Positions 1 through 58,444 of a stretch of 58,444 bases of DNA are shown one piece after another. This DNA comes from Nitrosarchaeum sp. Lineage in GTDB: Archaea; Thermoproteota; Nitrososphaeria; Nitrososphaerales; Nitrosopumilaceae. Where the stretch lies: NCBI GenBank assembly GCA_021414105.1, contig JAIOPB010000062.1, forward strand, positions 1 to 58,444, given 5' to 3'. Position 1 is the first letter of the stretch; every line of letters begins with the position of its first letter. Below the pieces are notes generated by a model. That model was not told where the DNA came from. It saw only the letters and a program-made list of their open reading frames with translations, and ran no database searches. The position numbers and the translations under genes were made by a program.

Positions 1-297
1 GGTGATATGTCATCTGCAATCAATGTCTTATTTGATCTTGATTTGCAAAAATTAATGGGAAAAATTTGGAAACAAAAATCAGACACAATGATTATCCTAG
101 TTTTTTCAAATACTGAAGAAGGACTCAACTTTTTTGCAGAATCTATAAACTCAATTAAGGAAAAGTTGGGAAAACGAATACGTTTAGCGCTATGTGGAAA
201 AGTTGGAAAAAAGACAAAAATCAATTCAGATTTACTATCTGAAAAATTTGAAGATGTTATTCAATGGTCTGAAACTGTCTCTGAAAGTTCAAAGTAA
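1..297 (+). CDS. Hypothetical protein, 5' end cut by the window edge
   Basis: The reading frame is open from base 1, and the first ATG (base 7) directly abuts a GGTGAT with no spacing, so that ATG is probably internal and the gene probably begins outside the window. The visible 98 codons give a small mixed alpha/beta segment ending in SSK. I recognise no domain. The gene ends a few bases before the convergent tRNA-Ile. If the ATG at 7 were the true start the protein would have 96 residues. Confidence 0.55.
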   Translation, partial: GDMSSAINVLFDLDLQKLMGKIWKQKSDTMIILVFSNTEEGLNFFAESINSIKEKLGKRIRLALCGKVGKKTKINSDLLSEKFEDVIQWSETVSESSK

Positions 298-303
298 TTA
301 AAA

Positions 304-378
304 TGGGCCCGATGTGATTCGAACACATGACCTTTCGATTATCAGTCGAACGCTCCAGCCAAGCTGAGCTACGAGCCC
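304..378 (-). tRNA. tRNA-Ile (GAT anticodon)
   Basis: On the minus strand the sequence folds as a complete 75-base tRNA: 7-bp acceptor stem (GGGCTCG with CGGGCCC), D arm GCTC/GAGC, anticodon stem TTCGA/TCGAA with loop CTGATAA, variable AGGTC, T arm ATGTG/CACAT with loop TTCGAAT, discriminator A. The anticodon is GAT. No intron and no encoded CCA. Confidence 0.95.
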
Positions 379-412
379 ACAGCTAAATCCTCTTGACAGG
401 ACTCATTTAAGT

Positions 413-967
413 TTAATTTTCTTTCCACTTGATTGAGCACCCAATTGATGGGTCAAAATCTTTTTCAATTTTTTCTCCAGACAGTAATTTTTTTATGTTG
501 TTAATCATTGTCTTTTCTGTAGCTATATCATCTGGTTTCATGGCATTGTCGATTCTGCCATGAAATACTAGTTGTCTCTTGCTATTGAACAAGAAAGGAT
601 CTGGAGTGCATATTGCACCATATTTTTTTGCGATTTCTTGAGTATCGTCAACTAAATAATTAAATTTGAATCCCTTCTCTTTTGCTGTTTTTTTCATATT
701 TTCAAAACTATCTTCTGGATAATCTTTAGAATCATTACTGTTAATTCCTATTATTGCTATTTTATCGCCAAATTTTTCATACAACTCATTGAAAGCTTCT
801 GCTTTTGCCTTGACATATGGACAGTGGTTACAAATGAAAATAACTAGAATTCCTTGATAACTAGTGCAGTCATTTAATGTGTGTTTTTTATCATCAACAC
901 CTAAGAGATGAAAATCTGGTGCGATATCTCCTGTTTTTAATTTAATTTGTGATTCTAGGAGTACCAT
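413..967 (-). CDS. Thioredoxin-fold redoxin (AhpC/TSA-like)
   Basis: The 184-residue product is a cytosolic thioredoxin-fold protein of the AhpC/TSA-Redoxin type that is often called a thiol-disulfide oxidoreductase. The N-terminal part has the family's GDIAPDFHL and strand ILVIFICNHCP, with the CxxC pair at residues 46 and 49; CNHCPYVK is typical of this thioredoxin-like subfamily. A longer frame opens at 1027, but the ATG at 967 removes a non-conserved leader and sits near an A/T-rich box A-like run (about 981-994), so I prefer it. It likely acts in peroxide or disulfide reduction; the substrate is unknown. Confidence 0.85.
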   Translation of the reverse strand: MVLLESQIKLKTGDIAPDFHLLGVDDKKHTLNDCTSYQGILVIFICNHCPYVKAKAEAFNELYEKFGDKIAIIGINSNDSKDYPEDSFENMKKTAKEKGFKFNYLVDDTQEIAKKYGAICTPDPFLFNSKRQLVFHGRIDNAMKPDDIATEKTMINNIKKLLSGEKIEKDFDPSIGCSIKWKEN

Positions 968-1047
968 AAGTGATATTTTTTTTATACAAATAAAATTCTT
1001 GCCAAGAAGACAACAATTAAAATCCACAGATTATTTCTTCTTGATGT

Positions 1048-1121
1048 GGGCTGGTAGTATAGCCTGGTAGTATACCCGCCTTGCACGCGGGGGGTCATGG
1101 GTTCAAATCCCGTCCAGTCCA
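1048..1121 (+). tRNA. tRNA-Ala (TGC anticodon)
   Basis: A 74-base tRNA: acceptor GGGCTGG/CCAGTCC, D arm GTAT/GTAT, anticodon stem CCCGC/GCGGG with loop CTTGCAC (anticodon TGC), variable GGGTC, T arm ATGGG/CCCGT with loop TTCAAAT, discriminator A. The acceptor stem has the G3:U70 wobble (1050 with 1118), the hallmark identity element of alanine tRNAs. No intron. Confidence 0.96.
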
Positions 1122-1168
1122 CTTACGTTATACTCAGATCAATTCTGAATTTCAGATATCTGGATGGA

Positions 1169-1176
1169 TTTAAATA
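1169..1176 (+). promoter_or_regulatory. Box A (TATA) of the 35-residue miniprotein gene
   Basis: TTTAAATA lies 23-30 bases before the ATG at 1199, which is the right spacing for an archaeal TATA box driving a leaderless transcript. Confidence 0.5.
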
Positions 1177-1198
1177 GGATAAGTTTAGGTTTTAATCT

Positions 1199-1306
1199 AT
1201 GACAAGCGCAGCTGATGCATGGCCGGTATGGATTCCACTCATTGTTGGATTGGCACCAGGTTTAGTTTACTGGTTGGCAATAACCGCAATGAAGAAAAGA
1301 CGATAA
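1199..1306 (+). CDS. Single-pass membrane miniprotein, 35 residues
   Basis: A short frame encodes a 35-residue peptide beginning MTSAADAWPVW, followed by one hydrophobic helix (about residues 11-30) and the basic tail KKRR. The basic end suggests the C terminus faces the cytoplasm. The ATG sits at the expected transcription start for the upstream TTTAAATA box, and poly-T follows the stop, so it looks like a self-contained gene. Function unknown. Confidence 0.6.
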   Translation: MTSAADAWPVWIPLIVGLAPGLVYWLAITAMKKRR

Positions 1307-1432
1307 AATTTACATTTTTTTAACTTCTTTTTATTATTGATTATGTAGTGCTAACTGGGTTAAACGTTGTTACCTTTCTTGTTCACTATATCATATGTTG
1401 CACAAAATTAGTCTCTAATCAATAAAATTCGC

Positions 1433-2512
1433 ATGAAGAAAATTATTCTTAGCATATTTTTGATTCTGATTTTATTTCCAATTTCCTCTGGATTTTCTGC
1501 AGAGTATTATGATAATCCACCTACTTTATCTGCAGTTCTTACAAGCGATTCTCCATTTGTTTACCAAGATGATGAAGGATACACTGTGGTTGTAGGTGCA
1601 GTTGAAAATACTAGTACTCTTACTTCAATTACAGATGTACGTGTACATGTAAATTTTTATGATGATGTTAGTACTGAACCTCTAGAAATTATTGAAGGTG
1701 GAACTATCTTGGAAGTTATTCCTCCTCTTGGAAAATCTCCTTATATGATCAGAACAAATTCTTCAAATGCTGACATAACTCAAGTGTCTGTTTCTCTTGA
1801 TGGATTCAATTCATCTCCTTCAAAATCAAAGCAATTAACTGTGGAATTAAGTGATATTGTCTTAGATGACACTCTTCACTTTTCAGGAGTCTTAAAAAAT
1901 GGTGCCGCTCCAATAAATAATACTAATGTCTATCTTGCTTTCTACGATAATTTTGATCCTCCTAGAATAGTAGGAGTATCTACCATACCAATTGGCGCTG
2001 TCAAATCAAATGAAATGATAAATTTTAATTTCAATGAAAAAATTCAAACAAGTTTTGTTGGGTTTCCTGTAGGTTTTCTTTTATTTTCTGAATCCGATGT
2101 ATTTTATTCTGATTCTGTTGATGTAAAAATTCCTAAATCAGACATAACGACAAGATTGGTTACTATCTCTGATGTATCTGTACTTGATTCTCAAGGAAAA
2201 CCACTTTCAGAAATTAATGTAGGTTCAACAGTGAAAATACAGAGCAAGGCTTGGATTCAATTTTCAGCAGATCAAAAATCTAATGAAACACCATATAGTT
2301 ACTATGTTCAAGTTAAACAATCTGGTAAAACTCCATTTGTAGAATTTATAGGAAAATATGATGGACGTTATATTGGGGCTGGTAGTCAATCTCAATCCAT
2401 AGACTGGATTCCTGAAAACGATGGCTTGTTTTTTATTGAAACGTTTGTTTGGGATAGAAACAATATTCCAATAGCTAATCAAGGACCTGTAGTGCTAGTA
2501 GTAGTAAAATAG
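1433..2512 (+). CDS. Secreted or surface beta-sandwich protein
   Basis: 359 residues with a clear signal peptide (MKKIILSIFLILILFPIS, cleavage probably after FSA near residue 23). The rest is rich in beta-strand, Thr, Ser and Asn, without transmembrane segments; two regions read like FxLYD/CARDB-type beta-sandwiches (about 35-130 and 135-235), followed by a third segment to the end. This is typical of extracellular proteins of marine Thaumarchaeota. No catalytic motif is visible. It is a lone gene before coaD with a 34-base gap. Role in the envelope is inference. Confidence 0.75.
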   Translation: MKKIILSIFLILILFPISSGFSAEYYDNPPTLSAVLTSDSPFVYQDDEGYTVVVGAVENTSTLTSITDVRVHVNFYDDVSTEPLEIIEGGTILEVIPPLGKSPYMIRTNSSNADITQVSVSLDGFNSSPSKSKQLTVELSDIVLDDTLHFSGVLKNGAAPINNTNVYLAFYDNFDPPRIVGVSTIPIGAVKSNEMINFNFNEKIQTSFVGFPVGFLLFSESDVFYSDSVDVKIPKSDITTRLVTISDVSVLDSQGKPLSEINVGSTVKIQSKAWIQFSADQKSNETPYSYYVQVKQSGKTPFVEFIGKYDGRYIGAGSQSQSIDWIPENDGLFFIETFVWDRNNIPIANQGPVVLVVVK

Positions 2513-2546
2513 TAGATTTATCTTCACATCTTTCTATCTGATAGTA

Positions 2547-3020
2547 ATGTCTGAATTTGTTCTTGTTGCAATGGGGGGAACTTTTGATATTATTCACAAG
2601 GGTCATCTTACATTACTTTCAAAAGCATTTTCACTTTCATCAAAAGTAATCATTGGATTAACAAGTGATGAATTAGCAGAAAAAAGAGGAAAAAAAACTC
2701 TGAATAGCTATGAAAAAAGATTTGCAACATTAATGAGTACGATTAAAACAAATTTCCCAAACCGAGCCTTTCAAATTAGTAAACTGGACAACGATTTTGG
2801 TCCTGCTGTTTTAGAAGAAAATGTACAGGCTCTGATTGTAAGTGATGAGACTGGTAATAAAGGAGAAATTTTAAATCAACTTCGTGCAGAAAAAAATCTA
2901 TCTCCAGTCAAAATAGTGATAGTTCCAATGACTCTAGCACAAGACGGTACTAGAATTTCTACTACTAGAATAAAAAATTCAGAAATAGACGTAGAAGGTA
3001 ACTTATCATCAATTGACTAG
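2547..3020 (+). CDS. coaD: Phosphopantetheine adenylyltransferase (archaeal type)
   Basis: 157 residues of the nucleotidyltransferase superfamily. It joins 4'-phosphopantetheine and ATP to give dephospho-CoA, the penultimate step of coenzyme A synthesis. The nucleotide-binding signature GGTFDIIHKGH is at residues 10-20, with the HxGH motif, and the second signature ISTTRI is near residue 138. Length and layout match the archaeal/eukaryotic PPAT family rather than bacterial CoaD. It stands alone on the plus strand. Confidence 0.92.
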   Translation: MSEFVLVAMGGTFDIIHKGHLTLLSKAFSLSSKVIIGLTSDELAEKRGKKTLNSYEKRFATLMSTIKTNFPNRAFQISKLDNDFGPAVLEENVQALIVSDETGNKGEILNQLRAEKNLSPVKIVIVPMTLAQDGTRISTTRIKNSEIDVEGNLSSID

Positions 3021-3075
3021 AAGATTGTCTATGTTTGAGTAATCGTAATAAAACAATATTTTTTGATTCAGCCTT

Positions 3076-3405
3076 ATGGCAATCATAAACAATATGATGA
3101 AAAAACTCGATACGGATGTTTCAAACCTACAAGAGGGCTTACACCCTGAAAATCTTTCTTATTGGTATGATAAAATTATCAAAGAAACAATTGACATGGC
3201 TCCGCCATGGCTACAAGACAAGATCAAAGTTAAACAAGATCCTATCCTTACTATGAAATTCAATCTTGACATATCAAAACGAGCTGTTCGTTACTTTATG
3301 ATGGTAGTTGATAATAATTTAGACGACATGCCATATTCTACAAAACTCTATTTTCTTAAAGTTCAGGAAATAATGGGAACTGAAATGGATAAATCTCTAG
3401 TCTGA
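3076..3405 (+). CDS. Conserved hypothetical protein, 109 residues
   Basis: A small, mostly helical, soluble protein with no signal peptide, cysteine cluster or catalytic motif that I recognise. Notable stretches are NLSYWYDKII and APPWLQDKIKV in the middle and an amphipathic C-terminal helix. It starts at the ATG 56 bases after coaD. The frame is densely coding and lacks a competing frame, so the gene is probably real. Confidence 0.7.
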   Translation: MAIINNMMKKLDTDVSNLQEGLHPENLSYWYDKIIKETIDMAPPWLQDKIKVKQDPILTMKFNLDISKRAVRYFMMVVDNNLDDMPYSTKLYFLKVQEIMGTEMDKSLV

Positions 3406-3482
3406 TTTACAAATTTTTAATTTAGGCACAAATTCAAGCTCTAACTATCTATAACCAATAGTGTTGAATCTGTATAAGAAAA

Positions 3483-4199
3483 ATGGATCTATACAAAGCA
3501 AAATATTCTGACAAAAAATTTGATAGATATTCAAAATCTAAGCAAACTTCAAGCAGAAATTCTAGAGATGATGAACCTTTCCGATCTTACAGAAACTCCA
3601 GAGATGAAAGAAAACCCGAAATGCATACTGTGACATGTGGCGATTGTGGAGATGAATGTCAAATACCATTTGAACCAAAATTTAACCGACCTGTCTATTG
3701 CAGCGATTGTTTTCAAAAACATAAACCCCAAGAATCTGGTGACAGATATTCCAGAGATGAAAGACCATCACGAGATAGATATTCCAGAGATGAAAGAAGT
3801 TCAAGATCTAGTCAAGATGATTTTAGAACAAGTAAATTTAAAAGTGAAAAATTCCTAAAAAAGACAGAGAGTTTCTATTCTAATGGTTCTGAAAAGTTCT
3901 ATTCTTCTCTAAAAGAAAAATTATTTGAAATTCTAGGAGGTAAAACATGTTCTAGTTGTGGATTTAAAGACGAAAGAGCTTTAGGCTTTAATCATATTAA
4001 TGATGAAGACGCATTTGACAGTATACGCAGAGGAGGATTTGCGTCTTCATGGGGTAAATATATCTCTGAACCAGAATTGGCCAAGAAAGATTTGAGAGTT
4101 CTTTGTTTAAACTGTAATGAGATTAGACAACCACAAGCCAAAACTGAACCCAAAAAAGCAAAAACCCTGAATAAAAAAAGCAGATACTTTCCTAGATGA
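3483..4199 (+). CDS. Zinc-ribbon protein with an RS/RD-repeat linker
   Basis: 238 residues in three parts. Residues 1-45 are Arg/Ser/Asp-rich. Then comes a CxxCGxxC...CxxCF zinc ribbon (about 52-80, TCGDCGDECQIPF then VYCSDCF), which matches the CxxC-x17-CxxC domain often found in DksA-like or RNA-associated small proteins. A low-complexity linker follows with repeated YSRDER units (a 21-base DNA repeat at 3744-3764 and 3777-3797). The C-terminal part has another CSSCG...HIN...CLNC zinc cluster that resembles an HNH/zinc-ribbon. The RS/RD linker suggests nucleic-acid or ribosome binding; this is inference. Confidence 0.75.
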   Translation: MDLYKAKYSDKKFDRYSKSKQTSSRNSRDDEPFRSYRNSRDERKPEMHTVTCGDCGDECQIPFEPKFNRPVYCSDCFQKHKPQESGDRYSRDERPSRDRYSRDERSSRSSQDDFRTSKFKSEKFLKKTESFYSNGSEKFYSSLKEKLFEILGGKTCSSCGFKDERALGFNHINDEDAFDSIRRGGFASSWGKYISEPELAKKDLRVLCLNCNEIRQPQAKTEPKKAKTLNKKSRYFPR

Positions 4200-4234
4200 T
4201 CTAGTCAAAATCATTTTTGAGAATTTATTAACAC

Positions 4235-4244
4235 TTTAATTATA
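4235..4244 (+). promoter_or_regulatory. Box A before the 27-residue miniprotein
   Basis: TTTAATTATA is centred about 24 bases before the ATG at 4264, again consistent with a leaderless start. Confidence 0.4.
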
Positions 4245-4263
4245 ATAATTCCGTTTTAAAACT

Positions 4264-4347
4264 ATGGATAATGACTCTAAAGCATTAGGGATTAGTCTTA
4301 TTGTAATGGTTGGAATTGTTGCAATTTATACAATATTTTCAGGTTAA
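4264..4347 (+). CDS. Membrane miniprotein, 27 residues
   Basis: A short frame encodes 27 residues, with a polar N terminus (MDNDSKALG) and then a single hydrophobic helix to FSG. The start sits at the expected distance from a TATA-like box. Its stop is two bases from the end of the convergent gene. Nothing identifies its function, but the arrangement is like the membrane miniprotein at 1199. Confidence 0.5.
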   Translation: MDNDSKALGISLIVMVGIVAIYTIFSG

Positions 4348-4349
4348 TT

Positions 4350-4631
4350 TCATACCTTTACAATTTCTACATCTTGTCCAAAAATTACAGTGGACACTAT
4401 TTTGTGTTCTTTATCTATTACTGATTGAATAAAATCTGCCAATACCTCTACCTGTATTTCGTCTTTTAGAATAATACTATGAGCTGATTTGTCTTTTAAT
4501 GCAACAACTAATTCATTACCAACTATGTTTAAAATTGCCGTAATGAAAGTCTCGTTTGCATCTTTGATAAAAAGCAAACTAGATAGCTTTTGAGCCTCAT
4601 ATTTATCATCACAACTAACTCTTACTTTCAT
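4350..4631 (-). CDS. Conserved hypothetical protein, coupled to TrpRS gene
   Basis: 93 residues, soluble, alternating strand and helix, starting MKVRVSCDDKYEA. Its ATG overlaps the last 4 bases of trpS, so the two are co-transcribed and probably translationally coupled. Size and the opening strand-helix pattern recall the KEOPS dimerisation subunit Pcc1, but the conserved Pcc1 C-terminal LRxxLNSxLR pattern is not seen, so I do not name it. Confidence 0.65.
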   Translation of the reverse strand: MKVRVSCDDKYEAQKLSSLLFIKDANETFITAILNIVGNELVVALKDKSAHSIILKDEIQVEVLADFIQSVIDKEHKIVSTVIFGQDVEIVKV

Positions 4632-5740
4632 TTATTCTCAAAAAGAAATTGTTCTATCTGATCTTTTGCTTTTTCTCTTTTTACCTGATGAACTGCAAGA
4701 AATTCATTTATTTTTTCAATCAAAATTGCTTTTAATTCACCAGTCAACATCTTTCCTGATTTATAATCATCATGAATTGATTTCAATTTATTATCATCTG
4801 GCTCAAAAAATATTCTAAGATATTGATAAGACACATCGATATCTGGATTGCCACCAAGTTTTCTATGTTGTTCAATATCTGATTGACCGCCAGAAAATGC
4901 ATGTTTGTTAATTTTTTTCTTAACTGTATTTGGAGAATCCGTTGTGTAAATAGTCCCATTCTCATCTGAAGCTGACATTTTTCCTCCAGGTCCAGATAAT
5001 CCTGGAATCATAATGTTATGAATTAAGGCTGGTTTTGGTTTTCCAATTTTTGGAGCAACATCTCTAGTTAATCTAAAATGAGGATCTTGATCAACTCCTA
5101 AAGGAATCAAAACTGGTTTATCTTCAATAAAACATTGTGCAGATTGTAATGATGTGTAAAATATCATGCCAATATTTGTTTCATTTGTAAATCCAAATAC
5201 TGCCTTTGTGTTTGAAAAATTAATCTTTTTTGCTACTTGTGCCGCAATTGGATACAGTGTCTGAATATTTTTTGTATTGATTATTATCTTTGTATTATTT
5301 GGTTTAAAACCCAACGCAATAAAATCAAGTGCATTTTCATATGCAAATTTACTTGTATCTTCTAAAGTAAGATCCTGTTTTGAATAGAATTTTTCATCGT
5401 CTGTAAGTTGAAAGTACATATTTACACCAAATTTGTCTTGAAGCCATTTTGAAAATATCCATGGAACTAAATGGCCAATATGTGTATGACCTGACGGTCC
5501 TCTACCTGTATACAGGAAAAATTTTTTACCTTTTTCATAATCATCTAAGATTCTATTCAGTTCTCTGTGCGAAAAGAAAATACCTCTTCTTAACATAAAA
5601 TGGTCTTCACCTGTGATTTTTTTGATTCTCTTTAGCATTTCAGATGAGATTTTTTCGGTTCCAAATTTTTTGATTAATTTATCATAATCTATATCCCCTT
5701 CAACATGCCATGGAGTCACAATAAAGTCGTCAGCTGACAT
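4628..5740 (-). CDS. trpS: Tryptophanyl-tRNA synthetase
   Basis: 370 residues, class I aminoacyl-tRNA synthetase of the archaeal/eukaryotic TrpRS type, charging tRNA-Trp. The HIGH-type motif appears as GRGPSGHTHIGHL (residues 79-91) and the KMSKS loop as GKMSAS (near 257). The region IIINTKNIQ and the QIDQD-like block GVDQDPHFRLTRD are family-typical. The start ATG faces pheS across a 51-base divergent promoter region. Its tRNA substrate gene is at 13579-13730. Confidence 0.95.
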   Translation of the reverse strand: MSADDFIVTPWHVEGDIDYDKLIKKFGTEKISSEMLKRIKKITGEDHFMLRRGIFFSHRELNRILDDYEKGKKFFLYTGRGPSGHTHIGHLVPWIFSKWLQDKFGVNMYFQLTDDEKFYSKQDLTLEDTSKFAYENALDFIALGFKPNNTKIIINTKNIQTLYPIAAQVAKKINFSNTKAVFGFTNETNIGMIFYTSLQSAQCFIEDKPVLIPLGVDQDPHFRLTRDVAPKIGKPKPALIHNIMIPGLSGPGGKMSASDENGTIYTTDSPNTVKKKINKHAFSGGQSDIEQHRKLGGNPDIDVSYQYLRIFFEPDDNKLKSIHDDYKSGKMLTGELKAILIEKINEFLAVHQVKREKAKDQIEQFLFENK

Positions 5741-5761
5741 TCATTTTGACTTAGGTTAAGG

Positions 5762-5769
5762 TTTAAAAA
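5762..5769 (+). promoter_or_regulatory. Box A of pheST
   Basis: TTTAAAAA in the 51-base gap between divergent trpS and pheS, centred about 27 bases before the pheS ATG. Confidence 0.5.
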
Positions 5770-5791
5770 GTCTTTTTCAGTCTTTCTGCTG

Positions 5792-7183
5792 ATGTCACAA
5801 GTCTTTCATGAAATTGAAAAAAAAATCATCACCTCATTAAAAAATAATCCAAAACAAACTCCTGAAAACCTTGAAAAATCTACTAATTTATCACCTGATC
5901 AAATTCGAAGAGGAATAGAGTGGCTTAAACTAAAAGAATTAGCTATTGTGAATGAATCTCAAACCATTAACATATCCCTTGGGAAAAATGGATTGGAATC
6001 ATTTCACAAAGGATTACCTGAAAGGAGATTACTTGATTTACTAAAAAATGAATCAAAAAAATTACAAGATCTACAAAAAGAACTTGGTTCTATTTTTGGT
6101 CCTGCTATGGGCTTGGCAAGAAAAAATAATTGGGTAGATACATCTGAAGATAAAATCTTTCTAAAAAATTATCCTTCTGAACTTCCAGGAGAAAAGACTC
6201 TAAAACAAATTGGAGAAAATAAAATATCTAAAAGTGAAATTGACATAGATGATTTATCTGGTATTTTGAAAAGACCTGATTTTATAATTGAGGATATACT
6301 TAAAACAAAAGAAGTATCACTAACAGAAAATGCCAAATCAATTGAAATAACTACTGATTCATCAAGTGCAATTAATGTTGAATCCAAAGTACCAGATGTA
6401 TTTGTTGCAAGAACTCATCCTCTAAAAAATACAATTGATGAAATCCGTGAAATCTTTGTTACATTAGGTTTTACAGAAATTATTGGCAGCATGGCTCAAC
6501 CTAGCTTTTGGAATTTTGATGCATTGTTTACTCCACAGGATCATCCTGCAAGAGAGTTACAAGACACATTTTATCTTGACGGATTATCTGCAAAAAAAAT
6601 TGGAACTTCGGAACAAATTAGAAAAATTTCTGAATCTCACAAAAAAAGTTGGCGATATTATTGGGACATTAACGAAGCAAGAAAAATGGTTCTTCGAACA
6701 CATACAACATGTGTGACCATCAAACATCTTGCAGAAAATAAACCTGATGAGGCTAGAGTATTCTCACTTGGACGTGTATTTAGAAATGAAAAAGTAAGTT
6801 ACAAACATCTTGTGGAATTTAATCAGATTGAAGGTGTTGTAGTTGGAAAAAATGCAACTCTACGTGATTTAATGGGAATACAACGAGAATTTTATAGGCG
6901 AATTGGCATCACAAAAATAAAATTTTGGCCAACATTTTTCCCCTATACAGAACCATCTCTGCAAACAATGGTGTATAATGATAGATTAGAAAAGTGGGTA
7001 GAGCTATTTGGTATGGGAATTTTTAGACCCGAAGTAACAAAACCACTTGGAATAACTAAACCTGTTCTAGCTTGGGGTGGAGGTATTGAAAGAATTGCAA
7101 TGCTAAAGTATGGATTAGATGATGTTAGAGAATTTTACAACAATAATTTGAGCTGGTTGAGGAGTGCAACAAAATGCCAGTAG
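5792..7183 (+). CDS. pheS: Phenylalanyl-tRNA synthetase alpha subunit
   Basis: 463 residues. Residues 1-75 form the winged-helix tRNA-binding extension of archaeal/eukaryotic PheRS. The class II catalytic core occupies about 210-460: motif 2 around RVFRNEKVSYKHLVEFNQIE and motif 3 in AWGGGIERIAML near the C terminus. It acts as an alpha2-beta2 enzyme with the following gene. The start is leaderless-compatible with the TTTAAAAA box. The 3' end overlaps pheT by 10 bases. Confidence 0.96.
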   Translation: MSQVFHEIEKKIITSLKNNPKQTPENLEKSTNLSPDQIRRGIEWLKLKELAIVNESQTINISLGKNGLESFHKGLPERRLLDLLKNESKKLQDLQKELGSIFGPAMGLARKNNWVDTSEDKIFLKNYPSELPGEKTLKQIGENKISKSEIDIDDLSGILKRPDFIIEDILKTKEVSLTENAKSIEITTDSSSAINVESKVPDVFVARTHPLKNTIDEIREIFVTLGFTEIIGSMAQPSFWNFDALFTPQDHPARELQDTFYLDGLSAKKIGTSEQIRKISESHKKSWRYYWDINEARKMVLRTHTTCVTIKHLAENKPDEARVFSLGRVFRNEKVSYKHLVEFNQIEGVVVGKNATLRDLMGIQREFYRRIGITKIKFWPTFFPYTEPSLQTMVYNDRLEKWVELFGMGIFRPEVTKPLGITKPVLAWGGGIERIAMLKYGLDDVREFYNNNLSWLRSATKCQ

Positions 7184-8811
7184 TTGAATTATCTTATTCT
7201 AGACTTCAAAAATTACTTGGAAAAGTTTCAAAAAAACAAATTTCTGATTCACTTCCTTTTCTTGGGTTGGATATTGAATCTGAAGACAAAGATCTAGTTA
7301 GAGTGGAGTATAGCCCCAATAGACCTGATTATTCTACTGATTTAGGAATTGCACTTGGTTTACAGGGTTTGTTTGGAATTAAAACTGGAGCCATAAAATT
7401 AAACATCAAAAAATCAAATGATTATGTAATTCATGTAGAACCATCTGTAAGTAAAATCAGACCATTTGTAACTGGAATTATTGCAAAAAATGGCAGAATT
7501 GATGATACTATAATCAAACAACTGATGGCAATGCAAGAAGACCTTCATTTTGGAATTGGAAGAAAGAGAAAAAAATCTTCTATTGGAATTCATGATTTAG
7601 ATAAAATCTCTTTCCCATTGAGATACACCACTACTAAAAGAGATCACAGATTTGCACCATTAAATTCTGATAAGGAACTCACAATATCTGAAATTCTTGA
7701 TAATACTGATGTGGGCCAAGATTATGGAGCAATTCTTGGAAATTCTCCTCAAGTTCCGCTTATTTTAGATTCAAAAAAACAAACTGTGTCTTTTCCACCA
7801 ATAATTAATGCAGCAGTAACTACTGTTACAACAAAAACAAGAAACCTCTTTGTTGAAGTTACTGGGATTAACAAAGATGATGCAGAAGACATGCTTTCTG
7901 TTGTTGCAACCATACTTCAGACTGCTGGGTTTACTCTAGTATCCACAAAAATTTCTGGTGCTAAAAACACTTCACCAAAATTAGAACCAAAGAAAATACT
8001 GATTAATTCAGTTCTAATTAATCAAATGCTTGGATTGAATCTTACTAATTCTCAAATAATTTCTTCTCTTAAAAAGTCAAGATTGGATGCTACTTTAAAA
8101 GGAAAAAATATTGTTTGCAGTATTCCTTCATACCGTTTTGATATATTTGGTCAAATGGATTTAGTTGAAGAAGTTACCCTGGGCTATGGAATACAAAATT
8201 TAGAGCCTATTTTATCTCCGTCTCAAACTTTAGGGCAAACAAATCCAATATCAATAAAACTAAAATCACTTAGTCTGATAATGATTGGACTTGGATATAC
8301 TGAAGCACTGAATTCAAGCTTGACAAGTAAAAGAGTTCTCTATGAGATGACAAACAGAGAACCAATTAACATGATCTCAGTATTGGACTCAAAAAGTCAA
8401 GAACATACAATTTTACGAGATTCTATTCTTCCAGGGCTATTGGAAAATCTCTCCAGAAATATTCATACATCTTATCCTCAGAAATTATTTGAGACGGGAA
8501 CTATTTTTTCTCAAGGAAATCCAGTTGATGAAACAACTAGTTTTGCAGGAATCAGTGCACATCAGGATTCAACTTTTACTGAAATTAAGTCTATTTTACA
8601 ATCCGCGTTAAAAACTGGATTTGATCTAGACATTGAAACAAAAACCTTTTCGCATCCAATTTTTGAGGAAGGAAGAACAGCTTCGATTTCAGTTCATGGT
8701 AAGACAATTGGAATTATAGGAGAAATTAATTCAAAAACAATTGAAAACTACAAGATACGTGTTCCTGTAGTGGGATTTGAGATTTCTCTTTCCGGATTAA
8801 TATTTGACTGA
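7174..8811 (+). CDS. pheT: Phenylalanyl-tRNA synthetase beta subunit
   Basis: 545 residues, the short archaeal/eukaryotic form without the bacterial EMAP domain. B3/B4 (about 85-250) carries RKKSSIGIHDLD and the editing-domain strands; B5 (about 265-345) has the SYRFDIFGQMDLVEEV signature; the C-terminal class II-like but non-catalytic domain follows. The ATG lies inside the end of pheS, so translation is probably coupled. With PheS it charges tRNA-Phe. Confidence 0.95.
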   Translation: MPVVELSYSRLQKLLGKVSKKQISDSLPFLGLDIESEDKDLVRVEYSPNRPDYSTDLGIALGLQGLFGIKTGAIKLNIKKSNDYVIHVEPSVSKIRPFVTGIIAKNGRIDDTIIKQLMAMQEDLHFGIGRKRKKSSIGIHDLDKISFPLRYTTTKRDHRFAPLNSDKELTISEILDNTDVGQDYGAILGNSPQVPLILDSKKQTVSFPPIINAAVTTVTTKTRNLFVEVTGINKDDAEDMLSVVATILQTAGFTLVSTKISGAKNTSPKLEPKKILINSVLINQMLGLNLTNSQIISSLKKSRLDATLKGKNIVCSIPSYRFDIFGQMDLVEEVTLGYGIQNLEPILSPSQTLGQTNPISIKLKSLSLIMIGLGYTEALNSSLTSKRVLYEMTNREPINMISVLDSKSQEHTILRDSILPGLLENLSRNIHTSYPQKLFETGTIFSQGNPVDETTSFAGISAHQDSTFTEIKSILQSALKTGFDLDIETKTFSHPIFEEGRTASISVHGKTIGIIGEINSKTIENYKIRVPVVGFEISLSGLIFD

Positions 8812-8856
8812 GTTTTTTTGATAATTTTGTATTGAGCATCTCTGACTGTCTTTTTT

Positions 8857-8967
8857 CTATATTTGCCAGTTCTCTTTTTTAATTATGTCCAATGTGTTCC
8901 CTTCTTTAGAATTTGTGCTTAATGACTTTGATTCTTTGAGACGTTGTAGATCAATGGTTTTTAGCAT
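8857..8967 (-). CDS. Possible 36-residue miniprotein
   Basis: In the 389-base gap after pheT the minus strand has an ATG-to-TAG frame of 36 codons, charged and soluble (starts MLKTIDLQRLKES). A TTTAAGTATA lies upstream on the same strand but only about 15 bases from the ATG. Coding status is uncertain; it may be chance. Confidence 0.25.
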   Translation of the reverse strand: MLKTIDLQRLKESKSLSTNSKEGNTLDIIKKENWQI

Positions 8968-8976
8968 AGCTAAATC

Positions 8977-8986
8977 TATACTTAAA
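8977..8986 (+). promoter_or_regulatory. Candidate box A of the structured RNA
   Basis: TATACTTAAA lies about 20-25 bases before the first paired base (9000) of the folded RNA that follows, the usual distance for an archaeal TATA box. Confidence 0.35.
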
Positions 8987-8998
8987 CGCCCAAGAGCA

Positions 8999-9154
8999 GG
9001 CACACAGACGGATTAGGATGACGCTGATCGTATTGATACCAATGATTTCTAATTCACCCAGGTGTGCTACAAGATGGGCAACCCCGGTTAGAAAACCCAA
9101 GGAGGTTTAGGCTAAAATTACCAATGATCTTGCGCGAGTCAGAACCGGGGAACA
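8999..9154 (+). ncRNA. Structured RNA, H/ACA guide-like (two hairpins)
   Basis: The gap between pheT and the EVE gene is GC-rich for this genome and folds well. Hairpin 1: lower stem GCACAC (9000-9005) with GTGTGC (9062-9067), an internal loop (9006-9011 and 9054-9061), upper stem ATTAG (9012-9016) with CTAAT (9049-9053), then ACA at 9069-9071. The 15 bases between upper stem and ACA match the 14-16 base rule for archaeal H/ACA guides. Hairpin 2: CCCCGGTT (9082-9089) with AACCGGGG (9143-9150), with ACA at 9152-9154; its interior is less clear. No RNase P or SRP signature was found. The H/ACA class is inferred from geometry; a K-turn in the upper part of hairpin 1 (around GATGACGCTGAT) is plausible but not resolved. 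Confidence 0.5.
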
Positions 9155-9200
9155 TTTACAAATTTTCAAAAACATAAAACATCCCACAATGATATGATCT

Positions 9201-9626
9201 ATGAAAATGGTGAACTATTGGTTAGCCAAACAAGAACCCGACGGACCTAGAGGATACAATTTTGAAACTCTAAAAAAAGATAAAAAAACAATTTGGGATG
9301 GAGTTCATAACAATCTCGCACTAAAACATATGCGAGAAATGAAAGATGGCGATCTTGTTTTATTTTATCATACTGGTGATGAGAGACAAGCAGTTGGTAT
9401 TATGGAAATAGTTTCAAAACCATATCCTAATCCAAAAGAAGACAATAAACGATTCATTGTAGTTGATGTCAGATATAAAAAATCATTAAAACGACCAGTA
9501 ACTTTAGATGAGATAAAAAAACAGAAAAAATTTCAAAATTGGGAACTTATTCGTATTTCTAGATTATCTGTAATGCCTGTTCCAAAGCATATTTGGGATA
9601 CTATTATTGATATTTCTCAAAACTAA
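9201..9626 (+). CDS. EVE domain protein
   Basis: 141 residues made of one EVE domain (PUA-like fold, THYN1 family). The hallmark start NYWLAKQEP, the following YNFETLKKD...WDGVHN and the basic segment PVTLDEIKKQKKFQNWELIRISRLSVMPV are all present. EVE proteins bind modified bases in RNA or DNA, and the pocket side is conserved here. The start may be the ATG at 9201 or the second one at 9207. It follows the structured RNA gene directly. Ligand unknown. Confidence 0.9.
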   Translation: MKMVNYWLAKQEPDGPRGYNFETLKKDKKTIWDGVHNNLALKHMREMKDGDLVLFYHTGDERQAVGIMEIVSKPYPNPKEDNKRFIVVDVRYKKSLKRPVTLDEIKKQKKFQNWELIRISRLSVMPVPKHIWDTIIDISQN

Positions 9627-9674
9627 ATTCGGCGTAATCGGTTTATTGATATAGTCGATTCATTTAATGAATAC

Positions 9675-9914
9675 ATGGCAACAGCTTATGTTTTAATAAA
9701 CTGTGAACTAGGTTCCGAAGAAGCTATCATACAGCAACTCAAGGGTCTAGATGGTGTGAAGGAAGTTCATGGTACTTTCGGAGCATATGATATCTTGGCC
9801 AAGATTGAGTCTGATACTGTTGAAAAACTTAGAGAAACAATTACTTGGAAAATCAGAAAAATTGAGAAGATTCGATCTACACTAACCCTCATGGGTATAG
9901 AAGGCCAATCATAA
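9675..9914 (+). CDS. Lrp/AsnC ligand-binding (RAM) domain protein without HTH
   Basis: 79 residues, a stand-alone RAM/ACT-like domain. The family pattern is clear: AYVLINCELGSEE, the GVKEVHGTFGAYDILAKIE core and TLTLMGIE at the end. It lacks the helix-turn-helix of Lrp regulators, so it probably binds amino acids or modulates full-length Lrp proteins by mixed oligomers. This small form is common in archaea. Confidence 0.88.
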   Translation: MATAYVLINCELGSEEAIIQQLKGLDGVKEVHGTFGAYDILAKIESDTVEKLRETITWKIRKIEKIRSTLTLMGIEGQS

Positions 9915-9932
9915 ATACTCTTTTTTCTTATC

Positions 9933-10496
9933 ATGATTTTACATTTTATTTTTGTTGTAAAAGAAGAGGATCGTGAAAAACGTAAACTAGAATTTGATTA
10001 TGTAAAACAAATGGCAAATTTTTATAAAGTTTGGATCAAAGAAAAATTTGGTAAAGACTTTGAAATTCAATGTGATGAATTAATTACAAAACCAAGAAGT
10101 CTATTTCAAAAATTAGATACACAAACACTCCTTAAAGATCACGAGCAAAGAGGAACACAAATTTATCATTTCTATCTTTGTCATTTTAAACCTCTTTGGA
10201 CTGACTGCACATGTGAAGGATATCATGCTGAAAACTTTGGTATGGTTTGGTGGCAACCTCCAAAAGATCCTTCTGACACATTGTTTCTTGCAGAAAAAAA
10301 CTGCACCACTGTTTCTCATGTATTAACACATGAGCTTTTACGAGCATCAGGACACAAAAAATTCATTGAAGATGTTCATGAGATTTGGACCAAACATTTC
10401 TACGATCAATTACATTTTGAACAATATGGAACAAACTTTGAAAAAACAGAAGGAAAACCAATGTTTCTTACAATCAACACATCTAACTTAAAATAA
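9933..10496 (+). CDS. Hypothetical protein with HExx...GH motif
   Basis: 187 residues, soluble. The N-terminal half starts with a strand (ILHFIFVVKEE) and a Lys-rich helix. The second half contains aromatic and Cys/His-rich stretches and the sequence LTHELLRASGHKKF (around residue 130), followed by a further His (VHEIW). This looks like a zinc-metalloprotease-type HE...H pattern but has Arg where HExxH would have its second His. Function therefore open. It starts 18 bases after the RAM gene and may be co-transcribed with it. Confidence 0.6.
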   Translation: MILHFIFVVKEEDREKRKLEFDYVKQMANFYKVWIKEKFGKDFEIQCDELITKPRSLFQKLDTQTLLKDHEQRGTQIYHFYLCHFKPLWTDCTCEGYHAENFGMVWWQPPKDPSDTLFLAEKNCTTVSHVLTHELLRASGHKKFIEDVHEIWTKHFYDQLHFEQYGTNFEKTEGKPMFLTINTSNLK

Positions 10497-10514
10497 ATTT
10501 TCTGTAGATTGAAA

Positions 10515-11147
10515 TTAACACTTTGTTACTGAATAAATATTATTTTCAAAATTTGCAGTCTTGAAATCAAGCTTATTTTCAGTATCATGTGTTCTAGATT
10601 TGCTCAAGTTTTCAAGCTCAACTAAAGCATCGCCCCTAAATCCCACTGAAGAACCATAAATTGCATCACTTAACATAGTTCCATGATCTCCTTTCTTAAT
10701 GTCATCAACCATCTCATAGAATCGTATGGTTTCTTTTTTGTTTACAGGGTTTCCAGTTGCTTTGTTATGTGCAACTGCAATGTACATTCCATTGTTTTTA
10801 ACAGCGACAGGAATTTTATGATTTGTTCCACTGGCTCCTGGAATTGCTTCATTTACTAAAACCTCACATTTATGATACATGCTAGAAACATATGCATAGA
10901 ATCTATACTGTGCATATTTACCTGCACTATCTTCTTCACATCCAACAAATACTTTATGTAAAAGTTCTAAAGCCTCATCATTCATACTCTGTAATCTATC
11001 GTCTATTCTTCCTCTTTCTAGAAGTTCTGATTTACATTCTTTTGAAATTAATACTAAAATGAAATCTGGTAAGTTATAATTTTTTAGAGCAGCAACATAT
11101 GCACCTGCTTGTGACATTCCAAATTTTGGAAAACCCTTATTGACCAT
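10515..11147 (-). CDS. Conserved hypothetical protein, 210 residues
   Basis: Soluble protein, mixed alpha/beta, with no signal peptide or transmembrane segment. Distinct stretches are KFGMSQAGAYVAALKNYNLP near the N terminus and GASGTNHKIPVAVKNNGMYIAV in the middle. I recognise no family. It is transcribed divergently from aconitase; the 156-base gap between them holds two inverted repeats. Confidence 0.65.
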   Translation of the reverse strand: MVNKGFPKFGMSQAGAYVAALKNYNLPDFILVLISKECKSELLERGRIDDRLQSMNDEALELLHKVFVGCEEDSAGKYAQYRFYAYVSSMYHKCEVLVNEAIPGASGTNHKIPVAVKNNGMYIAVAHNKATGNPVNKKETIRFYEMVDDIKKGDHGTMLSDAIYGSSVGFRGDALVELENLSKSRTHDTENKLDFKTANFENNIYSVTKC

Positions 11148-11188
11148 CTAAACACCTCAATTTAGAATATTTGTAACTCCCCAACAAT

Positions 11189-11219
11189 CAATTATAAAGC
11201 TGCTTTTAGTTTATAATTG
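11189..11219. promoter_or_regulatory. Inverted repeat with facing TATA-like arms
   Basis: CAATTATAAA (11189-11198) and TTTATAATTG (11210-11219) form a perfect 10-base inverted repeat with an 11-base spacer in the divergent region. Each arm contains a TATA-like core. It could be a paired promoter or operator. Confidence 0.4.
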
Positions 11220-11251
11220 TTCAGAAATTAACACGCCTATCATAATGTTTA

Positions 11252-11271
11252 TTGCAATTTTTGAATTGCAA
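11252..11271. promoter_or_regulatory. Palindrome upstream of the aconitase box A
   Basis: TTGCAATT and AATTGCAA form an 8-base perfect inverted repeat around TTTG. The right arm abuts the AATATTAAAT box (11271-11280) that is about 26 bases before the GTG start of aconitase. A dimeric regulator bound here would touch the BRE side of the promoter. Confidence 0.45.
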
Positions 11272-11303
11272 ATATTAAATTCCGGTTAAATCAACCGAAT
11301 GAT

Positions 11304-13568
11304 GTGGAAATAGGTACTACTCCAGAATTAGTAACCCATGTTTACAAAAAATTACAAGAAAATATTCAAAAATATCGAAAAGTAATTGGAAGACCATTAA
11401 CACTCACTGAAAAAATCCTTGCTGGACATTTTGATCAAATAGGTGACAAAAATCTTGATGGCGGTAAAAACTATGTCTTTCTTATTCCTGATAGAGTAGC
11501 ATTACAGGATGTAACTGGACAAATGGTGATGTTACAATTTATGCAAGCGGAACTTAAACAGACAGCTCTACCAACAACTGTTCATTGTGATCATCTGATA
11601 CGAGCACAAGTAGAAGGTGATGCCGACATGAAGGTTGCCCTTGATGAGAATAGTGAGGTTTTCAAGTTTTTGCAGTCTGCTGCTGGTAAATATGGATGTG
11701 GTTTTTGGAAACCTGGTGCGGGAATCATACATCAAGTTGTTCTTGAAAATTATGCATTTCCAGGAGGACTGATGATTGGCACTGATTCTCACACTCCCAA
11801 TGCAGGTGGTTTAGGAATGATTGCCGTTGGAGTAGGTGGATTAGACGCAGCAGAAACGATGGCTGGAATGCCTTGGGAATTACTTTATCCAAAAAGAATT
11901 GGTGTAAAATTAACCGGAGAACTAAACGGATGGACTGCACCAAAAGATATCATACTCAAAGTAGCTGAAGAACTGACCGTTTCAGGAGGAACAAATTCTA
12001 TTATTGAATACTTTGGACCTGGAACAAATACTATTAGCTGTACTGGGAAAGCTACTATTACTAACATGGGTGCAGAAGTAGGCGCAACATGTTCTATATT
12101 TCCATATGATCAAAGAATGGAAACTTATCTAAAATCTACAAACAGAGAAAAAATTGCTGAACTTGCAAATAATAACAAAGAATTACTTGTGGCAGATCCT
12201 GAAGTAGAATCCAATCCGGAAAAATTCTTTGATAAAATTATTGAAATTAATCTTTCAACATTAGAACCTCATATCGTTGGTCCTCATACACCTGATCTTG
12301 CAAGACCAATATCTAATTTAGCTGATGATGTAAAATCAAATCAATACATTGATTCAATATCTGTTGCATTGATTGGAAGTTGTACAAATTCATCTTATGA
12401 AGATATGTCAAGAGCAGCAAGTTTAGCTGAACAAGCAAAATCAAAAGGTATTAAATCAAAAATTCCTTTACTAATTACACCTGGTTCAGAACAGATCAGA
12501 AGTACTATTGAAAGAGATGGACAAATGCATTCCCTAAAAGAGATTGGAGCTACTGTATTAGCAAATGCATGTGGTCCATGTATTGGTCAGTGGAGCAGAC
12601 CTGAATTAGAAAATGATGAAAAAAATACAATTGTAACTAGTTTTAATCGAAATTTTCCAGGTCGTAATGATGGTCACAGAAATACTCTGAATTTTATTGG
12701 TAGTCCTGAAATGATCATTGCACTTGCTTTGGGAGGTAGACTTTCATTTAATCCTCTAAAAGATGAGTTGACCGCATCAGATGGAACAAAATTCAAACTT
12801 GAACCTCCAAAACCTGCACCCGAAGTCCCAAAAAATGGATTCATGATACCTAAAGGAATTTTTGTTTCTCCACCTGAAAATTCAAGTAATATAGAAGTGA
12901 TAATTGATCCTAATAGTAAAAGACTACAACGTTTAGAACCATTTTCTATATGGAATGGAAAAGACTTTGAAGATATTCCAATAATGGTTAAAGCAAAAGG
13001 AAAATGCACTACAGATCATATCTCTCCTGCAGGTGCTTGGTTATCTCTTAGAGGCCATATTGATAACCTCAGTGATAATATGCTCTTGGGTGCTGTTAAT
13101 GCATTTAATGATGAAATTGGTAAAGGAAAGAATCTCTTAAACGGTCAACTTGAATCTTTTTCAAAAATTGCAAGACAGTATAAAGAAAAAGGAATGAGAT
13201 GGGTAATCATAGGTGATAATAATTATGGCGAGGGAAGCAGTAGAGAACATGCTGCAATGACTCCTAGATATTTGGGATGTGCGGCTGTTATCACAAAAAG
13301 CCTTGCCAGAATACATGAAACAAACTTGAAAAAACAAGGAATCCTAGCATTGACTTTTAGCAATCCCGATGATTACAATAAGATCCAAGAAGATGACAGA
13401 GTTAGTCTTATTGGTTTGAATAATCTAGAACCACAAAAACCAGTTAGATGTATCATTAAACATAAAGATGGAACAAAGGATGAAATTTCTCTTAATCACT
13501 CTTATAATAAATCTCAAATAGAGTGGTTCAAAGCTGGTTCTGCACTAAATATTTTGAGAAATAAATAA
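11304..13568 (+). CDS. acn: Aconitate hydratase
   Basis: 754 residues, the size and order of mitochondrial-type aconitase, interconverting citrate and isocitrate in the TCA cycle. The three Cys ligands of the [4Fe-4S] cluster are visible at residues 360 (GSCTNSS), 423 and 426 (NACGPC). The C-terminal swivel domain has GDNNYGEGSSREHAAM. The start is GTG; two ATG codons just upstream are out of frame, and the GTG coincides with the predicted transcription start, giving a leaderless message. The upstream palindrome suggests regulated expression. Confidence 0.93.
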   Translation: MEIGTTPELVTHVYKKLQENIQKYRKVIGRPLTLTEKILAGHFDQIGDKNLDGGKNYVFLIPDRVALQDVTGQMVMLQFMQAELKQTALPTTVHCDHLIRAQVEGDADMKVALDENSEVFKFLQSAAGKYGCGFWKPGAGIIHQVVLENYAFPGGLMIGTDSHTPNAGGLGMIAVGVGGLDAAETMAGMPWELLYPKRIGVKLTGELNGWTAPKDIILKVAEELTVSGGTNSIIEYFGPGTNTISCTGKATITNMGAEVGATCSIFPYDQRMETYLKSTNREKIAELANNNKELLVADPEVESNPEKFFDKIIEINLSTLEPHIVGPHTPDLARPISNLADDVKSNQYIDSISVALIGSCTNSSYEDMSRAASLAEQAKSKGIKSKIPLLITPGSEQIRSTIERDGQMHSLKEIGATVLANACGPCIGQWSRPELENDEKNTIVTSFNRNFPGRNDGHRNTLNFIGSPEMIIALALGGRLSFNPLKDELTASDGTKFKLEPPKPAPEVPKNGFMIPKGIFVSPPENSSNIEVIIDPNSKRLQRLEPFSIWNGKDFEDIPIMVKAKGKCTTDHISPAGAWLSLRGHIDNLSDNMLLGAVNAFNDEIGKGKNLLNGQLESFSKIARQYKEKGMRWVIIGDNNYGEGSSREHAAMTPRYLGCAAVITKSLARIHETNLKKQGILALTFSNPDDYNKIQEDDRVSLIGLNNLEPQKPVRCIIKHKDGTKDEISLNHSYNKSQIEWFKAGSALNILRNK

Positions 13569-13614
13569 TATTCTAACGTGGGGCCGACCGGAATCGAACC
13601 GGCGACCTACGGGT

Positions 13615-13667
13615 CACTACAGCTCCAAACTTACATCATCCGTGAGTCAGTTTAGCTTAGTTTACCT
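13615..13667 (-). other. tRNA-Trp intron 2 (canonical 37/38)
   Basis: 53-base intron immediately 3' of the anticodon. It contains TTTGGAG, complementary to the anticodon loop CTCCAAA, so it can form the central helix of the splicing motif. Confidence 0.8.
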
Positions 13668-13676
13668 TTGGAGCCC

Positions 13677-13701
13677 TTAGCGGTGATCTATCGTATACAC
13701 T
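13677..13701 (-). other. tRNA-Trp intron 1 (non-canonical, anticodon stem)
   Basis: 25-base insertion between bases 28 and 29. Only after its removal does a 5-bp anticodon stem (ACGGG/CCCGT) form. The exact edges are inferred from the mature fold. Confidence 0.75.
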
Positions 13702-13821
13702 GTCGCCCTACCAGGCTAGGCTACGACCCCACGAACAAGAATGAATCGGACTAGAATTTTAAGTTATTTTAACCAAGATTTATTTGCAATTAACCTTGAT
13801 CTACAACCGTTAAGGTAAATC

Positions 13822-14355
13822 ATGGTAAAACCAATTATTTTAGTAATAGCAGCAATTCCTGCTATCATTGCAATTTTAATTGCTATTCCATTAATCACAA
13901 AATCAGATATTCCATATTCTGCAGCTAATCCAAATGATATAGTTGAAATTGAATATACAAAACACCAATTGAAAAAAATATCTTTTGGTGTAACAGAAAG
14001 AATTGGAGCACAAAAAACTGAAATCCTATTAATACACAATAATGGAGAAATAAAATATACCGTAACTGAAGATGGTTATCCAAAACCAGATATTAAATCA
14101 AATCTGGATGATCAAACACTTCGTAAGTTAAAAGCCCTGATTAAAGAAACTGGATTTATCTCAATTCCTTCTGAATCATTTCCTATACGTGATAATGTAA
14201 CTGATTTTCAAAAATCAAATATCAAAATTACTCTGAATGGAAGAGTTAATCAAATTAGCTGGCCAGAACAAAATGCAACTGATAAATTCATACCTCCAAT
14301 AATTTCTATGGTTGAATCTCAACTTGATAAAATCGCAGAACAAATTAGTGAATAG
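13822..14355 (+). CDS. Membrane-anchored hypothetical protein
   Basis: 177 residues: a hydrophobic N-terminal anchor (about residues 2-25, rich in Ile and Ala) and an extracytoplasmic, mainly beta domain. Stretches LIHNNGEIKYTV and FQKSNIKITLNGRVNQISWPE suggest a small beta-sandwich. No known family recognised. It lies just upstream of pdxS with a 30-base gap and could be in the same transcript. Confidence 0.65.
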   Translation: MVKPIILVIAAIPAIIAILIAIPLITKSDIPYSAANPNDIVEIEYTKHQLKKISFGVTERIGAQKTEILLIHNNGEIKYTVTEDGYPKPDIKSNLDDQTLRKLKALIKETGFISIPSESFPIRDNVTDFQKSNIKITLNGRVNQISWPEQNATDKFIPPIISMVESQLDKIAEQISE

Positions 14356-14385
14356 ATACAAATAGGCTCTGATAAAACTCTAAAC

Positions 14386-15354
14386 ATGCTTCCACTCTCG
14401 GGCGAAAGAATTGATGCAAAAGGAATAATTAAAGACAAATCTGATTCTGGTAATATTTTACGTGGAACATCTACTTTAAAACGTGGTTTTGCTCATATGC
14501 TAAAAAATGGTGTAGTGATGGATGTTACTACAGTAGAACAAGCTCAAATTGCAGAAGAAGCAGGCGCTGTATCCGTTATGGTTTTAGATAAACTACCCTC
14601 CGATGTAAGAAAAGCAGGTGGAGTTGCACGAACTGCAAGTATTAGAATTATTGAAGATATTATGGATTCGGTAACAATTCCAGTAATGGCAAAATGTAGA
14701 ATTGGTCATGTCTATGAAGCAAAAGTTCTTGAAGAAACTAATGTGGATATGATAGATGAATCAGAAGTTTTGACACCAGCTGATGAAAACCATCACATTT
14801 GGAAGTGGGATTTTACAACTCCTTTTGTTAATGGAGCAAGATCATTATCTGAAGCATTACGAAGAATTGAAGAAGGAGCTGCAATGATCAGAACTAAAGG
14901 AGAACCTGGTACAGGAAATGTTGCAGAGGCAGTAACTCATATCAAAAAAGTAAATGATGAATTAAGATCAATAAAGGCAATTTATGATTCTGGTGATAAT
15001 CAGGATCTAGTTAGAATGGCAAGAGAATTCAAAGTATCTTATGATCTAGTTGAAGAAACTGCAAAACTTGGAAGATTACCTGTTGTTAATTTTGCAGCAG
15101 GAGGAATTGCAACTCCTGCCGATGCTGCATATCTGATGTCTCTTGGATGTGATGGAATATTTGTAGGATCTGGAATCTTTAATGCAAACGATGCCAAAGA
15201 AAGAGCAAGAGCTATTGTATTGGCAACTACTTTCTGGAATGAATCAGAAAAAGTAAAAGAAGCACAAAAAATGATTGATGAAAGACAATCCATGTTGGGA
15301 TTAGATGTTAAGACTCTAGAATTAAGAATGCAAGAGCGTGGCAGTTCAGCATGA
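14386..15354 (+). CDS. pdxS: Pyridoxal 5'-phosphate synthase, PdxS subunit
   Basis: 322 residues, (beta/alpha)8 barrel that forms pyridoxal phosphate from ribose 5-phosphate, glyceraldehyde 3-phosphate and ammonia. Signatures seen are [33 protein letters not shown] and the phosphate-binding [14 protein letters not shown]. It overlaps pdxT by 4 bases (ATGA), so the two subunits of the PLP synthase are made together. An N-terminal extension of about 25 residues precedes the usual start of the family. Confidence 0.96.
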
Positions 15355-15968
15355 GTCTTACTATTGGGGTTTTAGCAATTCAGGGAGATGTACATGAAAA
15401 TATCACATCTACTAAGACTGCCTTAGAAGAATTAGGCGTAGAAGGAACAGTTGTCGGTGTTAAAACTGCTGAAGCTATTTCCAAACTTGACGGTCTAATC
15501 ATTCCCGGTGGTGAAAGCACTACAATTGGTCAACTTTCTCTTGTAAACAGCTCTCTTAAGATAATAAAAGAAAAAATTGAACGTGGAATACCTGTCTTAG
15601 GAATATGTGCTGGCATGATTATGCTCTCAAAGACAGCCAACGATCGTGTTGTTGGAAAAACAGACCAGCCTCTTTTAGATTTACTTGACATTAAACTAGA
15701 AAGAAATTCTTTTGGAAGACAAAAAGAATCATTTGAAGCAGATATTTCTATGAATTCTATTAATATTCCAAAATTTAATGGTGTTTTTATTAGAGCCCCA
15801 TCTGTTTCTGATGTTGGTTCTGGAGTAGAAGTTTTAGCAAAATTTAATGAAAAAATAGTTGCTGTAAAAAAAGGCAATATTATAGGTGTTGCATTTCATC
15901 CTGAATTAACAAAAGATGTTTCTTTACACAAATATTTTGTAAATTTGATTAAAAAATCAAAAAACTAG
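15351..15968 (+). CDS. pdxT: Pyridoxal 5'-phosphate synthase, PdxT glutaminase subunit
   Basis: 205 residues, class I glutamine amidotransferase that supplies ammonia to PdxS. The nucleophile is Cys86 in GICAGMIML and the His183-x-Glu185 pair is in [14 protein letters not shown] marks the substrate side. Starts in the ATGA overlap with pdxS. Confidence 0.95.
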
Positions 15969-16029
15969 TCAAATATGAATACAAGTTATCAGCAATTCTT
16001 TTTAACTCCACTTTGGACGATTTTTTAAA

Positions 16030-17034
16030 ATGAAAACAAATTTTGTCTTAGTTAGCATCTTGATGACTATTTTGATTGGTGGTACTTTTGGATTATTTCT
16101 TATTGATGATGCTTTTGCTCAAAATCTCTATGTTAGCAGTGATGATTCAGAAGCTTATAAAAAACAAAAGGAACTAGAACAGAAAAAAGCTGACCGAGAA
16201 GCAAAATCAGAAGAGAAACAAAAGGAACTAGAACAGAAAAAAGCTGAACTTGAGATTAATAGGCAAAACCTTGAAGCAAAACAATTAAAAAAATTAAAAG
16301 AATACGAAGAAAAGTTAAAAGAAATTAAAGAAAAATCTCAAAAGAAAATTGAAAAAAATATAACTGATGAACAAGAGAAATTTTCTCAAAAATCTAAACT
16401 ACTTGAAGAAAAATTAATTAAAAAATCCGCAGAAATTCAAAAAAAACTCATGACAAAATCCGATAAATTAGACTCAAGAACCAAAAATATTCTTGATAAA
16501 ATCAATAATGGAACATACATGGGAGAAAAAACTACCACTTTTACTTATGTTGAAACATATGAATTAGTTTTTGATTTTGTAAATGCTTCTATGATAAATG
16601 ATAAATCACAAATATCCACCCTAACTGGAAAAATGAATTTTACTACATATGATAAAAATAAGTCTAATCTCAAATTAGAAGTAGATGAATGTCAAATTGC
16701 TGTTGACGAAATTACCTATAACTGTGGATTTGGGAAAGCCAGAACCGTATCTTCAGGAGAATCAGGTGCCAAAGATTCTCTTGTAATTGTAGCATTTTTA
16801 GAAAATGATGTGCTAGAAGAAGTTCATACCACACTGAAGATTTTTCTAAATGCTAATATTCCTATTAACAAAATTGAACAATCACAAGTTTCAATTCTTG
16901 GTCCACAAAGTAAAATTTCTGATTTATGGTTTCTTAATGGAACTGCAACTCTAAGTAAAATAGTTTTAACTTCAGAAAAAACCACTGAAAATAACTCCAC
17001 TATGCTTGAAGATGAAATTTCAACTGGGGATTAA
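16030..17034 (+). CDS. Secreted coiled-coil protein
   Basis: 334 residues: signal peptide (residues 1 to about 30, ending DDAFA), then a Lys/Glu coiled coil (about 38-155, repeats of KQKELEQKKA and KKLKEYEEKLKE), then a C-terminal beta-rich domain with two Cys (DECQIAVDEITYNCGF) that could form a disulfide. A 32-base DNA repeat (16162-16193 and 16216-16247) shows that the coil grew by an 18-residue duplication. The next gene starts at the base after its stop, so the two are one operon. Confidence 0.75.
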   Translation: MKTNFVLVSILMTILIGGTFGLFLIDDAFAQNLYVSSDDSEAYKKQKELEQKKADREAKSEEKQKELEQKKAELEINRQNLEAKQLKKLKEYEEKLKEIKEKSQKKIEKNITDEQEKFSQKSKLLEEKLIKKSAEIQKKLMTKSDKLDSRTKNILDKINNGTYMGEKTTTFTYVETYELVFDFVNASMINDKSQISTLTGKMNFTTYDKNKSNLKLEVDECQIAVDEITYNCGFGKARTVSSGESGAKDSLVIVAFLENDVLEEVHTTLKIFLNANIPINKIEQSQVSILGPQSKISDLWFLNGTATLSKIVLTSEKTTENNSTMLEDEISTGD

Positions 17035-17733
17035 ATGATGAAAAATGCCACCTTTTTTTTAATGATAAGTTTCATCTTTTCTCTTATCTTAATTTCTTCA
17101 TCTATTCAATATTCACTTGCCGATACAGGTGTTGTTTCTATGGATTCACACGATGTCAAATATGACACTAATGATGCTAAAATTGAATCTATTTTTCTAG
17201 ACCCTGATTTTTTTGAATTAATTATTACTATGACTACTCAAGACGATGGAACTATAGAAATTACGATTCCTAGAGATCTTTTAGATGCAAAATTTGAATT
17301 ATCTGATGACATGTTTTTTGTTTTAGTAGATGGATTTGAAACTGATTATGTTGAATCTGAATCTGATTCAAATTCTAGAACTTTAATGATTCCATTTTTT
17401 AATGGTGATTCTATAATTGAAATTATTGGAACACATGCACTAAATCCCTTCATCTCAAATACTGAAATAAAAATTCCAGATTGGGTAAAAAATAATGCTG
17501 GATGGTGGTCCACTGATCTTATAGAAGACACCGAATTTGTATCTGGAATTCAATATCTGATCAAAGAGGGAATAATGACTATTCCTCAAACTCAATCAGG
17601 ACAATCTACACACCAAGATATTCCGTCTTGGATTAAAAATAATGCTGGGTGGTGGGCAGATGGGTTAATCGAAGACACCGAATTTGTATCTGGAATTCAA
17701 TATCTCATTACAAATGGGATTATTCACGTGTGA
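17035..17733 (+). CDS. Secreted protein with two NAGWW repeats
   Basis: 232 residues with a signal peptide (ends SLADT near residue 30), a beta-rich middle part and two C-terminal repeats of about 40 residues, each reading IPxWxKNNAGWW...IEDTEFVSGIQYLI. This repeat is common in secreted proteins of Nitrosopumilus-like archaea and its role is unknown. The two copies share a 35-base stretch that is identical (17524-17558 and 17671-17705). The ATG directly follows the stop of the coiled-coil gene. Confidence 0.75.
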   Translation: MMKNATFFLMISFIFSLILISSSIQYSLADTGVVSMDSHDVKYDTNDAKIESIFLDPDFFELIITMTTQDDGTIEITIPRDLLDAKFELSDDMFFVLVDGFETDYVESESDSNSRTLMIPFFNGDSIIEIIGTHALNPFISNTEIKIPDWVKNNAGWWSTDLIEDTEFVSGIQYLIKEGIMTIPQTQSGQSTHQDIPSWIKNNAGWWADGLIEDTEFVSGIQYLITNGIIHV

Positions 17734-17740
17734 TTTAGGC

Positions 17741-20062
17741 TCAATTATCAGCTAAATTATGCATAGATTTCAAGTCCTTTTTGAAAGATTCTAGACTTTC
17801 TGGAATTGTTATTGTGATTGAATCCTTTAATGAAAGATTTTTTGTCTTTTTTTCATTCCATACTTTAGAATTAAATTCTGTTATTTCTTTTGTAATTTTA
17901 TTTTGATTGTATTCTGATTCTGTTTCTACTTGATGTTGTTTATGAATACTCTCTGTTGAATACAAAGTTTTCCAAAGATATTCAGTGATAAATGGTGTAA
18001 TTGGTGCTAATAATTTTAAAATGGTTGATAATGTTTTATGTAATGTGTATATTGCACCATCTCTTTCTTCATCTGAAAAACCAATTCCATACGCTCTTGC
18101 TTTAACCATTTCAATATAATGTGCAGCAAAAAGATTCCAAGTAAATTCTCTAATTGCAATTGCAGGAATAAAGAAATTATATTCATCATATCCTTTTTTA
18201 CATTCTTTGATTAAATTATCTAATTCAGATAATATCCATTTATCCGTGGTTGTTGGAGTTCCTGATTCAATTACGGGGAAACTAGATAAAAATCTAGAAA
18301 CATTCCATAGTTTACTGAGAAATTTTTTTGTTGATTCAATTTTTTGTTCATTACATCTAAAATCATATCCATGATTAATCTCACTCGCACTCCAAAATCT
18401 AAAAGTATCTGCACCAAATTGTTCAATTACTGGTAAAGGATCAATTGCATTTCCTTTACTCTTACTCATTTTCAGTCCTTTTTCATCAAGACCATATCCC
18501 ATAATCCATGCTTCTGACCATGGTTTCTTTCCAGTAAGTTGTTCGCATCTTAGAAGTGTATAGTATAACCAAGTTCTCACAATATCTTTTGCTTGAGGAC
18601 GAATTGTAGTAGGATACACTTTATTGAAAAATTCTTGATCTTTGTTAAATTTACTAACAAAAAGAGGTGAAACACTAGAATCCATCCATGTATCAAACGT
18701 TCTCTCTTCACCTACAAATTCAGTAGTTTTACACTTAGAACATTGATTGATAGGGCATTTTTCCATCCATGGTCTATAGTATTTTCCAGGCTCAGGCACG
18801 TGAGGTTCAGAACAATTTTTGCAATACCAAATAGGAATTTCAGTACCATAGTATCTTCTTCTTGATATTGGCCAATCAATATTGATGGATTCTAACCAAT
18901 TCATCAGGATCTGCTTATGCATGGCAGGATAAAATGTAATTTCCTGTCCTAGTTTTTTCATTTTTTCAATTGATTCTTTTTGTTTTAGATAATATTCTTC
19001 CATTGGAATTATTTCAATTGGATTTTTACTTCGTTCAGATACCGGAGTTCTATGAATTATATCTTCAATTTTTTCTACCAGCCCTTTATTTTCTAAGTCC
19101 TCAATAATTTTTACACGTGCTTGTTTTGGTTTCAACCCAACATAGTTCCCTGCAGCTTCTGTCATTTTTCCATCTAATCCGATTGCAACAATTTCTTCCA
19201 GTTCTAGTTCTCTAAATAATGCTACATCGTTTTGATCACCGTAACTACATACCATAACTGCACCAGAACCAAATTCTTGATGAGCTGAATGATGTGTTTT
19301 TAGTTCAACCTCTGCATTAGTAATTGGTACAATCACTTTTTCCCCAATATATTTTGCATATCTCTCATCTTCTGGATTTACAATTATGGTTTTACATGCA
19401 CAAAGAAGTTCTGGTCTTGTACTTGCAATGATTATCTCTTTCTCAGTATCTTTAATCTGAAATTTCATATAAACTAGTTTAGTTGGTAAATCTTCATATG
19501 TAATTTCGGCATCTGCAATAGTTGTACCTGAAACCCAATCATAATTATTTGGTCTATTTGCAAGATACACTTGCCCTTTTTTCCACAGTTCAATAAATGT
19601 AGATTGTGTTAATGTTCTGTATTCTTCAGAATCTGTTCTATAATAATTGGAGAAATCTCCACTGATTCCTAAATTTTTCATGATTAATATCATTTCATCT
19701 TCTAAATCATCTAATGCAGCTCTGCATAATTTTAGAAATTCACCTCTTTCAGTTTCACGCATTCTGATGTTGTGTTTTTTCTCCGTGTAAATCTCCACAG
19801 GAAGTCCATTTCTATCAATCCCTATTGGAAAATACACATTCTTTCCAGCCATCCTTGCAGTACGTGCTATCATATCAATTTGAGAATAGTGTGCTGCTGC
19901 GCCTATGTGCCATGGTCTACCTGATGGATATGGTGGGGGCGTATCTATTGTAAAATTATCTTCTCTTGGTATAAATTCATAAATTTTTTCATTTGCCCAC
20001 TGTTTGAGAATTTCTTTTTCTAACTCTGGGTTCCAAGCTTTTTCCTCAATTTTTGGTTCCAT
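17741..20062 (-). CDS. valS: Valyl-tRNA synthetase
   Basis: 773 residues, class I synthetase charging tRNA-Val. DTPPPYPSGRPWHIG is the ValRS-type HIGH block and DRNGLPVE the downstream element; the CP1 editing insertion is between about 190 and 330; FDTWMDSSVSP and GLKMSKSKGNAIDP (KMSKS) follow; the anticodon-binding helical domain ends the protein. It is shorter than bacterial ValRS because the C-terminal coiled coil is missing. It lies 7 bases after the PTPS-like gene, in the same direction. Confidence 0.93.
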   Translation of the reverse strand: MEPKIEEKAWNPELEKEILKQWANEKIYEFIPREDNFTIDTPPPYPSGRPWHIGAAAHYSQIDMIARTARMAGKNVYFPIGIDRNGLPVEIYTEKKHNIRMRETERGEFLKLCRAALDDLEDEMILIMKNLGISGDFSNYYRTDSEEYRTLTQSTFIELWKKGQVYLANRPNNYDWVSGTTIADAEITYEDLPTKLVYMKFQIKDTEKEIIIASTRPELLCACKTIIVNPEDERYAKYIGEKVIVPITNAEVELKTHHSAHQEFGSGAVMVCSYGDQNDVALFRELELEEIVAIGLDGKMTEAAGNYVGLKPKQARVKIIEDLENKGLVEKIEDIIHRTPVSERSKNPIEIIPMEEYYLKQKESIEKMKKLGQEITFYPAMHKQILMNWLESINIDWPISRRRYYGTEIPIWYCKNCSEPHVPEPGKYYRPWMEKCPINQCSKCKTTEFVGEERTFDTWMDSSVSPLFVSKFNKDQEFFNKVYPTTIRPQAKDIVRTWLYYTLLRCEQLTGKKPWSEAWIMGYGLDEKGLKMSKSKGNAIDPLPVIEQFGADTFRFWSASEINHGYDFRCNEQKIESTKKFLSKLWNVSRFLSSFPVIESGTPTTTDKWILSELDNLIKECKKGYDEYNFFIPAIAIREFTWNLFAAHYIEMVKARAYGIGFSDEERDGAIYTLHKTLSTILKLLAPITPFITEYLWKTLYSTESIHKQHQVETESEYNQNKITKEITEFNSKVWNEKKTKNLSLKDSITITIPESLESFKKDLKSMHNLADN

Positions 20063-20069
20063 TTCTTAA

Positions 20070-20885
20070 TTATCTTGAAATATTTGAAATAATGTGCGAA
20101 CCTTTGTTATATCCTTCGTAAATGTAAACTCCAACAGCTTCTACATTTTGAGGTAATTTTGGAGCAAGTAGTTTGATAATTTCACTTGAAAGATTTTCAA
20201 CAGTAGCTTCTCCTTCTAAGAGATATGCTGTATTTTTTGGAACTTGAATATCAAACATCCCTTTTGGTCCATCAAATTGAATCTGATAGTGAGACTCATC
20301 TTCTTTTTTTAGATATTTTCTGTTAATGAAAAATTTATGATCAAATACTGTAACAACTTCTTTTATGATTTTTTTTGCTATTCCAAAATCTACCAGTAGA
20401 TTATCTTTCATTTGTCCAACTAATTCAACCATTACTGAAGATGTATGTCCATGTAGAATGGAACATTTCTCTACTAAAGGAAGAATATGTGCATAATCAA
20501 ATGAAAATGATGGGTCTTCTAGAAATATTGATCCTGTCTGAGGTGTTTTATCATAGAATACTATATCTTGTAATTCTTTAATTTGTGCAGTGTATTTCGG
20601 ATGTCCTATGGCCATCACTTTTTCTTCTGGTAGATTTTCTTTGATTTCATTATATTTTTTTATATCTTCTTCATTATCGATTACTTCAATCAAACCTTTC
20701 TTTGTCTTAAAATCAACTGTTACAAAACTTCCATTTTTTAATGATAATTTATAATCATACTCATAATCTTCATCAAGAAATGAGAGCATTTGTGCTATTG
20801 TCAATTCAGTTCGTGTTCTCATTAGATTACCTTTTTTGTCAATATATCTAAAATCTGAATCTAGAATTGTGGGACTTGAAGCCAT
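20070..20885 (-). CDS. QueD/6-pyruvoyl-tetrahydropterin synthase with extra N-terminal domain
   Basis: 271 residues. The C-terminal 145 residues match the PTPS/QueD fold: FDYAHILP and HGHTSSVMVEL carry zinc-binding His residues, VFDHKFF is the second His block, and ATVENLSSEI resembles the PTAENLA motif. The usual catalytic Cys region reads EKCSILHGH. Residues 1-120 are an additional domain (VDFKTKKGLIEVIDNEEDIKKY) that I do not recognise. It may make a pterin or a 7-deazaguanine (archaeosine) precursor; a pterin dehydratase gene follows upstream. Confidence 0.82.
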   Translation of the reverse strand: MASSPTILDSDFRYIDKKGNLMRTRTELTIAQMLSFLDEDYEYDYKLSLKNGSFVTVDFKTKKGLIEVIDNEEDIKKYNEIKENLPEEKVMAIGHPKYTAQIKELQDIVFYDKTPQTGSIFLEDPSFSFDYAHILPLVEKCSILHGHTSSVMVELVGQMKDNLLVDFGIAKKIIKEVVTVFDHKFFINRKYLKKEDESHYQIQFDGPKGMFDIQVPKNTAYLLEGEATVENLSSEIIKLLAPKLPQNVEAVGVYIYEGYNKGSHIISNISR

Positions 20886-20965
20886 GTGAAGTCAACTGGC
20901 TTAGCTCTGTATATAAATTCTGTAACACATAAAACTAAAAAATTATTTTATTCAGTAATTTGAAA

Positions 20966-21244
20966 TTATTCTAGTGAATTTAGAATTTTAGCCAGATTGA
21001 TATCATTTTGGGTGATTCCTCCCGCATCATGAGTTGTTAAATCTACTATTATCTTATTGTAGACATTAAACCATTCAGGATGATGATTCATTTTTTCTAT
21101 ATGCATTGCAGCCCTTGTCATAAATCCAAATGCCTGATTAAAGTCATCAAATTGAAATTCTTTATGTATTTTATTATTTACAATCGTCCATCCCTTCAGG
21201 TTTTTTAATTCATGGTCTATGGATTCTGATGATAATCTTATCAT
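20966..21244 (-). CDS. phhB: Pterin-4a-carbinolamine dehydratase
   Basis: 92 residues, complete DCoH/PCD domain. The motif MNHHPEWFNVYNKIIVDLTTHDAGGIT has the two catalytic His and the following His of the EKMxHHPxW...TTHD signature. It dehydrates 4a-hydroxytetrahydropterin. Next to a PTPS-like gene this suggests a small pterin module; the hydroxylase that would need it is not in the window. Confidence 0.92.
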   Translation of the reverse strand: MIRLSSESIDHELKNLKGWTIVNNKIHKEFQFDDFNQAFGFMTRAAMHIEKMNHHPEWFNVYNKIIVDLTTHDAGGITQNDINLAKILNSLE

Positions 21245-21328
21245 GATTTTATATTTACAATACTAAATTAATAGTTAGATGATGAGATTAATCATGGTTG
21301 TTGTGTATTACAAATGACCTGATAATTA

Positions 21329-22084
21329 GTGAAAAAAATGAAAAAAGAATTACTTGATAAAATTAAAAATTCTATTAAAGAAAACATAATGGAAAAGAAA
21401 ATAGGTATTGCATTTTCTGGAGGTGTTGACAGTACACTAATCTCTAAAATCTGTTCAGATCTAGGATATGATGTAACTTTGCTTACCATTGGTTTTCCAG
21501 AATCTCATGATGTATTATTTGCAAAAGAAGTTAATCAACAGTTGAAATTGGTTCATCATGTTTTAGAAATTGATTCTCATACTTTTCAAGACATAGCCAT
21601 CAAAATCAAACAAACAATAAAAACAGACAATCTCTCTTGGAATGAAAATTGTATTGCATTTTACTATGTATCAAAACTAGCAAAAAGTTTGGGAATTGAT
21701 ATTGTTGTAACTGCAAATGGAATCGATGAACTATTCTGTGGATACAATGCATATAGAACAGCTATCTCTGAAGGAGAATCAAAGATTCTTGAAGTTATGA
21801 ATTCAAAACTAGATAATGAAATTAAAATGATGAAAGCAGTCAATCAAATCGCATCTGAATTTGGTGTTAGAATTGTTCAACCTTTACTGTCTTCTAATTT
21901 TATAGAATTTGCTAAAACTATTCCTATATTTGAAAAAATTCATGATTCTGAAGATCTGTTGAGGAAACACATTATACGAAAATTAGCAAGTGATGTAGGG
22001 GTTCCTGAAATTTCATATACAAAAAGAAAAAAAGCTCTACAATACGGTTCAAAAATCCACAAAGCACTGTTGAAATCTAAATAA
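21329..22084 (+). CDS. PP-loop ATP pyrophosphatase, asparagine-synthase C-domain-like
   Basis: 251 residues with the N-type ATP pyrophosphatase loop IAFSGGVDSTLISKI (about 27-40) and the asparagine synthase-like segments VVTANGIDELFCGYNAYR and KTIPIFEK. The glutaminase domain of AsnB is absent. It most probably adenylates a carboxylate or base and uses free ammonia or a partner. It converges with purB and overlaps its 3' end by 8 bases. Substrate unknown. Confidence 0.8.
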   Translation: MKKMKKELLDKIKNSIKENIMEKKIGIAFSGGVDSTLISKICSDLGYDVTLLTIGFPESHDVLFAKEVNQQLKLVHHVLEIDSHTFQDIAIKIKQTIKTDNLSWNENCIAFYYVSKLAKSLGIDIVVTANGIDELFCGYNAYRTAISEGESKILEVMNSKLDNEIKMMKAVNQIASEFGVRIVQPLLSSNFIEFAKTIPIFEKIHDSEDLLRKHIIRKLASDVGVPEISYTKRKKALQYGSKIHKALLKSK

Positions 22085-23438
22085 ATTTTTTGACCGTTTC
22101 TTGAACTAATTTGTTAACATTGCTTATAATTAATGGAGATGCCCCAAGATGTTTTTCTGGAGAAAATATTGAATCAATTTCTTTTTTTGTAAGTTTTGTT
22201 GAAAATGCTTTATCATTTTTAATTGCATCGATATATTGAACTTCTTTATCTTTTGCCTCAAAGGCAACTCTTTGCACGTCTCTATACGCAATAAATCTCG
22301 GGACTCCTTTTTTAATTAATGCCTCTAAAACAAATTCTGCAAATATTTGTCCCTTTGTAATATACAAATTATCTACAATTCTTTTCTCATTTACCATTAG
22401 ACTTGAAATTACTTTAATCATAGTTTCTAACATTTCATCTACTAGAATGGCTGCTGTAGGAAGTACAAATCTCTCATTTGCTGAATTTGAAAGATCTCGT
22501 TCATGCCATAATGGAATGTTTTCAAAAGTTATTGATATTTGACTACGTAATATTTTAGATAACGATGAAACTCTTTCGCTTTTAGTGGGATTTCTCTTTA
22601 CTGGAACTGCACTGCTTCCCATTTGACCTTTCTTGAATTGTTCAGCAACTTCACCGATTTCAGTTCTTTGTAAATTTCTAATTTCTACTGCAATTTTTTC
22701 CAAAGTTGCACCTATCAATGCTAATTCAAATACGTATTCTGCATATCTTTCTCTGGGAACTATCTGTGTAGTTACGTCTGCTGGGAAAAGGTTTAGTCGT
22801 TTTGCAACTCGTTTTTGAACTTCAAGTGATTTTATACCCATCAATGATCCTGTTCCAACAACTCCAAGTGTTTTGCAAATCAAAATTCTTTTCTTAATTT
22901 CTTCAATTCTTTCTACGTGTTTTGCCATCTCTGCTGCCCAATTTGCAAATTTTAATCCGAATGATATTATGCTAGCATGTTGACCATGAGTTCTACCTAC
23001 TGCTGGAATTTTACTATGTTGAACTGCTCTTTTTGCTAACAGTAATGCCGTTTTTGCAACTTTAGATTCAATAATTCGTAACGCATCTCTCATCTGCATA
23101 GAATTGCTAGTATCTACTAAATCATTACTTGTTAATCCATAATGAATCCATGGTCTTACATTTTTTGTACATTTTTCACTTAATGACTCAACTAGTGCAG
23201 CTGTATCGTGATCACTTTTTGCTTCTAATTCTTTGATTCTTTTTACAGTAATTTTTCCTGACATTGCAGCATTGTGAATTATTTTACCAGCTGTTTTTGG
23301 AATAATCCCAATCTCACTTTGTGATATTGCAGCTATTCCTTCAATTTCTAATTGATAATTTACTTTTTTTTGCTCACTAAAAATATCCAACATTTCTTTA
23401 GTACCGTAACGTCCGCTATCTATCGGTAAAATTGCCAA
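22077..23438 (-). CDS. purB: Adenylosuccinate lyase
   Basis: 453 residues of the fumarase/aspartase superfamily. The signature GSSAVPVKRNPTKSERV is the family's catalytic flexible loop; GRTHGQHASIISFG carries the catalytic His region; HYGLTSNDLVDT is the N-terminal signature. It acts twice in purine synthesis, at SAICAR and at adenylosuccinate. Its partner PurA is at 39045. Confidence 0.95.
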   Translation of the reverse strand: MAILPIDSGRYGTKEMLDIFSEQKKVNYQLEIEGIAAISQSEIGIIPKTAGKIIHNAAMSGKITVKRIKELEAKSDHDTAALVESLSEKCTKNVRPWIHYGLTSNDLVDTSNSMQMRDALRIIESKVAKTALLLAKRAVQHSKIPAVGRTHGQHASIISFGLKFANWAAEMAKHVERIEEIKKRILICKTLGVVGTGSLMGIKSLEVQKRVAKRLNLFPADVTTQIVPRERYAEYVFELALIGATLEKIAVEIRNLQRTEIGEVAEQFKKGQMGSSAVPVKRNPTKSERVSSLSKILRSQISITFENIPLWHERDLSNSANERFVLPTAAILVDEMLETMIKVISSLMVNEKRIVDNLYITKGQIFAEFVLEALIKKGVPRFIAYRDVQRVAFEAKDKEVQYIDAIKNDKAFSTKLTKKEIDSIFSPEKHLGASPLIISNVNKLVQETVKKFI

Positions 23439-23515
23439 TGATTACTCTCTTAAAACATCAAAAATAAATCTACTTATGATTTAAATTGGCTTGAGGTAAA
23501 ATTTTACCATTCCTT

Positions 23516-24964
23516 ATGTCTACTGTAACTCCTAAAAAAATTGGAGAAAATGAGTATCTTATTGAGGCAGACTCAAATCTTGGAATGAAAGTTCCAGTAA
23601 AGATCTATGCGGATGCAGAATTACTACAAAAAATGTTATCGGATAGAACTATTATGCAGGCAAAAAATGTTGCAACTATACCTGGAATTGTGGGTCATAG
23701 TGTAGTCTTACCTGACGGTCATGAAGGATATGGATTTCCTGTGGGTGGTGTGGCAGCTATGGATGCTGAAGAAGGCATGATTAGCCCTGGTGGTGTAGGA
23801 TATGATATCAATTGTGGCGTTAGACTACTTCGTTCAAATTTAACTGAAAAAGATGTTCGTGCAAAACTACAAGAACTCGTAACTGATCTTTTTAGTTCAA
23901 TTCCATCTGGTGTTGGCTCCAAAGGAGCAGTCAAGCTAAGTCACTCTCAACTTGATGAAGTTCTTGTACGAGGTGTAGCCTGGGCAATTGATAATGGGTA
24001 TGGTTCATCATACGATGCAGATGTTTGTGAGGAAAATGGGCAAATAAAAAATGCCGATCCAAATAAAGTTTCAGACAAAGCAAGACAAAGAGGTGCCCCT
24101 CAACTAGGAAGTCTGGGTTCAGGAAATCATTTTCTTGAAGTGCAAAAAGTATCTGAAATTCATGATGAAGAAGCAGCAAAAAGAATGAATATCAAAGAAG
24201 GAACTATCACAATTTTAATTCATTGTGGTTCTCGTGGTTTTGGTCATCAAGTCTGCAGTGATTATTTGAGAATATCAGAACAATCTATGGAAAAATATGA
24301 CATTCATTTAGCAGACAGAGAACTTGCATGTGTTCCAAATACATCTGAGGAGGGTGAATCATATAGAAAAGCCATGTTTGCAGCATTAAATTTTGCATGG
24401 AGTAATAGACAAATGATTACTCATTGGACAAGAAAATCTTTTGAACGAGTTTTCAATCAAACAGAATCTGATCTTGATATGAGTTTAGTTTATGATGTTG
24501 CTCATAATATTGCTAAAGTTGAAAAACACAAGGTTGACGGAAAGGAAAGAAAAGTCGTAGTTCATAGAAAAGGCGCAACGCGTGCATTTCCTGCAAATCG
24601 AGATGAAGTTCCATTAAAATACAGAGATCTTGGACAGCCTGTTTTGATTCCAGGTTCAATGGGAACTGCTAGCTGGATATTACTTGGACAACCAAATTCT
24701 ATGAATTTGAGCTTTGGTTCTACTGCTCATGGTGCCGGTAGAACAATGTCTAGATCAAAAGCAAGAAGAGATTTCACAGAAGACAATGTTAGAAAATCCC
24801 TTAGTGATAAGGGCATATTTATCAAGGCATTAACACGTGATGGAGTTGTGGAAGAAACTCCTCAAGCATACAAGGACGTTGATGCAGTAGTCAATGTTTC
24901 TCATAATCTAGGAATAGCCACTAAAGTAGCAAAATTGGTGCCTATAGGTGTGATAAAAGGTTGA
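23516..24964 (+). CDS. rtcB: RNA-splicing ligase RtcB
   Basis: 482 residues. RtcB joins 2',3'-cyclic-phosphate and 5'-OH RNA ends with GTP and Mn2+, the step that seals tRNA exons after archaeal intron removal. The metal-binding blocks are visible: PDGHEGYGFPVGGVAAM, GGVGYDINCGVRL (metal Cys near residue 101), LGSLGSGNHFLEVQ, IHCGSRGFGHQ, DVAHNIAK and the C-terminal SFGSTAHGAGRTMSR with the guanylated His. It has a direct substrate in this window, the doubly interrupted tRNA-Trp. It overlaps the next gene by 4 bases. Confidence 0.96.
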   Translation: MSTVTPKKIGENEYLIEADSNLGMKVPVKIYADAELLQKMLSDRTIMQAKNVATIPGIVGHSVVLPDGHEGYGFPVGGVAAMDAEEGMISPGGVGYDINCGVRLLRSNLTEKDVRAKLQELVTDLFSSIPSGVGSKGAVKLSHSQLDEVLVRGVAWAIDNGYGSSYDADVCEENGQIKNADPNKVSDKARQRGAPQLGSLGSGNHFLEVQKVSEIHDEEAAKRMNIKEGTITILIHCGSRGFGHQVCSDYLRISEQSMEKYDIHLADRELACVPNTSEEGESYRKAMFAALNFAWSNRQMITHWTRKSFERVFNQTESDLDMSLVYDVAHNIAKVEKHKVDGKERKVVVHRKGATRAFPANRDEVPLKYRDLGQPVLIPGSMGTASWILLGQPNSMNLSFGSTAHGAGRTMSRSKARRDFTEDNVRKSLSDKGIFIKALTRDGVVEETPQAYKDVDAVVNVSHNLGIATKVAKLVPIGVIKG

Positions 24965-25377
24965 GTGACGAAGACTCTGAACTTGAAAGATTAAAGGCAA
25001 AAAGACTTGCAGAGATGCAACAAAATATTTCTACTAGACAAGAAATAGAAAAATCTACTAGCAATTTACAACCAAAAGAAACAAAACATCCTAGAGATAT
25101 CCTCATCGAACATCTTGGATTTAGAGGTCTAGAAGTTTTAAACAATGCAGAATTACAATTTCCAACTGATACAAAAATGATTGTAGAAAAATTGTCTGAA
25201 TTAATAACCTCTGGAGAAATTACTGAAATTATTGATGGTGGAAAATTGTTGATGTTATTCCGATCAATAGGTCTTAACATAAGAATGGAAACTAAGATCA
25301 ATATTGAACAAGATGGAAAGTTTGTGTCTCTGTCTGATAAATTAAGTAGTCATTCATCAGATGATGGTGAAGAATAA
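24961..25377 (+). CDS. PDCD5/TFAR19-related protein with C-terminal extension
   Basis: 138 residues starting at a TTG that overlaps the rtcB stop (TTGA). The opening DSELERLKAKRLAEMQQ is like the N-terminal helix of the archaeal dsDNA-binding PDCD5 family; the core RGLEVLNNAELQFPTDTKMI and KLSELITSGEITE aligns loosely with its three-helix bundle. The last 40 residues (NIRMETKINIEQ...) are beta-rich and not typical. Coupling to rtcB suggests a nucleic-acid role. Family assignment by eye is moderate. Confidence 0.6.
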   Translation: MSDEDSELERLKAKRLAEMQQNISTRQEIEKSTSNLQPKETKHPRDILIEHLGFRGLEVLNNAELQFPTDTKMIVEKLSELITSGEITEIIDGGKLLMLFRSIGLNIRMETKINIEQDGKFVSLSDKLSSHSSDDGEE

Positions 25378-25451
25378 CGGATACTGTTTTTGAAATAAGC
25401 ACAAAAAATTATAGCGATGATTTACTGCTTATAAAAAAAACACTATCTCAC

Positions 25452-25688
25452 ATGGAAACTCTGGTTGGTAGTTCTAATGGTTATGCTCTTAGTGAACCGT
25501 CTTCGAAATTTGGATGGACTTTTTTCAAATTATCTTTTAAACCTAATTTGCAAAATGGAATTGAAGAAAAATTTGCAGATATGTTAAACAAATACAGATT
25601 GAACAACCAATCTCAAAAATTTACTAAATTCATGACTGATTATTTTCAAGCCAAAGGTTGTAGTATTCGAATTAAAATGCTGGACTAG
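25452..25688 (+). CDS. Small hypothetical protein; start unresolved
   Basis: 78 residues from the first ATG, soluble and basic, with [14 protein letters not shown] and [19 protein letters not shown]. The same frame is open back to 25371 and the extra 26 codons (ITDTVFEISTKNYSDDLLL...) look like coding sequence, but no ATG, GTG or TTG is present there. The extension would begin at an ATA that overlaps the preceding stop. Its end overlaps the end of convergent rps11 by 4 bases. No domain recognised. Confidence 0.6.
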
Positions 25689-26170
25689 ACTCTTCTTCCT
25701 CTTTTTCCACCCTTCTTTCTGGTGGTGTCATGAGGAATTGGTGTTACATCATCTATTCTTCCAATTTTAAATCCACCCCTTGCCAAAGCTCTGATTGCAG
25801 CTTGTGCACCTGGACCTGGTACTCTAGAGCCTACTCCTCCAACAGCTCGTACTCTGATATGAAATCCTGTAAATCCTTTTGTATGCGCAACTTCTACAAC
25901 TGCATTTGCAGCTTTCATTGCAGCAAAAGGTGAGGATTCGTATCTATCTGCATTGACATGAACTCCACCTGAGCTAATGGAAACAGTTTCTCCACCGGTT
26001 AGGTCAGTCATGTGAATAATTGTATTGTTATAACTACTGTAAATATGAGCAATTCCCCATTTTTCTGGACCTTCTGTCTTTGTCTCTGGTCTAGATTTTG
26101 TTTGAACCTCTTCATGTTCTTTCTCTTCAACTGTGGATTCTATTTCAATCTCAGCTTCGATTTCTGACAA
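25685..26170 (-). CDS. rps11: 30S ribosomal protein uS11
   Basis: 161 residues. From about residue 37 the sequence is a full archaeal S11 ([45 protein letters not shown] and the terminal GGKRGRRV). The first 35 residues are an acidic Glu-rich extension common in this lineage. The start is TTG, chosen because no ATG precedes the core and because a TTTAAA box lies 25 bases upstream on the minus strand. S11 lines the mRNA exit side of the small subunit. Confidence 0.95.
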
Positions 26171-26604
26171 TGTCTACAAACATCTTAAAGGGTTTAAAAA
26201 ACATTGATTTTTTGAATCTACCTTATTTTGGGCATGTTGCTATCTCCATTATTGCTCAAATACTATGTTTTATTTGCTCTTGTATGATGTCAATCCTCTG
26301 GCTTGCGGTAGGTATTGCAATTGTCTCTGCATTATTAGGTTCCTTGGTTTTCGAATTTTTAACACCTGACAACATTTCTCCGATAGTTGCATTAGAAGAA
26401 AAATGTGAAAAAATTGCTAAAGAGGGATTCCAAATACATGTCTTATATCCTGATTCTCAACCAGATCAACTCCCTACAGCCGATATGAACAGATTGATGT
26501 ATCTTGATGAAATGTGGATTAAGGACTGTGTTTCTGGTTTGCCTGCTGAATCAATTTTTAATATAATCCAAAAAGTAGAACGTGATTTTTACTCTGGTGA
26601 ATGA
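26170..26604 (+). CDS. Membrane protein, 144 residues
   Basis: One or two transmembrane segments (about residues 22-60, [25 protein letters not shown] is the core) and a soluble C-terminal domain that is acidic and contains [14 protein letters not shown]. The ATG at 26170 overlaps the S11 start codon; the in-frame TTG at 26212 would leave the S11 promoter free and is a serious alternative. A longer frame from 26098 runs inside rps11 and is not credible. No family recognised. Confidence 0.6.
26193..26201. promoter_or_regulatory. Symmetric TTTAAA box shared by rps11 and a divergent gene
   Basis: TTTAAAAAA is 25 bases before the S11 TTG on the minus strand and also at a plausible distance from the TTG at 26212 on the plus strand. 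The TTTAAA core is palindromic, so one box may serve both directions. Confidence 0.4.
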
Positions 26605-26605
26605 T

Positions 26606-27559
26606 TTATTTTCTAAAGTGATGCCAACCTAAATCTTTCAAAGGAATAAACTTTTCTTGTTTTTCAAGAAATACTCCTTTACCTTTAGTCACATAGCCAA
26701 TTTCAATTATCGGTGTTTTTAATATTGATGCATTTTTTTTGATTACTGATTTATGTTTTTTTAAAGTGGTAAACACAAACTCATATTCTTCACCACCATG
26801 AAATACTAAATTATCTGAATCTATGTTGTATGATTTAGCAAATTCTAATAGATCTTTTCCAGTTGGAATGTTATTTATTATAATTTTACATTTACTCTGA
26901 TTTGCCATTTCATTTAATGTGGTGGACAGACCATCACTAGAATCCATTGATGATGTGAAATACTTTCTATTTTTTACTCCAAAATCTAATTTTGGGCTTG
27001 GGTTGACAACTGATCTGATTGCCTTTTTAACAAAATGTTCCTTGCCTTTCTTTTTTCCAAGTAATATCTTAAGACCTGATGCCGTATAGCCAAACGGACC
27101 TGTTACAAATATTATATCTCCTATTTTTGCTCCTTTTCTTTTGACTATCTTATCGGTTGTTCCAAATATGGACACGTTGATTACAATTTCTTTTCCTTCG
27201 TTTGTATCCCCCCCTAAAATTCTAATGTCAAATTCATTGGATGCATGTCTAAATCCTTTTGCCATCTCATTGATTTTTGCACGTGAGATCCTCTTTGGCA
27301 AATTTAGTGAAATAATTCCGTATTGAGGCTTGACTCCTTTTGCAGCAAAATCACTAATGCATGCTATGATACTTTTCCTTGCAGCATCATACATTCTCAT
27401 TTTTGAAGGCATATCTGTACTCTGAACAAATGTATCCACTTTTGATACGATTTTTGTTTTGCCGATTTTGAAAACTTCTACATCTTCTGAAATGAATTTT
27501 TTATTTCTTAATTTTTTTTGAAAAATTTTGATTATTGTTGTTTCATCTAATATGGTCAT
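26606..27559 (-). CDS. thiL: Thiamine-monophosphate kinase
   Basis: 317 residues, AIR synthase/PurM-like ATPase fold. It phosphorylates thiamine monophosphate to the diphosphate. Seen are the metal-binding VSKVDTFVQSTDMP, the ILGGDTNEG block, VTGPFGYTASGL and SMDSSDGLSTTL, and HGGEEYEFVFT near the C terminus, all typical of ThiL. It overlaps the phosphohexomutase gene by 17 bases. Confidence 0.9.
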   Translation of the reverse strand: MTILDETTIIKIFQKKLRNKKFISEDVEVFKIGKTKIVSKVDTFVQSTDMPSKMRMYDAARKSIIACISDFAAKGVKPQYGIISLNLPKRISRAKINEMAKGFRHASNEFDIRILGGDTNEGKEIVINVSIFGTTDKIVKRKGAKIGDIIFVTGPFGYTASGLKILLGKKKGKEHFVKKAIRSVVNPSPKLDFGVKNRKYFTSSMDSSDGLSTTLNEMANQSKCKIIINNIPTGKDLLEFAKSYNIDSDNLVFHGGEEYEFVFTTLKKHKSVIKKNASILKTPIIEIGYVTKGKGVFLEKQEKFIPLKDLGWHHFRK

Positions 27560-28841
27560 AACATTGTTTCACTAATTCTAATGTGTTTTTCACAATTTTC
27601 TTACATTTATCTACATTGTTTGATTCTGCTGAAACTCTTATGATGTCTTCTGTATTTGATTTTCTAATCAAAACCCAACTATCGTCATCTATTATTCCCT
27701 TAATCCCATCTTGAGTGATAATTTCAGAATACTCTTTTGCAAATCTACTTGAGACTTCTTCTATGACTTTATCATGAAACACAGAATCTACTTTAATTTT
27801 CTCTCTTTGTTGATCATAACTTTCCATAAAATCTAATATCTCATTAAACTTTGAATTTCCCAACATTGAAGCTATAAGACCACTCGTCAGAATTCCTTCC
27901 CTACAATAATTAAATTCTGGTAAAATAAAACCACCACTGCTTCCTTCACCACCTGCTTGAGCGTTTGTTTTTAACATTAAATCTATCACATTTGCTTCTC
28001 CAACTTTTGATCTCTGAATACTTCCCCCTTTTTCTTTGATAAATTTTTCAACTGAAATACTTGTGTCAATACTTAGTACAAATTGTTTATATCCTAACTC
28101 CAAAGCTTTTGCAACACCCAAACCTAATGTTACATCTGGCGTTTGTTTTTTCCCTTTTCTTACAACTACTAAACGATCTCCATCTAAATCAAAAGCAAAT
28201 CCAATACCTTTTTCAGATGTTGCAGCAATTAGATCTGACAAACTATCTGTAGTTGGATCAGGACCTCTAGTGCAATTACTTATATTTTCATTAATCACTT
28301 TTACTTTACATCCTAACTGTCTTAACAAATTTGGAGCAAATTCCCTTGCAGCGCCTCCTCCTATATCAATAACAATTTCTGGTTGATTTTCTATATTTCC
28401 TATGACTTTTTTTGCATCTTCTAAATATGATGAAGTAATTTGTTCTTCAATTCCTATTTTTGATTTTAAAATTTCTTGGTTTTCAATGATGTATGGTAAT
28501 TCTTTTTCATTAATTCCTCTTCCATTTATGATAAATTTTATTCCATTCCATTCTAATGGGTTATGCGATGAAGTGATTACTAATCCTGCTCCATATTTCC
28601 TTGATTCACGAAAAACTACTGGAGTTGGTACTGTCTCTAAATTGTATATATTTATTCCATTTTTCATTAATGTTGCAGATGCAGTTTCTTTGATCATTGT
28701 TCCTGACGGTCTTGTGTCTTTACCTATAACACATTTCTTTGATTCAATTAAAGATGAAAAATTATTACAAAACTGCAATGTATCTTTTAGATTAAAATCA
28801 TCCCCAAATATGCCTCTAATTCCAGAAATTGTTTTCTTCAT
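27543..28841 (-). CDS. Phosphohexomutase (phosphoglucosamine/phosphomanno-mutase family)
   Basis: 432 residues with four alpha-phosphohexomutase domains. The phosphoserine loop is ITSSHNPLEWNG, the metal loop is AFDLDGDRLVVV, the sugar-binding loop is GEGSSGGF and the C-terminal phosphate loop reads VLIRKSNTEDIIRVSAES. Archaeal GlmM or ManB is likely; the substrate cannot be told from sequence alone. A 14-residue longer start at 28883 exists, but a TTAATAAAAA box (28862-28873) sits about 26 bases before the ATG at 28841, so I use that. Confidence 0.9.
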   Translation of the reverse strand: MKKTISGIRGIFGDDFNLKDTLQFCNNFSSLIESKKCVIGKDTRPSGTMIKETASATLMKNGINIYNLETVPTPVVFRESRKYGAGLVITSSHNPLEWNGIKFIINGRGINEKELPYIIENQEILKSKIGIEEQITSSYLEDAKKVIGNIENQPEIVIDIGGGAAREFAPNLLRQLGCKVKVINENISNCTRGPDPTTDSLSDLIAATSEKGIGFAFDLDGDRLVVVRKGKKQTPDVTLGLGVAKALELGYKQFVLSIDTSISVEKFIKEKGGSIQRSKVGEANVIDLMLKTNAQAGGEGSSGGFILPEFNYCREGILTSGLIASMLGNSKFNEILDFMESYDQQREKIKVDSVFHDKVIEEVSSRFAKEYSEIITQDGIKGIIDDDSWVLIRKSNTEDIIRVSAESNNVDKCKKIVKNTLELVKQCYDHIR

Positions 28842-28861
28842 TTGATCCAACTCGGAAAGGC

Positions 28862-28873
28862 TTTTTATTAACT
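28862..28873 (-). promoter_or_regulatory. Box A of the phosphohexomutase-thiL operon
   Basis: On the minus strand AGTTAATAAAAA is centred about 26 bases before the ATG at 28841. Confidence 0.4.
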
Positions 28874-28894
28874 CTGATGGCATAACCGAAAAGT

Positions 28895-28968
28895 GCCTTG
28901 GTAGCTCAGCCTGGTAGAGCGAACGCCTCGTAAGCGTTAGGTCGTGGGGTCGGAGCCCACCCGAGGCT
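28895..28968 (+). tRNA. tRNA-Thr (CGT anticodon)
   Basis: 74 bases: acceptor GCCTTGG/CCGAGGC, D arm GCTC/GAGC, anticodon stem AACGC/GCGTT with loop CTCGTAA (anticodon CGT, 28929-28931), variable AGGTC, T stem GTGGG/CCCAC, discriminator T. The T loop is GTCGGAG instead of the usual TTCRANY (G at 54 and at 58). All stems pair, so the gene is probably functional. No intron. Confidence 0.92.
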
Positions 28969-29013
28969 TATCTTGTAATAATTTTTAAAACCATCTAGTT
29001 TTTTTAAATATTT

Positions 29014-29091
29014 TTAATCATCAAAGGTTTCAATATCTGTCTCTAATTCTTTTCCTAAACCTTCCCACCATTGTTTCGTTTCTGTTACCAT
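29014..29091 (-). CDS. Acidic miniprotein, 25 residues
   Basis: An ATG-to-TAA frame on the minus strand, reading MVTETKQWWEGLGKE then an acidic tail ending FDD. TATAAA lies at 29121-29126, about 30 bases upstream. The Trp pair and the codon use look like real coding sequence; no function known. Together with the next entry it fills the 457-base gap between tRNA-Thr and the gene at 29426. Confidence 0.4.
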   Translation of the reverse strand: MVTETKQWWEGLGKELETDIETFDD

Positions 29092-29186
29092 GTTCTTCTA
29101 GTAATTACCTTGAATTCTCCTTTATAGATCTGTCGATTGATCCATATTTGATCAACATTATCTAAAATTTTAAATTTGAATATGTC

Positions 29187-29363
29187 TCAAATTCTATTGC
29201 TTTCTTTTTGTCTTATCTTTTTACGATAAATTATAATTGCCAGTGTTCCAGCTGCACAACCAAAAAATACCGGCCAACGTAATTCATTTCCTATCATTCC
29301 TAAATAAGAATAAACTGTACCACCGATCAATGCAAATCCGATCAATTCAAGAATCTTAATCAT
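29187..29363 (-). CDS. Small membrane protein, 58 residues, two helices
   Basis: ATG at 29363, stop TGA at 29187. The sequence holds two hydrophobic segments (about residues 4-24 and 31-46, separated by GNELRWP) and a basic tail YRKKIRQKESNRI, so both ends are probably cytoplasmic. Divergent from the small membrane protein at 29426. Not recognised. Confidence 0.6.
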   Translation of the reverse strand: MIKILELIGFALIGGTVYSYLGMIGNELRWPVFFGCAAGTLAIIIYRKKIRQKESNRI

Positions 29364-29425
29364 ATTTTTTCTATTATCCCACAGTTAAATCAAAAAGATA
29401 TATGGTTTTGTAAATACTACCAATT

Positions 29426-29638
29426 ATGGATAAATATCTTCTAGTTGTCATGATTTTTCTCATTGTTACAATACCAATAGCATTCATATCACCTGCTACG
29501 GGTGAAATTCGAGAACAACCGTTTATTCTATTATTTTATGCCTCTATTGCAGGCATATCTGTAATTATTCTTTATAGCTCATATAAGGAAAGAAAGCAAA
29601 AACAAAAAGATAACATAAAAAGAAGATCTAAAAAATAA
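29426..29638 (+). CDS. Small membrane protein, 70 residues, two helices
   Basis: Two hydrophobic helices (about 4-22 and 32-50) linked by PATGEIREQP, and a highly basic C-terminal tail (KERKQKQKDNIKRRSKK). Lone gene, convergent with the winged-helix regulator three bases away. No family recognised. Confidence 0.65.
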   Translation: MDKYLLVVMIFLIVTIPIAFISPATGEIREQPFILLFYASIAGISVIILYSSYKERKQKQKDNIKRRSKK

Positions 29639-29641
29639 ATC

Positions 29642-29923
29642 TTAAAGTTCTAATCCAAAGGATTCTGCAATACCTGCAAATTTTGCGTAAGATTCCAAAT
29701 ACTGTCTTCCTTTTTCAGTTATTACGAATGTATTTTTATTATCAAATTCTATCTTATTGATTAATCCAGAACCTGTTAAATTTTCCAAAAATCTTGATAA
29801 TCTGGAATGTGATAGATTTGCCTTTGTTAGTAATGATGTTGTTTTGATACCCTGTTGACCTGACTGTTCAGTGGCAGTCAAAAGATCTGCAACAATTTGC
29901 ATACTTGTTCTATAGGAAACCAT
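29642..29923 (-). CDS. Winged-helix transcription regulator (small archaeal type)
   Basis: 93 residues forming one winged-helix domain: helix YRTSMQIVADLLTA, recognition region ANLSHSRLSRFLENLTGSGLI, wing FVITEKGRQYLE and a C-terminal helix that may dimerise. A paralogue with the same plan is at 36821. The start codon lies inside a perfect palindrome ACCATATGGT (29919-29928), a possible autoregulatory operator. Confidence 0.85.
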   Translation of the reverse strand: MVSYRTSMQIVADLLTATEQSGQQGIKTTSLLTKANLSHSRLSRFLENLTGSGLINKIEFDNKNTFVITEKGRQYLESYAKFAGIAESFGLEL

Positions 29924-30008
29924 ATGGTAGCAAGTATAAAACCGAGATATAAGGGTATTACCACCAATTCAGATCAGATAAATACGCTCTAATCTGATTT
30001 TTGTTATA

Positions 30009-30590
30009 TTGACATCCAAATCTATTCCATGGTTTGATAATTTTATGGGCGTAGCATATCGCTACTATGATCTTAGAATGAATGTTGTGCCTCTATTTGC
30101 TGATAGAAAAGAGGCTTCGACTATTTGGCATGATACAATACATTGGTGGTCAGATCCGTCAATAAAGATCAGATTTGTTGAGATCGATGATAATTATTGG
30201 TTCATAATAGGTTCTGATTCTCAGCGCCCCGAATCTAATTTCTCTTTTTTTAAGATTTTACAAAAGTCAGAAAATTATGAGCGATTCAAGAAAGGACATG
30301 GTGGTGAAGCATATCTGCGATTAGGTGTTTATACAAAAAAATCACGCAAGGATGTAAAAAATGATGCATTATGTGATTGTGGACATGCAGCAGAGGATCA
30401 TGATGAAGGTGATGATGATGTATGTTTATACAAAGAATGTAATTGCAAAAAATTTTCTAGTTTTCAGGTGACTTTACTAAAAAGAAAAAAAACAATCACC
30501 GACATTGCATTTCTTGAAGAAAAAAATGTAAAAGAAGATGCACTTGCATGGAATTGTCTTTATGTTAACAAATATTCGAAATCTAACTAA
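30009..30590 (+). CDS. Hypothetical protein with C/H zinc cluster
   Basis: 193 residues from a TTG start; the box GATAAATACG is about 28 bases upstream and supports that codon. The first 110 residues are rich in Trp and Tyr (WFDNFMGVAYRYYDL, TIHWWSDPS). Residues 122-150 read CDCGHAAEDH...CLYKECNCKKF, a CxCGHxxxxH...CxCxxF cluster that can bind zinc. A 7-base inverted repeat (ATCAGAT 29973-29979 with ATCTGAT 29992-29998) straddles the promoter. Function unknown. Confidence 0.65.
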   Translation: MTSKSIPWFDNFMGVAYRYYDLRMNVVPLFADRKEASTIWHDTIHWWSDPSIKIRFVEIDDNYWFIIGSDSQRPESNFSFFKILQKSENYERFKKGHGGEAYLRLGVYTKKSRKDVKNDALCDCGHAAEDHDEGDDDVCLYKECNCKKFSSFQVTLLKRKKTITDIAFLEEKNVKEDALAWNCLYVNKYSKSN

Positions 30591-30592
30591 TT

Positions 30593-30757
30593 CTATTCTT
30601 CTTTGTTTACTCTGACATGATCTCCTGGATAGTGTTTATCTATTTTTTTTGAATAACATTTTCCACAAAGTGGACCATTAATTCCCCACTCTTCCATGGG
30701 ATTGAAGTGTAAAGATATTTTGTTACTACAAATTGTACATTTTTCTTTAGATCCCAA
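30593..30757 (-). CDS. Small zinc-ribbon protein, 54 residues
   Basis: A frame with TTG start encodes a 54-residue protein with two CxxC knuckles: KCTICSNKI near the N terminus and PLCGKCYSKK in the middle. The TTG sits about 26 bases after a TTTATATA box (30780-30787, minus strand), so a leaderless start is well supported. It ends two bases from the convergent gene at 30590. Probable nucleic-acid or ribosome-associated zinc ribbon; exact role unknown. Confidence 0.65.
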   Translation of the reverse strand: MGSKEKCTICSNKISLHFNPMEEWGINGPLCGKCYSKKIDKHYPGDHVRVNKEE

Positions 30758-30779
30758 AGTAATTCTGCTCTCTTTGATC

Positions 30780-30787
30780 TATATAAA
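30780..30787 (-). promoter_or_regulatory. Box A of the 54-residue zinc-ribbon gene
   Basis: TTTATATA on the minus strand, centred about 26 bases before the TTG at 30757. Confidence 0.45.
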
Positions 30788-30851
30788 AAAGATTCTGGAT
30801 CAAGGAACATTTTGAAAAATCATGTTAAATAATACGAGTTTATATGAATTC

Positions 30852-30913
30852 TAGGTAGCAGTCTGACCAATGTAAACCTCCTGCAAATTTTTACTTGGTT
30901 AGGCTTCTACCTA
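30852..30913. repeat. Long interrupted hairpin in the gap downstream of the AIPR gene
   Basis: TAGGTAG (30852-30858) pairs with CTACCTA (30907-30913); two 7-base unpaired sides follow (30859-30865 and 30900-30906); then ACCAA/TTGGT (30866-30870 with 30895-30899) and GTAAA/TTTAC (30872-30876 with 30890-30894) around a 13-base loop. Seventeen pairs with a symmetric internal loop is much more than expected by chance. It is either a small RNA or a 3' structure of the AIPR transcript. Confidence 0.5.
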
Positions 30914-30922
30914 TTTTAAAAT

Positions 30923-32674
30923 CTAAAACAAGTTGTTTGCAAGTTTTTTCAAGGCTGAAATCTCTTCTTCTTCTTGTCTTATTTTTTTATCTATGACTCT
31001 AAGCATTGAATCATTCCATACATGTTGTGAGAAGAAATTATGCTTTGTATTTGCCAATTCTATTTCATCCCCTACTATAGTATCTTCTAAAAATTTAGTC
31101 ACTATAACATCTGCAATTTTTAAAATTCTAGCATTTAGTTTAAAACTACGAAATATCGGCTCCATTTTTCTTACATCATTTTTAAAATCTCCTTTGGTTT
31201 CTATGATTTCTTTATGTAAAATTCTAAAGTAAACTCCAACATAAAACAAGGTTGCATATCTTTTTGTTTTATGTCCCCCCTGTTTTCCATATTTCAATGT
31301 CTTTTTTGCATACTCTTTAACAAGATACGGATAAAGTAAAATTCTGTAATCATCTTTTAGATTGTCGTTGAATATGTCATCGTACTTACTTCCTCTCGGA
31401 AGAAATTGAGCTGGAGAACTATATGCTTCTGTAGGTCTTTGTTCAATTCCAGCTACAAGTGCCTGAATAGCATCTTTTGCTACAATTACTTTTTTGTGAT
31501 TATCTGGAAGATACTCATTGTATATAGAATCTCCTTCGTATTCTGATTGTTTTGATTTTGATTTTGTGTCAAACGATCCTGCTTGAATCTCATAAAAATA
31601 GCCACAATTTTTTAGTTGTGATTTAATGGATTTATGAAAATCCATTAATGAAACAAGATCTTTTCCTCTAACTGAATTTTGTGAGTTTCTGTATTTTGTA
31701 ATGTTATTTTGTTCTTGTTCGTCATCTGCTTTGATTATGGTTACTGTCATAGAACCATCCATGTTTTTAGTTCGTTTTGAATGATCAAGGATTGAATTAG
31801 ATGTCTGTGCACCGTTTACAATTTGTGGTGCATAGAGTTCAATCATGTTATCTCCTAATTCTTCAAAATCACTAACTACAATTGTAATTCCATTATTATA
31901 ATAGAAAAATTTTCCTGGATTACTCTGAAGCGTTTCTCGTAATCCTTTGTTTACCGTTGTTTTAAATTGCATCCATTGTCTGATATTTGATTCAAAAACA
32001 TAATCTCTATTCTTGTTGACAAATTCGGTTAGTTCTCTTAATTTCAAAATACCCAAAATTGTATTGTCATGCCTAAGCATTCTCTCTAATTTTATTGATG
32101 ATCTTTTTCCAGCAGCAGGTTTTTTTATTCGCTCCCATAATTTTTGGATGATCTTTTCAATGTCTATGACTTCTATTAGATCATCTTGATACTCCACTTT
32201 TTGATCTGTCACATAACAGCATTTCATTTTTAGATTCTTTTCCTTGATTTTTGTAACAAGATGTGCTAATTCAGGCCTCATCTTTGTTACGTCTTTTCCA
32301 AGCAAACGCTTTGCATCTTCTTTGAATTTGGCAATCGCTTCAAATGAATGAGATGTTCCATATTTTGATTGAAATAGACGAATAGTATTATCTGAAAAAT
32401 CTACTGGAAGGTATGCATCAATACCAAGATCATTTGCACCATCAACAATTGCATCTGCCGCATCATCTTCTGTAGCCTCAAAAACTCGCGTGAGAACCCA
32501 TTGAAGAAAATTATTGCCTTTTTCTACCTCACTTTTTGAATTTTCAGCATATTCTTGTATGCTTCCTCTGACATTTTCTGAAAACCCTTCTAAAGGTATA
32601 CTAGAATTTTTTTGAGTTAATAGAGTGTGTGAGCCTGGAATGTACTCTAATAATCCACTACCATTTTGAGCCAA
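30923..32674 (-). CDS. AIPR family protein with nuclease-like N-terminal domain
   Basis: 583 residues. The middle holds the AIPR (abortive infection phage resistance) hallmarks FYYNNGIT (257-264) and PQIVNGAQTSNS (283-294). Residues 60-110 look like a PD-(D/E)xK nuclease core: acidic helix near 67-72, NDLGID with Asp86, and FQSKY with QxK at 102-104. AIPR proteins are tied to phage abortive infection in bacteria. The gene is alone, without a modification enzyme or antitoxin next to it. Base use looks like that of its neighbours. Confidence 0.85.
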   Translation of the reverse strand: MAQNGSGLLEYIPGSHTLLTQKNSSIPLEGFSENVRGSIQEYAENSKSEVEKGNNFLQWVLTRVFEATEDDAADAIVDGANDLGIDAYLPVDFSDNTIRLFQSKYGTSHSFEAIAKFKEDAKRLLGKDVTKMRPELAHLVTKIKEKNLKMKCCYVTDQKVEYQDDLIEVIDIEKIIQKLWERIKKPAAGKRSSIKLERMLRHDNTILGILKLRELTEFVNKNRDYVFESNIRQWMQFKTTVNKGLRETLQSNPGKFFYYNNGITIVVSDFEELGDNMIELYAPQIVNGAQTSNSILDHSKRTKNMDGSMTVTIIKADDEQEQNNITKYRNSQNSVRGKDLVSLMDFHKSIKSQLKNCGYFYEIQAGSFDTKSKSKQSEYEGDSIYNEYLPDNHKKVIVAKDAIQALVAGIEQRPTEAYSSPAQFLPRGSKYDDIFNDNLKDDYRILLYPYLVKEYAKKTLKYGKQGGHKTKRYATLFYVGVYFRILHKEIIETKGDFKNDVRKMEPIFRSFKLNARILKIADVIVTKFLEDTIVGDEIELANTKHNFFSQHVWNDSMLRVIDKKIRQEEEEISALKKLANNLF

Positions 32675-32750
32675 ATTGATTTTTCTAATATGTTATATAT
32701 TTAGAGAATTTGGTAATTACATAATAACTCAGTTCTATATGTGATGTAAT

Positions 32751-33173
32751 TTGGGGAAAAAAAGAATAGTAATAATCTCAATCATTGTAATAATCATAGG
32801 AATATTATTAGGAATTGTGATCTTATCTCAAAATACTATTATTCAAGATGTTGATGACCAAAAAACAATTCTCAAAGGAGATGTTATTATGTCAACAAAA
32901 GTTTCACGCCCAGGATGTGAAAAAACTGATTCTTGTTACACTCCATCAAAAATTGTAATAAAACAAGGTAATTCAGTTACTTGGGTAAATGAAGATGTTG
33001 CATTTCATAGTGTGACCTCTGGTTATTATGATGAGCCAAATGAAATTTTTGATAGCGACTATTTGGATCCTGAGGAATCATTTACATTTATTTTTGAAAA
33101 TATTGGAACCTATGATTATTTTTGTACATTACATCCTTGGATGAAAGGACAAGTAATTGTTGAATTGTCTTAA
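32751..33173 (+). CDS. Membrane-anchored cupredoxin (plastocyanin-like)
   Basis: 140 residues starting at TTG: hydrophobic anchor (about 5-26), then a blue-copper domain facing outside. The type 1 copper ligands are His86 (AFHS) and the loop Cys125-x2-His128-x2-Met131 (FCTLHPWMKG). Marine ammonia oxidisers use many such proteins as electron carriers in place of cytochrome c. Two additional Cys (56 and 62) may form a disulfide. Divergent from the AIPR gene. Confidence 0.93.
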   Translation: MGKKRIVIISIIVIIIGILLGIVILSQNTIIQDVDDQKTILKGDVIMSTKVSRPGCEKTDSCYTPSKIVIKQGNSVTWVNEDVAFHSVTSGYYDEPNEIFDSDYLDPEESFTFIFENIGTYDYFCTLHPWMKGQVIVELS

Positions 33174-33182
33174 AATGTTAAA

Positions 33183-33254
33183 AGGTGAGGAAGGGAGTCG
33201 AACCCCTTTGTATAAGCTTTGCAGGCTCACGCATAACCGTTCTGCCACCGCACC
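33183..33254 (-). tRNA. tRNA-Cys (GCA anticodon)
   Basis: 72 bases on the minus strand: D arm GCA/TGC, anticodon stem TGAGC/GCTTA with loop CTGCAAA (anticodon GCA), variable TACAA, T arm AGGGG/CCCTT with loop TTCGACT, discriminator T as in Cys tRNAs. The acceptor GGTGCGG/CCTCACC has a C5:U68 mismatch. Confidence 0.93.
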
Positions 33255-33299
33255 GTTTTGAAAAATATGAAATGAATAATTAAACTCTTTAGATTAAAA

Positions 33300-33515
33300 T
33301 TAAATAAATGGTTTTGAAGCAAGTTTGATGTCTTCTGCTTTTATCGTTTTTCTTCCTGCATGTAAGGCCATATCCACTGCACTTTTTGCAATTTTGTTAG
33401 CCAACTCTTCAATTATCCCTCTTAGTTCTTCTGCTGATTCATCACTAACTCTCTCAGCGCCTGCTTTTTTTAAAATTCTGTACATTGCTGAAATGCCAAG
33501 TTCTGATGATTTCAT
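33300..33515 (-). CDS. Archaeal histone
   Basis: 71 residues, a single histone fold with no tails. [19 protein letters not shown] and [21 protein letters not shown] match the HMf family (alpha1-L1-alpha2-L2-alpha3). It forms dimers that wrap DNA. A box CTTTTATCGG (about 33539-33548) gives a leaderless start. Confidence 0.96.
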
Positions 33516-33578
33516 TGTTTTATCTTTTCTTTTTTCCGATAAAAGATTGTGAGTAAAAAAATATCACTAAGAAATCGA

Positions 33579-33584
33579 TTTATA
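33579..33584 (+). promoter_or_regulatory. Box A of the TatD-like gene
   Basis: TTTATA centred about 27 bases before the ATG at 33609; supports that start over the GTG at 33549. Confidence 0.5.
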
Positions 33585-33608
33585 CAGACTATTTTGAAAG
33601 TTAAAGCA

Positions 33609-34364
33609 ATGACTTGGTTATATGATTCTCATATTCATTTATCTGATCCAGATTATGAATATGATTTGGATCATACAATCAAAGGAATGGAAAATATGAA
33701 AATCAAAGCTTGTTGTGTCTCAATGGATAATATGACCTCTAAAAGAACTTTGGAGCTTGGAAGAAAGAGCAAACTTATCTTACCTTTTATTGGAATTCAT
33801 CCTGAACGTGCAAACGATGATCTAGAACTGATGATAAATCTAATTAGTGAAAATCAACAACATATTTCTGGTATTGGAGAGATCGGACTAGATCCTACGT
33901 ATGTAAAATCTAACGAAGATAACAAAAGACAAATCTATCTTTTTGAATCTCTTCTCTCTTTTGCAGAAAAATTCCAAAAACCTATTTCAATTCATTCCCG
34001 GAAAAGTCTTGATGAGATATTTTCTATAATTCCCTCTTATGACATTAAGCATGCGTTACTACACTGGTTTGATGGAAGCAAAAAACAACTTCAAAAAGCA
34101 ATGGATATGGATTTTTTTGTTTCCTATGGTCCCGTTTTAATTTATGCAAATGACAAACAAATGCTGTTATCTAAAACATCTGAGACAAAAATTCTTGTTG
34201 AAACAGATGGTCCTGTAAAATTCTCAAAATGCTTTGAAATGAAATCTGGACAAATTAGTTTTATTCCAAGCGTTGTGTTTTGTGCCTCAAAAATACTAGG
34301 TAAGTCATATGATGAAATGGCTTCATTATTGGAAGAAAATTCAAAATCATTTCTCCAAATATAG
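33609..34364 (+). CDS. TatD-like metal-dependent hydrolase
   Basis: 251 residues, TIM-barrel amidohydrolase fold. The metal-binding DSHIHLSD is at residues 6-13, followed by FIGIHPE, GIGEIGLDP, KPISIHSR, LLHWFDGS and ILVETDGP, which give the His/Glu/Asp ligands of the TatD family (DNA 3' exonuclease or related phosphoesterase). A GTG start at 33549 would add 20 basic residues and overlaps the histone promoter; the box A position favours the ATG used here. Confidence 0.88.
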   Translation: MTWLYDSHIHLSDPDYEYDLDHTIKGMENMKIKACCVSMDNMTSKRTLELGRKSKLILPFIGIHPERANDDLELMINLISENQQHISGIGEIGLDPTYVKSNEDNKRQIYLFESLLSFAEKFQKPISIHSRKSLDEIFSIIPSYDIKHALLHWFDGSKKQLQKAMDMDFFVSYGPVLIYANDKQMLLSKTSETKILVETDGPVKFSKCFEMKSGQISFIPSVVFCASKILGKSYDEMASLLEENSKSFLQI

Positions 34365-34395
34365 GTATAAAAAACCCTAGTTCATTACATGAGGA

Positions 34396-34716
34396 ATGGA
34401 TAGAATTAAGCGTCTTTCTTATGAAGTATTAGGTGGACACAAGCCAAAATTCGGGGAAGATTTTGCTGATAATAAGAAAGCATTAGATCAAATAGCTATA
34501 ATTCGTTCAAAAGGACTAAAAAATGAAATTGCAGGTTACATTACTAAATTTATTAAAAAAGAAAACCGTGAAGAAAAAGCAAAACAATCTCAAATAGAAT
34601 CTTCTAAAATTGAAAATTATACTTTGGAAGAGAAAATTTCTGAAGATGATGCCATTGAAGAGGAAATTATTGCAATAACATCTAACTCAGAAACAAATGC
34701 AGACGCAGAAGAATAA
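34396..34716 (+). CDS. rps17e: 30S ribosomal protein eS17 (S17e) with acidic tail
   Basis: 106 residues. The first 60 match archaeal/eukaryotic S17e: KFGEDFADNKKAL and SKGLKNEIAGYITKFIKK. The last 45 residues are an acidic Glu/Ser tail (EEKISEDDAIEEEII) that bacterial-size archaeal S17e lacks. Starts 31 bases after the TatD-like gene. Confidence 0.9.
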   Translation: MDRIKRLSYEVLGGHKPKFGEDFADNKKALDQIAIIRSKGLKNEIAGYITKFIKKENREEKAKQSQIESSKIENYTLEEKISEDDAIEEEIIAITSNSETNADAEE

Positions 34717-34767
34717 ACCACATAATAAGCCAAAAAATTAATTGTTAACATTCTTGATGATCCATAT

Positions 34768-35541
34768 ATGATAATGATTAAACTTGTAGGAGGAGCAAAA
34801 AAGTCATTTTTTACTGATATATTAAAAATTGATAAATCTGATATCTACATTAAAGATCTTATTGATTTACTATTGGAACTAAAACCTACTAACACTCCTA
34901 ACTTAGATGTTGAAAATATATTGATAGCGATTAATGGTGTTGATTCTTCTGCTCTGGAAGGAAAAATGACTAAAATAAAAAATGATGATGTAGTAAGTAT
35001 AATTCCTGTTATTCATGGAGGTTCACCTAAAAGACTGATTTTCAATGTTTCAAACAAATTAGTCCAGGTGATTGAAATTCAAGGTCAAAAACAAATTGAT
35101 ATTGCTTATCTTGATACCCTCCGAAAGCAATTTCCTGGAATTAAACTTCAGGCCATATCTAGTAATTTTATTCTAAATAATTATCATCTAAAAAAAATTA
35201 TTTCCTTATCTGTTTCTTCTGATAAAAATAATATTTTACTTTCAAATAAATTTGAAATGGATATTTTAATGCGCTTTGCTATTTCTTCACAGATTTCTTC
35301 TGCAATTAATTCAGCTGGAATCAAATCACAACAAAATTTTATTTTGATTGCTCTTGGTAATAAAAAAACATTAGATGCACTTTATAAAGAACTGAGTTTT
35401 ATGTCTGTTAAAATATTCTCGAAAGATAATACTTCATTTATAAAAAAATATTTCCAAATAACAAATAAACAACTTGATGTAGTTTTGTCAAAAAATCCTC
35501 TTGAAGATATACTAATAGAAAAAGCTGCTATTTTACTCTGA
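34768..35541 (+). CDS. Fusion of a MoaD/ThiS-type ubiquitin-like domain and KEOPS subunit Cgi121
   Basis: 257 residues. Residues 1-86 are a beta-grasp sulfur-carrier-like domain: VKDLL-like IKDLIDLLLEL, ILIAINGVDS, VVSIIPVIHGG, ending in a Gly-Gly pair (84-85) that in SAMP/MoaD proteins is the C terminus. Residues 95-257 match Cgi121 of the KEOPS complex (N6-threonylcarbamoyladenosine in tRNA): LLSNKFEMDILMRFAISSQISSAI aligns with the conserved MEILVRASGQRQIHEAI block, and ILIEKAAILL with the C-terminal helix. It converges on the THUMP gene with a 9-base overlap. Assignments are by eye. Confidence 0.82.
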   Translation: MIMIKLVGGAKKSFFTDILKIDKSDIYIKDLIDLLLELKPTNTPNLDVENILIAINGVDSSALEGKMTKIKNDDVVSIIPVIHGGSPKRLIFNVSNKLVQVIEIQGQKQIDIAYLDTLRKQFPGIKLQAISSNFILNNYHLKKIISLSVSSDKNNILLSNKFEMDILMRFAISSQISSAINSAGIKSQQNFILIALGNKKTLDALYKELSFMSVKIFSKDNTSFIKKYFQITNKQLDVVLSKNPLEDILIEKAAILL

Positions 35542-36054
35542 TATGCTTCTCTTAGTTTTTTCTACGCTCAAAACATCTTCTTTTTTGACAATTGCAATTC
35601 CTGTTTGATTTCCCAACACTTCAATTAATATAATTTTATCAGGGAATTCTAATGATACTTTATTTTTAATTTTTTTTGCTATTCTAGAAATTAATTCTTG
35701 ACTTGAAATGTTAGAATTTCTTTTCTCAATTGATATTCTATATGATTCTCCATTAGAAATTAATTCAATTAAATCTGAAATTCCATCTTCAATACTTTCA
35801 ATCTTGGTTTCTATAATTTTTTGAATGGGGATTATTCTGAGACAATATCTAATACACCATGGTTCATCTAGTAACATTTCTTTGATTTTTTTTACAACCT
35901 CAATTGATTCTAATTTTGTTTCAGCAGTCAAAATTCCCGACATATTTGTGATAGTTATTTTAGGTTCTGAATCTCCTATTTTTTCTAAAATATCTATTAA
36001 TTCTTGTCTAGTTTCCGATTCTAAATGTCTGGCACATGTAATTATTAGATTCAA
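35533..36054 (-). CDS. THUMP domain protein (Tan1-like)
   Basis: 173 residues covering an N-terminal ferredoxin-like part and a THUMP RNA-binding domain (about 60-165: IRYCLRIIPIQKIIETKIES, SYRISIEKRNSNISSQELISRIA, GIAIVKKEDVLSVEKTKR). It resembles archaeal/eukaryotic Tan1, the tRNA-binding adaptor for N4-acetylcytidine formation. Its ATG overlaps the sua5 stop by 4 bases. Which modifying enzyme it serves is unknown. Confidence 0.88.
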   Translation of the reverse strand: MNLIITCARHLESETRQELIDILEKIGDSEPKITITNMSGILTAETKLESIEVVKKIKEMLLDEPWCIRYCLRIIPIQKIIETKIESIEDGISDLIELISNGESYRISIEKRNSNISSQELISRIAKKIKNKVSLEFPDKIILIEVLGNQTGIAIVKKEDVLSVEKTKRSISE

Positions 36055-36650
36055 AGTATTTTCAAGATCTCATTTCGTGTTAAAACTCCTTCTCTGTGAA
36101 TTTTCAATTTTCCTTCTTCAAATTCAATTATTGTTGATTCTCCCTCACTTGTTATTATTCCCCCATCCAAAAAAAGATCAAAATCGTGGATGTTTTGATA
36201 ACACTCTTGTGGGTTTCTAAATGGACCGGTTCCAGAAATATTTGCGCTTGTTCCAATAACAAAATCGCATTCTTTTAAAAGTTCTAATGTACATTGATGT
36301 TTTGGAACTCTAATTGCAATTTTATCAACACCATTTAGTGCTGCTTTAAGTTTTTCATCTGTTACTTTTAAAATTAAAGTCAGAGGTCCTGGCCAAATTT
36401 TATGTGCAATCTTTTCTGAACCTTTGTCGAATTCTACAATTTTTGCTGCAACCTCTTTTGAAAAAGCTAAAATTGGAAGCGATTTTGAAATTTCTCTTGA
36501 TTTAATTTTGTAAATTCTTTTAATTGCTTCTTTATTATATGGATCACAACCAATTCCATATACAGTATCTGTTGGAAAAACAACAATACCACCATTTTTG
36601 ATTATTTCACTTGCTTTTGCAATATTTTCTTTATTACACTTTAATTTCAA
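36051..36650 (-). CDS. sua5: L-threonylcarbamoyladenylate synthase (Sua5/YrdC family)
   Basis: 199 residues, YrdC domain. It makes threonylcarbamoyl-AMP, the donor for the KEOPS complex. FPTDTVYGIGCDP, KSREISKSLPIL, WPGPLTLIL, AIRVPKH and GTSANISGTGP are the family blocks. The extra C-terminal Sua5 domain is absent. It is upstream of the THUMP gene in the same direction and near the Cgi121 fusion. Confidence 0.94.
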   Translation of the reverse strand: MKLKCNKENIAKASEIIKNGGIVVFPTDTVYGIGCDPYNKEAIKRIYKIKSREISKSLPILAFSKEVAAKIVEFDKGSEKIAHKIWPGPLTLILKVTDEKLKAALNGVDKIAIRVPKHQCTLELLKECDFVIGTSANISGTGPFRNPQECYQNIHDFDLFLDGGIITSEGESTIIEFEEGKLKIHREGVLTRNEILKIL

Positions 36651-36734
36651 TTACCTTGTTCGTATTCTTTTCTTTAATTATTCATTTACATTTGAATAAG
36701 TTTTTTAACGAACAAAAATTTCTAATCATAGAAC

Positions 36735-36824
36735 ATGTCTACACCATCATCTGAGTATGAAGATACAGATTTTCAAGATGATTTTGATGATGATTTAGAT
36801 GAATTTGAAGAAGCAGAAAACTAG
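36735..36824 (+). CDS. Acidic miniprotein, 29 residues
   Basis: ATG-to-TAG frame of 29 codons, almost half Asp and Glu (starts MSTPSSEYEDTDF and ends FEEAEN). It is divergent from sua5 and its end overlaps the end of the winged-helix gene by 4 bases. A TTTTTTAA lies about 30 bases upstream. Could be an acidic DNA-mimic or binding peptide; no evidence for either. Confidence 0.4.
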   Translation: MSTPSSEYEDTDFQDDFDDDLDEFEEAEN

Positions 36825-37108
36825 ATTGTTAGGCCAAAATTATCTGCAAATGTTGTGAATGTGTAATATGCTTGAAGAAACTCTCGTCCTGATTGACTAA
36901 TTCTATATTTGTTTGAACCTTGTGCATCTACTTGTTCTAATAATCCTTGAGATACTAGAGTCTTCAAGATTCTAGAAATTCTAGAATGTGAAATGTTAGC
37001 TTTTCTAATCAGATAAGTTACTGTGGCACCTTCTTCATCTTGGAGGTCATCACGCGTAGTAGACAATATGTCTCCAATAATTTTCATATGTGTTCTATAT
37101 TCAACCAT
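36821..37108 (-). CDS. Winged-helix transcription regulator, paralogue of 29642
   Basis: 95 residues, same plan as the regulator at 29642: YRTHMKIIGDILS, ANISHSRISRILKTLVSQGLL as recognition helix, YRISQSGREFLQAY as wing and a terminal amphipathic helix. These small regulators are expanded in Thaumarchaeota. Target unknown. Confidence 0.85.
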   Translation of the reverse strand: MVEYRTHMKIIGDILSTTRDDLQDEEGATVTYLIRKANISHSRISRILKTLVSQGLLEQVDAQGSNKYRISQSGREFLQAYYTFTTFADNFGLTI

Positions 37109-37235
37109 GTCTGTTCACTGTATACGTTAATTTCACAATTTCTATGAGAGTGAGTTGATATTTTGCAATATACTAAAAAGATAAAAGAATTTGACAAATT
37201 TAGATTTTGTAATTAATTTGAGCCTAGTAACTAAA

Positions 37236-37877
37236 TTACTCTAAATCATCATCCAATTTTATCTTAGTTAAAGGAATTTTGCTTACTGGAATAAACAATG
37301 CAATCAAACCTCCAATTTTGATAGCCATAGAAACTGAATATAATATAGATTCTGGAAACACAAATGAATACCATCCTAAAAATTCTCCAAGTGCTAATAA
37401 TGCCAATCCAACTGCTACAGATATAGCTCCTTTGTTTTTGTTTTCAAAATATGATAATATTGTTTCAATTGCTCCATAAGCCAATAGAATAAATGAAACC
37501 GATCTAAAGATGTGTTCTATTTGTACCGAAGACACTAAGAACAATGGAAAAATTCCAATCGTTCTGAAATACCTTGATTTTGGAAAAAACGATTTGATGC
37601 TATGTGAAAATGCTATGAAGAAATATCCTATTGTTTGAATGACAATTCCTAATGTCTGAATCCATCTTTCTATGTTGCCTGATTTTATTACAAAATCTTC
37701 CATCATATATCCTGCCCATATTACAAAAAACCCAATACTGATTGAAAAAAATGCAACTGTTAATCTAAATAATGTGGGACTACCTGTATTTCTAAATCCC
37801 CTTATTGACATTATTCCTATTGCAAGTCCTACCAAAAACCCAACCAAATTTAGTATATTTTCTAATAGAAATTCCAA
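37236..37877 (-). CDS. Polytopic membrane protein, 213 residues
   Basis: About seven hydrophobic segments spread over the whole length with short loops (ILNLVGFLVGLAIGIMSI, LTVAFFSISIGFFVIW, IVIQTIGYFFIAFSHSI and others), tail KLDDDLE. The size and helix number resemble the small seven-helix membrane proteins of archaea, but a retinal Lys cannot be assigned with confidence. Lone gene. Confidence 0.7.
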   Translation of the reverse strand: MEFLLENILNLVGFLVGLAIGIMSIRGFRNTGSPTLFRLTVAFFSISIGFFVIWAGYMMEDFVIKSGNIERWIQTLGIVIQTIGYFFIAFSHSIKSFFPKSRYFRTIGIFPLFLVSSVQIEHIFRSVSFILLAYGAIETILSYFENKNKGAISVAVGLALLALGEFLGWYSFVFPESILYSVSMAIKIGGLIALFIPVSKIPLTKIKLDDDLE

Positions 37878-37937
37878 TGATGTTTAACAATTCCTCAATC
37901 TAATTATTTTAATCTGCTGAATGATTTCACAATGTTG

Positions 37938-38147
37938 TTAATCCCATTCATCTAATGACCCTGCAGACTGACCTTCAGTACTACCAGCATAATCTCCAAG
38001 AATGTCTGAGTATGTTGTTTCATTATGTGCAACAAATTTAACATATTCTCCATAACTCATATCTAAATCACAGTTTCCACATTTTACAAAAGAAAAGTCC
38101 ATTGATAATTCTGCTGTTTTCTTACATTTCGGACATTTTATCTTCAC
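37938..38147 (-). CDS. Zinc-ribbon protein, 69 residues
   Basis: N-terminal ribbon CPKCKKTAEL...VKCGNCDLDMSYG gives a CxxC-x15-CxxC site, followed by an acidic, Ser/Gly-rich tail ending DEWD. Possible transcription or translation accessory. It is divergent from the next gene by 77 bases. Confidence 0.75.
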   Translation of the reverse strand: MKIKCPKCKKTAELSMDFSFVKCGNCDLDMSYGEYVKFVAHNETTYSDILGDYAGSTEGQSAGSLDEWD

Positions 38148-38224
38148 AATTAATTTTGCATTTGTTATCTATTATTGCTTTACATTCAATAAAAGATAAA
38201 AGGAGTTCTTTCTTGCTACCCTCT

Positions 38225-38506
38225 ATGAGTCGAACTTGTACAAAATGTAAAAACCCTATCCTTGATAATGAGGAACTTGACATGGTTGCTGAAAAATATC
38301 CAATTTGTAACAAGTGTTGGGCTGAATGGAAAGAATACCGTGTAATGGTAATGAATGAAATGAGACTTGATATGTCTATGGCAGATCATCGAAAACTACT
38401 AAAAAAACATGAAAAAATCTTTGCAGGCGTACTTTCTCCTGAAGGAGAAATAATAGACTATACTAATGAAGACAATAGAAAACCCGATAAACTTCCAGAC
38501 GCCTAG
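38225..38506 (+). CDS. YggX-like protein with an N-terminal CxxC zinc ribbon
   Basis: 93 residues from the ATG at 38225 (box GATAAAAGG about 28 bases upstream; the longer frame from 38102 is non-coding). Residues 5-30 hold CTKCKNPI...PICNKC. The following WAEWKEYRVMVMNEMRLDMSMADHRKLLKKHEKIFAG matches the Iron_traffic (YggX) pattern of bacteria, where the protein protects Fe-S enzymes. Extra CxxC pairs are not in bacterial YggX. Confidence 0.72.
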   Translation: MSRTCTKCKNPILDNEELDMVAEKYPICNKCWAEWKEYRVMVMNEMRLDMSMADHRKLLKKHEKIFAGVLSPEGEIIDYTNEDNRKPDKLPDA

Positions 38507-38964
38507 AACTTCAAGCATTTTTTTGCGTTATCTGGTATGATTATCATTAATTTTCTTTTTTGTTCTTCATCAAGATCAATAATTATTTTCTTGATTGTTT
38601 GTGAAAGAATGTCTTTTTTTCCTTCATCCAATGTTAAGAAAATCTCTAATATTCCATCTAAATTAAACGCAATTAATTTTTGTGGAGATTCAGAAATCTC
38701 ATTGATGTAGCCAGAGAATAACCCATTTCGCTGTTCTTCTGACAGTGTAGTTAAGATCTCTAACCATGTTTTGAAAAGTTTTGCAAAATTTGGAAAAGGA
38801 ATTGTAGGTCCAGCTTCCAGAGCATTATTGATGATTTCTTTTCTCTCTACTTCTGTCATTGAGAAAAATTCCATCATTCTTTTTTTCAAAACAGGTATTC
38901 TAAGAAAATCTGGAAGATTTGCCAAGATTACTATGATATTTCCTGCATAATTTGGTTCTGTCAA
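38503..38964 (-). CDS. Conserved hypothetical helical protein, 153 residues
   Basis: Soluble, almost wholly helical, with repeated patterns LxxLPDFLRIPVLKKRMMEFF, LEILTTLSEEQRNGLF and IFLTLDEGKKDILS that suggest a helical repeat fold. Overlaps the end of the YggX-like gene by 4 bases. Not recognised. Confidence 0.6.
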   Translation of the reverse strand: MTEPNYAGNIIVILANLPDFLRIPVLKKRMMEFFSMTEVERKEIINNALEAGPTIPFPNFAKLFKTWLEILTTLSEEQRNGLFSGYINEISESPQKLIAFNLDGILEIFLTLDEGKKDILSQTIKKIIIDLDEEQKRKLMIIIPDNAKKCLKF

Positions 38965-39015
38965 CGATCAATTCTATTTCTAATTGAATATTAAATCATC
39001 TGACAACACTTCAGC

Positions 39016-39024
39016 TTAAATAAA
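39016..39024 (+). promoter_or_regulatory. Box A of purA
   Basis: TTAAATAAA centred about 25 bases before the purA ATG. Confidence 0.5.
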
Positions 39025-39044
39025 CGGAATTCAAGTTCGAGAAT

Positions 39045-40046
39045 ATGACTTCAACTGTTGTTGTTGGTGGATTTTTTGGAGATGAAGGTAAAGGAAAGAT
39101 CATCTCATATTTGGCAATGAAAGATAACCCAAAAATTATTGTTCGTGGCGGTGCTGGTCCAAATGCCGGTCATACAATTAGAGATGGTGATAAAACATAC
39201 AAAGTCAGAATGCTCCCAAGCGGATTTTTGAATAAAAATGCAAAAGTGATGATTGGTCCTGGAGTTGTCATTAATCCTGCTGTTTTATTAAAAGAAATAC
39301 AAGATTTTGATACGTCTGGACGTTCATTTATTGACAAACATTGTGGAATTATTGAAGAAAGTCATATCACACGCGACTCTAAGGGTGAACTAAAAGAAAA
39401 AATTGGCAGTACTGGTTCTGGTACTGGTCCTGCAAATGCAGATAGGGCAATGAGAATTTTAAAATTGGCAAAAGACATTGACTCTTTATCTTCACTGATT
39501 GTAGATGTTCCTGCTGAAATAAACTCCGCACTTTCTCTAAATCAAAATGTATTAGTTGAAGGAACTCAGGGTACATTTTTATCTTTATGGCATGGGACGT
39601 ATCCTTTTGTAACTTCAAAGGATGTTACTGCTTCTGGAATTTGTGCTGATGTTGGGCTCGGACCAAAAAAAATAGATGAAGTAATTGTTGTTTTCAAATC
39701 ATACGTTACACGCGTTGGAACTGGACCATTAGCAAAAGAACTCACGCTTGCAGAAGCTGAAAGCAAGGGTTGGTCTGAATTTGGAACTGTAACTGGTAGA
39801 CAAAGACGTGCAGCTGATTTTGATTTTGATTTAGCTAGGCGTGCAATCATGCTCAACAGTGCAACTCAAATTTCTATAACAAAATTAGATGTGATATTTC
39901 CAGATTGTGCAGGTAAAACATCTTTTGAAGAACTTTCTAAAGACGCACAATCATTCATAAATAATATTGAAGATAAATTAAACACGCCTATAACAATAAT
40001 TGGAACAGGACCTGCTGTAAATGAAATCATTGACAGAAGAAAATAG
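39045..40046 (+). CDS. purA: Adenylosuccinate synthetase
   Basis: 333 residues, the short archaeal form (bacterial enzymes have about 430). It couples GTP hydrolysis to IMP plus aspartate condensation. The GTP loop is FFGDEGKGK (11-19), and RGGAGPNAGHT, GSTGSGTGPANADR, EGTQGTFLSL and TGRQRRAADFD follow in the normal order. The next step is PurB, encoded at 22077. Confidence 0.95.
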   Translation: MTSTVVVGGFFGDEGKGKIISYLAMKDNPKIIVRGGAGPNAGHTIRDGDKTYKVRMLPSGFLNKNAKVMIGPGVVINPAVLLKEIQDFDTSGRSFIDKHCGIIEESHITRDSKGELKEKIGSTGSGTGPANADRAMRILKLAKDIDSLSSLIVDVPAEINSALSLNQNVLVEGTQGTFLSLWHGTYPFVTSKDVTASGICADVGLGPKKIDEVIVVFKSYVTRVGTGPLAKELTLAEAESKGWSEFGTVTGRQRRAADFDFDLARRAIMLNSATQISITKLDVIFPDCAGKTSFEELSKDAQSFINNIEDKLNTPITIIGTGPAVNEIIDRRK

Positions 40047-40095
40047 CCTGGAAAATTTTGGGTAAGTTTAATTTAGTACTGTACAAAAAATAACC

Positions 40096-40758
40096 GTGGA
40101 TAAATTACCTCGTTACATTCAAGTCTCTTCCACACTGGAATTTTCTAGATTAGTGTGTGCTCTTGAACGTGCACCACGTGTATCATTTCTTCATGAACAT
40201 AATGGTCAGAAAGTTTTATCAGTTCAAATGGATGTATTGAAAGAAAAACCAATTGTGTATTATACTCCATTTGAACACAACGGTCATTACATTTGTTATG
40301 GATTAAAAGGTGGAAAAGAAGAATCTGATATTGTAAATTCTACCTCTGATGCAAGTAAGCTATATTCACCTATTGTAAGAATAAAATCTCTCCCCGATGC
40401 CTTGAAACCTGGAAATGGAACTGCTGACAGATATTTGCCTATTGAGCTGGAAGATCTGTCTAGTCTTGCAAAACTTACTTGGGGTTTTGAAGACGCACCG
40501 TTTCCGTTATTTCTATTTCCACATATTGATAAATGGCTTGTTGGAGTTTTTATGAATTTTAATGAAGAAGGAACTTCTTATTTTTGTCATGTAGTCCTTG
40601 ATGCTGATCCTGAAAAACCATTCTTAAAATTTACAACTAATAATGATGCTGAACCTTCGTTTGTAGAAAATCCCTCAGAACATGGTTATTCATATGTTAA
40701 AATTATAAAACTAAAAGAAACACATCCCTTAGTTGATTATGGCCACCTTCAAAACTAG
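40096..40758 (+). CDS. Conserved hypothetical protein upstream of pyrF
   Basis: 220 residues from a GTG start, soluble and mainly beta. Stretches include PRVSFLHEHNGQKVLSVQ, YYTPFEHNGHYICYGLKGG and FPLFLFPHIDKWLVGVFMNF. No family recognised. The end overlaps the start of pyrF, so it is co-translated with it; a link to pyrimidine synthesis is only suggested by that overlap. Confidence 0.65.
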   Translation: MDKLPRYIQVSSTLEFSRLVCALERAPRVSFLHEHNGQKVLSVQMDVLKEKPIVYYTPFEHNGHYICYGLKGGKEESDIVNSTSDASKLYSPIVRIKSLPDALKPGNGTADRYLPIELEDLSSLAKLTWGFEDAPFPLFLFPHIDKWLVGVFMNFNEEGTSYFCHVVLDADPEKPFLKFTTNNDAEPSFVENPSEHGYSYVKIIKLKETHPLVDYGHLQN

Positions 40759-41479
40759 AATTTCTCAGATCTCAAAAAAGAATGGTAAAATTATTCTTGC
40801 TAATGACTATGACTTATCTGTGAATAATTTAGAGACAAAAACCATACAGAACATCAAAAAATTGCATCCATATCTATGTGGAATTAAACTAAATTTTCAT
40901 TTATTGTTACCTCTGAGTTTCAAAGAAATTTCTAAAATCAATCAAACTGCTCATAATTATGGATTACAAACAATTGCTGACATTAAATTAAATGATATTG
41001 GAAGTACAAACAAAGTTACTACAGAACATCTCTGGAATTTAGGTTTTGACGCAGTAATCGCTAATCCGATTATGGGATTAGATAGCCTAAAACAATTAGT
41101 GAAATTATCTCACAAGAAAAACAAAGGTGTTATCACATTGTGTCATATGAGCGCACCTGAAGCCAAATTATCATATGATATGGAAATTAAGATGGGTAAA
41201 AAACAACAACTCTATCAATTGTTCTTGGATTGGGCTATTACCTCTAAAGTTGATGGAATTGTAGTTGGTGCAACGTTTCCAGAAATTATTAGATATTGTA
41301 ATAAAAAAGCAGGTACAAAATTAGATATATTTTCACCCGGCATTGGTACACAAGGTGGAAGTGTTAAAGAGGCCATCTCCGTTGGCACTGATTATCTAAT
41401 TATAGGCAGAACAATACTTAATGCTAAAAATCCTGTGACTGTTTTAAAAGAATTACAACTACAAAGTTTTGGTAAGTAA
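40739..41479 (+). CDS. pyrF: Orotidine 5'-phosphate decarboxylase
   Basis: 246 residues, beta/alpha barrel, final step of UMP synthesis. The catalytic tetrad motif is DIKLND (Asp81, Lys83, Asp86), CGIKL supplies the other Lys, and the phosphate-binding end is FSPGIGTQGG and YLIIGRTI. The ATG at 40739 is within the previous gene; a TTG two codons earlier is possible. Its end overlaps the convergent Nudix gene by 21 bases. Confidence 0.92.
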   Translation: MATFKTRISQISKKNGKIILANDYDLSVNNLETKTIQNIKKLHPYLCGIKLNFHLLLPLSFKEISKINQTAHNYGLQTIADIKLNDIGSTNKVTTEHLWNLGFDAVIANPIMGLDSLKQLVKLSHKKNKGVITLCHMSAPEAKLSYDMEIKMGKKQQLYQLFLDWAITSKVDGIVVGATFPEIIRYCNKKAGTKLDIFSPGIGTQGGSVKEAISVGTDYLIIGRTILNAKNPVTVLKELQLQSFGK

Positions 41480-41878
41480 TGATTTTGATTTAGATAAAAT
41501 TGATCTTGCATTATCGAATGTTGTTTTCTCCATAGCTGTTTGATAATCCATCCAAGTATAATCCAGATGTTCGTGTGAAATTGAAACCTCTTTAGTTTTT
41601 GTCTCTGCTAAGAAAAAAACAACTTTCTTATGAACTAGTTCTCCCTGAAATTGAAAATTGTATTCTATCCATTCCTCAAAATCATCTAAAAACACAACGT
41701 CTGTAATTCCTGTCTCTTCTCGTGTTTCTCTTATAGCTGTTTGATGAGTTGTTTCACCTTCTTCCATTTTACCTTTAACAAAATCCCAATGCCCCGATGG
41801 ATAATGTAATAATAAAAATAAAACTTTTGAATTCTCTTTTCTAAACAACACTATGCCTGCAGATATTTCTTCTATCAT
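41459..41878 (-). CDS. Nudix hydrolase
   Basis: 139 residues. The Nudix box is read in GKMEEGETTHQTAIRETREETGI (about 36-58; REtrEE metal site). AGIVLFRKENSKVLFLLLHY and GHWDFVKGK before it point to the Ap4A hydrolase-like group. Lies 17 bases downstream of the cis-prenyltransferase gene in the same direction. Confidence 0.92.
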   Translation of the reverse strand: MIEEISAGIVLFRKENSKVLFLLLHYPSGHWDFVKGKMEEGETTHQTAIRETREETGITDVVFLDDFEEWIEYNFQFQGELVHKKVVFFLAETKTKEVSISHEHLDYTWMDYQTAMEKTTFDNARSILSKSKSLLTKTL

Positions 41879-41895
41879 TTTTATATCTGTCCTAA

Positions 41896-42687
41896 TTATT
41901 TTCCTAATCTTCTTTTTCTTTCTTGGAATGTTCTAATAGCCCTCATCAAATCAATTTTTCTGAATTCTGGCCAAAATATATCCATAAAGATCAATTCACT
42001 ATATGCACTTTGCCACATGAGAAATCCGCTTAATCTTTTTTCACCGGATGTTCTTAAAATCATATCTGGCGATGACTGTGGTAAATGGGATGTGTATAAG
42101 TTTGATTCAATTTCTTTTTTACTTATATCACTAACATTAAGAGATCCGTCTTTAATCTTTTCAGCTATTTTTTTCACAGCATCTACTAATTCATTTTGTC
42201 CTCCATATGCTAATGCAATATTGAGAAAATGATTATCGTAATTTTTTGTTGCGTCATCTAATCGTTTTAGAACTTCTTTGATTGAATCCGGTAGTAGTTC
42301 TATTCTGCCAATTCCTTTAACTCTCATTTTATTTTTATGAATTCTGGGATCATTGTACAGTTTTTCTAATCTAATACGAATCAGTTCATAAAGATGTCCT
42401 AATTCCTCATCGTCTCTATCTAGATTCTCTGCTGAAAGTGCATACAAGGTAATTATTTTAATGTCAAATTCTTCACACCAATCAAGAAGATTTTCTACTG
42501 CATCTGCACCCTTCCAGTGCCCTGTTTTTGGAATGGTGAGGTGTCTTTTTGCCCATCTTCTGTTTCCATCTAAAATCAAGGCAAGATGATTTGGAATATC
42601 CCCACCGCGTATTTCACTTTCAAGTCTTTTTGAATAAATCCTGTATAATCCAGATAATTGAAATACTGTATCTTTTATTTTGTTAAT
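41896..42687 (-). CDS. uppS: Cis-prenyltransferase (polyprenyl diphosphate synthase), non-standard start
   Basis: Catalyses cis-condensation of isopentenyl units into the polyprenyl carrier lipid. Family blocks are HLALILDGNRRWAK, TLYALSAENLDRD, ALAYGGQNELVDA, DMILRTSGEKRLSGFLMWQSAYSE and the C-terminal RRLGK. The first ATG/GTG/TTG codon (TTG at 42579) lies inside the DGNRRW block and would remove the conserved IPNHLA and N-terminal helix. In-frame coding (KIKDTVFQLSGLYRIYSKRL) continues upstream to a TGA at 42694. An ATT at 42687, five bases after a GGTGAT, is the best start candidate; protein then 263 residues. Confidence 0.85.
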   Translation of the reverse strand: MNKIKDTVFQLSGLYRIYSKRLESEIRGGDIPNHLALILDGNRRWAKRHLTIPKTGHWKGADAVENLLDWCEEFDIKIITLYALSAENLDRDDEELGHLYELIRIRLEKLYNDPRIHKNKMRVKGIGRIELLPDSIKEVLKRLDDATKNYDNHFLNIALAYGGQNELVDAVKKIAEKIKDGSLNVSDISKKEIESNLYTSHLPQSSPDMILRTSGEKRLSGFLMWQSAYSELIFMDIFWPEFRKIDLMRAIRTFQERKRRLGK

Positions 42688-42691
42688 ATCT

Positions 42692-42697
42692 AATCAC
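42692..42697 (-). promoter_or_regulatory. Shine-Dalgarno-like GGTGAT before the ATT start candidate of uppS
   Basis: Minus-strand GGTGAT is complementary to the 3' end of archaeal 16S rRNA and ends 5 bases before the in-frame ATT at 42687. It overlaps the TGA that closes the frame upstream. Confidence 0.4.
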
Positions 42698-42732
42698 CAC
42701 TGATAATTGGTACATGCTAGATGATATCAGTG
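42698..42732. promoter_or_regulatory. Inverted repeat just upstream of uppS
   Basis: CACTGATA (42698-42705) and TATCAGTG (42725-42732) are a perfect 8-base inverted repeat with a 19-base loop. In the uppS message it would form a stem-loop ending right at the GGTGAT site. Confidence 0.45.
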
Positions 42733-42775
42733 TTTTTCAGGAATAAAGTTATTGCAAAGGAATTTTTTGCTTATT

Positions 42776-43924
42776 TTAGTCTGAAACCATCTCTTGACGT
42801 TTCTGTTTTCTATATTTTTTAAAGAGAATAGTGGCCGAAATTAAGGTAGCAGCAAGACCTGCTAACAAAGGTGGTACTAACGTAGTTGAATCAACATCAT
42901 CATTCATAATAATAATAATAAATTGAGATGTTATAGGATATAACGCACCAAGAACTACGATTCTTAAAACATCGCTAATTTGTCTTGGGACACCACCTAT
43001 CCAATTGCTAAGCAGTATTCCTGCAAAAATTGCACCCAAACCCATCCATAAAATTGGTAATGCTCCTGTAACAAATTGACCAATTATTATTTTATCTGTG
43101 AATATTGTAAATAGATCTGAATCTTTTTCCACCAATTTCTGATCAACTGAATTAATTCCAGCTGGAACTGATGATAAAATTAACAAAATACCTGCAACCA
43201 TTGTAAATATCCTGATAAATCCCATCGGTGTTGGTTTTGTCAAATTAGCCCATGCTCTATCTATATCAAAAGCTCTAATTAAAAACGCTGCACCTAAAAT
43301 GCTTACCAGTACTGCAAATATTTCTGCAGTATATCCAAAAATTGTTGCGATTCCACCAATCAACAAAAGTATTCCTGGAACTCCCAAGAAAAATTTAGAA
43401 TATTTTGAATCATATGCTAACATTTTTAGATATTTTCCAAAAACTGCGTAAGAATATTCAACACTTCTACTTACTTTCATTACCACTCTTTGCACAGAAA
43501 CAACTGGTAATACATTTTGAATAACTGGAATTACACTTTCATCATCTTCTCCGTCTGATACAATTACTGCGCCATTTGCAGAAAACACCTCTAAAATTTT
43601 TTTTATTTCCATTAAAATTTTTTCATCTGCTTGTACTCCTCTTTCTTTAATTCCAGCCACAATCACTACTTCAACTTGATAACCCTTACTTATCAGATCT
43701 TCATATGTTTTAATTGCAGAAAACATTGAATTAGAATCTGCATCTTCTGGGTCCTCTAATGCTAATCTCTGTGCTGCATCAATACATGAATCTCTTCCAA
43801 TAACTGGCGTGATGATACCTGCTTTTTCACCTATGTCATTATCTCTGTCAACACAAATTACTAGTAATTTGTTAGATGTGGATGCATTGACATCTTTTTC
43901 TACCTTGTCAGATCTCTGAGACAT
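42776..43924 (-). CDS. DUF373 family membrane protein
   Basis: 382 residues. The first 140 are a soluble alpha/beta domain (KLLVICVDRDNDIGEKAGI, VEVVIVAGIKERGVQAD, GAVIVSDGEDDESVIPVIQ), followed by about seven transmembrane helices. This is the layout of archaeal DUF373 proteins, whose role is unknown; the Asp-rich loops of the soluble part could bind a metal or nucleotide. Lone gene. Confidence 0.88.
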   Translation of the reverse strand: MSQRSDKVEKDVNASTSNKLLVICVDRDNDIGEKAGIITPVIGRDSCIDAAQRLALEDPEDADSNSMFSAIKTYEDLISKGYQVEVVIVAGIKERGVQADEKILMEIKKILEVFSANGAVIVSDGEDDESVIPVIQNVLPVVSVQRVVMKVSRSVEYSYAVFGKYLKMLAYDSKYSKFFLGVPGILLLIGGIATIFGYTAEIFAVLVSILGAAFLIRAFDIDRAWANLTKPTPMGFIRIFTMVAGILLILSSVPAGINSVDQKLVEKDSDLFTIFTDKIIIGQFVTGALPILWMGLGAIFAGILLSNWIGGVPRQISDVLRIVVLGALYPITSQFIIIIMNDDVDSTTLVPPLLAGLAATLISATILFKKYRKQKRQEMVSD

Positions 43925-44000
43925 TCTTTTTTCTAACTGTTGAATTGCTTTTTAATGATTTCCAACTTTTAAAAATATTATGATTAGGTTTTGAGCCTAA

Positions 44001-44489
44001 CTAGGGTCTTAACTCATTTGATTTATTGATTAATTCTTGTGACTCTGCTCTTAATGATTCTATTTTTTGCATAATTTCAGTATCGATCTGACCCTCTTTT
44101 AACATATTTGCTGCAACTTTGGTTTCTACAACATATGCATTGAATTTTTTTAAAGCCTCCATGTAACTAATGTAACTATCCTGCCATTCCTCTGGCGGTT
44201 TAGATGTTATAAATTCACTAATTTGAGCAGTAACTTGTGATGATGTTACTTCTGTTATTGCAATATATTCATCGGGAGATGTTTTTTCATTCAAAAGATT
44301 CTGAAATTCTGTTTCAATAGATTCTTGTAAAACTTCATGAATCTTCTTTACCCCATCAAGATAATTCTCATAATCTGATACAACCAAAGTAGATGGATTC
44401 TCTTGAGGTATGACCCAAAAGAGAAAACTGGCAGCTGTAATTGCCACTAAAATAATCACTGTAATTATAATCCCCTTTTTAGATGCCAT
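44001..44489 (-). CDS. Membrane-anchored helical protein, 162 residues
   Basis: N-terminal anchor (about 5-28, IIITVIILVAITAASFLFWV) and an extracytoplasmic helical domain with long Glu/Lys helices (KKIHEVLQESIETEFQNLLNEK, IDTEIMQKIESLRAESQELINK) that likely form a bundle. No family recognised. The 251 bases upstream to 44740 are AT-rich and hold nothing that I can identify apart from the next promoter. Confidence 0.65.
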   Translation of the reverse strand: MASKKGIIITVIILVAITAASFLFWVIPQENPSTLVVSDYENYLDGVKKIHEVLQESIETEFQNLLNEKTSPDEYIAITEVTSSQVTAQISEFITSKPPEEWQDSYISYMEALKKFNAYVVETKVAANMLKEGQIDTEIMQKIESLRAESQELINKSNELRP

Positions 44490-44740
44490 TTTGTTATCCT
44501 AGAATTAGGGTGTTTATAACTGGTAAACCTTTCAAAATATAGTCTCTTATTGAATAAATGTTAAAAAAAATCAATACAAATACAATTCTTATTAGAAATA
44601 TTAAAAAAATCACAATATTCGTTGAAAATTTTTATAATACTTCATTTTTGATACATTAAAAAATTTACACACATCTAGTCTATAGTTAAATAATTTTCAC
44701 AGGCTCTTCCTAAATACCACCAAGTACGACATTTTCTAGA

Positions 44741-44884
44741 ATGGTAGAAGCATATTGCGTAAAATGCAGAGCTAAAAGGGAAGTCAAAGATCCCAAAGAA
44801 ACTAAACTAAAGAACGGACGTCCTGCTGTAAAAGGCACATGTCCTAAATGTGGAACTAATGTCTTCCGAATAGGAAAGATGTAG
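44741..44884 (+). CDS. Small zinc-ribbon protein (DUF5679-like), 47 residues
   Basis: ATG-to-TAG frame with YCVKCRAKREVKDP and TCPKCGTNVFRIGK: two CxxC knuckles in the arrangement of DUF5679. TAAATA lies about 25-30 bases upstream. Widespread small protein in archaea; function unknown. Confidence 0.8.
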   Translation: MVEAYCVKCRAKREVKDPKETKLKNGRPAVKGTCPKCGTNVFRIGKM

Positions 44885-44952
44885 GTCAACAAAATCCACA
44901 CGATTTCTCTTTTTCAAAAACCAATATAGGGTACAGTATACACAATTTTTCA

Positions 44953-45375
44953 GTGACCAAATCCGATTATGAACACCTACTTAAGAGAATTCAGGATAAG
45001 TTAGGTGATACTAAAAAAGCATCTACTGCTAGATTTGAACTCCCGGTGGTTGATGTGATGTGGGAAGGCCAAAAAACTTTTCTGCGTAATTTCTCAGAAT
45101 TTCCAAAAGTTCTTCGTCGAGATCCTGATAAAGTTCTGCAATACCTTTCTAAAGAATTTGCAGTTCCAGCTGAGCGCTTAGGTGATAAGGCAATGTTTGT
45201 TGGAAGAAGAGCACCTGATGATTTTACTCGTCTTTTCCAAATTTATGTTAAAGATTATGTGGAGTGTCATACTTGTAAAAGTCCTGATACAAAGATTTTA
45301 AAAGAAAACCGAATCTCTTTTTTGATTTGTGAAGCATGTGGTGCCAAATCTACTCTAAAAGGTAAATATGCATAA
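44953..45375 (+). CDS. eif2b: Translation initiation factor aIF2 beta subunit
   Basis: 140 residues from a GTG. It belongs to the heterotrimer that brings initiator tRNA to the ribosome. N-terminal helix, the core FLRNFSEFPKVLRRDPDKVLQYLSKE and the C-terminal zinc ribbon CHTCKSPDTKI...LICEACGAK are all present. The next gene starts one base within its stop. Confidence 0.95.
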   Translation: MTKSDYEHLLKRIQDKLGDTKKASTARFELPVVDVMWEGQKTFLRNFSEFPKVLRRDPDKVLQYLSKEFAVPAERLGDKAMFVGRRAPDDFTRLFQIYVKDYVECHTCKSPDTKILKENRISFLICEACGAKSTLKGKYA

Positions 45376-45671
45376 TGCAATTCTCAGTTAAAATTACTGA
45401 ATACCAAAAAAATTTAATGCTGAATATCTGTGACGCAGATCTTCTTGGAAAAAATATATCTCAAAATGAATTAACTGTGACAATAAGTAAGAGCTATTAT
45501 GGTGATCAAATAATTGAAAAAGATGAAGCTAAAAAATTACTTAAAAATTCATCGATAATTAATATGGTTGGAAAAAATACAATATCTCTTTCATTAGAAC
45601 TTGGAATCGGTTCTGAAAATGGAGTAAAAAAAATTTCTGGAGTGCCTTTTTTGATTGTTTTTAAAATGTAA
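45375..45671 (+). CDS. DUF424 family protein
   Basis: 98 residues, matching archaeal DUF424: LMLNICDADLLGKNI near the start and SYYGDQIIEKDEAKKLLKNSSIINMVG. The gene's habitual place directly after aIF2-beta, with a 1-base overlap here, suggests a translation-linked role. Function unknown. Confidence 0.85.
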   Translation: MQFSVKITEYQKNLMLNICDADLLGKNISQNELTVTISKSYYGDQIIEKDEAKKLLKNSSIINMVGKNTISLSLELGIGSENGVKKISGVPFLIVFKM

Positions 45672-45785
45672 TGCATTTAAATTACAAAACAAGAAGTAAT
45701 TATATTTTTTACATGAAAATAACACTTTCTAAATACAAACACAATAAAGGAAATCTCTTTTATCTAGTATCTTCAATAATATTCA

Positions 45786-46595
45786 TTGTCAGATGATATA
45801 ATGTCAGATGATTTGTTGTATGATGATTTAAGTAGAAAGTTAGAATCAAAAGTCGACAATAAATTAATCTCTAAATCTAAAAGAGGAGGTCTGGAAGATG
45901 GATTCAAAAAAGGTAAGGTGATCAACGAAGTTTTAGACAAACCTACTGTAATGACACTTTATAAGATGATCACAGATCATATCATTGCATATGTTAATGG
46001 TCCTGTAAGTGCAGGAAAAGAATCTGTTCTTTTCTGGGCTGTTGATGAAAAAAATATTGACGTAGCATTAAAAATTTATCTGATAAGTACATCAAATTTT
46101 AAAAAACGAGAGCAATACATATTGGGAGATCCACGATTTTCAAAATTGAAAAAGGGAACAAAAAATCTTATTTATCTATGGGCAAAAAAGGAATATAGAA
46201 ATTTATCACAGTGCTACAAGTGTGGAATTCCAGTCCCAAGACCTCTTTATCTAACAAATAATGTACTTGTTCTGGACTTTATTGGTGAAAATGGCTCACC
46301 TGCAAAGATTTTGCTTGAATCTGAAGTTGATGAAAATGATTATGTTCAAGCAATCTCAATAATTACACGGCTCTATCAAAAAGCTAAACTGGTTCATGGG
46401 GACTATTCTGAATATAATATTTTTAAAACTCCTAAGGGATTGGTTCTTTTTGATCTTGGTTCTGCAGTTGATTTGAGACACCCTAATGCTCGTGAATTTC
46501 TTAAAAGAGACATTAATAATATAACTCGATTCTTTTCTAAAAGGGGAATTTCTGTTGAAGATCCAACTAAAATATTTGAGGATATTGTAAGATGA
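45786..46595 (+). CDS. rio1: RIO1-type serine/threonine kinase
   Basis: 269 residues. N-terminal winged-helix part, then the RIO kinase core: GKESVLFWA as flexible loop, VALKIY with Lys96, LVHGDYSEYNIF with catalytic Asp206 and LFDLGSAVD with metal Asp223. RIO1 acts late in small-subunit maturation. The TTG at 45786 is about 26 bases after a TTTAT box; ATG at 45801 is the alternative. It overlaps the KH gene by 4 bases. Confidence 0.92.
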   Translation: MSDDIMSDDLLYDDLSRKLESKVDNKLISKSKRGGLEDGFKKGKVINEVLDKPTVMTLYKMITDHIIAYVNGPVSAGKESVLFWAVDEKNIDVALKIYLISTSNFKKREQYILGDPRFSKLKKGTKNLIYLWAKKEYRNLSQCYKCGIPVPRPLYLTNNVLVLDFIGENGSPAKILLESEVDENDYVQAISIITRLYQKAKLVHGDYSEYNIFKTPKGLVLFDLGSAVDLRHPNAREFLKRDINNITRFFSKRGISVEDPTKIFEDIVR

Positions 46596-47164
46596 GCTTT
46601 GAAAAAATACTTCGAATTCCAAATGAACGAATAGCTGTACTAATTGGCAAGTCTGGAAATGTAAAATCCAAGATTGAACAACTTTGTTATGTTACTTTAG
46701 ATATCGATGGTGAAACTGGTGAAGTTTTTATTAAATCTAATGGTGATGTTGAAAATATTCAACCTTTCAAAGCTATGGAAATTGTTACCGCAATAGGTAG
46801 AGGATTTTCTCCTGAAAATGCAATGAGTTTACTAAAGGGTGAAAATGCATTACATGTGATAGATTTGAGAGAGTTTGCAGGAAAGTCAAATGCAAATATT
46901 GAAAGGATAAAAGGGAGAATTATAGGAGAAGGTGGTAAGGTAAGAAAAAATATGGAAAATCTCACCGGAACACATATCTCCGTTTATGGAAAGACTGTTT
47001 CAATAATTGGTGATACTAGTAAACTAAGATTGGTTGTAGACGCAATATCATCAATATCAAATGGTAGCATACATGGTGCAGTTTACAACAAATTAGAAGC
47101 AGCAAACAGAAAAAATAAACAAGAAAAAATGCAATTATGGGAAAACCAAGATGTCTTCTATTAA
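46592..47164 (+). CDS. KH-domain RNA-binding protein (Dim2/Pno1-like)
   Basis: 190 residues with two KH domains: first with LRIPNERIAVLIGKSGNVKS, second with KGRIIGEGGKVRKNMENLTG (GxxG loops). It matches archaeal Dim2/Pno1 (Krr1-like), which binds the 3' end of 16S rRNA during 30S assembly. It starts in an ATGA overlap with rio1, its functional partner, and its end overlaps top6B by 14 bases. Confidence 0.92.
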   Translation: MSFEKILRIPNERIAVLIGKSGNVKSKIEQLCYVTLDIDGETGEVFIKSNGDVENIQPFKAMEIVTAIGRGFSPENAMSLLKGENALHVIDLREFAGKSNANIERIKGRIIGEGGKVRKNMENLTGTHISVYGKTVSIIGDTSKLRLVVDAISSISNGSIHGAVYNKLEAANRKNKQEKMQLWENQDVFY

Positions 47165-48995
47165 AGAAAAATTCAATCAAATCTCACCAAGTGAGTTTTT
47201 TTATAGAAATAGGGATCTAGCTGGTTTTAGCAATCCTACTAGATCGCTATATACAGCAGTAAGAGAATTTGTAGAAAACGCTTTAGATGCATGTGATCAG
47301 AAAGGAATCCTTCCAGATGTTCATATGTCAATAAAGGCAGTTGATCCAGAAAAACCAGATCCAAAGCCATACATTCTAACAGTCAAAGATAATGGACCTG
47401 GAATAGAGTCCAAACATGTTCCGTTGGCATTTGGAACTGTACTTTATGGCTCTAAATTTGGATTAAAACAGGCACGAGGTATGTTTGGTCTTGGGGCAAC
47501 CATGGCAATTTTATATGGTCAAATTACAACAAACAAACCTGTTTTAGTCAAAAGCTCAACTGATGGAAAAATTCAAGACGAATTTGAATTGTTATTGGAT
47601 ATTCAAAAAAACAAACCTGTGATTCTAAAACACACTACCAAAGAAGTAACAAAACGAGGTCTCTCCGTCAGTATTTGTCTAGATGGTGATTATGCAAAGG
47701 CAGGTTCAAAAATTAAAGATTATGTTTATGAAACATCCTTGATTACTCCATATGCAACAATAACTTTTGATGATCCTAAGGGAGAAAAATTCCATTATTC
47801 TAAAATTGTAAATGAAATGCCACCTGCACCCACAATAATTAGACCTCATGCACATGGTATTGATGTTGAAACAATTAGACGAATGATGGTTGAATCTCAA
47901 TTTGAAATTCCCAACATTGATGATGCTATGGTTGAAAAAGTTAGAAAAGATTTAGGATTGGCAAAAAATAATCTTGCATTCACTGGAATAATGGATAAAG
48001 CAAAAAAACGTTGGAAGACCCTTTCCAAACCTGTAAGAGTTGTAATCGCTTTGATGTCTTTTCTTAAAATGGATTTTGACAAACTAAATAAAATCAGAAT
48101 TGATGATATTGATGTACCAAATAAAAAATTGTATTATTGGGATTTTGGTGACTCACAATCCAAATCTGTAGATATGGATCCTGAAAGTCAATACTATAAA
48201 CAATTGACTGGTACTGTCCAAGGAGAAACACTAACTACATTTTTGACAAAAAGATTCCAAAGAATAGGGCCGTCAACTGCCGTTAAATTTGCAGAATTTG
48301 CAGGTTTCAAACCAGAAAAACGAATGGGATCTATGACTAATGAGGAATTAGTAAAACTAAGTGATTCGCTACAAAAATTTGAAGATTTTCTTTCACCAGA
48401 TCCAAGTTGTCTGGCACCATTGGGGGAAGAACCACTTGAAAAAGGAATAAAAAAATTCTTTAAACCTGATTTCTGTGAGGTAATTCAACGCCCAGCTTCT
48501 GCTTATTCCGGGTTTCCATTTATTGTAGAGATGGGTATTGCATATGGTGGTGAAATACGTCCAGGCGGTCCACATGTTTATCGATATGCCAATAGAATTC
48601 CATTACTTTATGATGAGGGGAGTGATGTAGTTCTAAAAGTAGTACATGATACTGATTGGAGTAGGTATAAAGTCAAAGGTGATCCACCATTTGTTATAGT
48701 CACGCATATCTGCTCTACTCGAATACCTTACAAGACAGTTGGAAAAGAAAATGTGGCAGATAGACAAGAAATAGAACGTGAATTAAGATTAGGACTCCAG
48801 TTTTTGTCTAGAAAACTTGCAGCGTATATGTCTAAGCGAGGTCAAGCTGAAATGGCAAAAAAGAGAGCAAATCTATATGCAAAATATCTTCCATTAATTG
48901 CACAGTTTTGTACAGAACTTGCTGGAAAGACTAAAGAACCAAATTATAAGAAATTGTTAGAAGAGGAGATAATAGTTGACGACAAACAAAGCTAA
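47151..48995 (+). CDS. top6B: DNA topoisomerase VI subunit B
   Basis: 614 residues, GHKL ATPase subunit of type IIB topoisomerase. VREFVENALDACD (N box), KDNGPGIESKHVPLAFG, RGMFGLGATMAIL (G boxes), the H2TH domain around IGPSTAVKFAEF and the transducer domain with the switch Lys region (MSKRGQAEMAKKR end) are all present. It overlaps top6A by 20 bases. Confidence 0.96.
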   Translation: MSSIKEKFNQISPSEFFYRNRDLAGFSNPTRSLYTAVREFVENALDACDQKGILPDVHMSIKAVDPEKPDPKPYILTVKDNGPGIESKHVPLAFGTVLYGSKFGLKQARGMFGLGATMAILYGQITTNKPVLVKSSTDGKIQDEFELLLDIQKNKPVILKHTTKEVTKRGLSVSICLDGDYAKAGSKIKDYVYETSLITPYATITFDDPKGEKFHYSKIVNEMPPAPTIIRPHAHGIDVETIRRMMVESQFEIPNIDDAMVEKVRKDLGLAKNNLAFTGIMDKAKKRWKTLSKPVRVVIALMSFLKMDFDKLNKIRIDDIDVPNKKLYYWDFGDSQSKSVDMDPESQYYKQLTGTVQGETLTTFLTKRFQRIGPSTAVKFAEFAGFKPEKRMGSMTNEELVKLSDSLQKFEDFLSPDPSCLAPLGEEPLEKGIKKFFKPDFCEVIQRPASAYSGFPFIVEMGIAYGGEIRPGGPHVYRYANRIPLLYDEGSDVVLKVVHDTDWSRYKVKGDPPFVIVTHICSTRIPYKTVGKENVADRQEIERELRLGLQFLSRKLAAYMSKRGQAEMAKKRANLYAKYLPLIAQFCTELAGKTKEPNYKKLLEEEIIVDDKQS

Positions 48996-50082
48996 AGTTC
49001 GTAAGCAAAAAGCAATTGAAAAACAGCAGAATATAATAGATGCACTAAAAGATCACGGTGCTAAAGTTTACGGCGATTTAGATAATGGACAATTCCCAAA
49101 ATTTTCAATTCCTAGCAGATCTGTTAGTAACATCGTCTATGACAAAAAACTTCGACAATATATTTTAGGAAACTCCGCTGCACTTAGAAGTTCAAGAAAT
49201 TCTTCTCAATTAAGATCATTTACACAATTAATGTGGTTAGCGTTTTTTGCCAATAGACTAACCCAAGAAAAAAAATCATCTACATTAAGAGATGTCTATT
49301 ATTCGTCCCAAGCATTCGCAATTGAATTTGAAGACCAATCTGAGTCTGATAATATCATTGTTGATTTAGAAGCAGTATTATCAAAACCCCGTGAAGATTT
49401 TCATATATTCCCAGAAGAAAGAAGTTCAATTTTTGGAGATTTGAACATAGAGTATACAATTCCTGGCTATGAAGGTAAAAAAATGAATCTTTCTAATCAT
49501 CCTGATGGGTATGCAATAGGTCCTAGCTTGACTACTGCAGAATTAGTAGACACAAGTGCTGAAATTGTCATAGCTATTGAGAAAGGCGGTCTATTCACAA
49601 GATTTGTAGAAGAACAAGTTGATAAAAAATTTAAATCTATTATCATTAATACTGGAGGACAAGCTCCTCGTTCCACTAGAACTCTTTTAAAAAGATTACA
49701 TGATGAAATGGGATTACCTGTAATTGTTCTCACAGACGGTGATGTGTATGGAGAACATATTGCAATGGTAATAAAATCTGGGTCTGCAAATGCTGCACAT
49801 CTAAGAGAACTTACAGTTCCTGACGCAAAATGGGTAGGTGTATGGGCTACTGACATTGAAAAATTTAAGCTTCCAACAATTCCTATGACTGAATCTGACA
49901 TTAAACGATGTTACGATCTACAAAGTGATCCAAGATATCAAGAAGGTATATGGAAAAAAGAATTAGATGTATTTCTTAAAATAAAAAGAAAAGCTGAATT
50001 AGAAGCATTTTCAAAATATGGGTTGACAAATATTACTGATAAATATCTTCCACAAAAATTAGAACTTGCAAAAAGTCTATAA
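48976..50082 (+). CDS. top6A: DNA topoisomerase VI subunit A
   Basis: 368 residues from a TTG. Spo11-like DNA-cleaving subunit: winged-helix/CAP domain with the catalytic Tyr in LRDVYYSSQ (108/109), and the TOPRIM domain with IAIEKGGLFTRF (Glu) and VLTDGDVYGEHI (DxD). It forms an A2B2 complex with Top6B that relaxes and decatenates DNA. Confidence 0.95.
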   Translation: MTTNKAKVRKQKAIEKQQNIIDALKDHGAKVYGDLDNGQFPKFSIPSRSVSNIVYDKKLRQYILGNSAALRSSRNSSQLRSFTQLMWLAFFANRLTQEKKSSTLRDVYYSSQAFAIEFEDQSESDNIIVDLEAVLSKPREDFHIFPEERSSIFGDLNIEYTIPGYEGKKMNLSNHPDGYAIGPSLTTAELVDTSAEIVIAIEKGGLFTRFVEEQVDKKFKSIIINTGGQAPRSTRTLLKRLHDEMGLPVIVLTDGDVYGEHIAMVIKSGSANAAHLRELTVPDAKWVGVWATDIEKFKLPTIPMTESDIKRCYDLQSDPRYQEGIWKKELDVFLKIKRKAELEAFSKYGLTNITDKYLPQKLELAKSL

Positions 50083-50607
50083 TTATTTTATTCTTAGTGT
50101 AAGCACACCGTTTCTATATTTAAAATCAATAATTTTCATTTCATTTGAACCTTCTATTTGGACTTCTTTTGAAAAACCCACAGAACCACGAATATACAAA
50201 ATACCGTCAATTAATCTGACTGCTATCTTATCTTCTGGCCCTGGAACTTCAGCTACAAAGACAAAATCTCCTTCCCCTTTGATGAGATCATAAACCCAAT
50301 TTTTTGTCTCCTGTTCTCTTGCATTGTATACTGGTTTTTGTTCTTTAGTCATTTTCTTTAGAACATGAACCCAATAAAACATTGTAATTGCAGCAGCTCC
50401 AATTAGAATAAAACTAACAAATCCTGAACCTGATCTTTGAGTCATTATGTAAATAATCCCAAGAAATAAAATTACCATAATTGGAATTACAAAGTTTAAT
50501 GACTGTTCATTTGAATATGTTCCCTTATAACTTGCCAAGTAGTTCAATTTGACTTTGACCAAATATAAAGTATCTTTGGTTTTTATTACCATTTTTTTGA
50601 AATTCAT
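50083..50607 (-). CDS. Membrane-anchored Hsp20/alpha-crystallin-like protein
   Basis: 174 residues: N-terminal basic segment, two hydrophobic helices (about 38-58 and 66-86) and a C-terminal domain that reads like the CS/Hsp20 sandwich (FVFVAEVPGPEDKIAVRL, ILYIRGSV, FKYRNGVLTLRI). The IxI tail motif of soluble small heat-shock proteins is only partly present (LRIK). The stop is adjacent to the top6A stop (convergent). Confidence 0.72.
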   Translation of the reverse strand: MNFKKMVIKTKDTLYLVKVKLNYLASYKGTYSNEQSLNFVIPIMVILFLGIIYIMTQRSGSGFVSFILIGAAAITMFYWVHVLKKMTKEQKPVYNAREQETKNWVYDLIKGEGDFVFVAEVPGPEDKIAVRLIDGILYIRGSVGFSKEVQIEGSNEMKIIDFKYRNGVLTLRIK

Positions 50608-50611
50608 CTAA

Positions 50612-50839
50612 ATGACTAGTGATAATAAAACTGGTAAATTGACGATGAGAGATATTGTTTTGAAAGGCTCAATTATTGCAGTAATTGTAACTATTCCATC
50701 TATTGTGTCTTTTATGGTCATTTGGATGATTCTTGACAATTTGATACAGGCTGCAATCATCGGTGCTGTAGTTCACTTTATTGCAATGGGGTTTTCACTG
50801 AAAATATCAAAAAAATTCTTGGTGAAAAGAGATTCATAA
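50612..50839 (+). CDS. Small membrane protein, 75 residues
   Basis: Two hydrophobic helices (about 17-38 and 43-60) and a basic C-terminal tail (KISKKFLVKRDS). It is divergent from the Hsp20-like gene with a 4-base gap, so their promoters overlap each other's coding start. Not recognised. Confidence 0.6.
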   Translation: MTSDNKTGKLTMRDIVLKGSIIAVIVTIPSIVSFMVIWMILDNLIQAAIIGAVVHFIAMGFSLKISKKFLVKRDS

Positions 50840-50869
50840 TCCTTTATTTGACTAGATTTTATTTTAAAA

Positions 50870-51226
50870 ATGATGGATATTTCAAGAGTTGAAAAAGATC
50901 TAATTTCAGAAATAAAATTAGAACCACTACAAGCAAAGGTCTTTCTTTTAATTACATGTCATGGGAAAATGTCTCCTCTTACAATTGCAGAAAAACTAAA
51001 GATTTCAACTGATGATGCTTTGAATACTGCCAAGGCACTTATGACATTAGGCGCTTTCATAGATATTTCTGCAACTGAGTTTGAGGCAATGCATCCTAGA
51101 TTTACCGCTGTAAACATGTATAGAAAATTCTGTGAGCGAGAAAATATTGAATTTAAACGAAATAAAATTATTGACAATATAGGGGTAATTCTTGAAAAAT
51201 CATATGATGATGCAAGAACTAAATAA
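50870..51226 (+). CDS. TrmB-like winged-helix protein
   Basis: 118 residues. The core LQAKVFLLITCHGKMSPLTIAEKLKISTDDALNTAKALMTLGAFI has the TrmB/MarR-type helix-turn-helix pattern; a C-terminal helix (FCERENIEFKRNKIIDNIG) probably dimerises. There is no sugar-binding domain. Target unknown. Confidence 0.72.
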   Translation: MMDISRVEKDLISEIKLEPLQAKVFLLITCHGKMSPLTIAEKLKISTDDALNTAKALMTLGAFIDISATEFEAMHPRFTAVNMYRKFCERENIEFKRNKIIDNIGVILEKSYDDARTK

Positions 51227-51248
51227 TCCTAATGTTTGGTGAACAACA

Positions 51249-51647
51249 TTGAATACTGACACCGAATCATGCAAACATCAACCTGTGTATTTTGGTGTAG
51301 TCAACATCAACATAGATGAGAGAACTATAGGTTCAGTTGATATCTGGCGATGTGGTGCCTGTAAAAAACGATTTTGTGAGGAAAAACAACTAGGAATAGA
51401 AGAGTTGGCAGATTTGGTAGGAATGCCAAAAATTGATCCAGATGCAAAATGGGGTGTCACTGTGTGTAAGTTACAACAAGGAAAATACAAATGGAAATTA
51501 GTTAGACTGAAAGAAAATTCTGAAATTAAACATGAGTGTTTAGATGAACAAATTGTTTCTCTTAAAGTAAAAAATTTCAAAGTTGAAGATGATCAGCATT
51601 GGAGCTTTTTGATAGATGATAATGTTAACAAGGCTGTAGAAATTTAA
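51249..51647 (+). CDS. Hypothetical protein with possible zinc ribbon
   Basis: 132 residues from a TTG. DTESCKHQPVYFG and WRCGACKKRFCEEKQ place Cys/His pairs that could hold one zinc. The rest is mixed alpha/beta. It begins 22 bases after the TrmB-like gene and ends 5 bases before the next one, so the three form one operon. No family recognised. Confidence 0.6.
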   Translation: MNTDTESCKHQPVYFGVVNINIDERTIGSVDIWRCGACKKRFCEEKQLGIEELADLVGMPKIDPDAKWGVTVCKLQQGKYKWKLVRLKENSEIKHECLDEQIVSLKVKNFKVEDDQHWSFLIDDNVNKAVEI

Positions 51648-51652
51648 CTTAA

Positions 51653-51937
51653 ATGAATCTCAAAGTTCACATTAATAATGTTCATGGAAGCCAGATGGCA
51701 GCAAAAATTACTGGTACTTTTACCATTGATGCTCACTCTTTTAGATTTAATGCAATTGCATTTGGACGAATTGGTGGTCAAAATATCGGTGCAAAAATTT
51801 CTAAAATTACAGAAAAAGAGCTAGAGAAACTAGGCTATAATGTTGATGAAGTGATAACTTCATTACAATCTAATCTTCTTCAAGGTGATCTTACTTTGCC
51901 CGAAGGATTGAAAAGAGAATCTTTTGTTGATGATTAG
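51653..51937 (+). CDS. Conserved hypothetical protein, 94 residues
   Basis: Small alpha/beta protein: [37 protein letters not shown], then a helix ([17 protein letters not shown]). The end overlaps that of the convergent mtnP gene by 4 bases. No family recognised. Confidence 0.6.
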
Positions 51938-52725
51938 AATTCAGCTTCTTCTAAAGCCTTTGCACACGAGCAACTTCTTGTTTTTGGAATTTGATTAATT
52001 AAATCTGTAAGAATTTTCTTAGTTCTTTCTACATTTTTTGATAATGTTTCCAAAACTTCTTTGGCCGTAACTGGTTTTTCTGCCCATACATCGTAATCTG
52101 TTACTGTTGAAATTGACGCATAACACATTTGAGCTTCTCTTGCAAGTTGACATTCTGGAACTAGCGTCATTCCAATAATACTTGCTCCTGTGGTTTTGTA
52201 AAATTTTGATTCCGCTTTGGTAGAAAACCTTGGACCTTCAATGCAAACATATGTACAATCTTTATGAATGTGGAGATTTTGTTCCTTTGCAACTTTTAGA
52301 ATTGATGATTGCAATTCAGGACAAAATGGGTCTGCTACGGAAATATGGATGACTCTACCATTATCTGAAAATGAACCATTTCTTGATTTGGTAAAATCTA
52401 AAAACTGCGTTGGTAATGCAAAATGTCCAGGTTCTATCTCTTCTTTCAAACTTCCAACCGCAGATGGTGCAATTATTCTTGTGATGCCTAATTCTTTGAA
52501 TGCCCAAATATTGGCTTTGTAATTTATCAAGTGCGGTGGAATTGTATGTTTTTTACCATGTCTTGGTAAAAATGCAATTTTTCTTCCTTTGAAAATTCCA
52601 ACAGTGATTGAATCTGATGGTTTTCCAAACGGTGTATCTATTGTAATTTCTTTGGCATTTTCAAGTATTCCTGAATCATAAATACCGGTTCCGCCAAAAA
52701 TTCCAATTTCTATATCTTTTTCCAT
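51934..52725 (-). CDS. mtnP: S-methyl-5'-thioadenosine phosphorylase
   Basis: 263 residues, purine nucleoside phosphorylase fold. It splits methylthioadenosine into adenine and methylthioribose 1-phosphate. [13 protein letters not shown] (phosphate site), [34 protein letters not shown] and [15 protein letters not shown] are MTAP signatures. A late Cys pair (SCSCAKAL) is present. Its ATG overlaps the apt stop by one base; APRT then salvages the adenine. Confidence 0.94.
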
Positions 52726-53237
52726 TAGTATTTGACCAATGATTTACAGTTGTATTGGTTGATTCCCTTCATTCCATTTAGTTCGGTTAATTCTATTATG
52801 AATGCAAATCCTGTAATTTTTCCACCTGCTTTTTCTATTAATTTTGCAGATGCTTTTGCTGTTCCTCCTGTTGCAAGTAAGTCATCACAAATTAGAATTT
52901 TCTGCCCTTTGCTGATTATATCTTTTTGAATCTCAATTGTATCTTGACCATACTCAATTTTATATGATAGTTTAGTAGTCTTACCTGGTAGTTTTCCAGA
53001 TTTTCTAATCATGATCATTCCTTTATTGTATCTAGTAGCTAGTATACAAGCCAGTAAAAATCCTCTAGATTCTATGCCTGCAAATAAATCCACATCTTTT
53101 GGATGAAAATATTTTGTAAATTCATCTGCAATAAATGACAATGCGGATGGATCTTTCAATATAGGGCTGAAATCTCGAAATAATATTCCTTTTTTAGGGA
53201 AATTTGGAAATTCTGATATCTTCTCTTTAAGATTCAT
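52725..53237 (-). CDS. apt: Adenine phosphoribosyltransferase
   Basis: 170 residues, type I phosphoribosyltransferase converting adenine and PRPP to AMP. The N-terminal [18 protein letters not shown], the flexible loop [13 protein letters not shown] and the PRPP motif [16 protein letters not shown] are clear. Shares an operon with mtnP. Confidence 0.95.
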
Positions 53238-53276
53238 ATTTTGAATTTAAAATAGGTGGAATAAAATTGTTTGAAG

Positions 53277-55451
53277 TTATTTTATATCAAAAGTTGTTTC
53301 AGCAGTATTTTGTGCATCTTTTACTTTGATAGTATATGTTCCAGGGGATGTACCTTTTGGAATAAACCATGGTTGTTTGATTTCTCCTTTACCAGAAGCA
53401 GGAAACGATAATGTTTCTATTACATCGCCATTTGATGATATGATTTCAATTTGTACTGTCTGAATAGCATTTATCACTTTAATGCTGATGCTTTTTCCAA
53501 ATCCTGGAATTTCTATGCCCTGATTCACAGTAACCACCAGCCCTTCTTCTATGGATGTTATTACTTCGATCTCAATCTCATCAAAATTTGAACCACTTTT
53601 TGCATTAATTGTCCATATGCCTGGTTTTGCTTTAGAAGGTATTCTTAATCCTCCATCTGCAATTTTTCCATTTTTATCTGAAAATGTTTCCTTTGTTTTC
53701 CATACATTTCCATCAGGATCAGTTAATGTGACTGTGAGAAGTGCATTTGGGTTTGCTTCCCCTAAAATTAAAATTGATTCTCCCGGTCTATATTCTAATT
53801 TTGTGCTGCTTATTCCAATTTCACCAGAACCTGTTTGTAATCCAACTGTAAATGTTTCAGAACTTTTGGAAGATCCTTTATTGACAACCGCAGTGTATAC
53901 ACCAGATGAATACCCGCTTAGATCTAAACTGTATGTTTTTCTTCCATCTTGTTGTAGTGTGATTGGAATTACATTGTTACCATCTGAAAACACTTTTGGT
54001 TTATCTGATGGATCAACAATTAACATACTTAGTTTGTCTGATGGTTTTCCAGTTAATGATATAATTGCAGTTTCCGTAGATTTGTAATTTAATTTATCAA
54101 ATTCCATGTTTATTGGTATTGAAGGAATCTCTCCTAATCCCGCAAAAATAAATTCTTTACCTCCCTCTTGTGTAGCTATTAATGTCCACGTACCCTCTTT
54201 GTCTACATTTGCTATTGTTGGATATTCAAATTCAACAACTCCTGATTCATTAACTTGAATTATGTCTGAAAATTTTTCAGCTCCTAGTGGATCTTCTAGA
54301 ACTATCTCTAATACTTTGTTTGGTAATGCAGTCCCATTAAATTTTATTGTCTCCCCGGGATTAAATTTCAAAGCAGTTGGTGTTAAGATAATAACTTTGG
54401 ATGATTCTAAAATCCAAGACGCTGAAATTTCATCTTTACCATCAGAAATCACAGCATTATATCTTCCAAATGGTGCATCTACAGGTACTATGATTGGTTC
54501 TTCTATTTTCCAATCTCCTTTAGAATCTACTTTTGCAGTTCGTGTGTTGATAATTTTTCCATCTGCATCTTTGATTGATGCCGTAATGCCACTGTTAGGT
54601 TGAGCTGTACCTGAAACTTCTAAAAAGTCTCCCCTATGCATTATATCTGGAACTCCTTTGATTGTAAGTTTTATATTTTCAGTAGCTGGTATTCTTGTTT
54701 CTGCTTCTCCTATTCTTAGACTTATTTTCTTTTCATTTCCTGTTTTGTCTCTAACAGAAAAATCTACTCTTTCAGCACTTTGATCTTTTGGAATTGTCAC
54801 AGTACTGATAAAACTACCACTTTCATCTGTTTCAAAACTACCAATTTTGTCTGTGTTTATATAAAAATCAAATTGTTGTAACGCTCCAAAATTATCTCCG
54901 GTAATTCTAATTGTTGATCCTGCACTGGGTTTGTCTGGAATTATTCTAAATGCTGAATCAGATAAAATTCCATCACCTGAATTTTCTTCTGTTAGTTTTT
55001 CATTAATTATTGGCTTTGGTAATTCTTTTGGGCTAGTTGTTCCAGTTTCTATTTGTTTTTCGTTTTTATCAAGTGCTTTCCAATTTATTCCTGGATTTGT
55101 TTTATCTGTCTTGACTCCAATTTTTATAGATTCTCCTGGTTTGACAGATTCTGAAGATGTGAACACTATTACTCCTTGAGGTGTTTTCTCGCCAGTCCAA
55201 CTACTTTCTGTTTTAAATGATTTAAAATTAATATCACTGCCTAGCCAAATTCTAAATGAATTTACATCTTCTTTTCCACTGTTTGTAAATTCAATAATGG
55301 TAGTTTCTTCAAATGAGAAACTTTTTGCCTCAATTGTTTCTGCTGCATATGCATTGATTGGAATAATTATTGCTACTGTTAAACATAACAAGACTAAGGA
55401 CAGGAAAACTCCTCTAGTAGAGGACTTGTTCATGTGTTCAAGTTGCTTCAT
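53277..55451 (-). CDS. Large secreted protein with tandem Ig-like/macroglobulin-type domains
   Basis: 724 residues: signal peptide (cleavage after AYA near residue 37), then six or seven beta-sandwich repeats of 80-100 residues. Recurrent phrases are LxxxPGExIxxxGxAxPNxxLxVxLxDPxG (for example RPGESILILGEANPNALLTV and NPGETIKFNGTALPNKVLEI), as in MG2/Ig-like repeats of archaeal surface proteins. No C-terminal anchor is seen, so it may be bound to the S-layer. A start at Met7 (55433) is also possible. Confidence 0.8.
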   Translation of the reverse strand: MKQLEHMNKSSTRGVFLSLVLLCLTVAIIIPINAYAAETIEAKSFSFEETTIIEFTNSGKEDVNSFRIWLGSDINFKSFKTESSWTGEKTPQGVIVFTSSESVKPGESIKIGVKTDKTNPGINWKALDKNEKQIETGTTSPKELPKPIINEKLTEENSGDGILSDSAFRIIPDKPSAGSTIRITGDNFGALQQFDFYINTDKIGSFETDESGSFISTVTIPKDQSAERVDFSVRDKTGNEKKISLRIGEAETRIPATENIKLTIKGVPDIMHRGDFLEVSGTAQPNSGITASIKDADGKIINTRTAKVDSKGDWKIEEPIIVPVDAPFGRYNAVISDGKDEISASWILESSKVIILTPTALKFNPGETIKFNGTALPNKVLEIVLEDPLGAEKFSDIIQVNESGVVEFEYPTIANVDKEGTWTLIATQEGGKEFIFAGLGEIPSIPINMEFDKLNYKSTETAIISLTGKPSDKLSMLIVDPSDKPKVFSDGNNVIPITLQQDGRKTYSLDLSGYSSGVYTAVVNKGSSKSSETFTVGLQTGSGEIGISSTKLEYRPGESILILGEANPNALLTVTLTDPDGNVWKTKETFSDKNGKIADGGLRIPSKAKPGIWTINAKSGSNFDEIEIEVITSIEEGLVVTVNQGIEIPGFGKSISIKVINAIQTVQIEIISSNGDVIETLSFPASGKGEIKQPWFIPKGTSPGTYTIKVKDAQNTAETTFDIK

Positions 55452-55532
55452 CTCTAAATTAAACCTTAAAGGCTATTTTACTGCTTTTGTATTTGTTATT
55501 AGGGTATTTTTCATTAGCAAACTTCTTTAATC

Positions 55533-57626
55533 TTACACTCTGGCCCTTTGAAATTTAGCCAAATCTGACTTTGTCATTACGTTTTGATATTGTCGTATTC
55601 TTTCAGCAATTAATCTATATAATGATCTAAATTGGTCTTTGGTTTTGTCTGATAAGAAATCTGTCTCTTCTAAGGTGATTTTTTCACAAATATACCTAGT
55701 AATTTCTTCATTATCAAATTGACCCCAATCATAATCTCTATGTTCTTCCCAAATTTTTCTCAAATTATCTAAAACTCCTTTCTTTTCCTTTAAAGTGATC
55801 TCTCTAGATGTAAGATTTGAATAACCTTCTTTTCTTAATCTAATCTCATATGTTTGATTAACTGCATGGAGGTAATCTTCTAGAACCATATAGTCTTCAA
55901 TTGATTCTAAATTTTTTCCATCTCTCTCAAAAAATATTGTCTGAATTGGTGAGAATTCATTTGATACTAACTGAGCTGAAATTTGTTTAGATTCATCTGA
56001 ATTATCTAATAAAATAAATGTCTTATATCCATGATTTCTGTAAAAAATTGCTAGAGGTAATACGGAATTTTTATTGTATGCAGCTACAACATTTAGTGGA
56101 TTCATTGAAATATTTGGATCCTGTAAAAATTTATCAAAAGCATTTAGATACATTGCATCTGACATTGTTTCTACAATAATCACTGGTCTAGAGTTAGTTC
56201 CAATTTCTCTATCTACAATCGACTCAACTAATCCTCTTGATAAACCGTATAGTATTGGTGTTAATGTTTTATCATCTGCATTCCAGTAATCATAAAAAAT
56301 TTTACTGAGATGTTTTCTCTTATCTAATTCTACTACTAGTAGGTTTCCAGGTGTATAATCAAAAATCATGAATGGTGAATGAGTAGCATACAAAACCTGA
56401 TTTGAACCTGCCAAACTCTTCAATAAATCTGAAATTCCTCTTTGCTGTGTAGGGTGAAGATTTCTTGCAGGTTCATCCAGAAGTAATATTGCTTCTTTTA
56501 ATTCGGCTCTTTGTGTTTCTGCTGCAAAGTTTACAATAAAAGAAAACGTCCATTTGAAACCCTCAGCTCTTCTATTTAGCAAGCCTGTATTGGTTACTGT
56601 TCCATCACGATGTACATCAGAAATTACAACACTCATGATGTTTCCTGGATTATATCTCAAATCAACATGAATTGGATCCCCTTTCCATGCAGGATTTAAT
56701 TTCTTAGTTAGTCTGTTACTTGCAGTATTGAGTAGTTTGATGCATTTTGATGGAGTTCCTTTAACATCATCTAATGCTTTAATGTCTAATTCTGCTAAAT
56801 AGAAAAGATTTCTTACCGTTTCAGCCTTGTCGAATTCTTCAACAAATTCTATAGAGCTCATTTGTTCTCCTTTTTCCTCTCTAAGATATTCATTTAGATT
56901 GATGTTGCCGTAGATTTTTTTGTAATCTGAAAAATATACAAAACGAGGGTGTAATTCCGCTGCAATGAAATTCTCCAAAGCTGATTTTTCACTCTCTCCA
57001 CTAAGAAGTTTAGAGAACTGATTTTCAGGACTCTCATAGATTTTTTCCCATTCTTCGATAACTTTTGGTTCTTGTACGGCTATTACATGAAATTGATTAC
57101 TAAATTCTGCCATCCTGCTATCAAATACTTCCTGATTTTTTGGAGGAGGACCTTCAAACAATTTTGTATCTATTTGAATTCTAAGATGATTTGGTATGGT
57201 GTCTAAAAAACTCAATATTTGATTTGAAAAATTCTCCCAAGAGTTTAGTTCTCTATTTCGCTCTTCGCTAATTTGAATATCTTCAAATTCATATTGCACT
57301 TTTGGTTTTTTATTCGTTCTAAATAATTTTATTTTCCTCATTTCAGGTAAACCTGGAAATGATTGTTTAAGTAATTTGATTTCATCTGAATTCAATTCAA
57401 ATTCTCCTTCAGCTAGTTTGATTTCTCCTTTGAGTTCTTCTGATAATTCATCACAAAGATCTAATTCTGAAACTTTTTCATCTCTGTTCAATAAAGTTAG
57501 TGCTTGTAAAATTGTTGTTTTTCCACTTTCATTTCTTCCGACAAAAGCTGCTAAATCTCCTACTGTAATTTCACCGGAATCATGAATGCAACGATATGCT
57601 CTCACTCTAAATTTTCTAAGTCGCAT
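55533..57626 (-). CDS. OLD-family ATPase with TOPRIM nuclease domain
   Basis: 697 residues. ABC/SMC-like ATPase: Walker A GRNESGKTT (30-38), Walker B AILLLDEPARNLHP (Asp384), H-loop YATHSPFMIFD. The C-terminal TOPRIM has VIIVETMSDAMYL (about 480-492, Glu near 484) and LLDNSDES (about 536-543) in place of the usual DxD. OLD proteins are DNA nucleases, and relatives form anti-phage systems. No UvrD-type helicase (GajB) or reverse transcriptase is adjacent, so this is a stand-alone class 1 type. Confidence 0.88.
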   Translation of the reverse strand: MRLRKFRVRAYRCIHDSGEITVGDLAAFVGRNESGKTTILQALTLLNRDEKVSELDLCDELSEELKGEIKLAEGEFELNSDEIKLLKQSFPGLPEMRKIKLFRTNKKPKVQYEFEDIQISEERNRELNSWENFSNQILSFLDTIPNHLRIQIDTKLFEGPPPKNQEVFDSRMAEFSNQFHVIAVQEPKVIEEWEKIYESPENQFSKLLSGESEKSALENFIAAELHPRFVYFSDYKKIYGNINLNEYLREEKGEQMSSIEFVEEFDKAETVRNLFYLAELDIKALDDVKGTPSKCIKLLNTASNRLTKKLNPAWKGDPIHVDLRYNPGNIMSVVISDVHRDGTVTNTGLLNRRAEGFKWTFSFIVNFAAETQRAELKEAILLLDEPARNLHPTQQRGISDLLKSLAGSNQVLYATHSPFMIFDYTPGNLLVVELDKRKHLSKIFYDYWNADDKTLTPILYGLSRGLVESIVDREIGTNSRPVIIVETMSDAMYLNAFDKFLQDPNISMNPLNVVAAYNKNSVLPLAIFYRNHGYKTFILLDNSDESKQISAQLVSNEFSPIQTIFFERDGKNLESIEDYMVLEDYLHAVNQTYEIRLRKEGYSNLTSREITLKEKKGVLDNLRKIWEEHRDYDWGQFDNEEITRYICEKITLEETDFLSDKTKDQFRSLYRLIAERIRQYQNVMTKSDLAKFQRARV

Positions 57627-57730
57627 CTAGCAATATTTAATCGGCTCCGATTTAACTCATTCGTCAAATTCATCATAAGTATTGAAATTTTGCTAAATAG
57701 ATATAAGGGAATTACAGGTGAAAAAACGAA

Positions 57731-58192
57731 ATGGCAACTAGATTGGCATACGTTGTATTTATTTTGCCTATTGTACTTTCGATTGCTTTTGGTTCTGTAG
57801 TTATGGCAGATATTCTTCAATCATCTGACCGAGAGCTGAACATGTGGCATGTCGGTTCAACAAATACCTTGACTCATGATAAATCCATTCAGATAATCGG
57901 GTTGGAAAAACAATATTCTGCTTCTACTCCAATTAAAATACAAGTAAACATAGATGACCCTTTTTTTGATTGTGGTGATCTTTATGTCACAATTTATTCT
58001 GGAAAAAACACTGTAATTACACAAAGTGGGTTTTTTAAACAATGTTTTGATGGAAATAACGTCCTTTTACCTATAGATGATGAGTTTTCTGAAATAATAG
58101 ATATACCTGGTCAATATGAGTTAGTCGTGAAAATAAACGATCAGAATCAAAAGAGTAGTATAACAGCTAGTGGAAAATTTACTATTAAATAG
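57731..58192 (+). CDS. Secreted beta-rich protein, 153 residues
   Basis: N-terminal signal peptide (about 1-26, ends VVMA) and one beta-sandwich domain with a Cys pair (FFDCGDLYV and FFKQCFDGN) that may form a disulfide. The phrases PIKIQVNIDDP and IPGQYELVVKI are like domains of other thaumarchaeal surface proteins. Divergent from the OLD gene by 104 bases. Confidence 0.7.
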   Translation: MATRLAYVVFILPIVLSIAFGSVVMADILQSSDRELNMWHVGSTNTLTHDKSIQIIGLEKQYSASTPIKIQVNIDDPFFDCGDLYVTIYSGKNTVITQSGFFKQCFDGNNVLLPIDDEFSEIIDIPGQYELVVKINDQNQKSSITASGKFTIK

Positions 58193-58242
58193 GAATGAAA
58201 TCATGTATGGTTAGGAGTTATATTAAAAATTAAGGTGATTTG

Positions 58243-58444
58243 ATGACAAAGAACAAAGATAAACTGTCTATAGGTACCGCAAAAAAAGAAGTCCCTACTA
58301 AGAAATCACCAAAAAAAGAAGTCCCTACTAAAGAAAAGAAATCACCAAAAAAAGTATTGCCTAAAGAAAAAAAACTCACTAAGAAAGAACTAGAAGAAAT
58401 CAAAAAAGAAGCTGAAAAAACATTAGAAGAAGAGTTAGAAGAAC
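58243..58444 (+). CDS. Lysine-rich repeat protein, cut by the window edge
   Basis: The ATG at 58243 has GGTGAT 5-10 bases before it and a TATATTAAAAA about 20-25 bases before. The visible 67 codons are very rich in Lys: two repeats of KKEVPTK...SPKK (30-base DNA period, 58281 and 58311), then the helix LTKKELEEIKKEAEKTLEEE. Such a tail could bind DNA or RNA. The rest of the gene is outside the window. Confidence 0.65.
   Translation, partial: MTKNKDKLSIGTAKKEVPTKKSPKKEVPTKEKKSPKKVLPKEKKLTKKELEEIKKEAEKTLEEELEE

Follow-up and report, generated by a model that had tools for sequence, protein, structure and literature searches.

The fusion of a ubiquitin-like (UBL) domain to Cgi121, a subunit of the KEOPS complex, was described by Makarova and Koonin in 2010 (PMC2948915). 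In the available part of that account, the fusion is reported in all the thaumarchaeal genomes then available, the Ubl-Cgi121 gene of N. maritimus is apparently cotranscribed with that of S17, and regulation by SAMPylation or a coordinated function, linked to KEOPS and t6A, is proposed. The UBL-Cgi121 architecture was therefore already known, and the first-pass annotation of the locus analysed here, which knew of no description of such a fusion, was mistaken on this point. Our locus shares with the described system the architecture, the S17 neighbour and the proposed link to KEOPS and t6A, whereas unfused neighbours, fusion and splitting, the Gly-Gly at the junction, phosphoribosyltransferase fusions and precursor cutting do not appear in the available part of the 2010 text. 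The conservation of the junction Gly-Gly, the unfused neighbours, the repeated fusion and splitting and the phosphoribosyltransferase partner are what the present analysis adds. By title, no work after 2010 on this fusion was found in the open-licence literature, and no test of the link between a UBL sulfur carrier and KEOPS proposed in 2010 was found there either.

Other UBLs are also made as parts of larger proteins. In Haloferax, HvJAMM1 cuts the SAMP1-MoaE linear fusion after the Gly (PMC4443979), and a JAMM-cut MoaD-MoaE linear fusion in Deinococcus is cited in PMC11237513. As far as these sources were available, SAMP1-MoaE and MoaD-MoaE resemble our locus in having a UBL with Gly-Gly joined head to tail to a genomic partner and a JAMM in the genome (PMC4443979); they differ in that the partner is MoaE and the cutting of SAMP1-MoaE has been shown, whereas here the partner is Cgi121 and the cutting is putative. 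Both hallmarks of JAMM-processed linear fusions, a junction Gly-Gly and a JAMM in the genome, are present, and the cut itself may be supposed by analogy. The UBL-E1 (MoaD-MoeB) fusion, reported in 61 of 98 Thaumarchaeota assemblies in the accessible text of PMC11237513, likewise has an N-terminal UBL with an internal Gly-Gly (tail PAVAGG); it differs in carrying a MoaD-type UBL on an E1 enzyme, and in the genome studied here it is a separate gene elsewhere (G000:C59). The Urm1 of Sulfolobales belongs to the same Urm1 family and shares the HGG tail (PMC12625751) and, according to PMC2948915, the S17 neighbourhood. Unlike our UBL it is a free protein with proven conjugation (PMC12625751), and Cgi121 is absent from that group according to the part of PMC2948915 available.

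Domains and neighbours of the fusion gene

The window (the whole stretch of DNA analysed, 58,444 nucleotides from Nitrosarchaeum sp.) carries the fusion gene at 34768..35541 on the + strand, confirming the position given in the first-pass annotation, a frame with an ATG start encoding 257 aa plus a stop, defined by its ORF coordinates and by Pfam and NCBIfam matches. Residues 1-85 (34768..35022, +) constitute a Urm1/ThiS/MoaD-type beta-grasp domain, assigned by PF02597, Urm1 structures and model fold matches. The ThiS profile PF02597 matches residues 28-85 (E 3.5e-6, 27.9 bits) above the Pfam cut-off of 22.5; the Pfam Urm1 model PF09138 stays just below its cut-off of 21.8 (21.6 with the domain by itself, 18.4 with the full 257 aa), and the NCBIfam UBL models score the window protein far below theirs. 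A profile made from 18 relatives retrieved Urm1 structures for the first half (T. brucei 2k9x, 7.2e-7; yeast 2pko, 0.0013), while the second half retrieved Cgi121/TPRKB structures. Weak matches of the Cgi121 half to Rab and other PDB entries (E about 0.02) were taken as chance. The domain ends in a His-Gly-Gly tail motif, residues 83-85 (CAT GGA GGT; 35014..35022, +), in which Gly84-Gly85 (35017-35022) directly follow His83, the internal Gly-Gly that had been read in the first-pass annotation.

The Cgi121 domain comprises residues 88-257 (35029..35538, +) and is assigned by PF08617, NF011465 and fold matches. The Pfam model CGI-121, PF08617, covers residues 123-254 with E 1.5e-5 and 25.5 bits against a cut-off of 25, and the NCBIfam model NF011465 'KEOPS complex subunit Cgi121' gives E 1e-49 and 168.7 bits against a cut-off of 40. 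The conserved block by which this domain had been recognised was also recovered: in the profile alignment the M. jannaschii Cgi121 block MEILVRASGQRQIHEAI aligns with fusion residues 164-180. Aligned against the residues given in the accessible part of PMC7718258, the block of residues 164-184 (35257..35319, +) is the counterpart of the region that binds tRNA CCA in M. jannaschii Cgi121, whose CCA-binding residues are Gln28, Lys56, Met60, Gln71, Ile72, Ile76 and Gly80. At these 7 alignable positions, Phe21 of M. jannaschii lying outside the alignment, 6 residues are identical in the fusion (Gln128, Met164, Gln175, Ile176, Ile180 and Gly184), and Asn160 replaces Lys56. The position of Met164 is occupied by Thr in many relatives.

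An AlphaFold model of the fusion has a mean pLDDT of 89.1 and a pTM of 0.65. Fold comparison matched model residues 1-85 to Urm1/MoaD chains with Z about 9-12, the highest value being that of the MoaD-type chain 6jbz_B (Z 11.8, 79 residues, rmsd 2.4); the Urm1 chain 7q5n_G gave Z 11.6 (85 residues, rmsd 2.2). The model thus shows the beta-grasp fold whose absence from a structure prediction would have been a refutation for the first-pass annotation. Residues 88-257 match TPRKB and plant, yeast and M. jannaschii Cgi121 chains with Z 12-18; against plant Cgi121 (8k20_C) Z is 18.0 over 161 residues with rmsd 2.7. In the alignment with human TPRKB (6wqx_A), the first TPRKB residue falls on model residue 88, so that hardly any linker separates Gly85 from the point where Cgi121 naturally begins.

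The first-pass annotation had left two readings of this arrangement, cutting after the Gly-Gly or use of the domain as a scaffold, and our results uphold this as the right choice to be made. As a permanent scaffold, the UBL would stay on Cgi121 as a domain of KEOPS, for example binding tRNA, a partner or NcsA, and the Gly-Gly would be a flexible hinge. The least confident ten-residue block of the model, residues 81-90, lies around the Gly-Gly junction, as such a hinge would, and the fusion of neighbouring genes often reflects contact between their proteins. Together with the start of Cgi121 directly behind the Gly-Gly, this dip in confidence also suits a cut. Against this, a pTM of 0.65 with confident domains, in a model that comes without domain-domain error, gives no sign of fixed docking.

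The gene directly upstream of the fusion, across a gap of 51 bases, encodes an S17e-like ribosomal protein (34396..34716, +; PF00833, E 1.3e-17), and a TatD gene also lies upstream on the same strand. On the other side, a convergent gene for a small THUMP-domain protein (35533..36054, -; PF02926, E 9.7e-8) stands between Cgi121 and a Sua5/TsaC gene (36051..36650, -; PF01300, E 6e-51, and TIGR00057, E 6.5e-49, above cut-off), whose product makes the t6A intermediate. The THUMP gene shares 9 bases with the 3' end of the fusion gene, and its start shares 4 bases with the end of the Sua5/TsaC gene (- strand, window 35533-36650); the arrangement suggests that THUMP and Sua5/TsaC form a unit of two tRNA-modification genes that points towards the fusion gene. 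By sequence resemblance, an S17e-like gene also precedes the UBL in L292, L293 and L295, and genus g15 has the S17e-UBL neighbourhood without Cgi121 (L301, L302). Together with the unfused UBL and Cgi121 pairs beyond the class (see below), these neighbourhoods make S17e-UBL-Cgi121 look like the old unit, the fusion being secondary. In g15 another gene, RNA-binding KH-like by eye, follows the S17e-UBL pair (L301:353-949, - strand; L302:1187-1795).

Fused and separate forms and the Gly-Gly junction

With the window protein as query, matches were obtained in 37 of 41 relatives, and the two-domain frame, which the first-pass annotation had proposed to look for more widely, recurs in relatives of the family at 93 to 37% identity, more than chance would give. 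The match is a single frame in Nitrosopumilaceae, except in G006, where the frame is broken (L020), and mostly two neighbouring frames in the rest of the order. The only argument for an artefact of assembly or gene calling is that many of the genomes are drafts, and this explanation is refuted: the same frame stands in five one-contig genomes (G014, G009, G020, G018 and G023) and in 80 of 80 named records. HGG is present in all 80 of these records, a count that is biased because one of the three search patterns contained HGG and that we used only against an artefact. A 68% identical UBL-Cgi121 fusion was also seen in a record titled Proteobacteria (L214), which is most likely a mis-binned Nitrosopumilus contig.

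The two parts lie in different frames at 34 loci, comprising 32 separate UBL genes, the broken L020 and a different fusion, L082; at one of the separate genes, L085, Cgi121 is more than 600 bases away. HGG is kept in all 32 separate UBL genes. Compared with free Urm1, ThiS and MoaD, the UBL of the window has its Gly-Gly inside the protein, where it would become a free C-terminus only by cutting, whereas 22 of these 32 separate homologues end exactly at HGG and the other 10 have 1 to 9 further residues. In a second set 16 of 16 UBLs keep HGG (15 separate and one in a phosphoribosyltransferase fusion). The genus g53 has fused (6 loci) and separate (3) forms side by side. Cgi121 without an adjoining UBL was seen at the g15 loci L068, L070 and L071, and a UBL without Cgi121 at L030. 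In several unfused pairs, e.g. L025, L026, L061, L067, L084, L292, L293 and L295, an ATG in the Cgi121 frame lies inside the HGG codons CAT GGN, so that changing one base could be enough to join or separate them.

Beyond the class we surveyed the 74 best-scoring genomes with both genes listed, taking the best UBL match only, so that a second UBL could be missed. Among the matches listed, 13 of 13 genomes of the families f30, f35 and f48 have the UBL ahead of a Cgi121 gene of the same strand, with a gap of 55-754 bases, and none of 61 genomes of 16 other families showed this pair. A different partner was found in two lineages of different classes, where a UBL is joined after HGG to a phosphoribosyltransferase and the gene that follows is Cgi121 (L082:1276-2133 in G034; L289:794-1705 in G477).

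Among 140 distinct fused proteins, 139 retain the Gly-Gly; of the 140, 52 come from named records passing a filter that requires HGG and the other 88 from HMM searches. Among these 88, gathered without a Gly-Gly filter by HMMs whose 21 seed proteins had been chosen with the HGG pattern, it is kept in 87; the HMM set had 89 proteins with a called start, from which the partial L156 was left out, and L079 (fused, with HGG) was left out for want of a start. Over the 140 proteins the mean entropy is 0.41 bits for residues 77-85, compared with 1.43 for residues 1-76, 2.29 for residues 86-95 and 1.37 for Cgi121 residues 125-200, and all four glycine codons are in use at both Gly-Gly positions. A constant HGG followed by a drifting stretch has the look of a protease site or a C-terminus. 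A hinge in a permanent scaffold needs no near-invariant Gly-Gly and preceding tail while the later residues drift. Even so, the conservation of the Gly-Gly could have a cause other than cutting.

The junction follows HGG in every fused frame read, except in G038, whose fused UBL-Cgi121 frame (L027:880-1611) has LHCSAF at the junction in place of Gly-Gly. No E1 or JAMM match was found in G038, a small genome that is 82% complete. This case is what would be expected if the fusion were neutral or decaying, the UBL having lost its role as a modifier and being carried along; against that stand the Gly-Gly in 139 of 140 proteins and a UBL whose residues 1-76 are about as conserved as residues 125-200 of Cgi121, and we consider such decay very unlikely for the family.

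On a tree of 63 hand-picked Cgi121 rows, the label fused or separate changes 8 times, at least 5 of the changes being forced by well-supported branches, and none of 200 bootstrap trees gets by with only one change. The rows L044, L052 and L066 were below the length limit and left out, and 'separate' here includes the phosphoribosyltransferase fusions L082 and L289 and the g15 rows L068 and L070 without a neighbouring UBL. Sequence error is possible for L297 and L298, on which two of the 8 changes depend, as both come from draft genomes of Nitrosopumilaceae. L297 (G266) is split at the junction, where HGGA is followed by TGA and a possible TTG start, and L298 (G240) has a frame change just after HGG; by a rough, post hoc estimate, the chance of both breaks falling at the same short place is about 0.002.

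The first-pass annotation had taken homologues with the two parts separated by a stop codon as a refutation of the fusion. Such homologues were found many times, and the fusion nevertheless stands, because the fused and split states proved interchangeable. This interchange, together with the swap of partner, indicates that a lasting covalent link between UBL and Cgi121 is not required. It weakens an obligate scaffold and favours cutting after the Gly-Gly; joining and separation just after the Gly-Gly suggest that the halves are cut apart or are independent of the join. A neutral link would likewise account for repeated fusion and fission. Within Nitrosopumilaceae nearly every genome where the gene was recovered has the fused frame, and this is expected of a scaffold too. 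Considering that the parts have separated repeatedly and that two lineages have the UBL fused to another protein, we regard a permanent scaffold as unlikely, with perhaps one chance in four.

JAMM, E1 and other UBL genes

Prok-JAB (JAMM) was detected in 224 of 232 genomes of the class. The window's genome has two, both with the HSHP...D motif, which we take to be the JAMM metal motif. As JAMM is this common, its presence counts for little as evidence of cutting. It was not found in 8 of the 232 genomes, namely G177, G273, G093, G042 and each of the four f14 genomes tested. G177 and G273 are fragmented drafts of Nitrosopumilaceae, 90-91% complete; G273 carries a fusion that was read (L151), and that of G177 is presumed from a 259-aa frame; the lack of a JAMM match in these two speaks against cutting. 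HGG is the exact end of five f14 UBLs (L026, L031, L035, L040 and L078), three of which belong to the four f14 genomes tested. This pattern of a UBL ending in HGG where JAMM is missing speaks for cutting, but is that of one clade only.

The presence of JAMM in the genome would also suit a linear fusion that keeps KEOPS, or the UBL, switched off until it is cut. There is a precedent in Haloferax, where SAMP1-MoaE is inactive until cut (PMC4443979, as far as available). The unfused relatives, however, would be without such a switch, and inactivity of the Cgi121 fusion would be an extension by analogy from SAMP1-MoaE; we think a switch of this kind improbable, at roughly one chance in eight.

The E1 of the window's genome (G000:C59; PF00899, E 2.2e-74) is a 448-aa frame with its own MoaD-type UBL and an internal AGG, so that JAMM and E1 genes occur in the same genome as the fusion. 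A UBL-E1 fusion with internal AGG was also seen at L157:906-2249. In the f2 and f14 genomes examined the counterpart of this UBL is a separate gene, having residues after AGG in L165 and ending exactly in SGG in L167. ThiS matches were obtained in 24 of 25 Nitrosopumilaceae genomes, and all 40 matches lie in frames of 257-498 aa, i.e. in fusions. The ThiS profile, which would miss a UBL too divergent for it, revealed no free UBL in these 25 genomes, the 25th, 61% complete, having no match.

No match to PF00899 was obtained in 39 of 232 genomes of the class, including 30 of the 136 Nitrosopumilaceae; among the 106 E1-positive Nitrosopumilaceae, three (G019, G127 and G258) are counted on weaker ThiF matches alone. 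When the 30 negative genomes were searched again with the E1 of the window's genome, 28 gave no match, G208 gave fragments and G203 a weak piece broken by a stop. The Gly-Gly is kept in the E1-negative Nitrosopumilaceae wherever the fusion was recovered; in G125 no fusion was recovered. Absence of E1, if real, would count against sulfur transfer or conjugation. E1 is, however, present in 24 of 24 one-contig genomes of Nitrosopumilaceae as against 82 of 112 drafts (Fisher p 0.002), and the gene order of G003 equals that of the closed genome G014 up to a contig end inside a very large gene beside E1. Because absence is confined to drafts and the G003 contig breaks next to the position of E1, it is untrustworthy, and missing E1 in drafts may be an assembly gap. 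We therefore dropped loss of E1 as evidence that the UBL works without it: no closed genome is without E1, and the G003 contig ends beside it. The very large gene adjoining E1, where the draft contig breaks, has about 1,700 residues (L305:8543-15192; end of L310). In the stretch C4:60001-200000 of G114, no match to the L305 ORFs around E1 was found.

The PP-loop enzyme PF01171, an NcsA-type candidate, was tried as a discriminator and rejected, as it is present in 34 of 34 genomes tried and does not separate the hypotheses. Strong matches (1e-17 to 1e-21) are missing in G000, G004 and G152 and present in the others.

A candidate precursor cut after the Gly-Gly

The explanation we favour, which we consider to have an even chance of being right, is that the fusion is a precursor of an Urm1-type UBL and Cgi121 that would be cut after Gly85 by a JAMM. 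UBL and Cgi121 would have been inherited as an old neighbouring gene pair, and in Nitrosopumilaceae the stop and start between them would have been lost, leaving the UBL as an N-terminal extension. A JAMM (Prok-JAB) metalloprotease would most likely make the cut after Gly85, releasing a UBL whose HGG is now a free C-terminus, along with a Cgi121 that has nearly its normal N-terminus. As part of KEOPS, the released Cgi121 would bind the CCA end of the tRNA in t6A synthesis, and the free UBL would be open to activation by E1 for sulfur transfer or conjugation.

More tentatively, and with somewhat less confidence, we propose that the Urm1/MoaD-type modifiers of Nitrosopumilaceae may all be made only as N-terminal parts of precursors, UBL-Cgi121 and UBL-E1, whose release would depend on JAMM, like the eukaryotic fusions of ubiquitin with ribosomal proteins. 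The UBL would join the following gene, Cgi121 or phosphoribosyltransferase, after HGG, which would set the amounts of UBL and KEOPS together.

Given how the junction has evolved, the choice between cutting and scaffold is no longer an open guess but can be tested directly on one peptide bond. If this bond is cut, abundant archaea of ocean and soil make ubiquitin-like proteins as precursors, their supply tied to tRNA modification.
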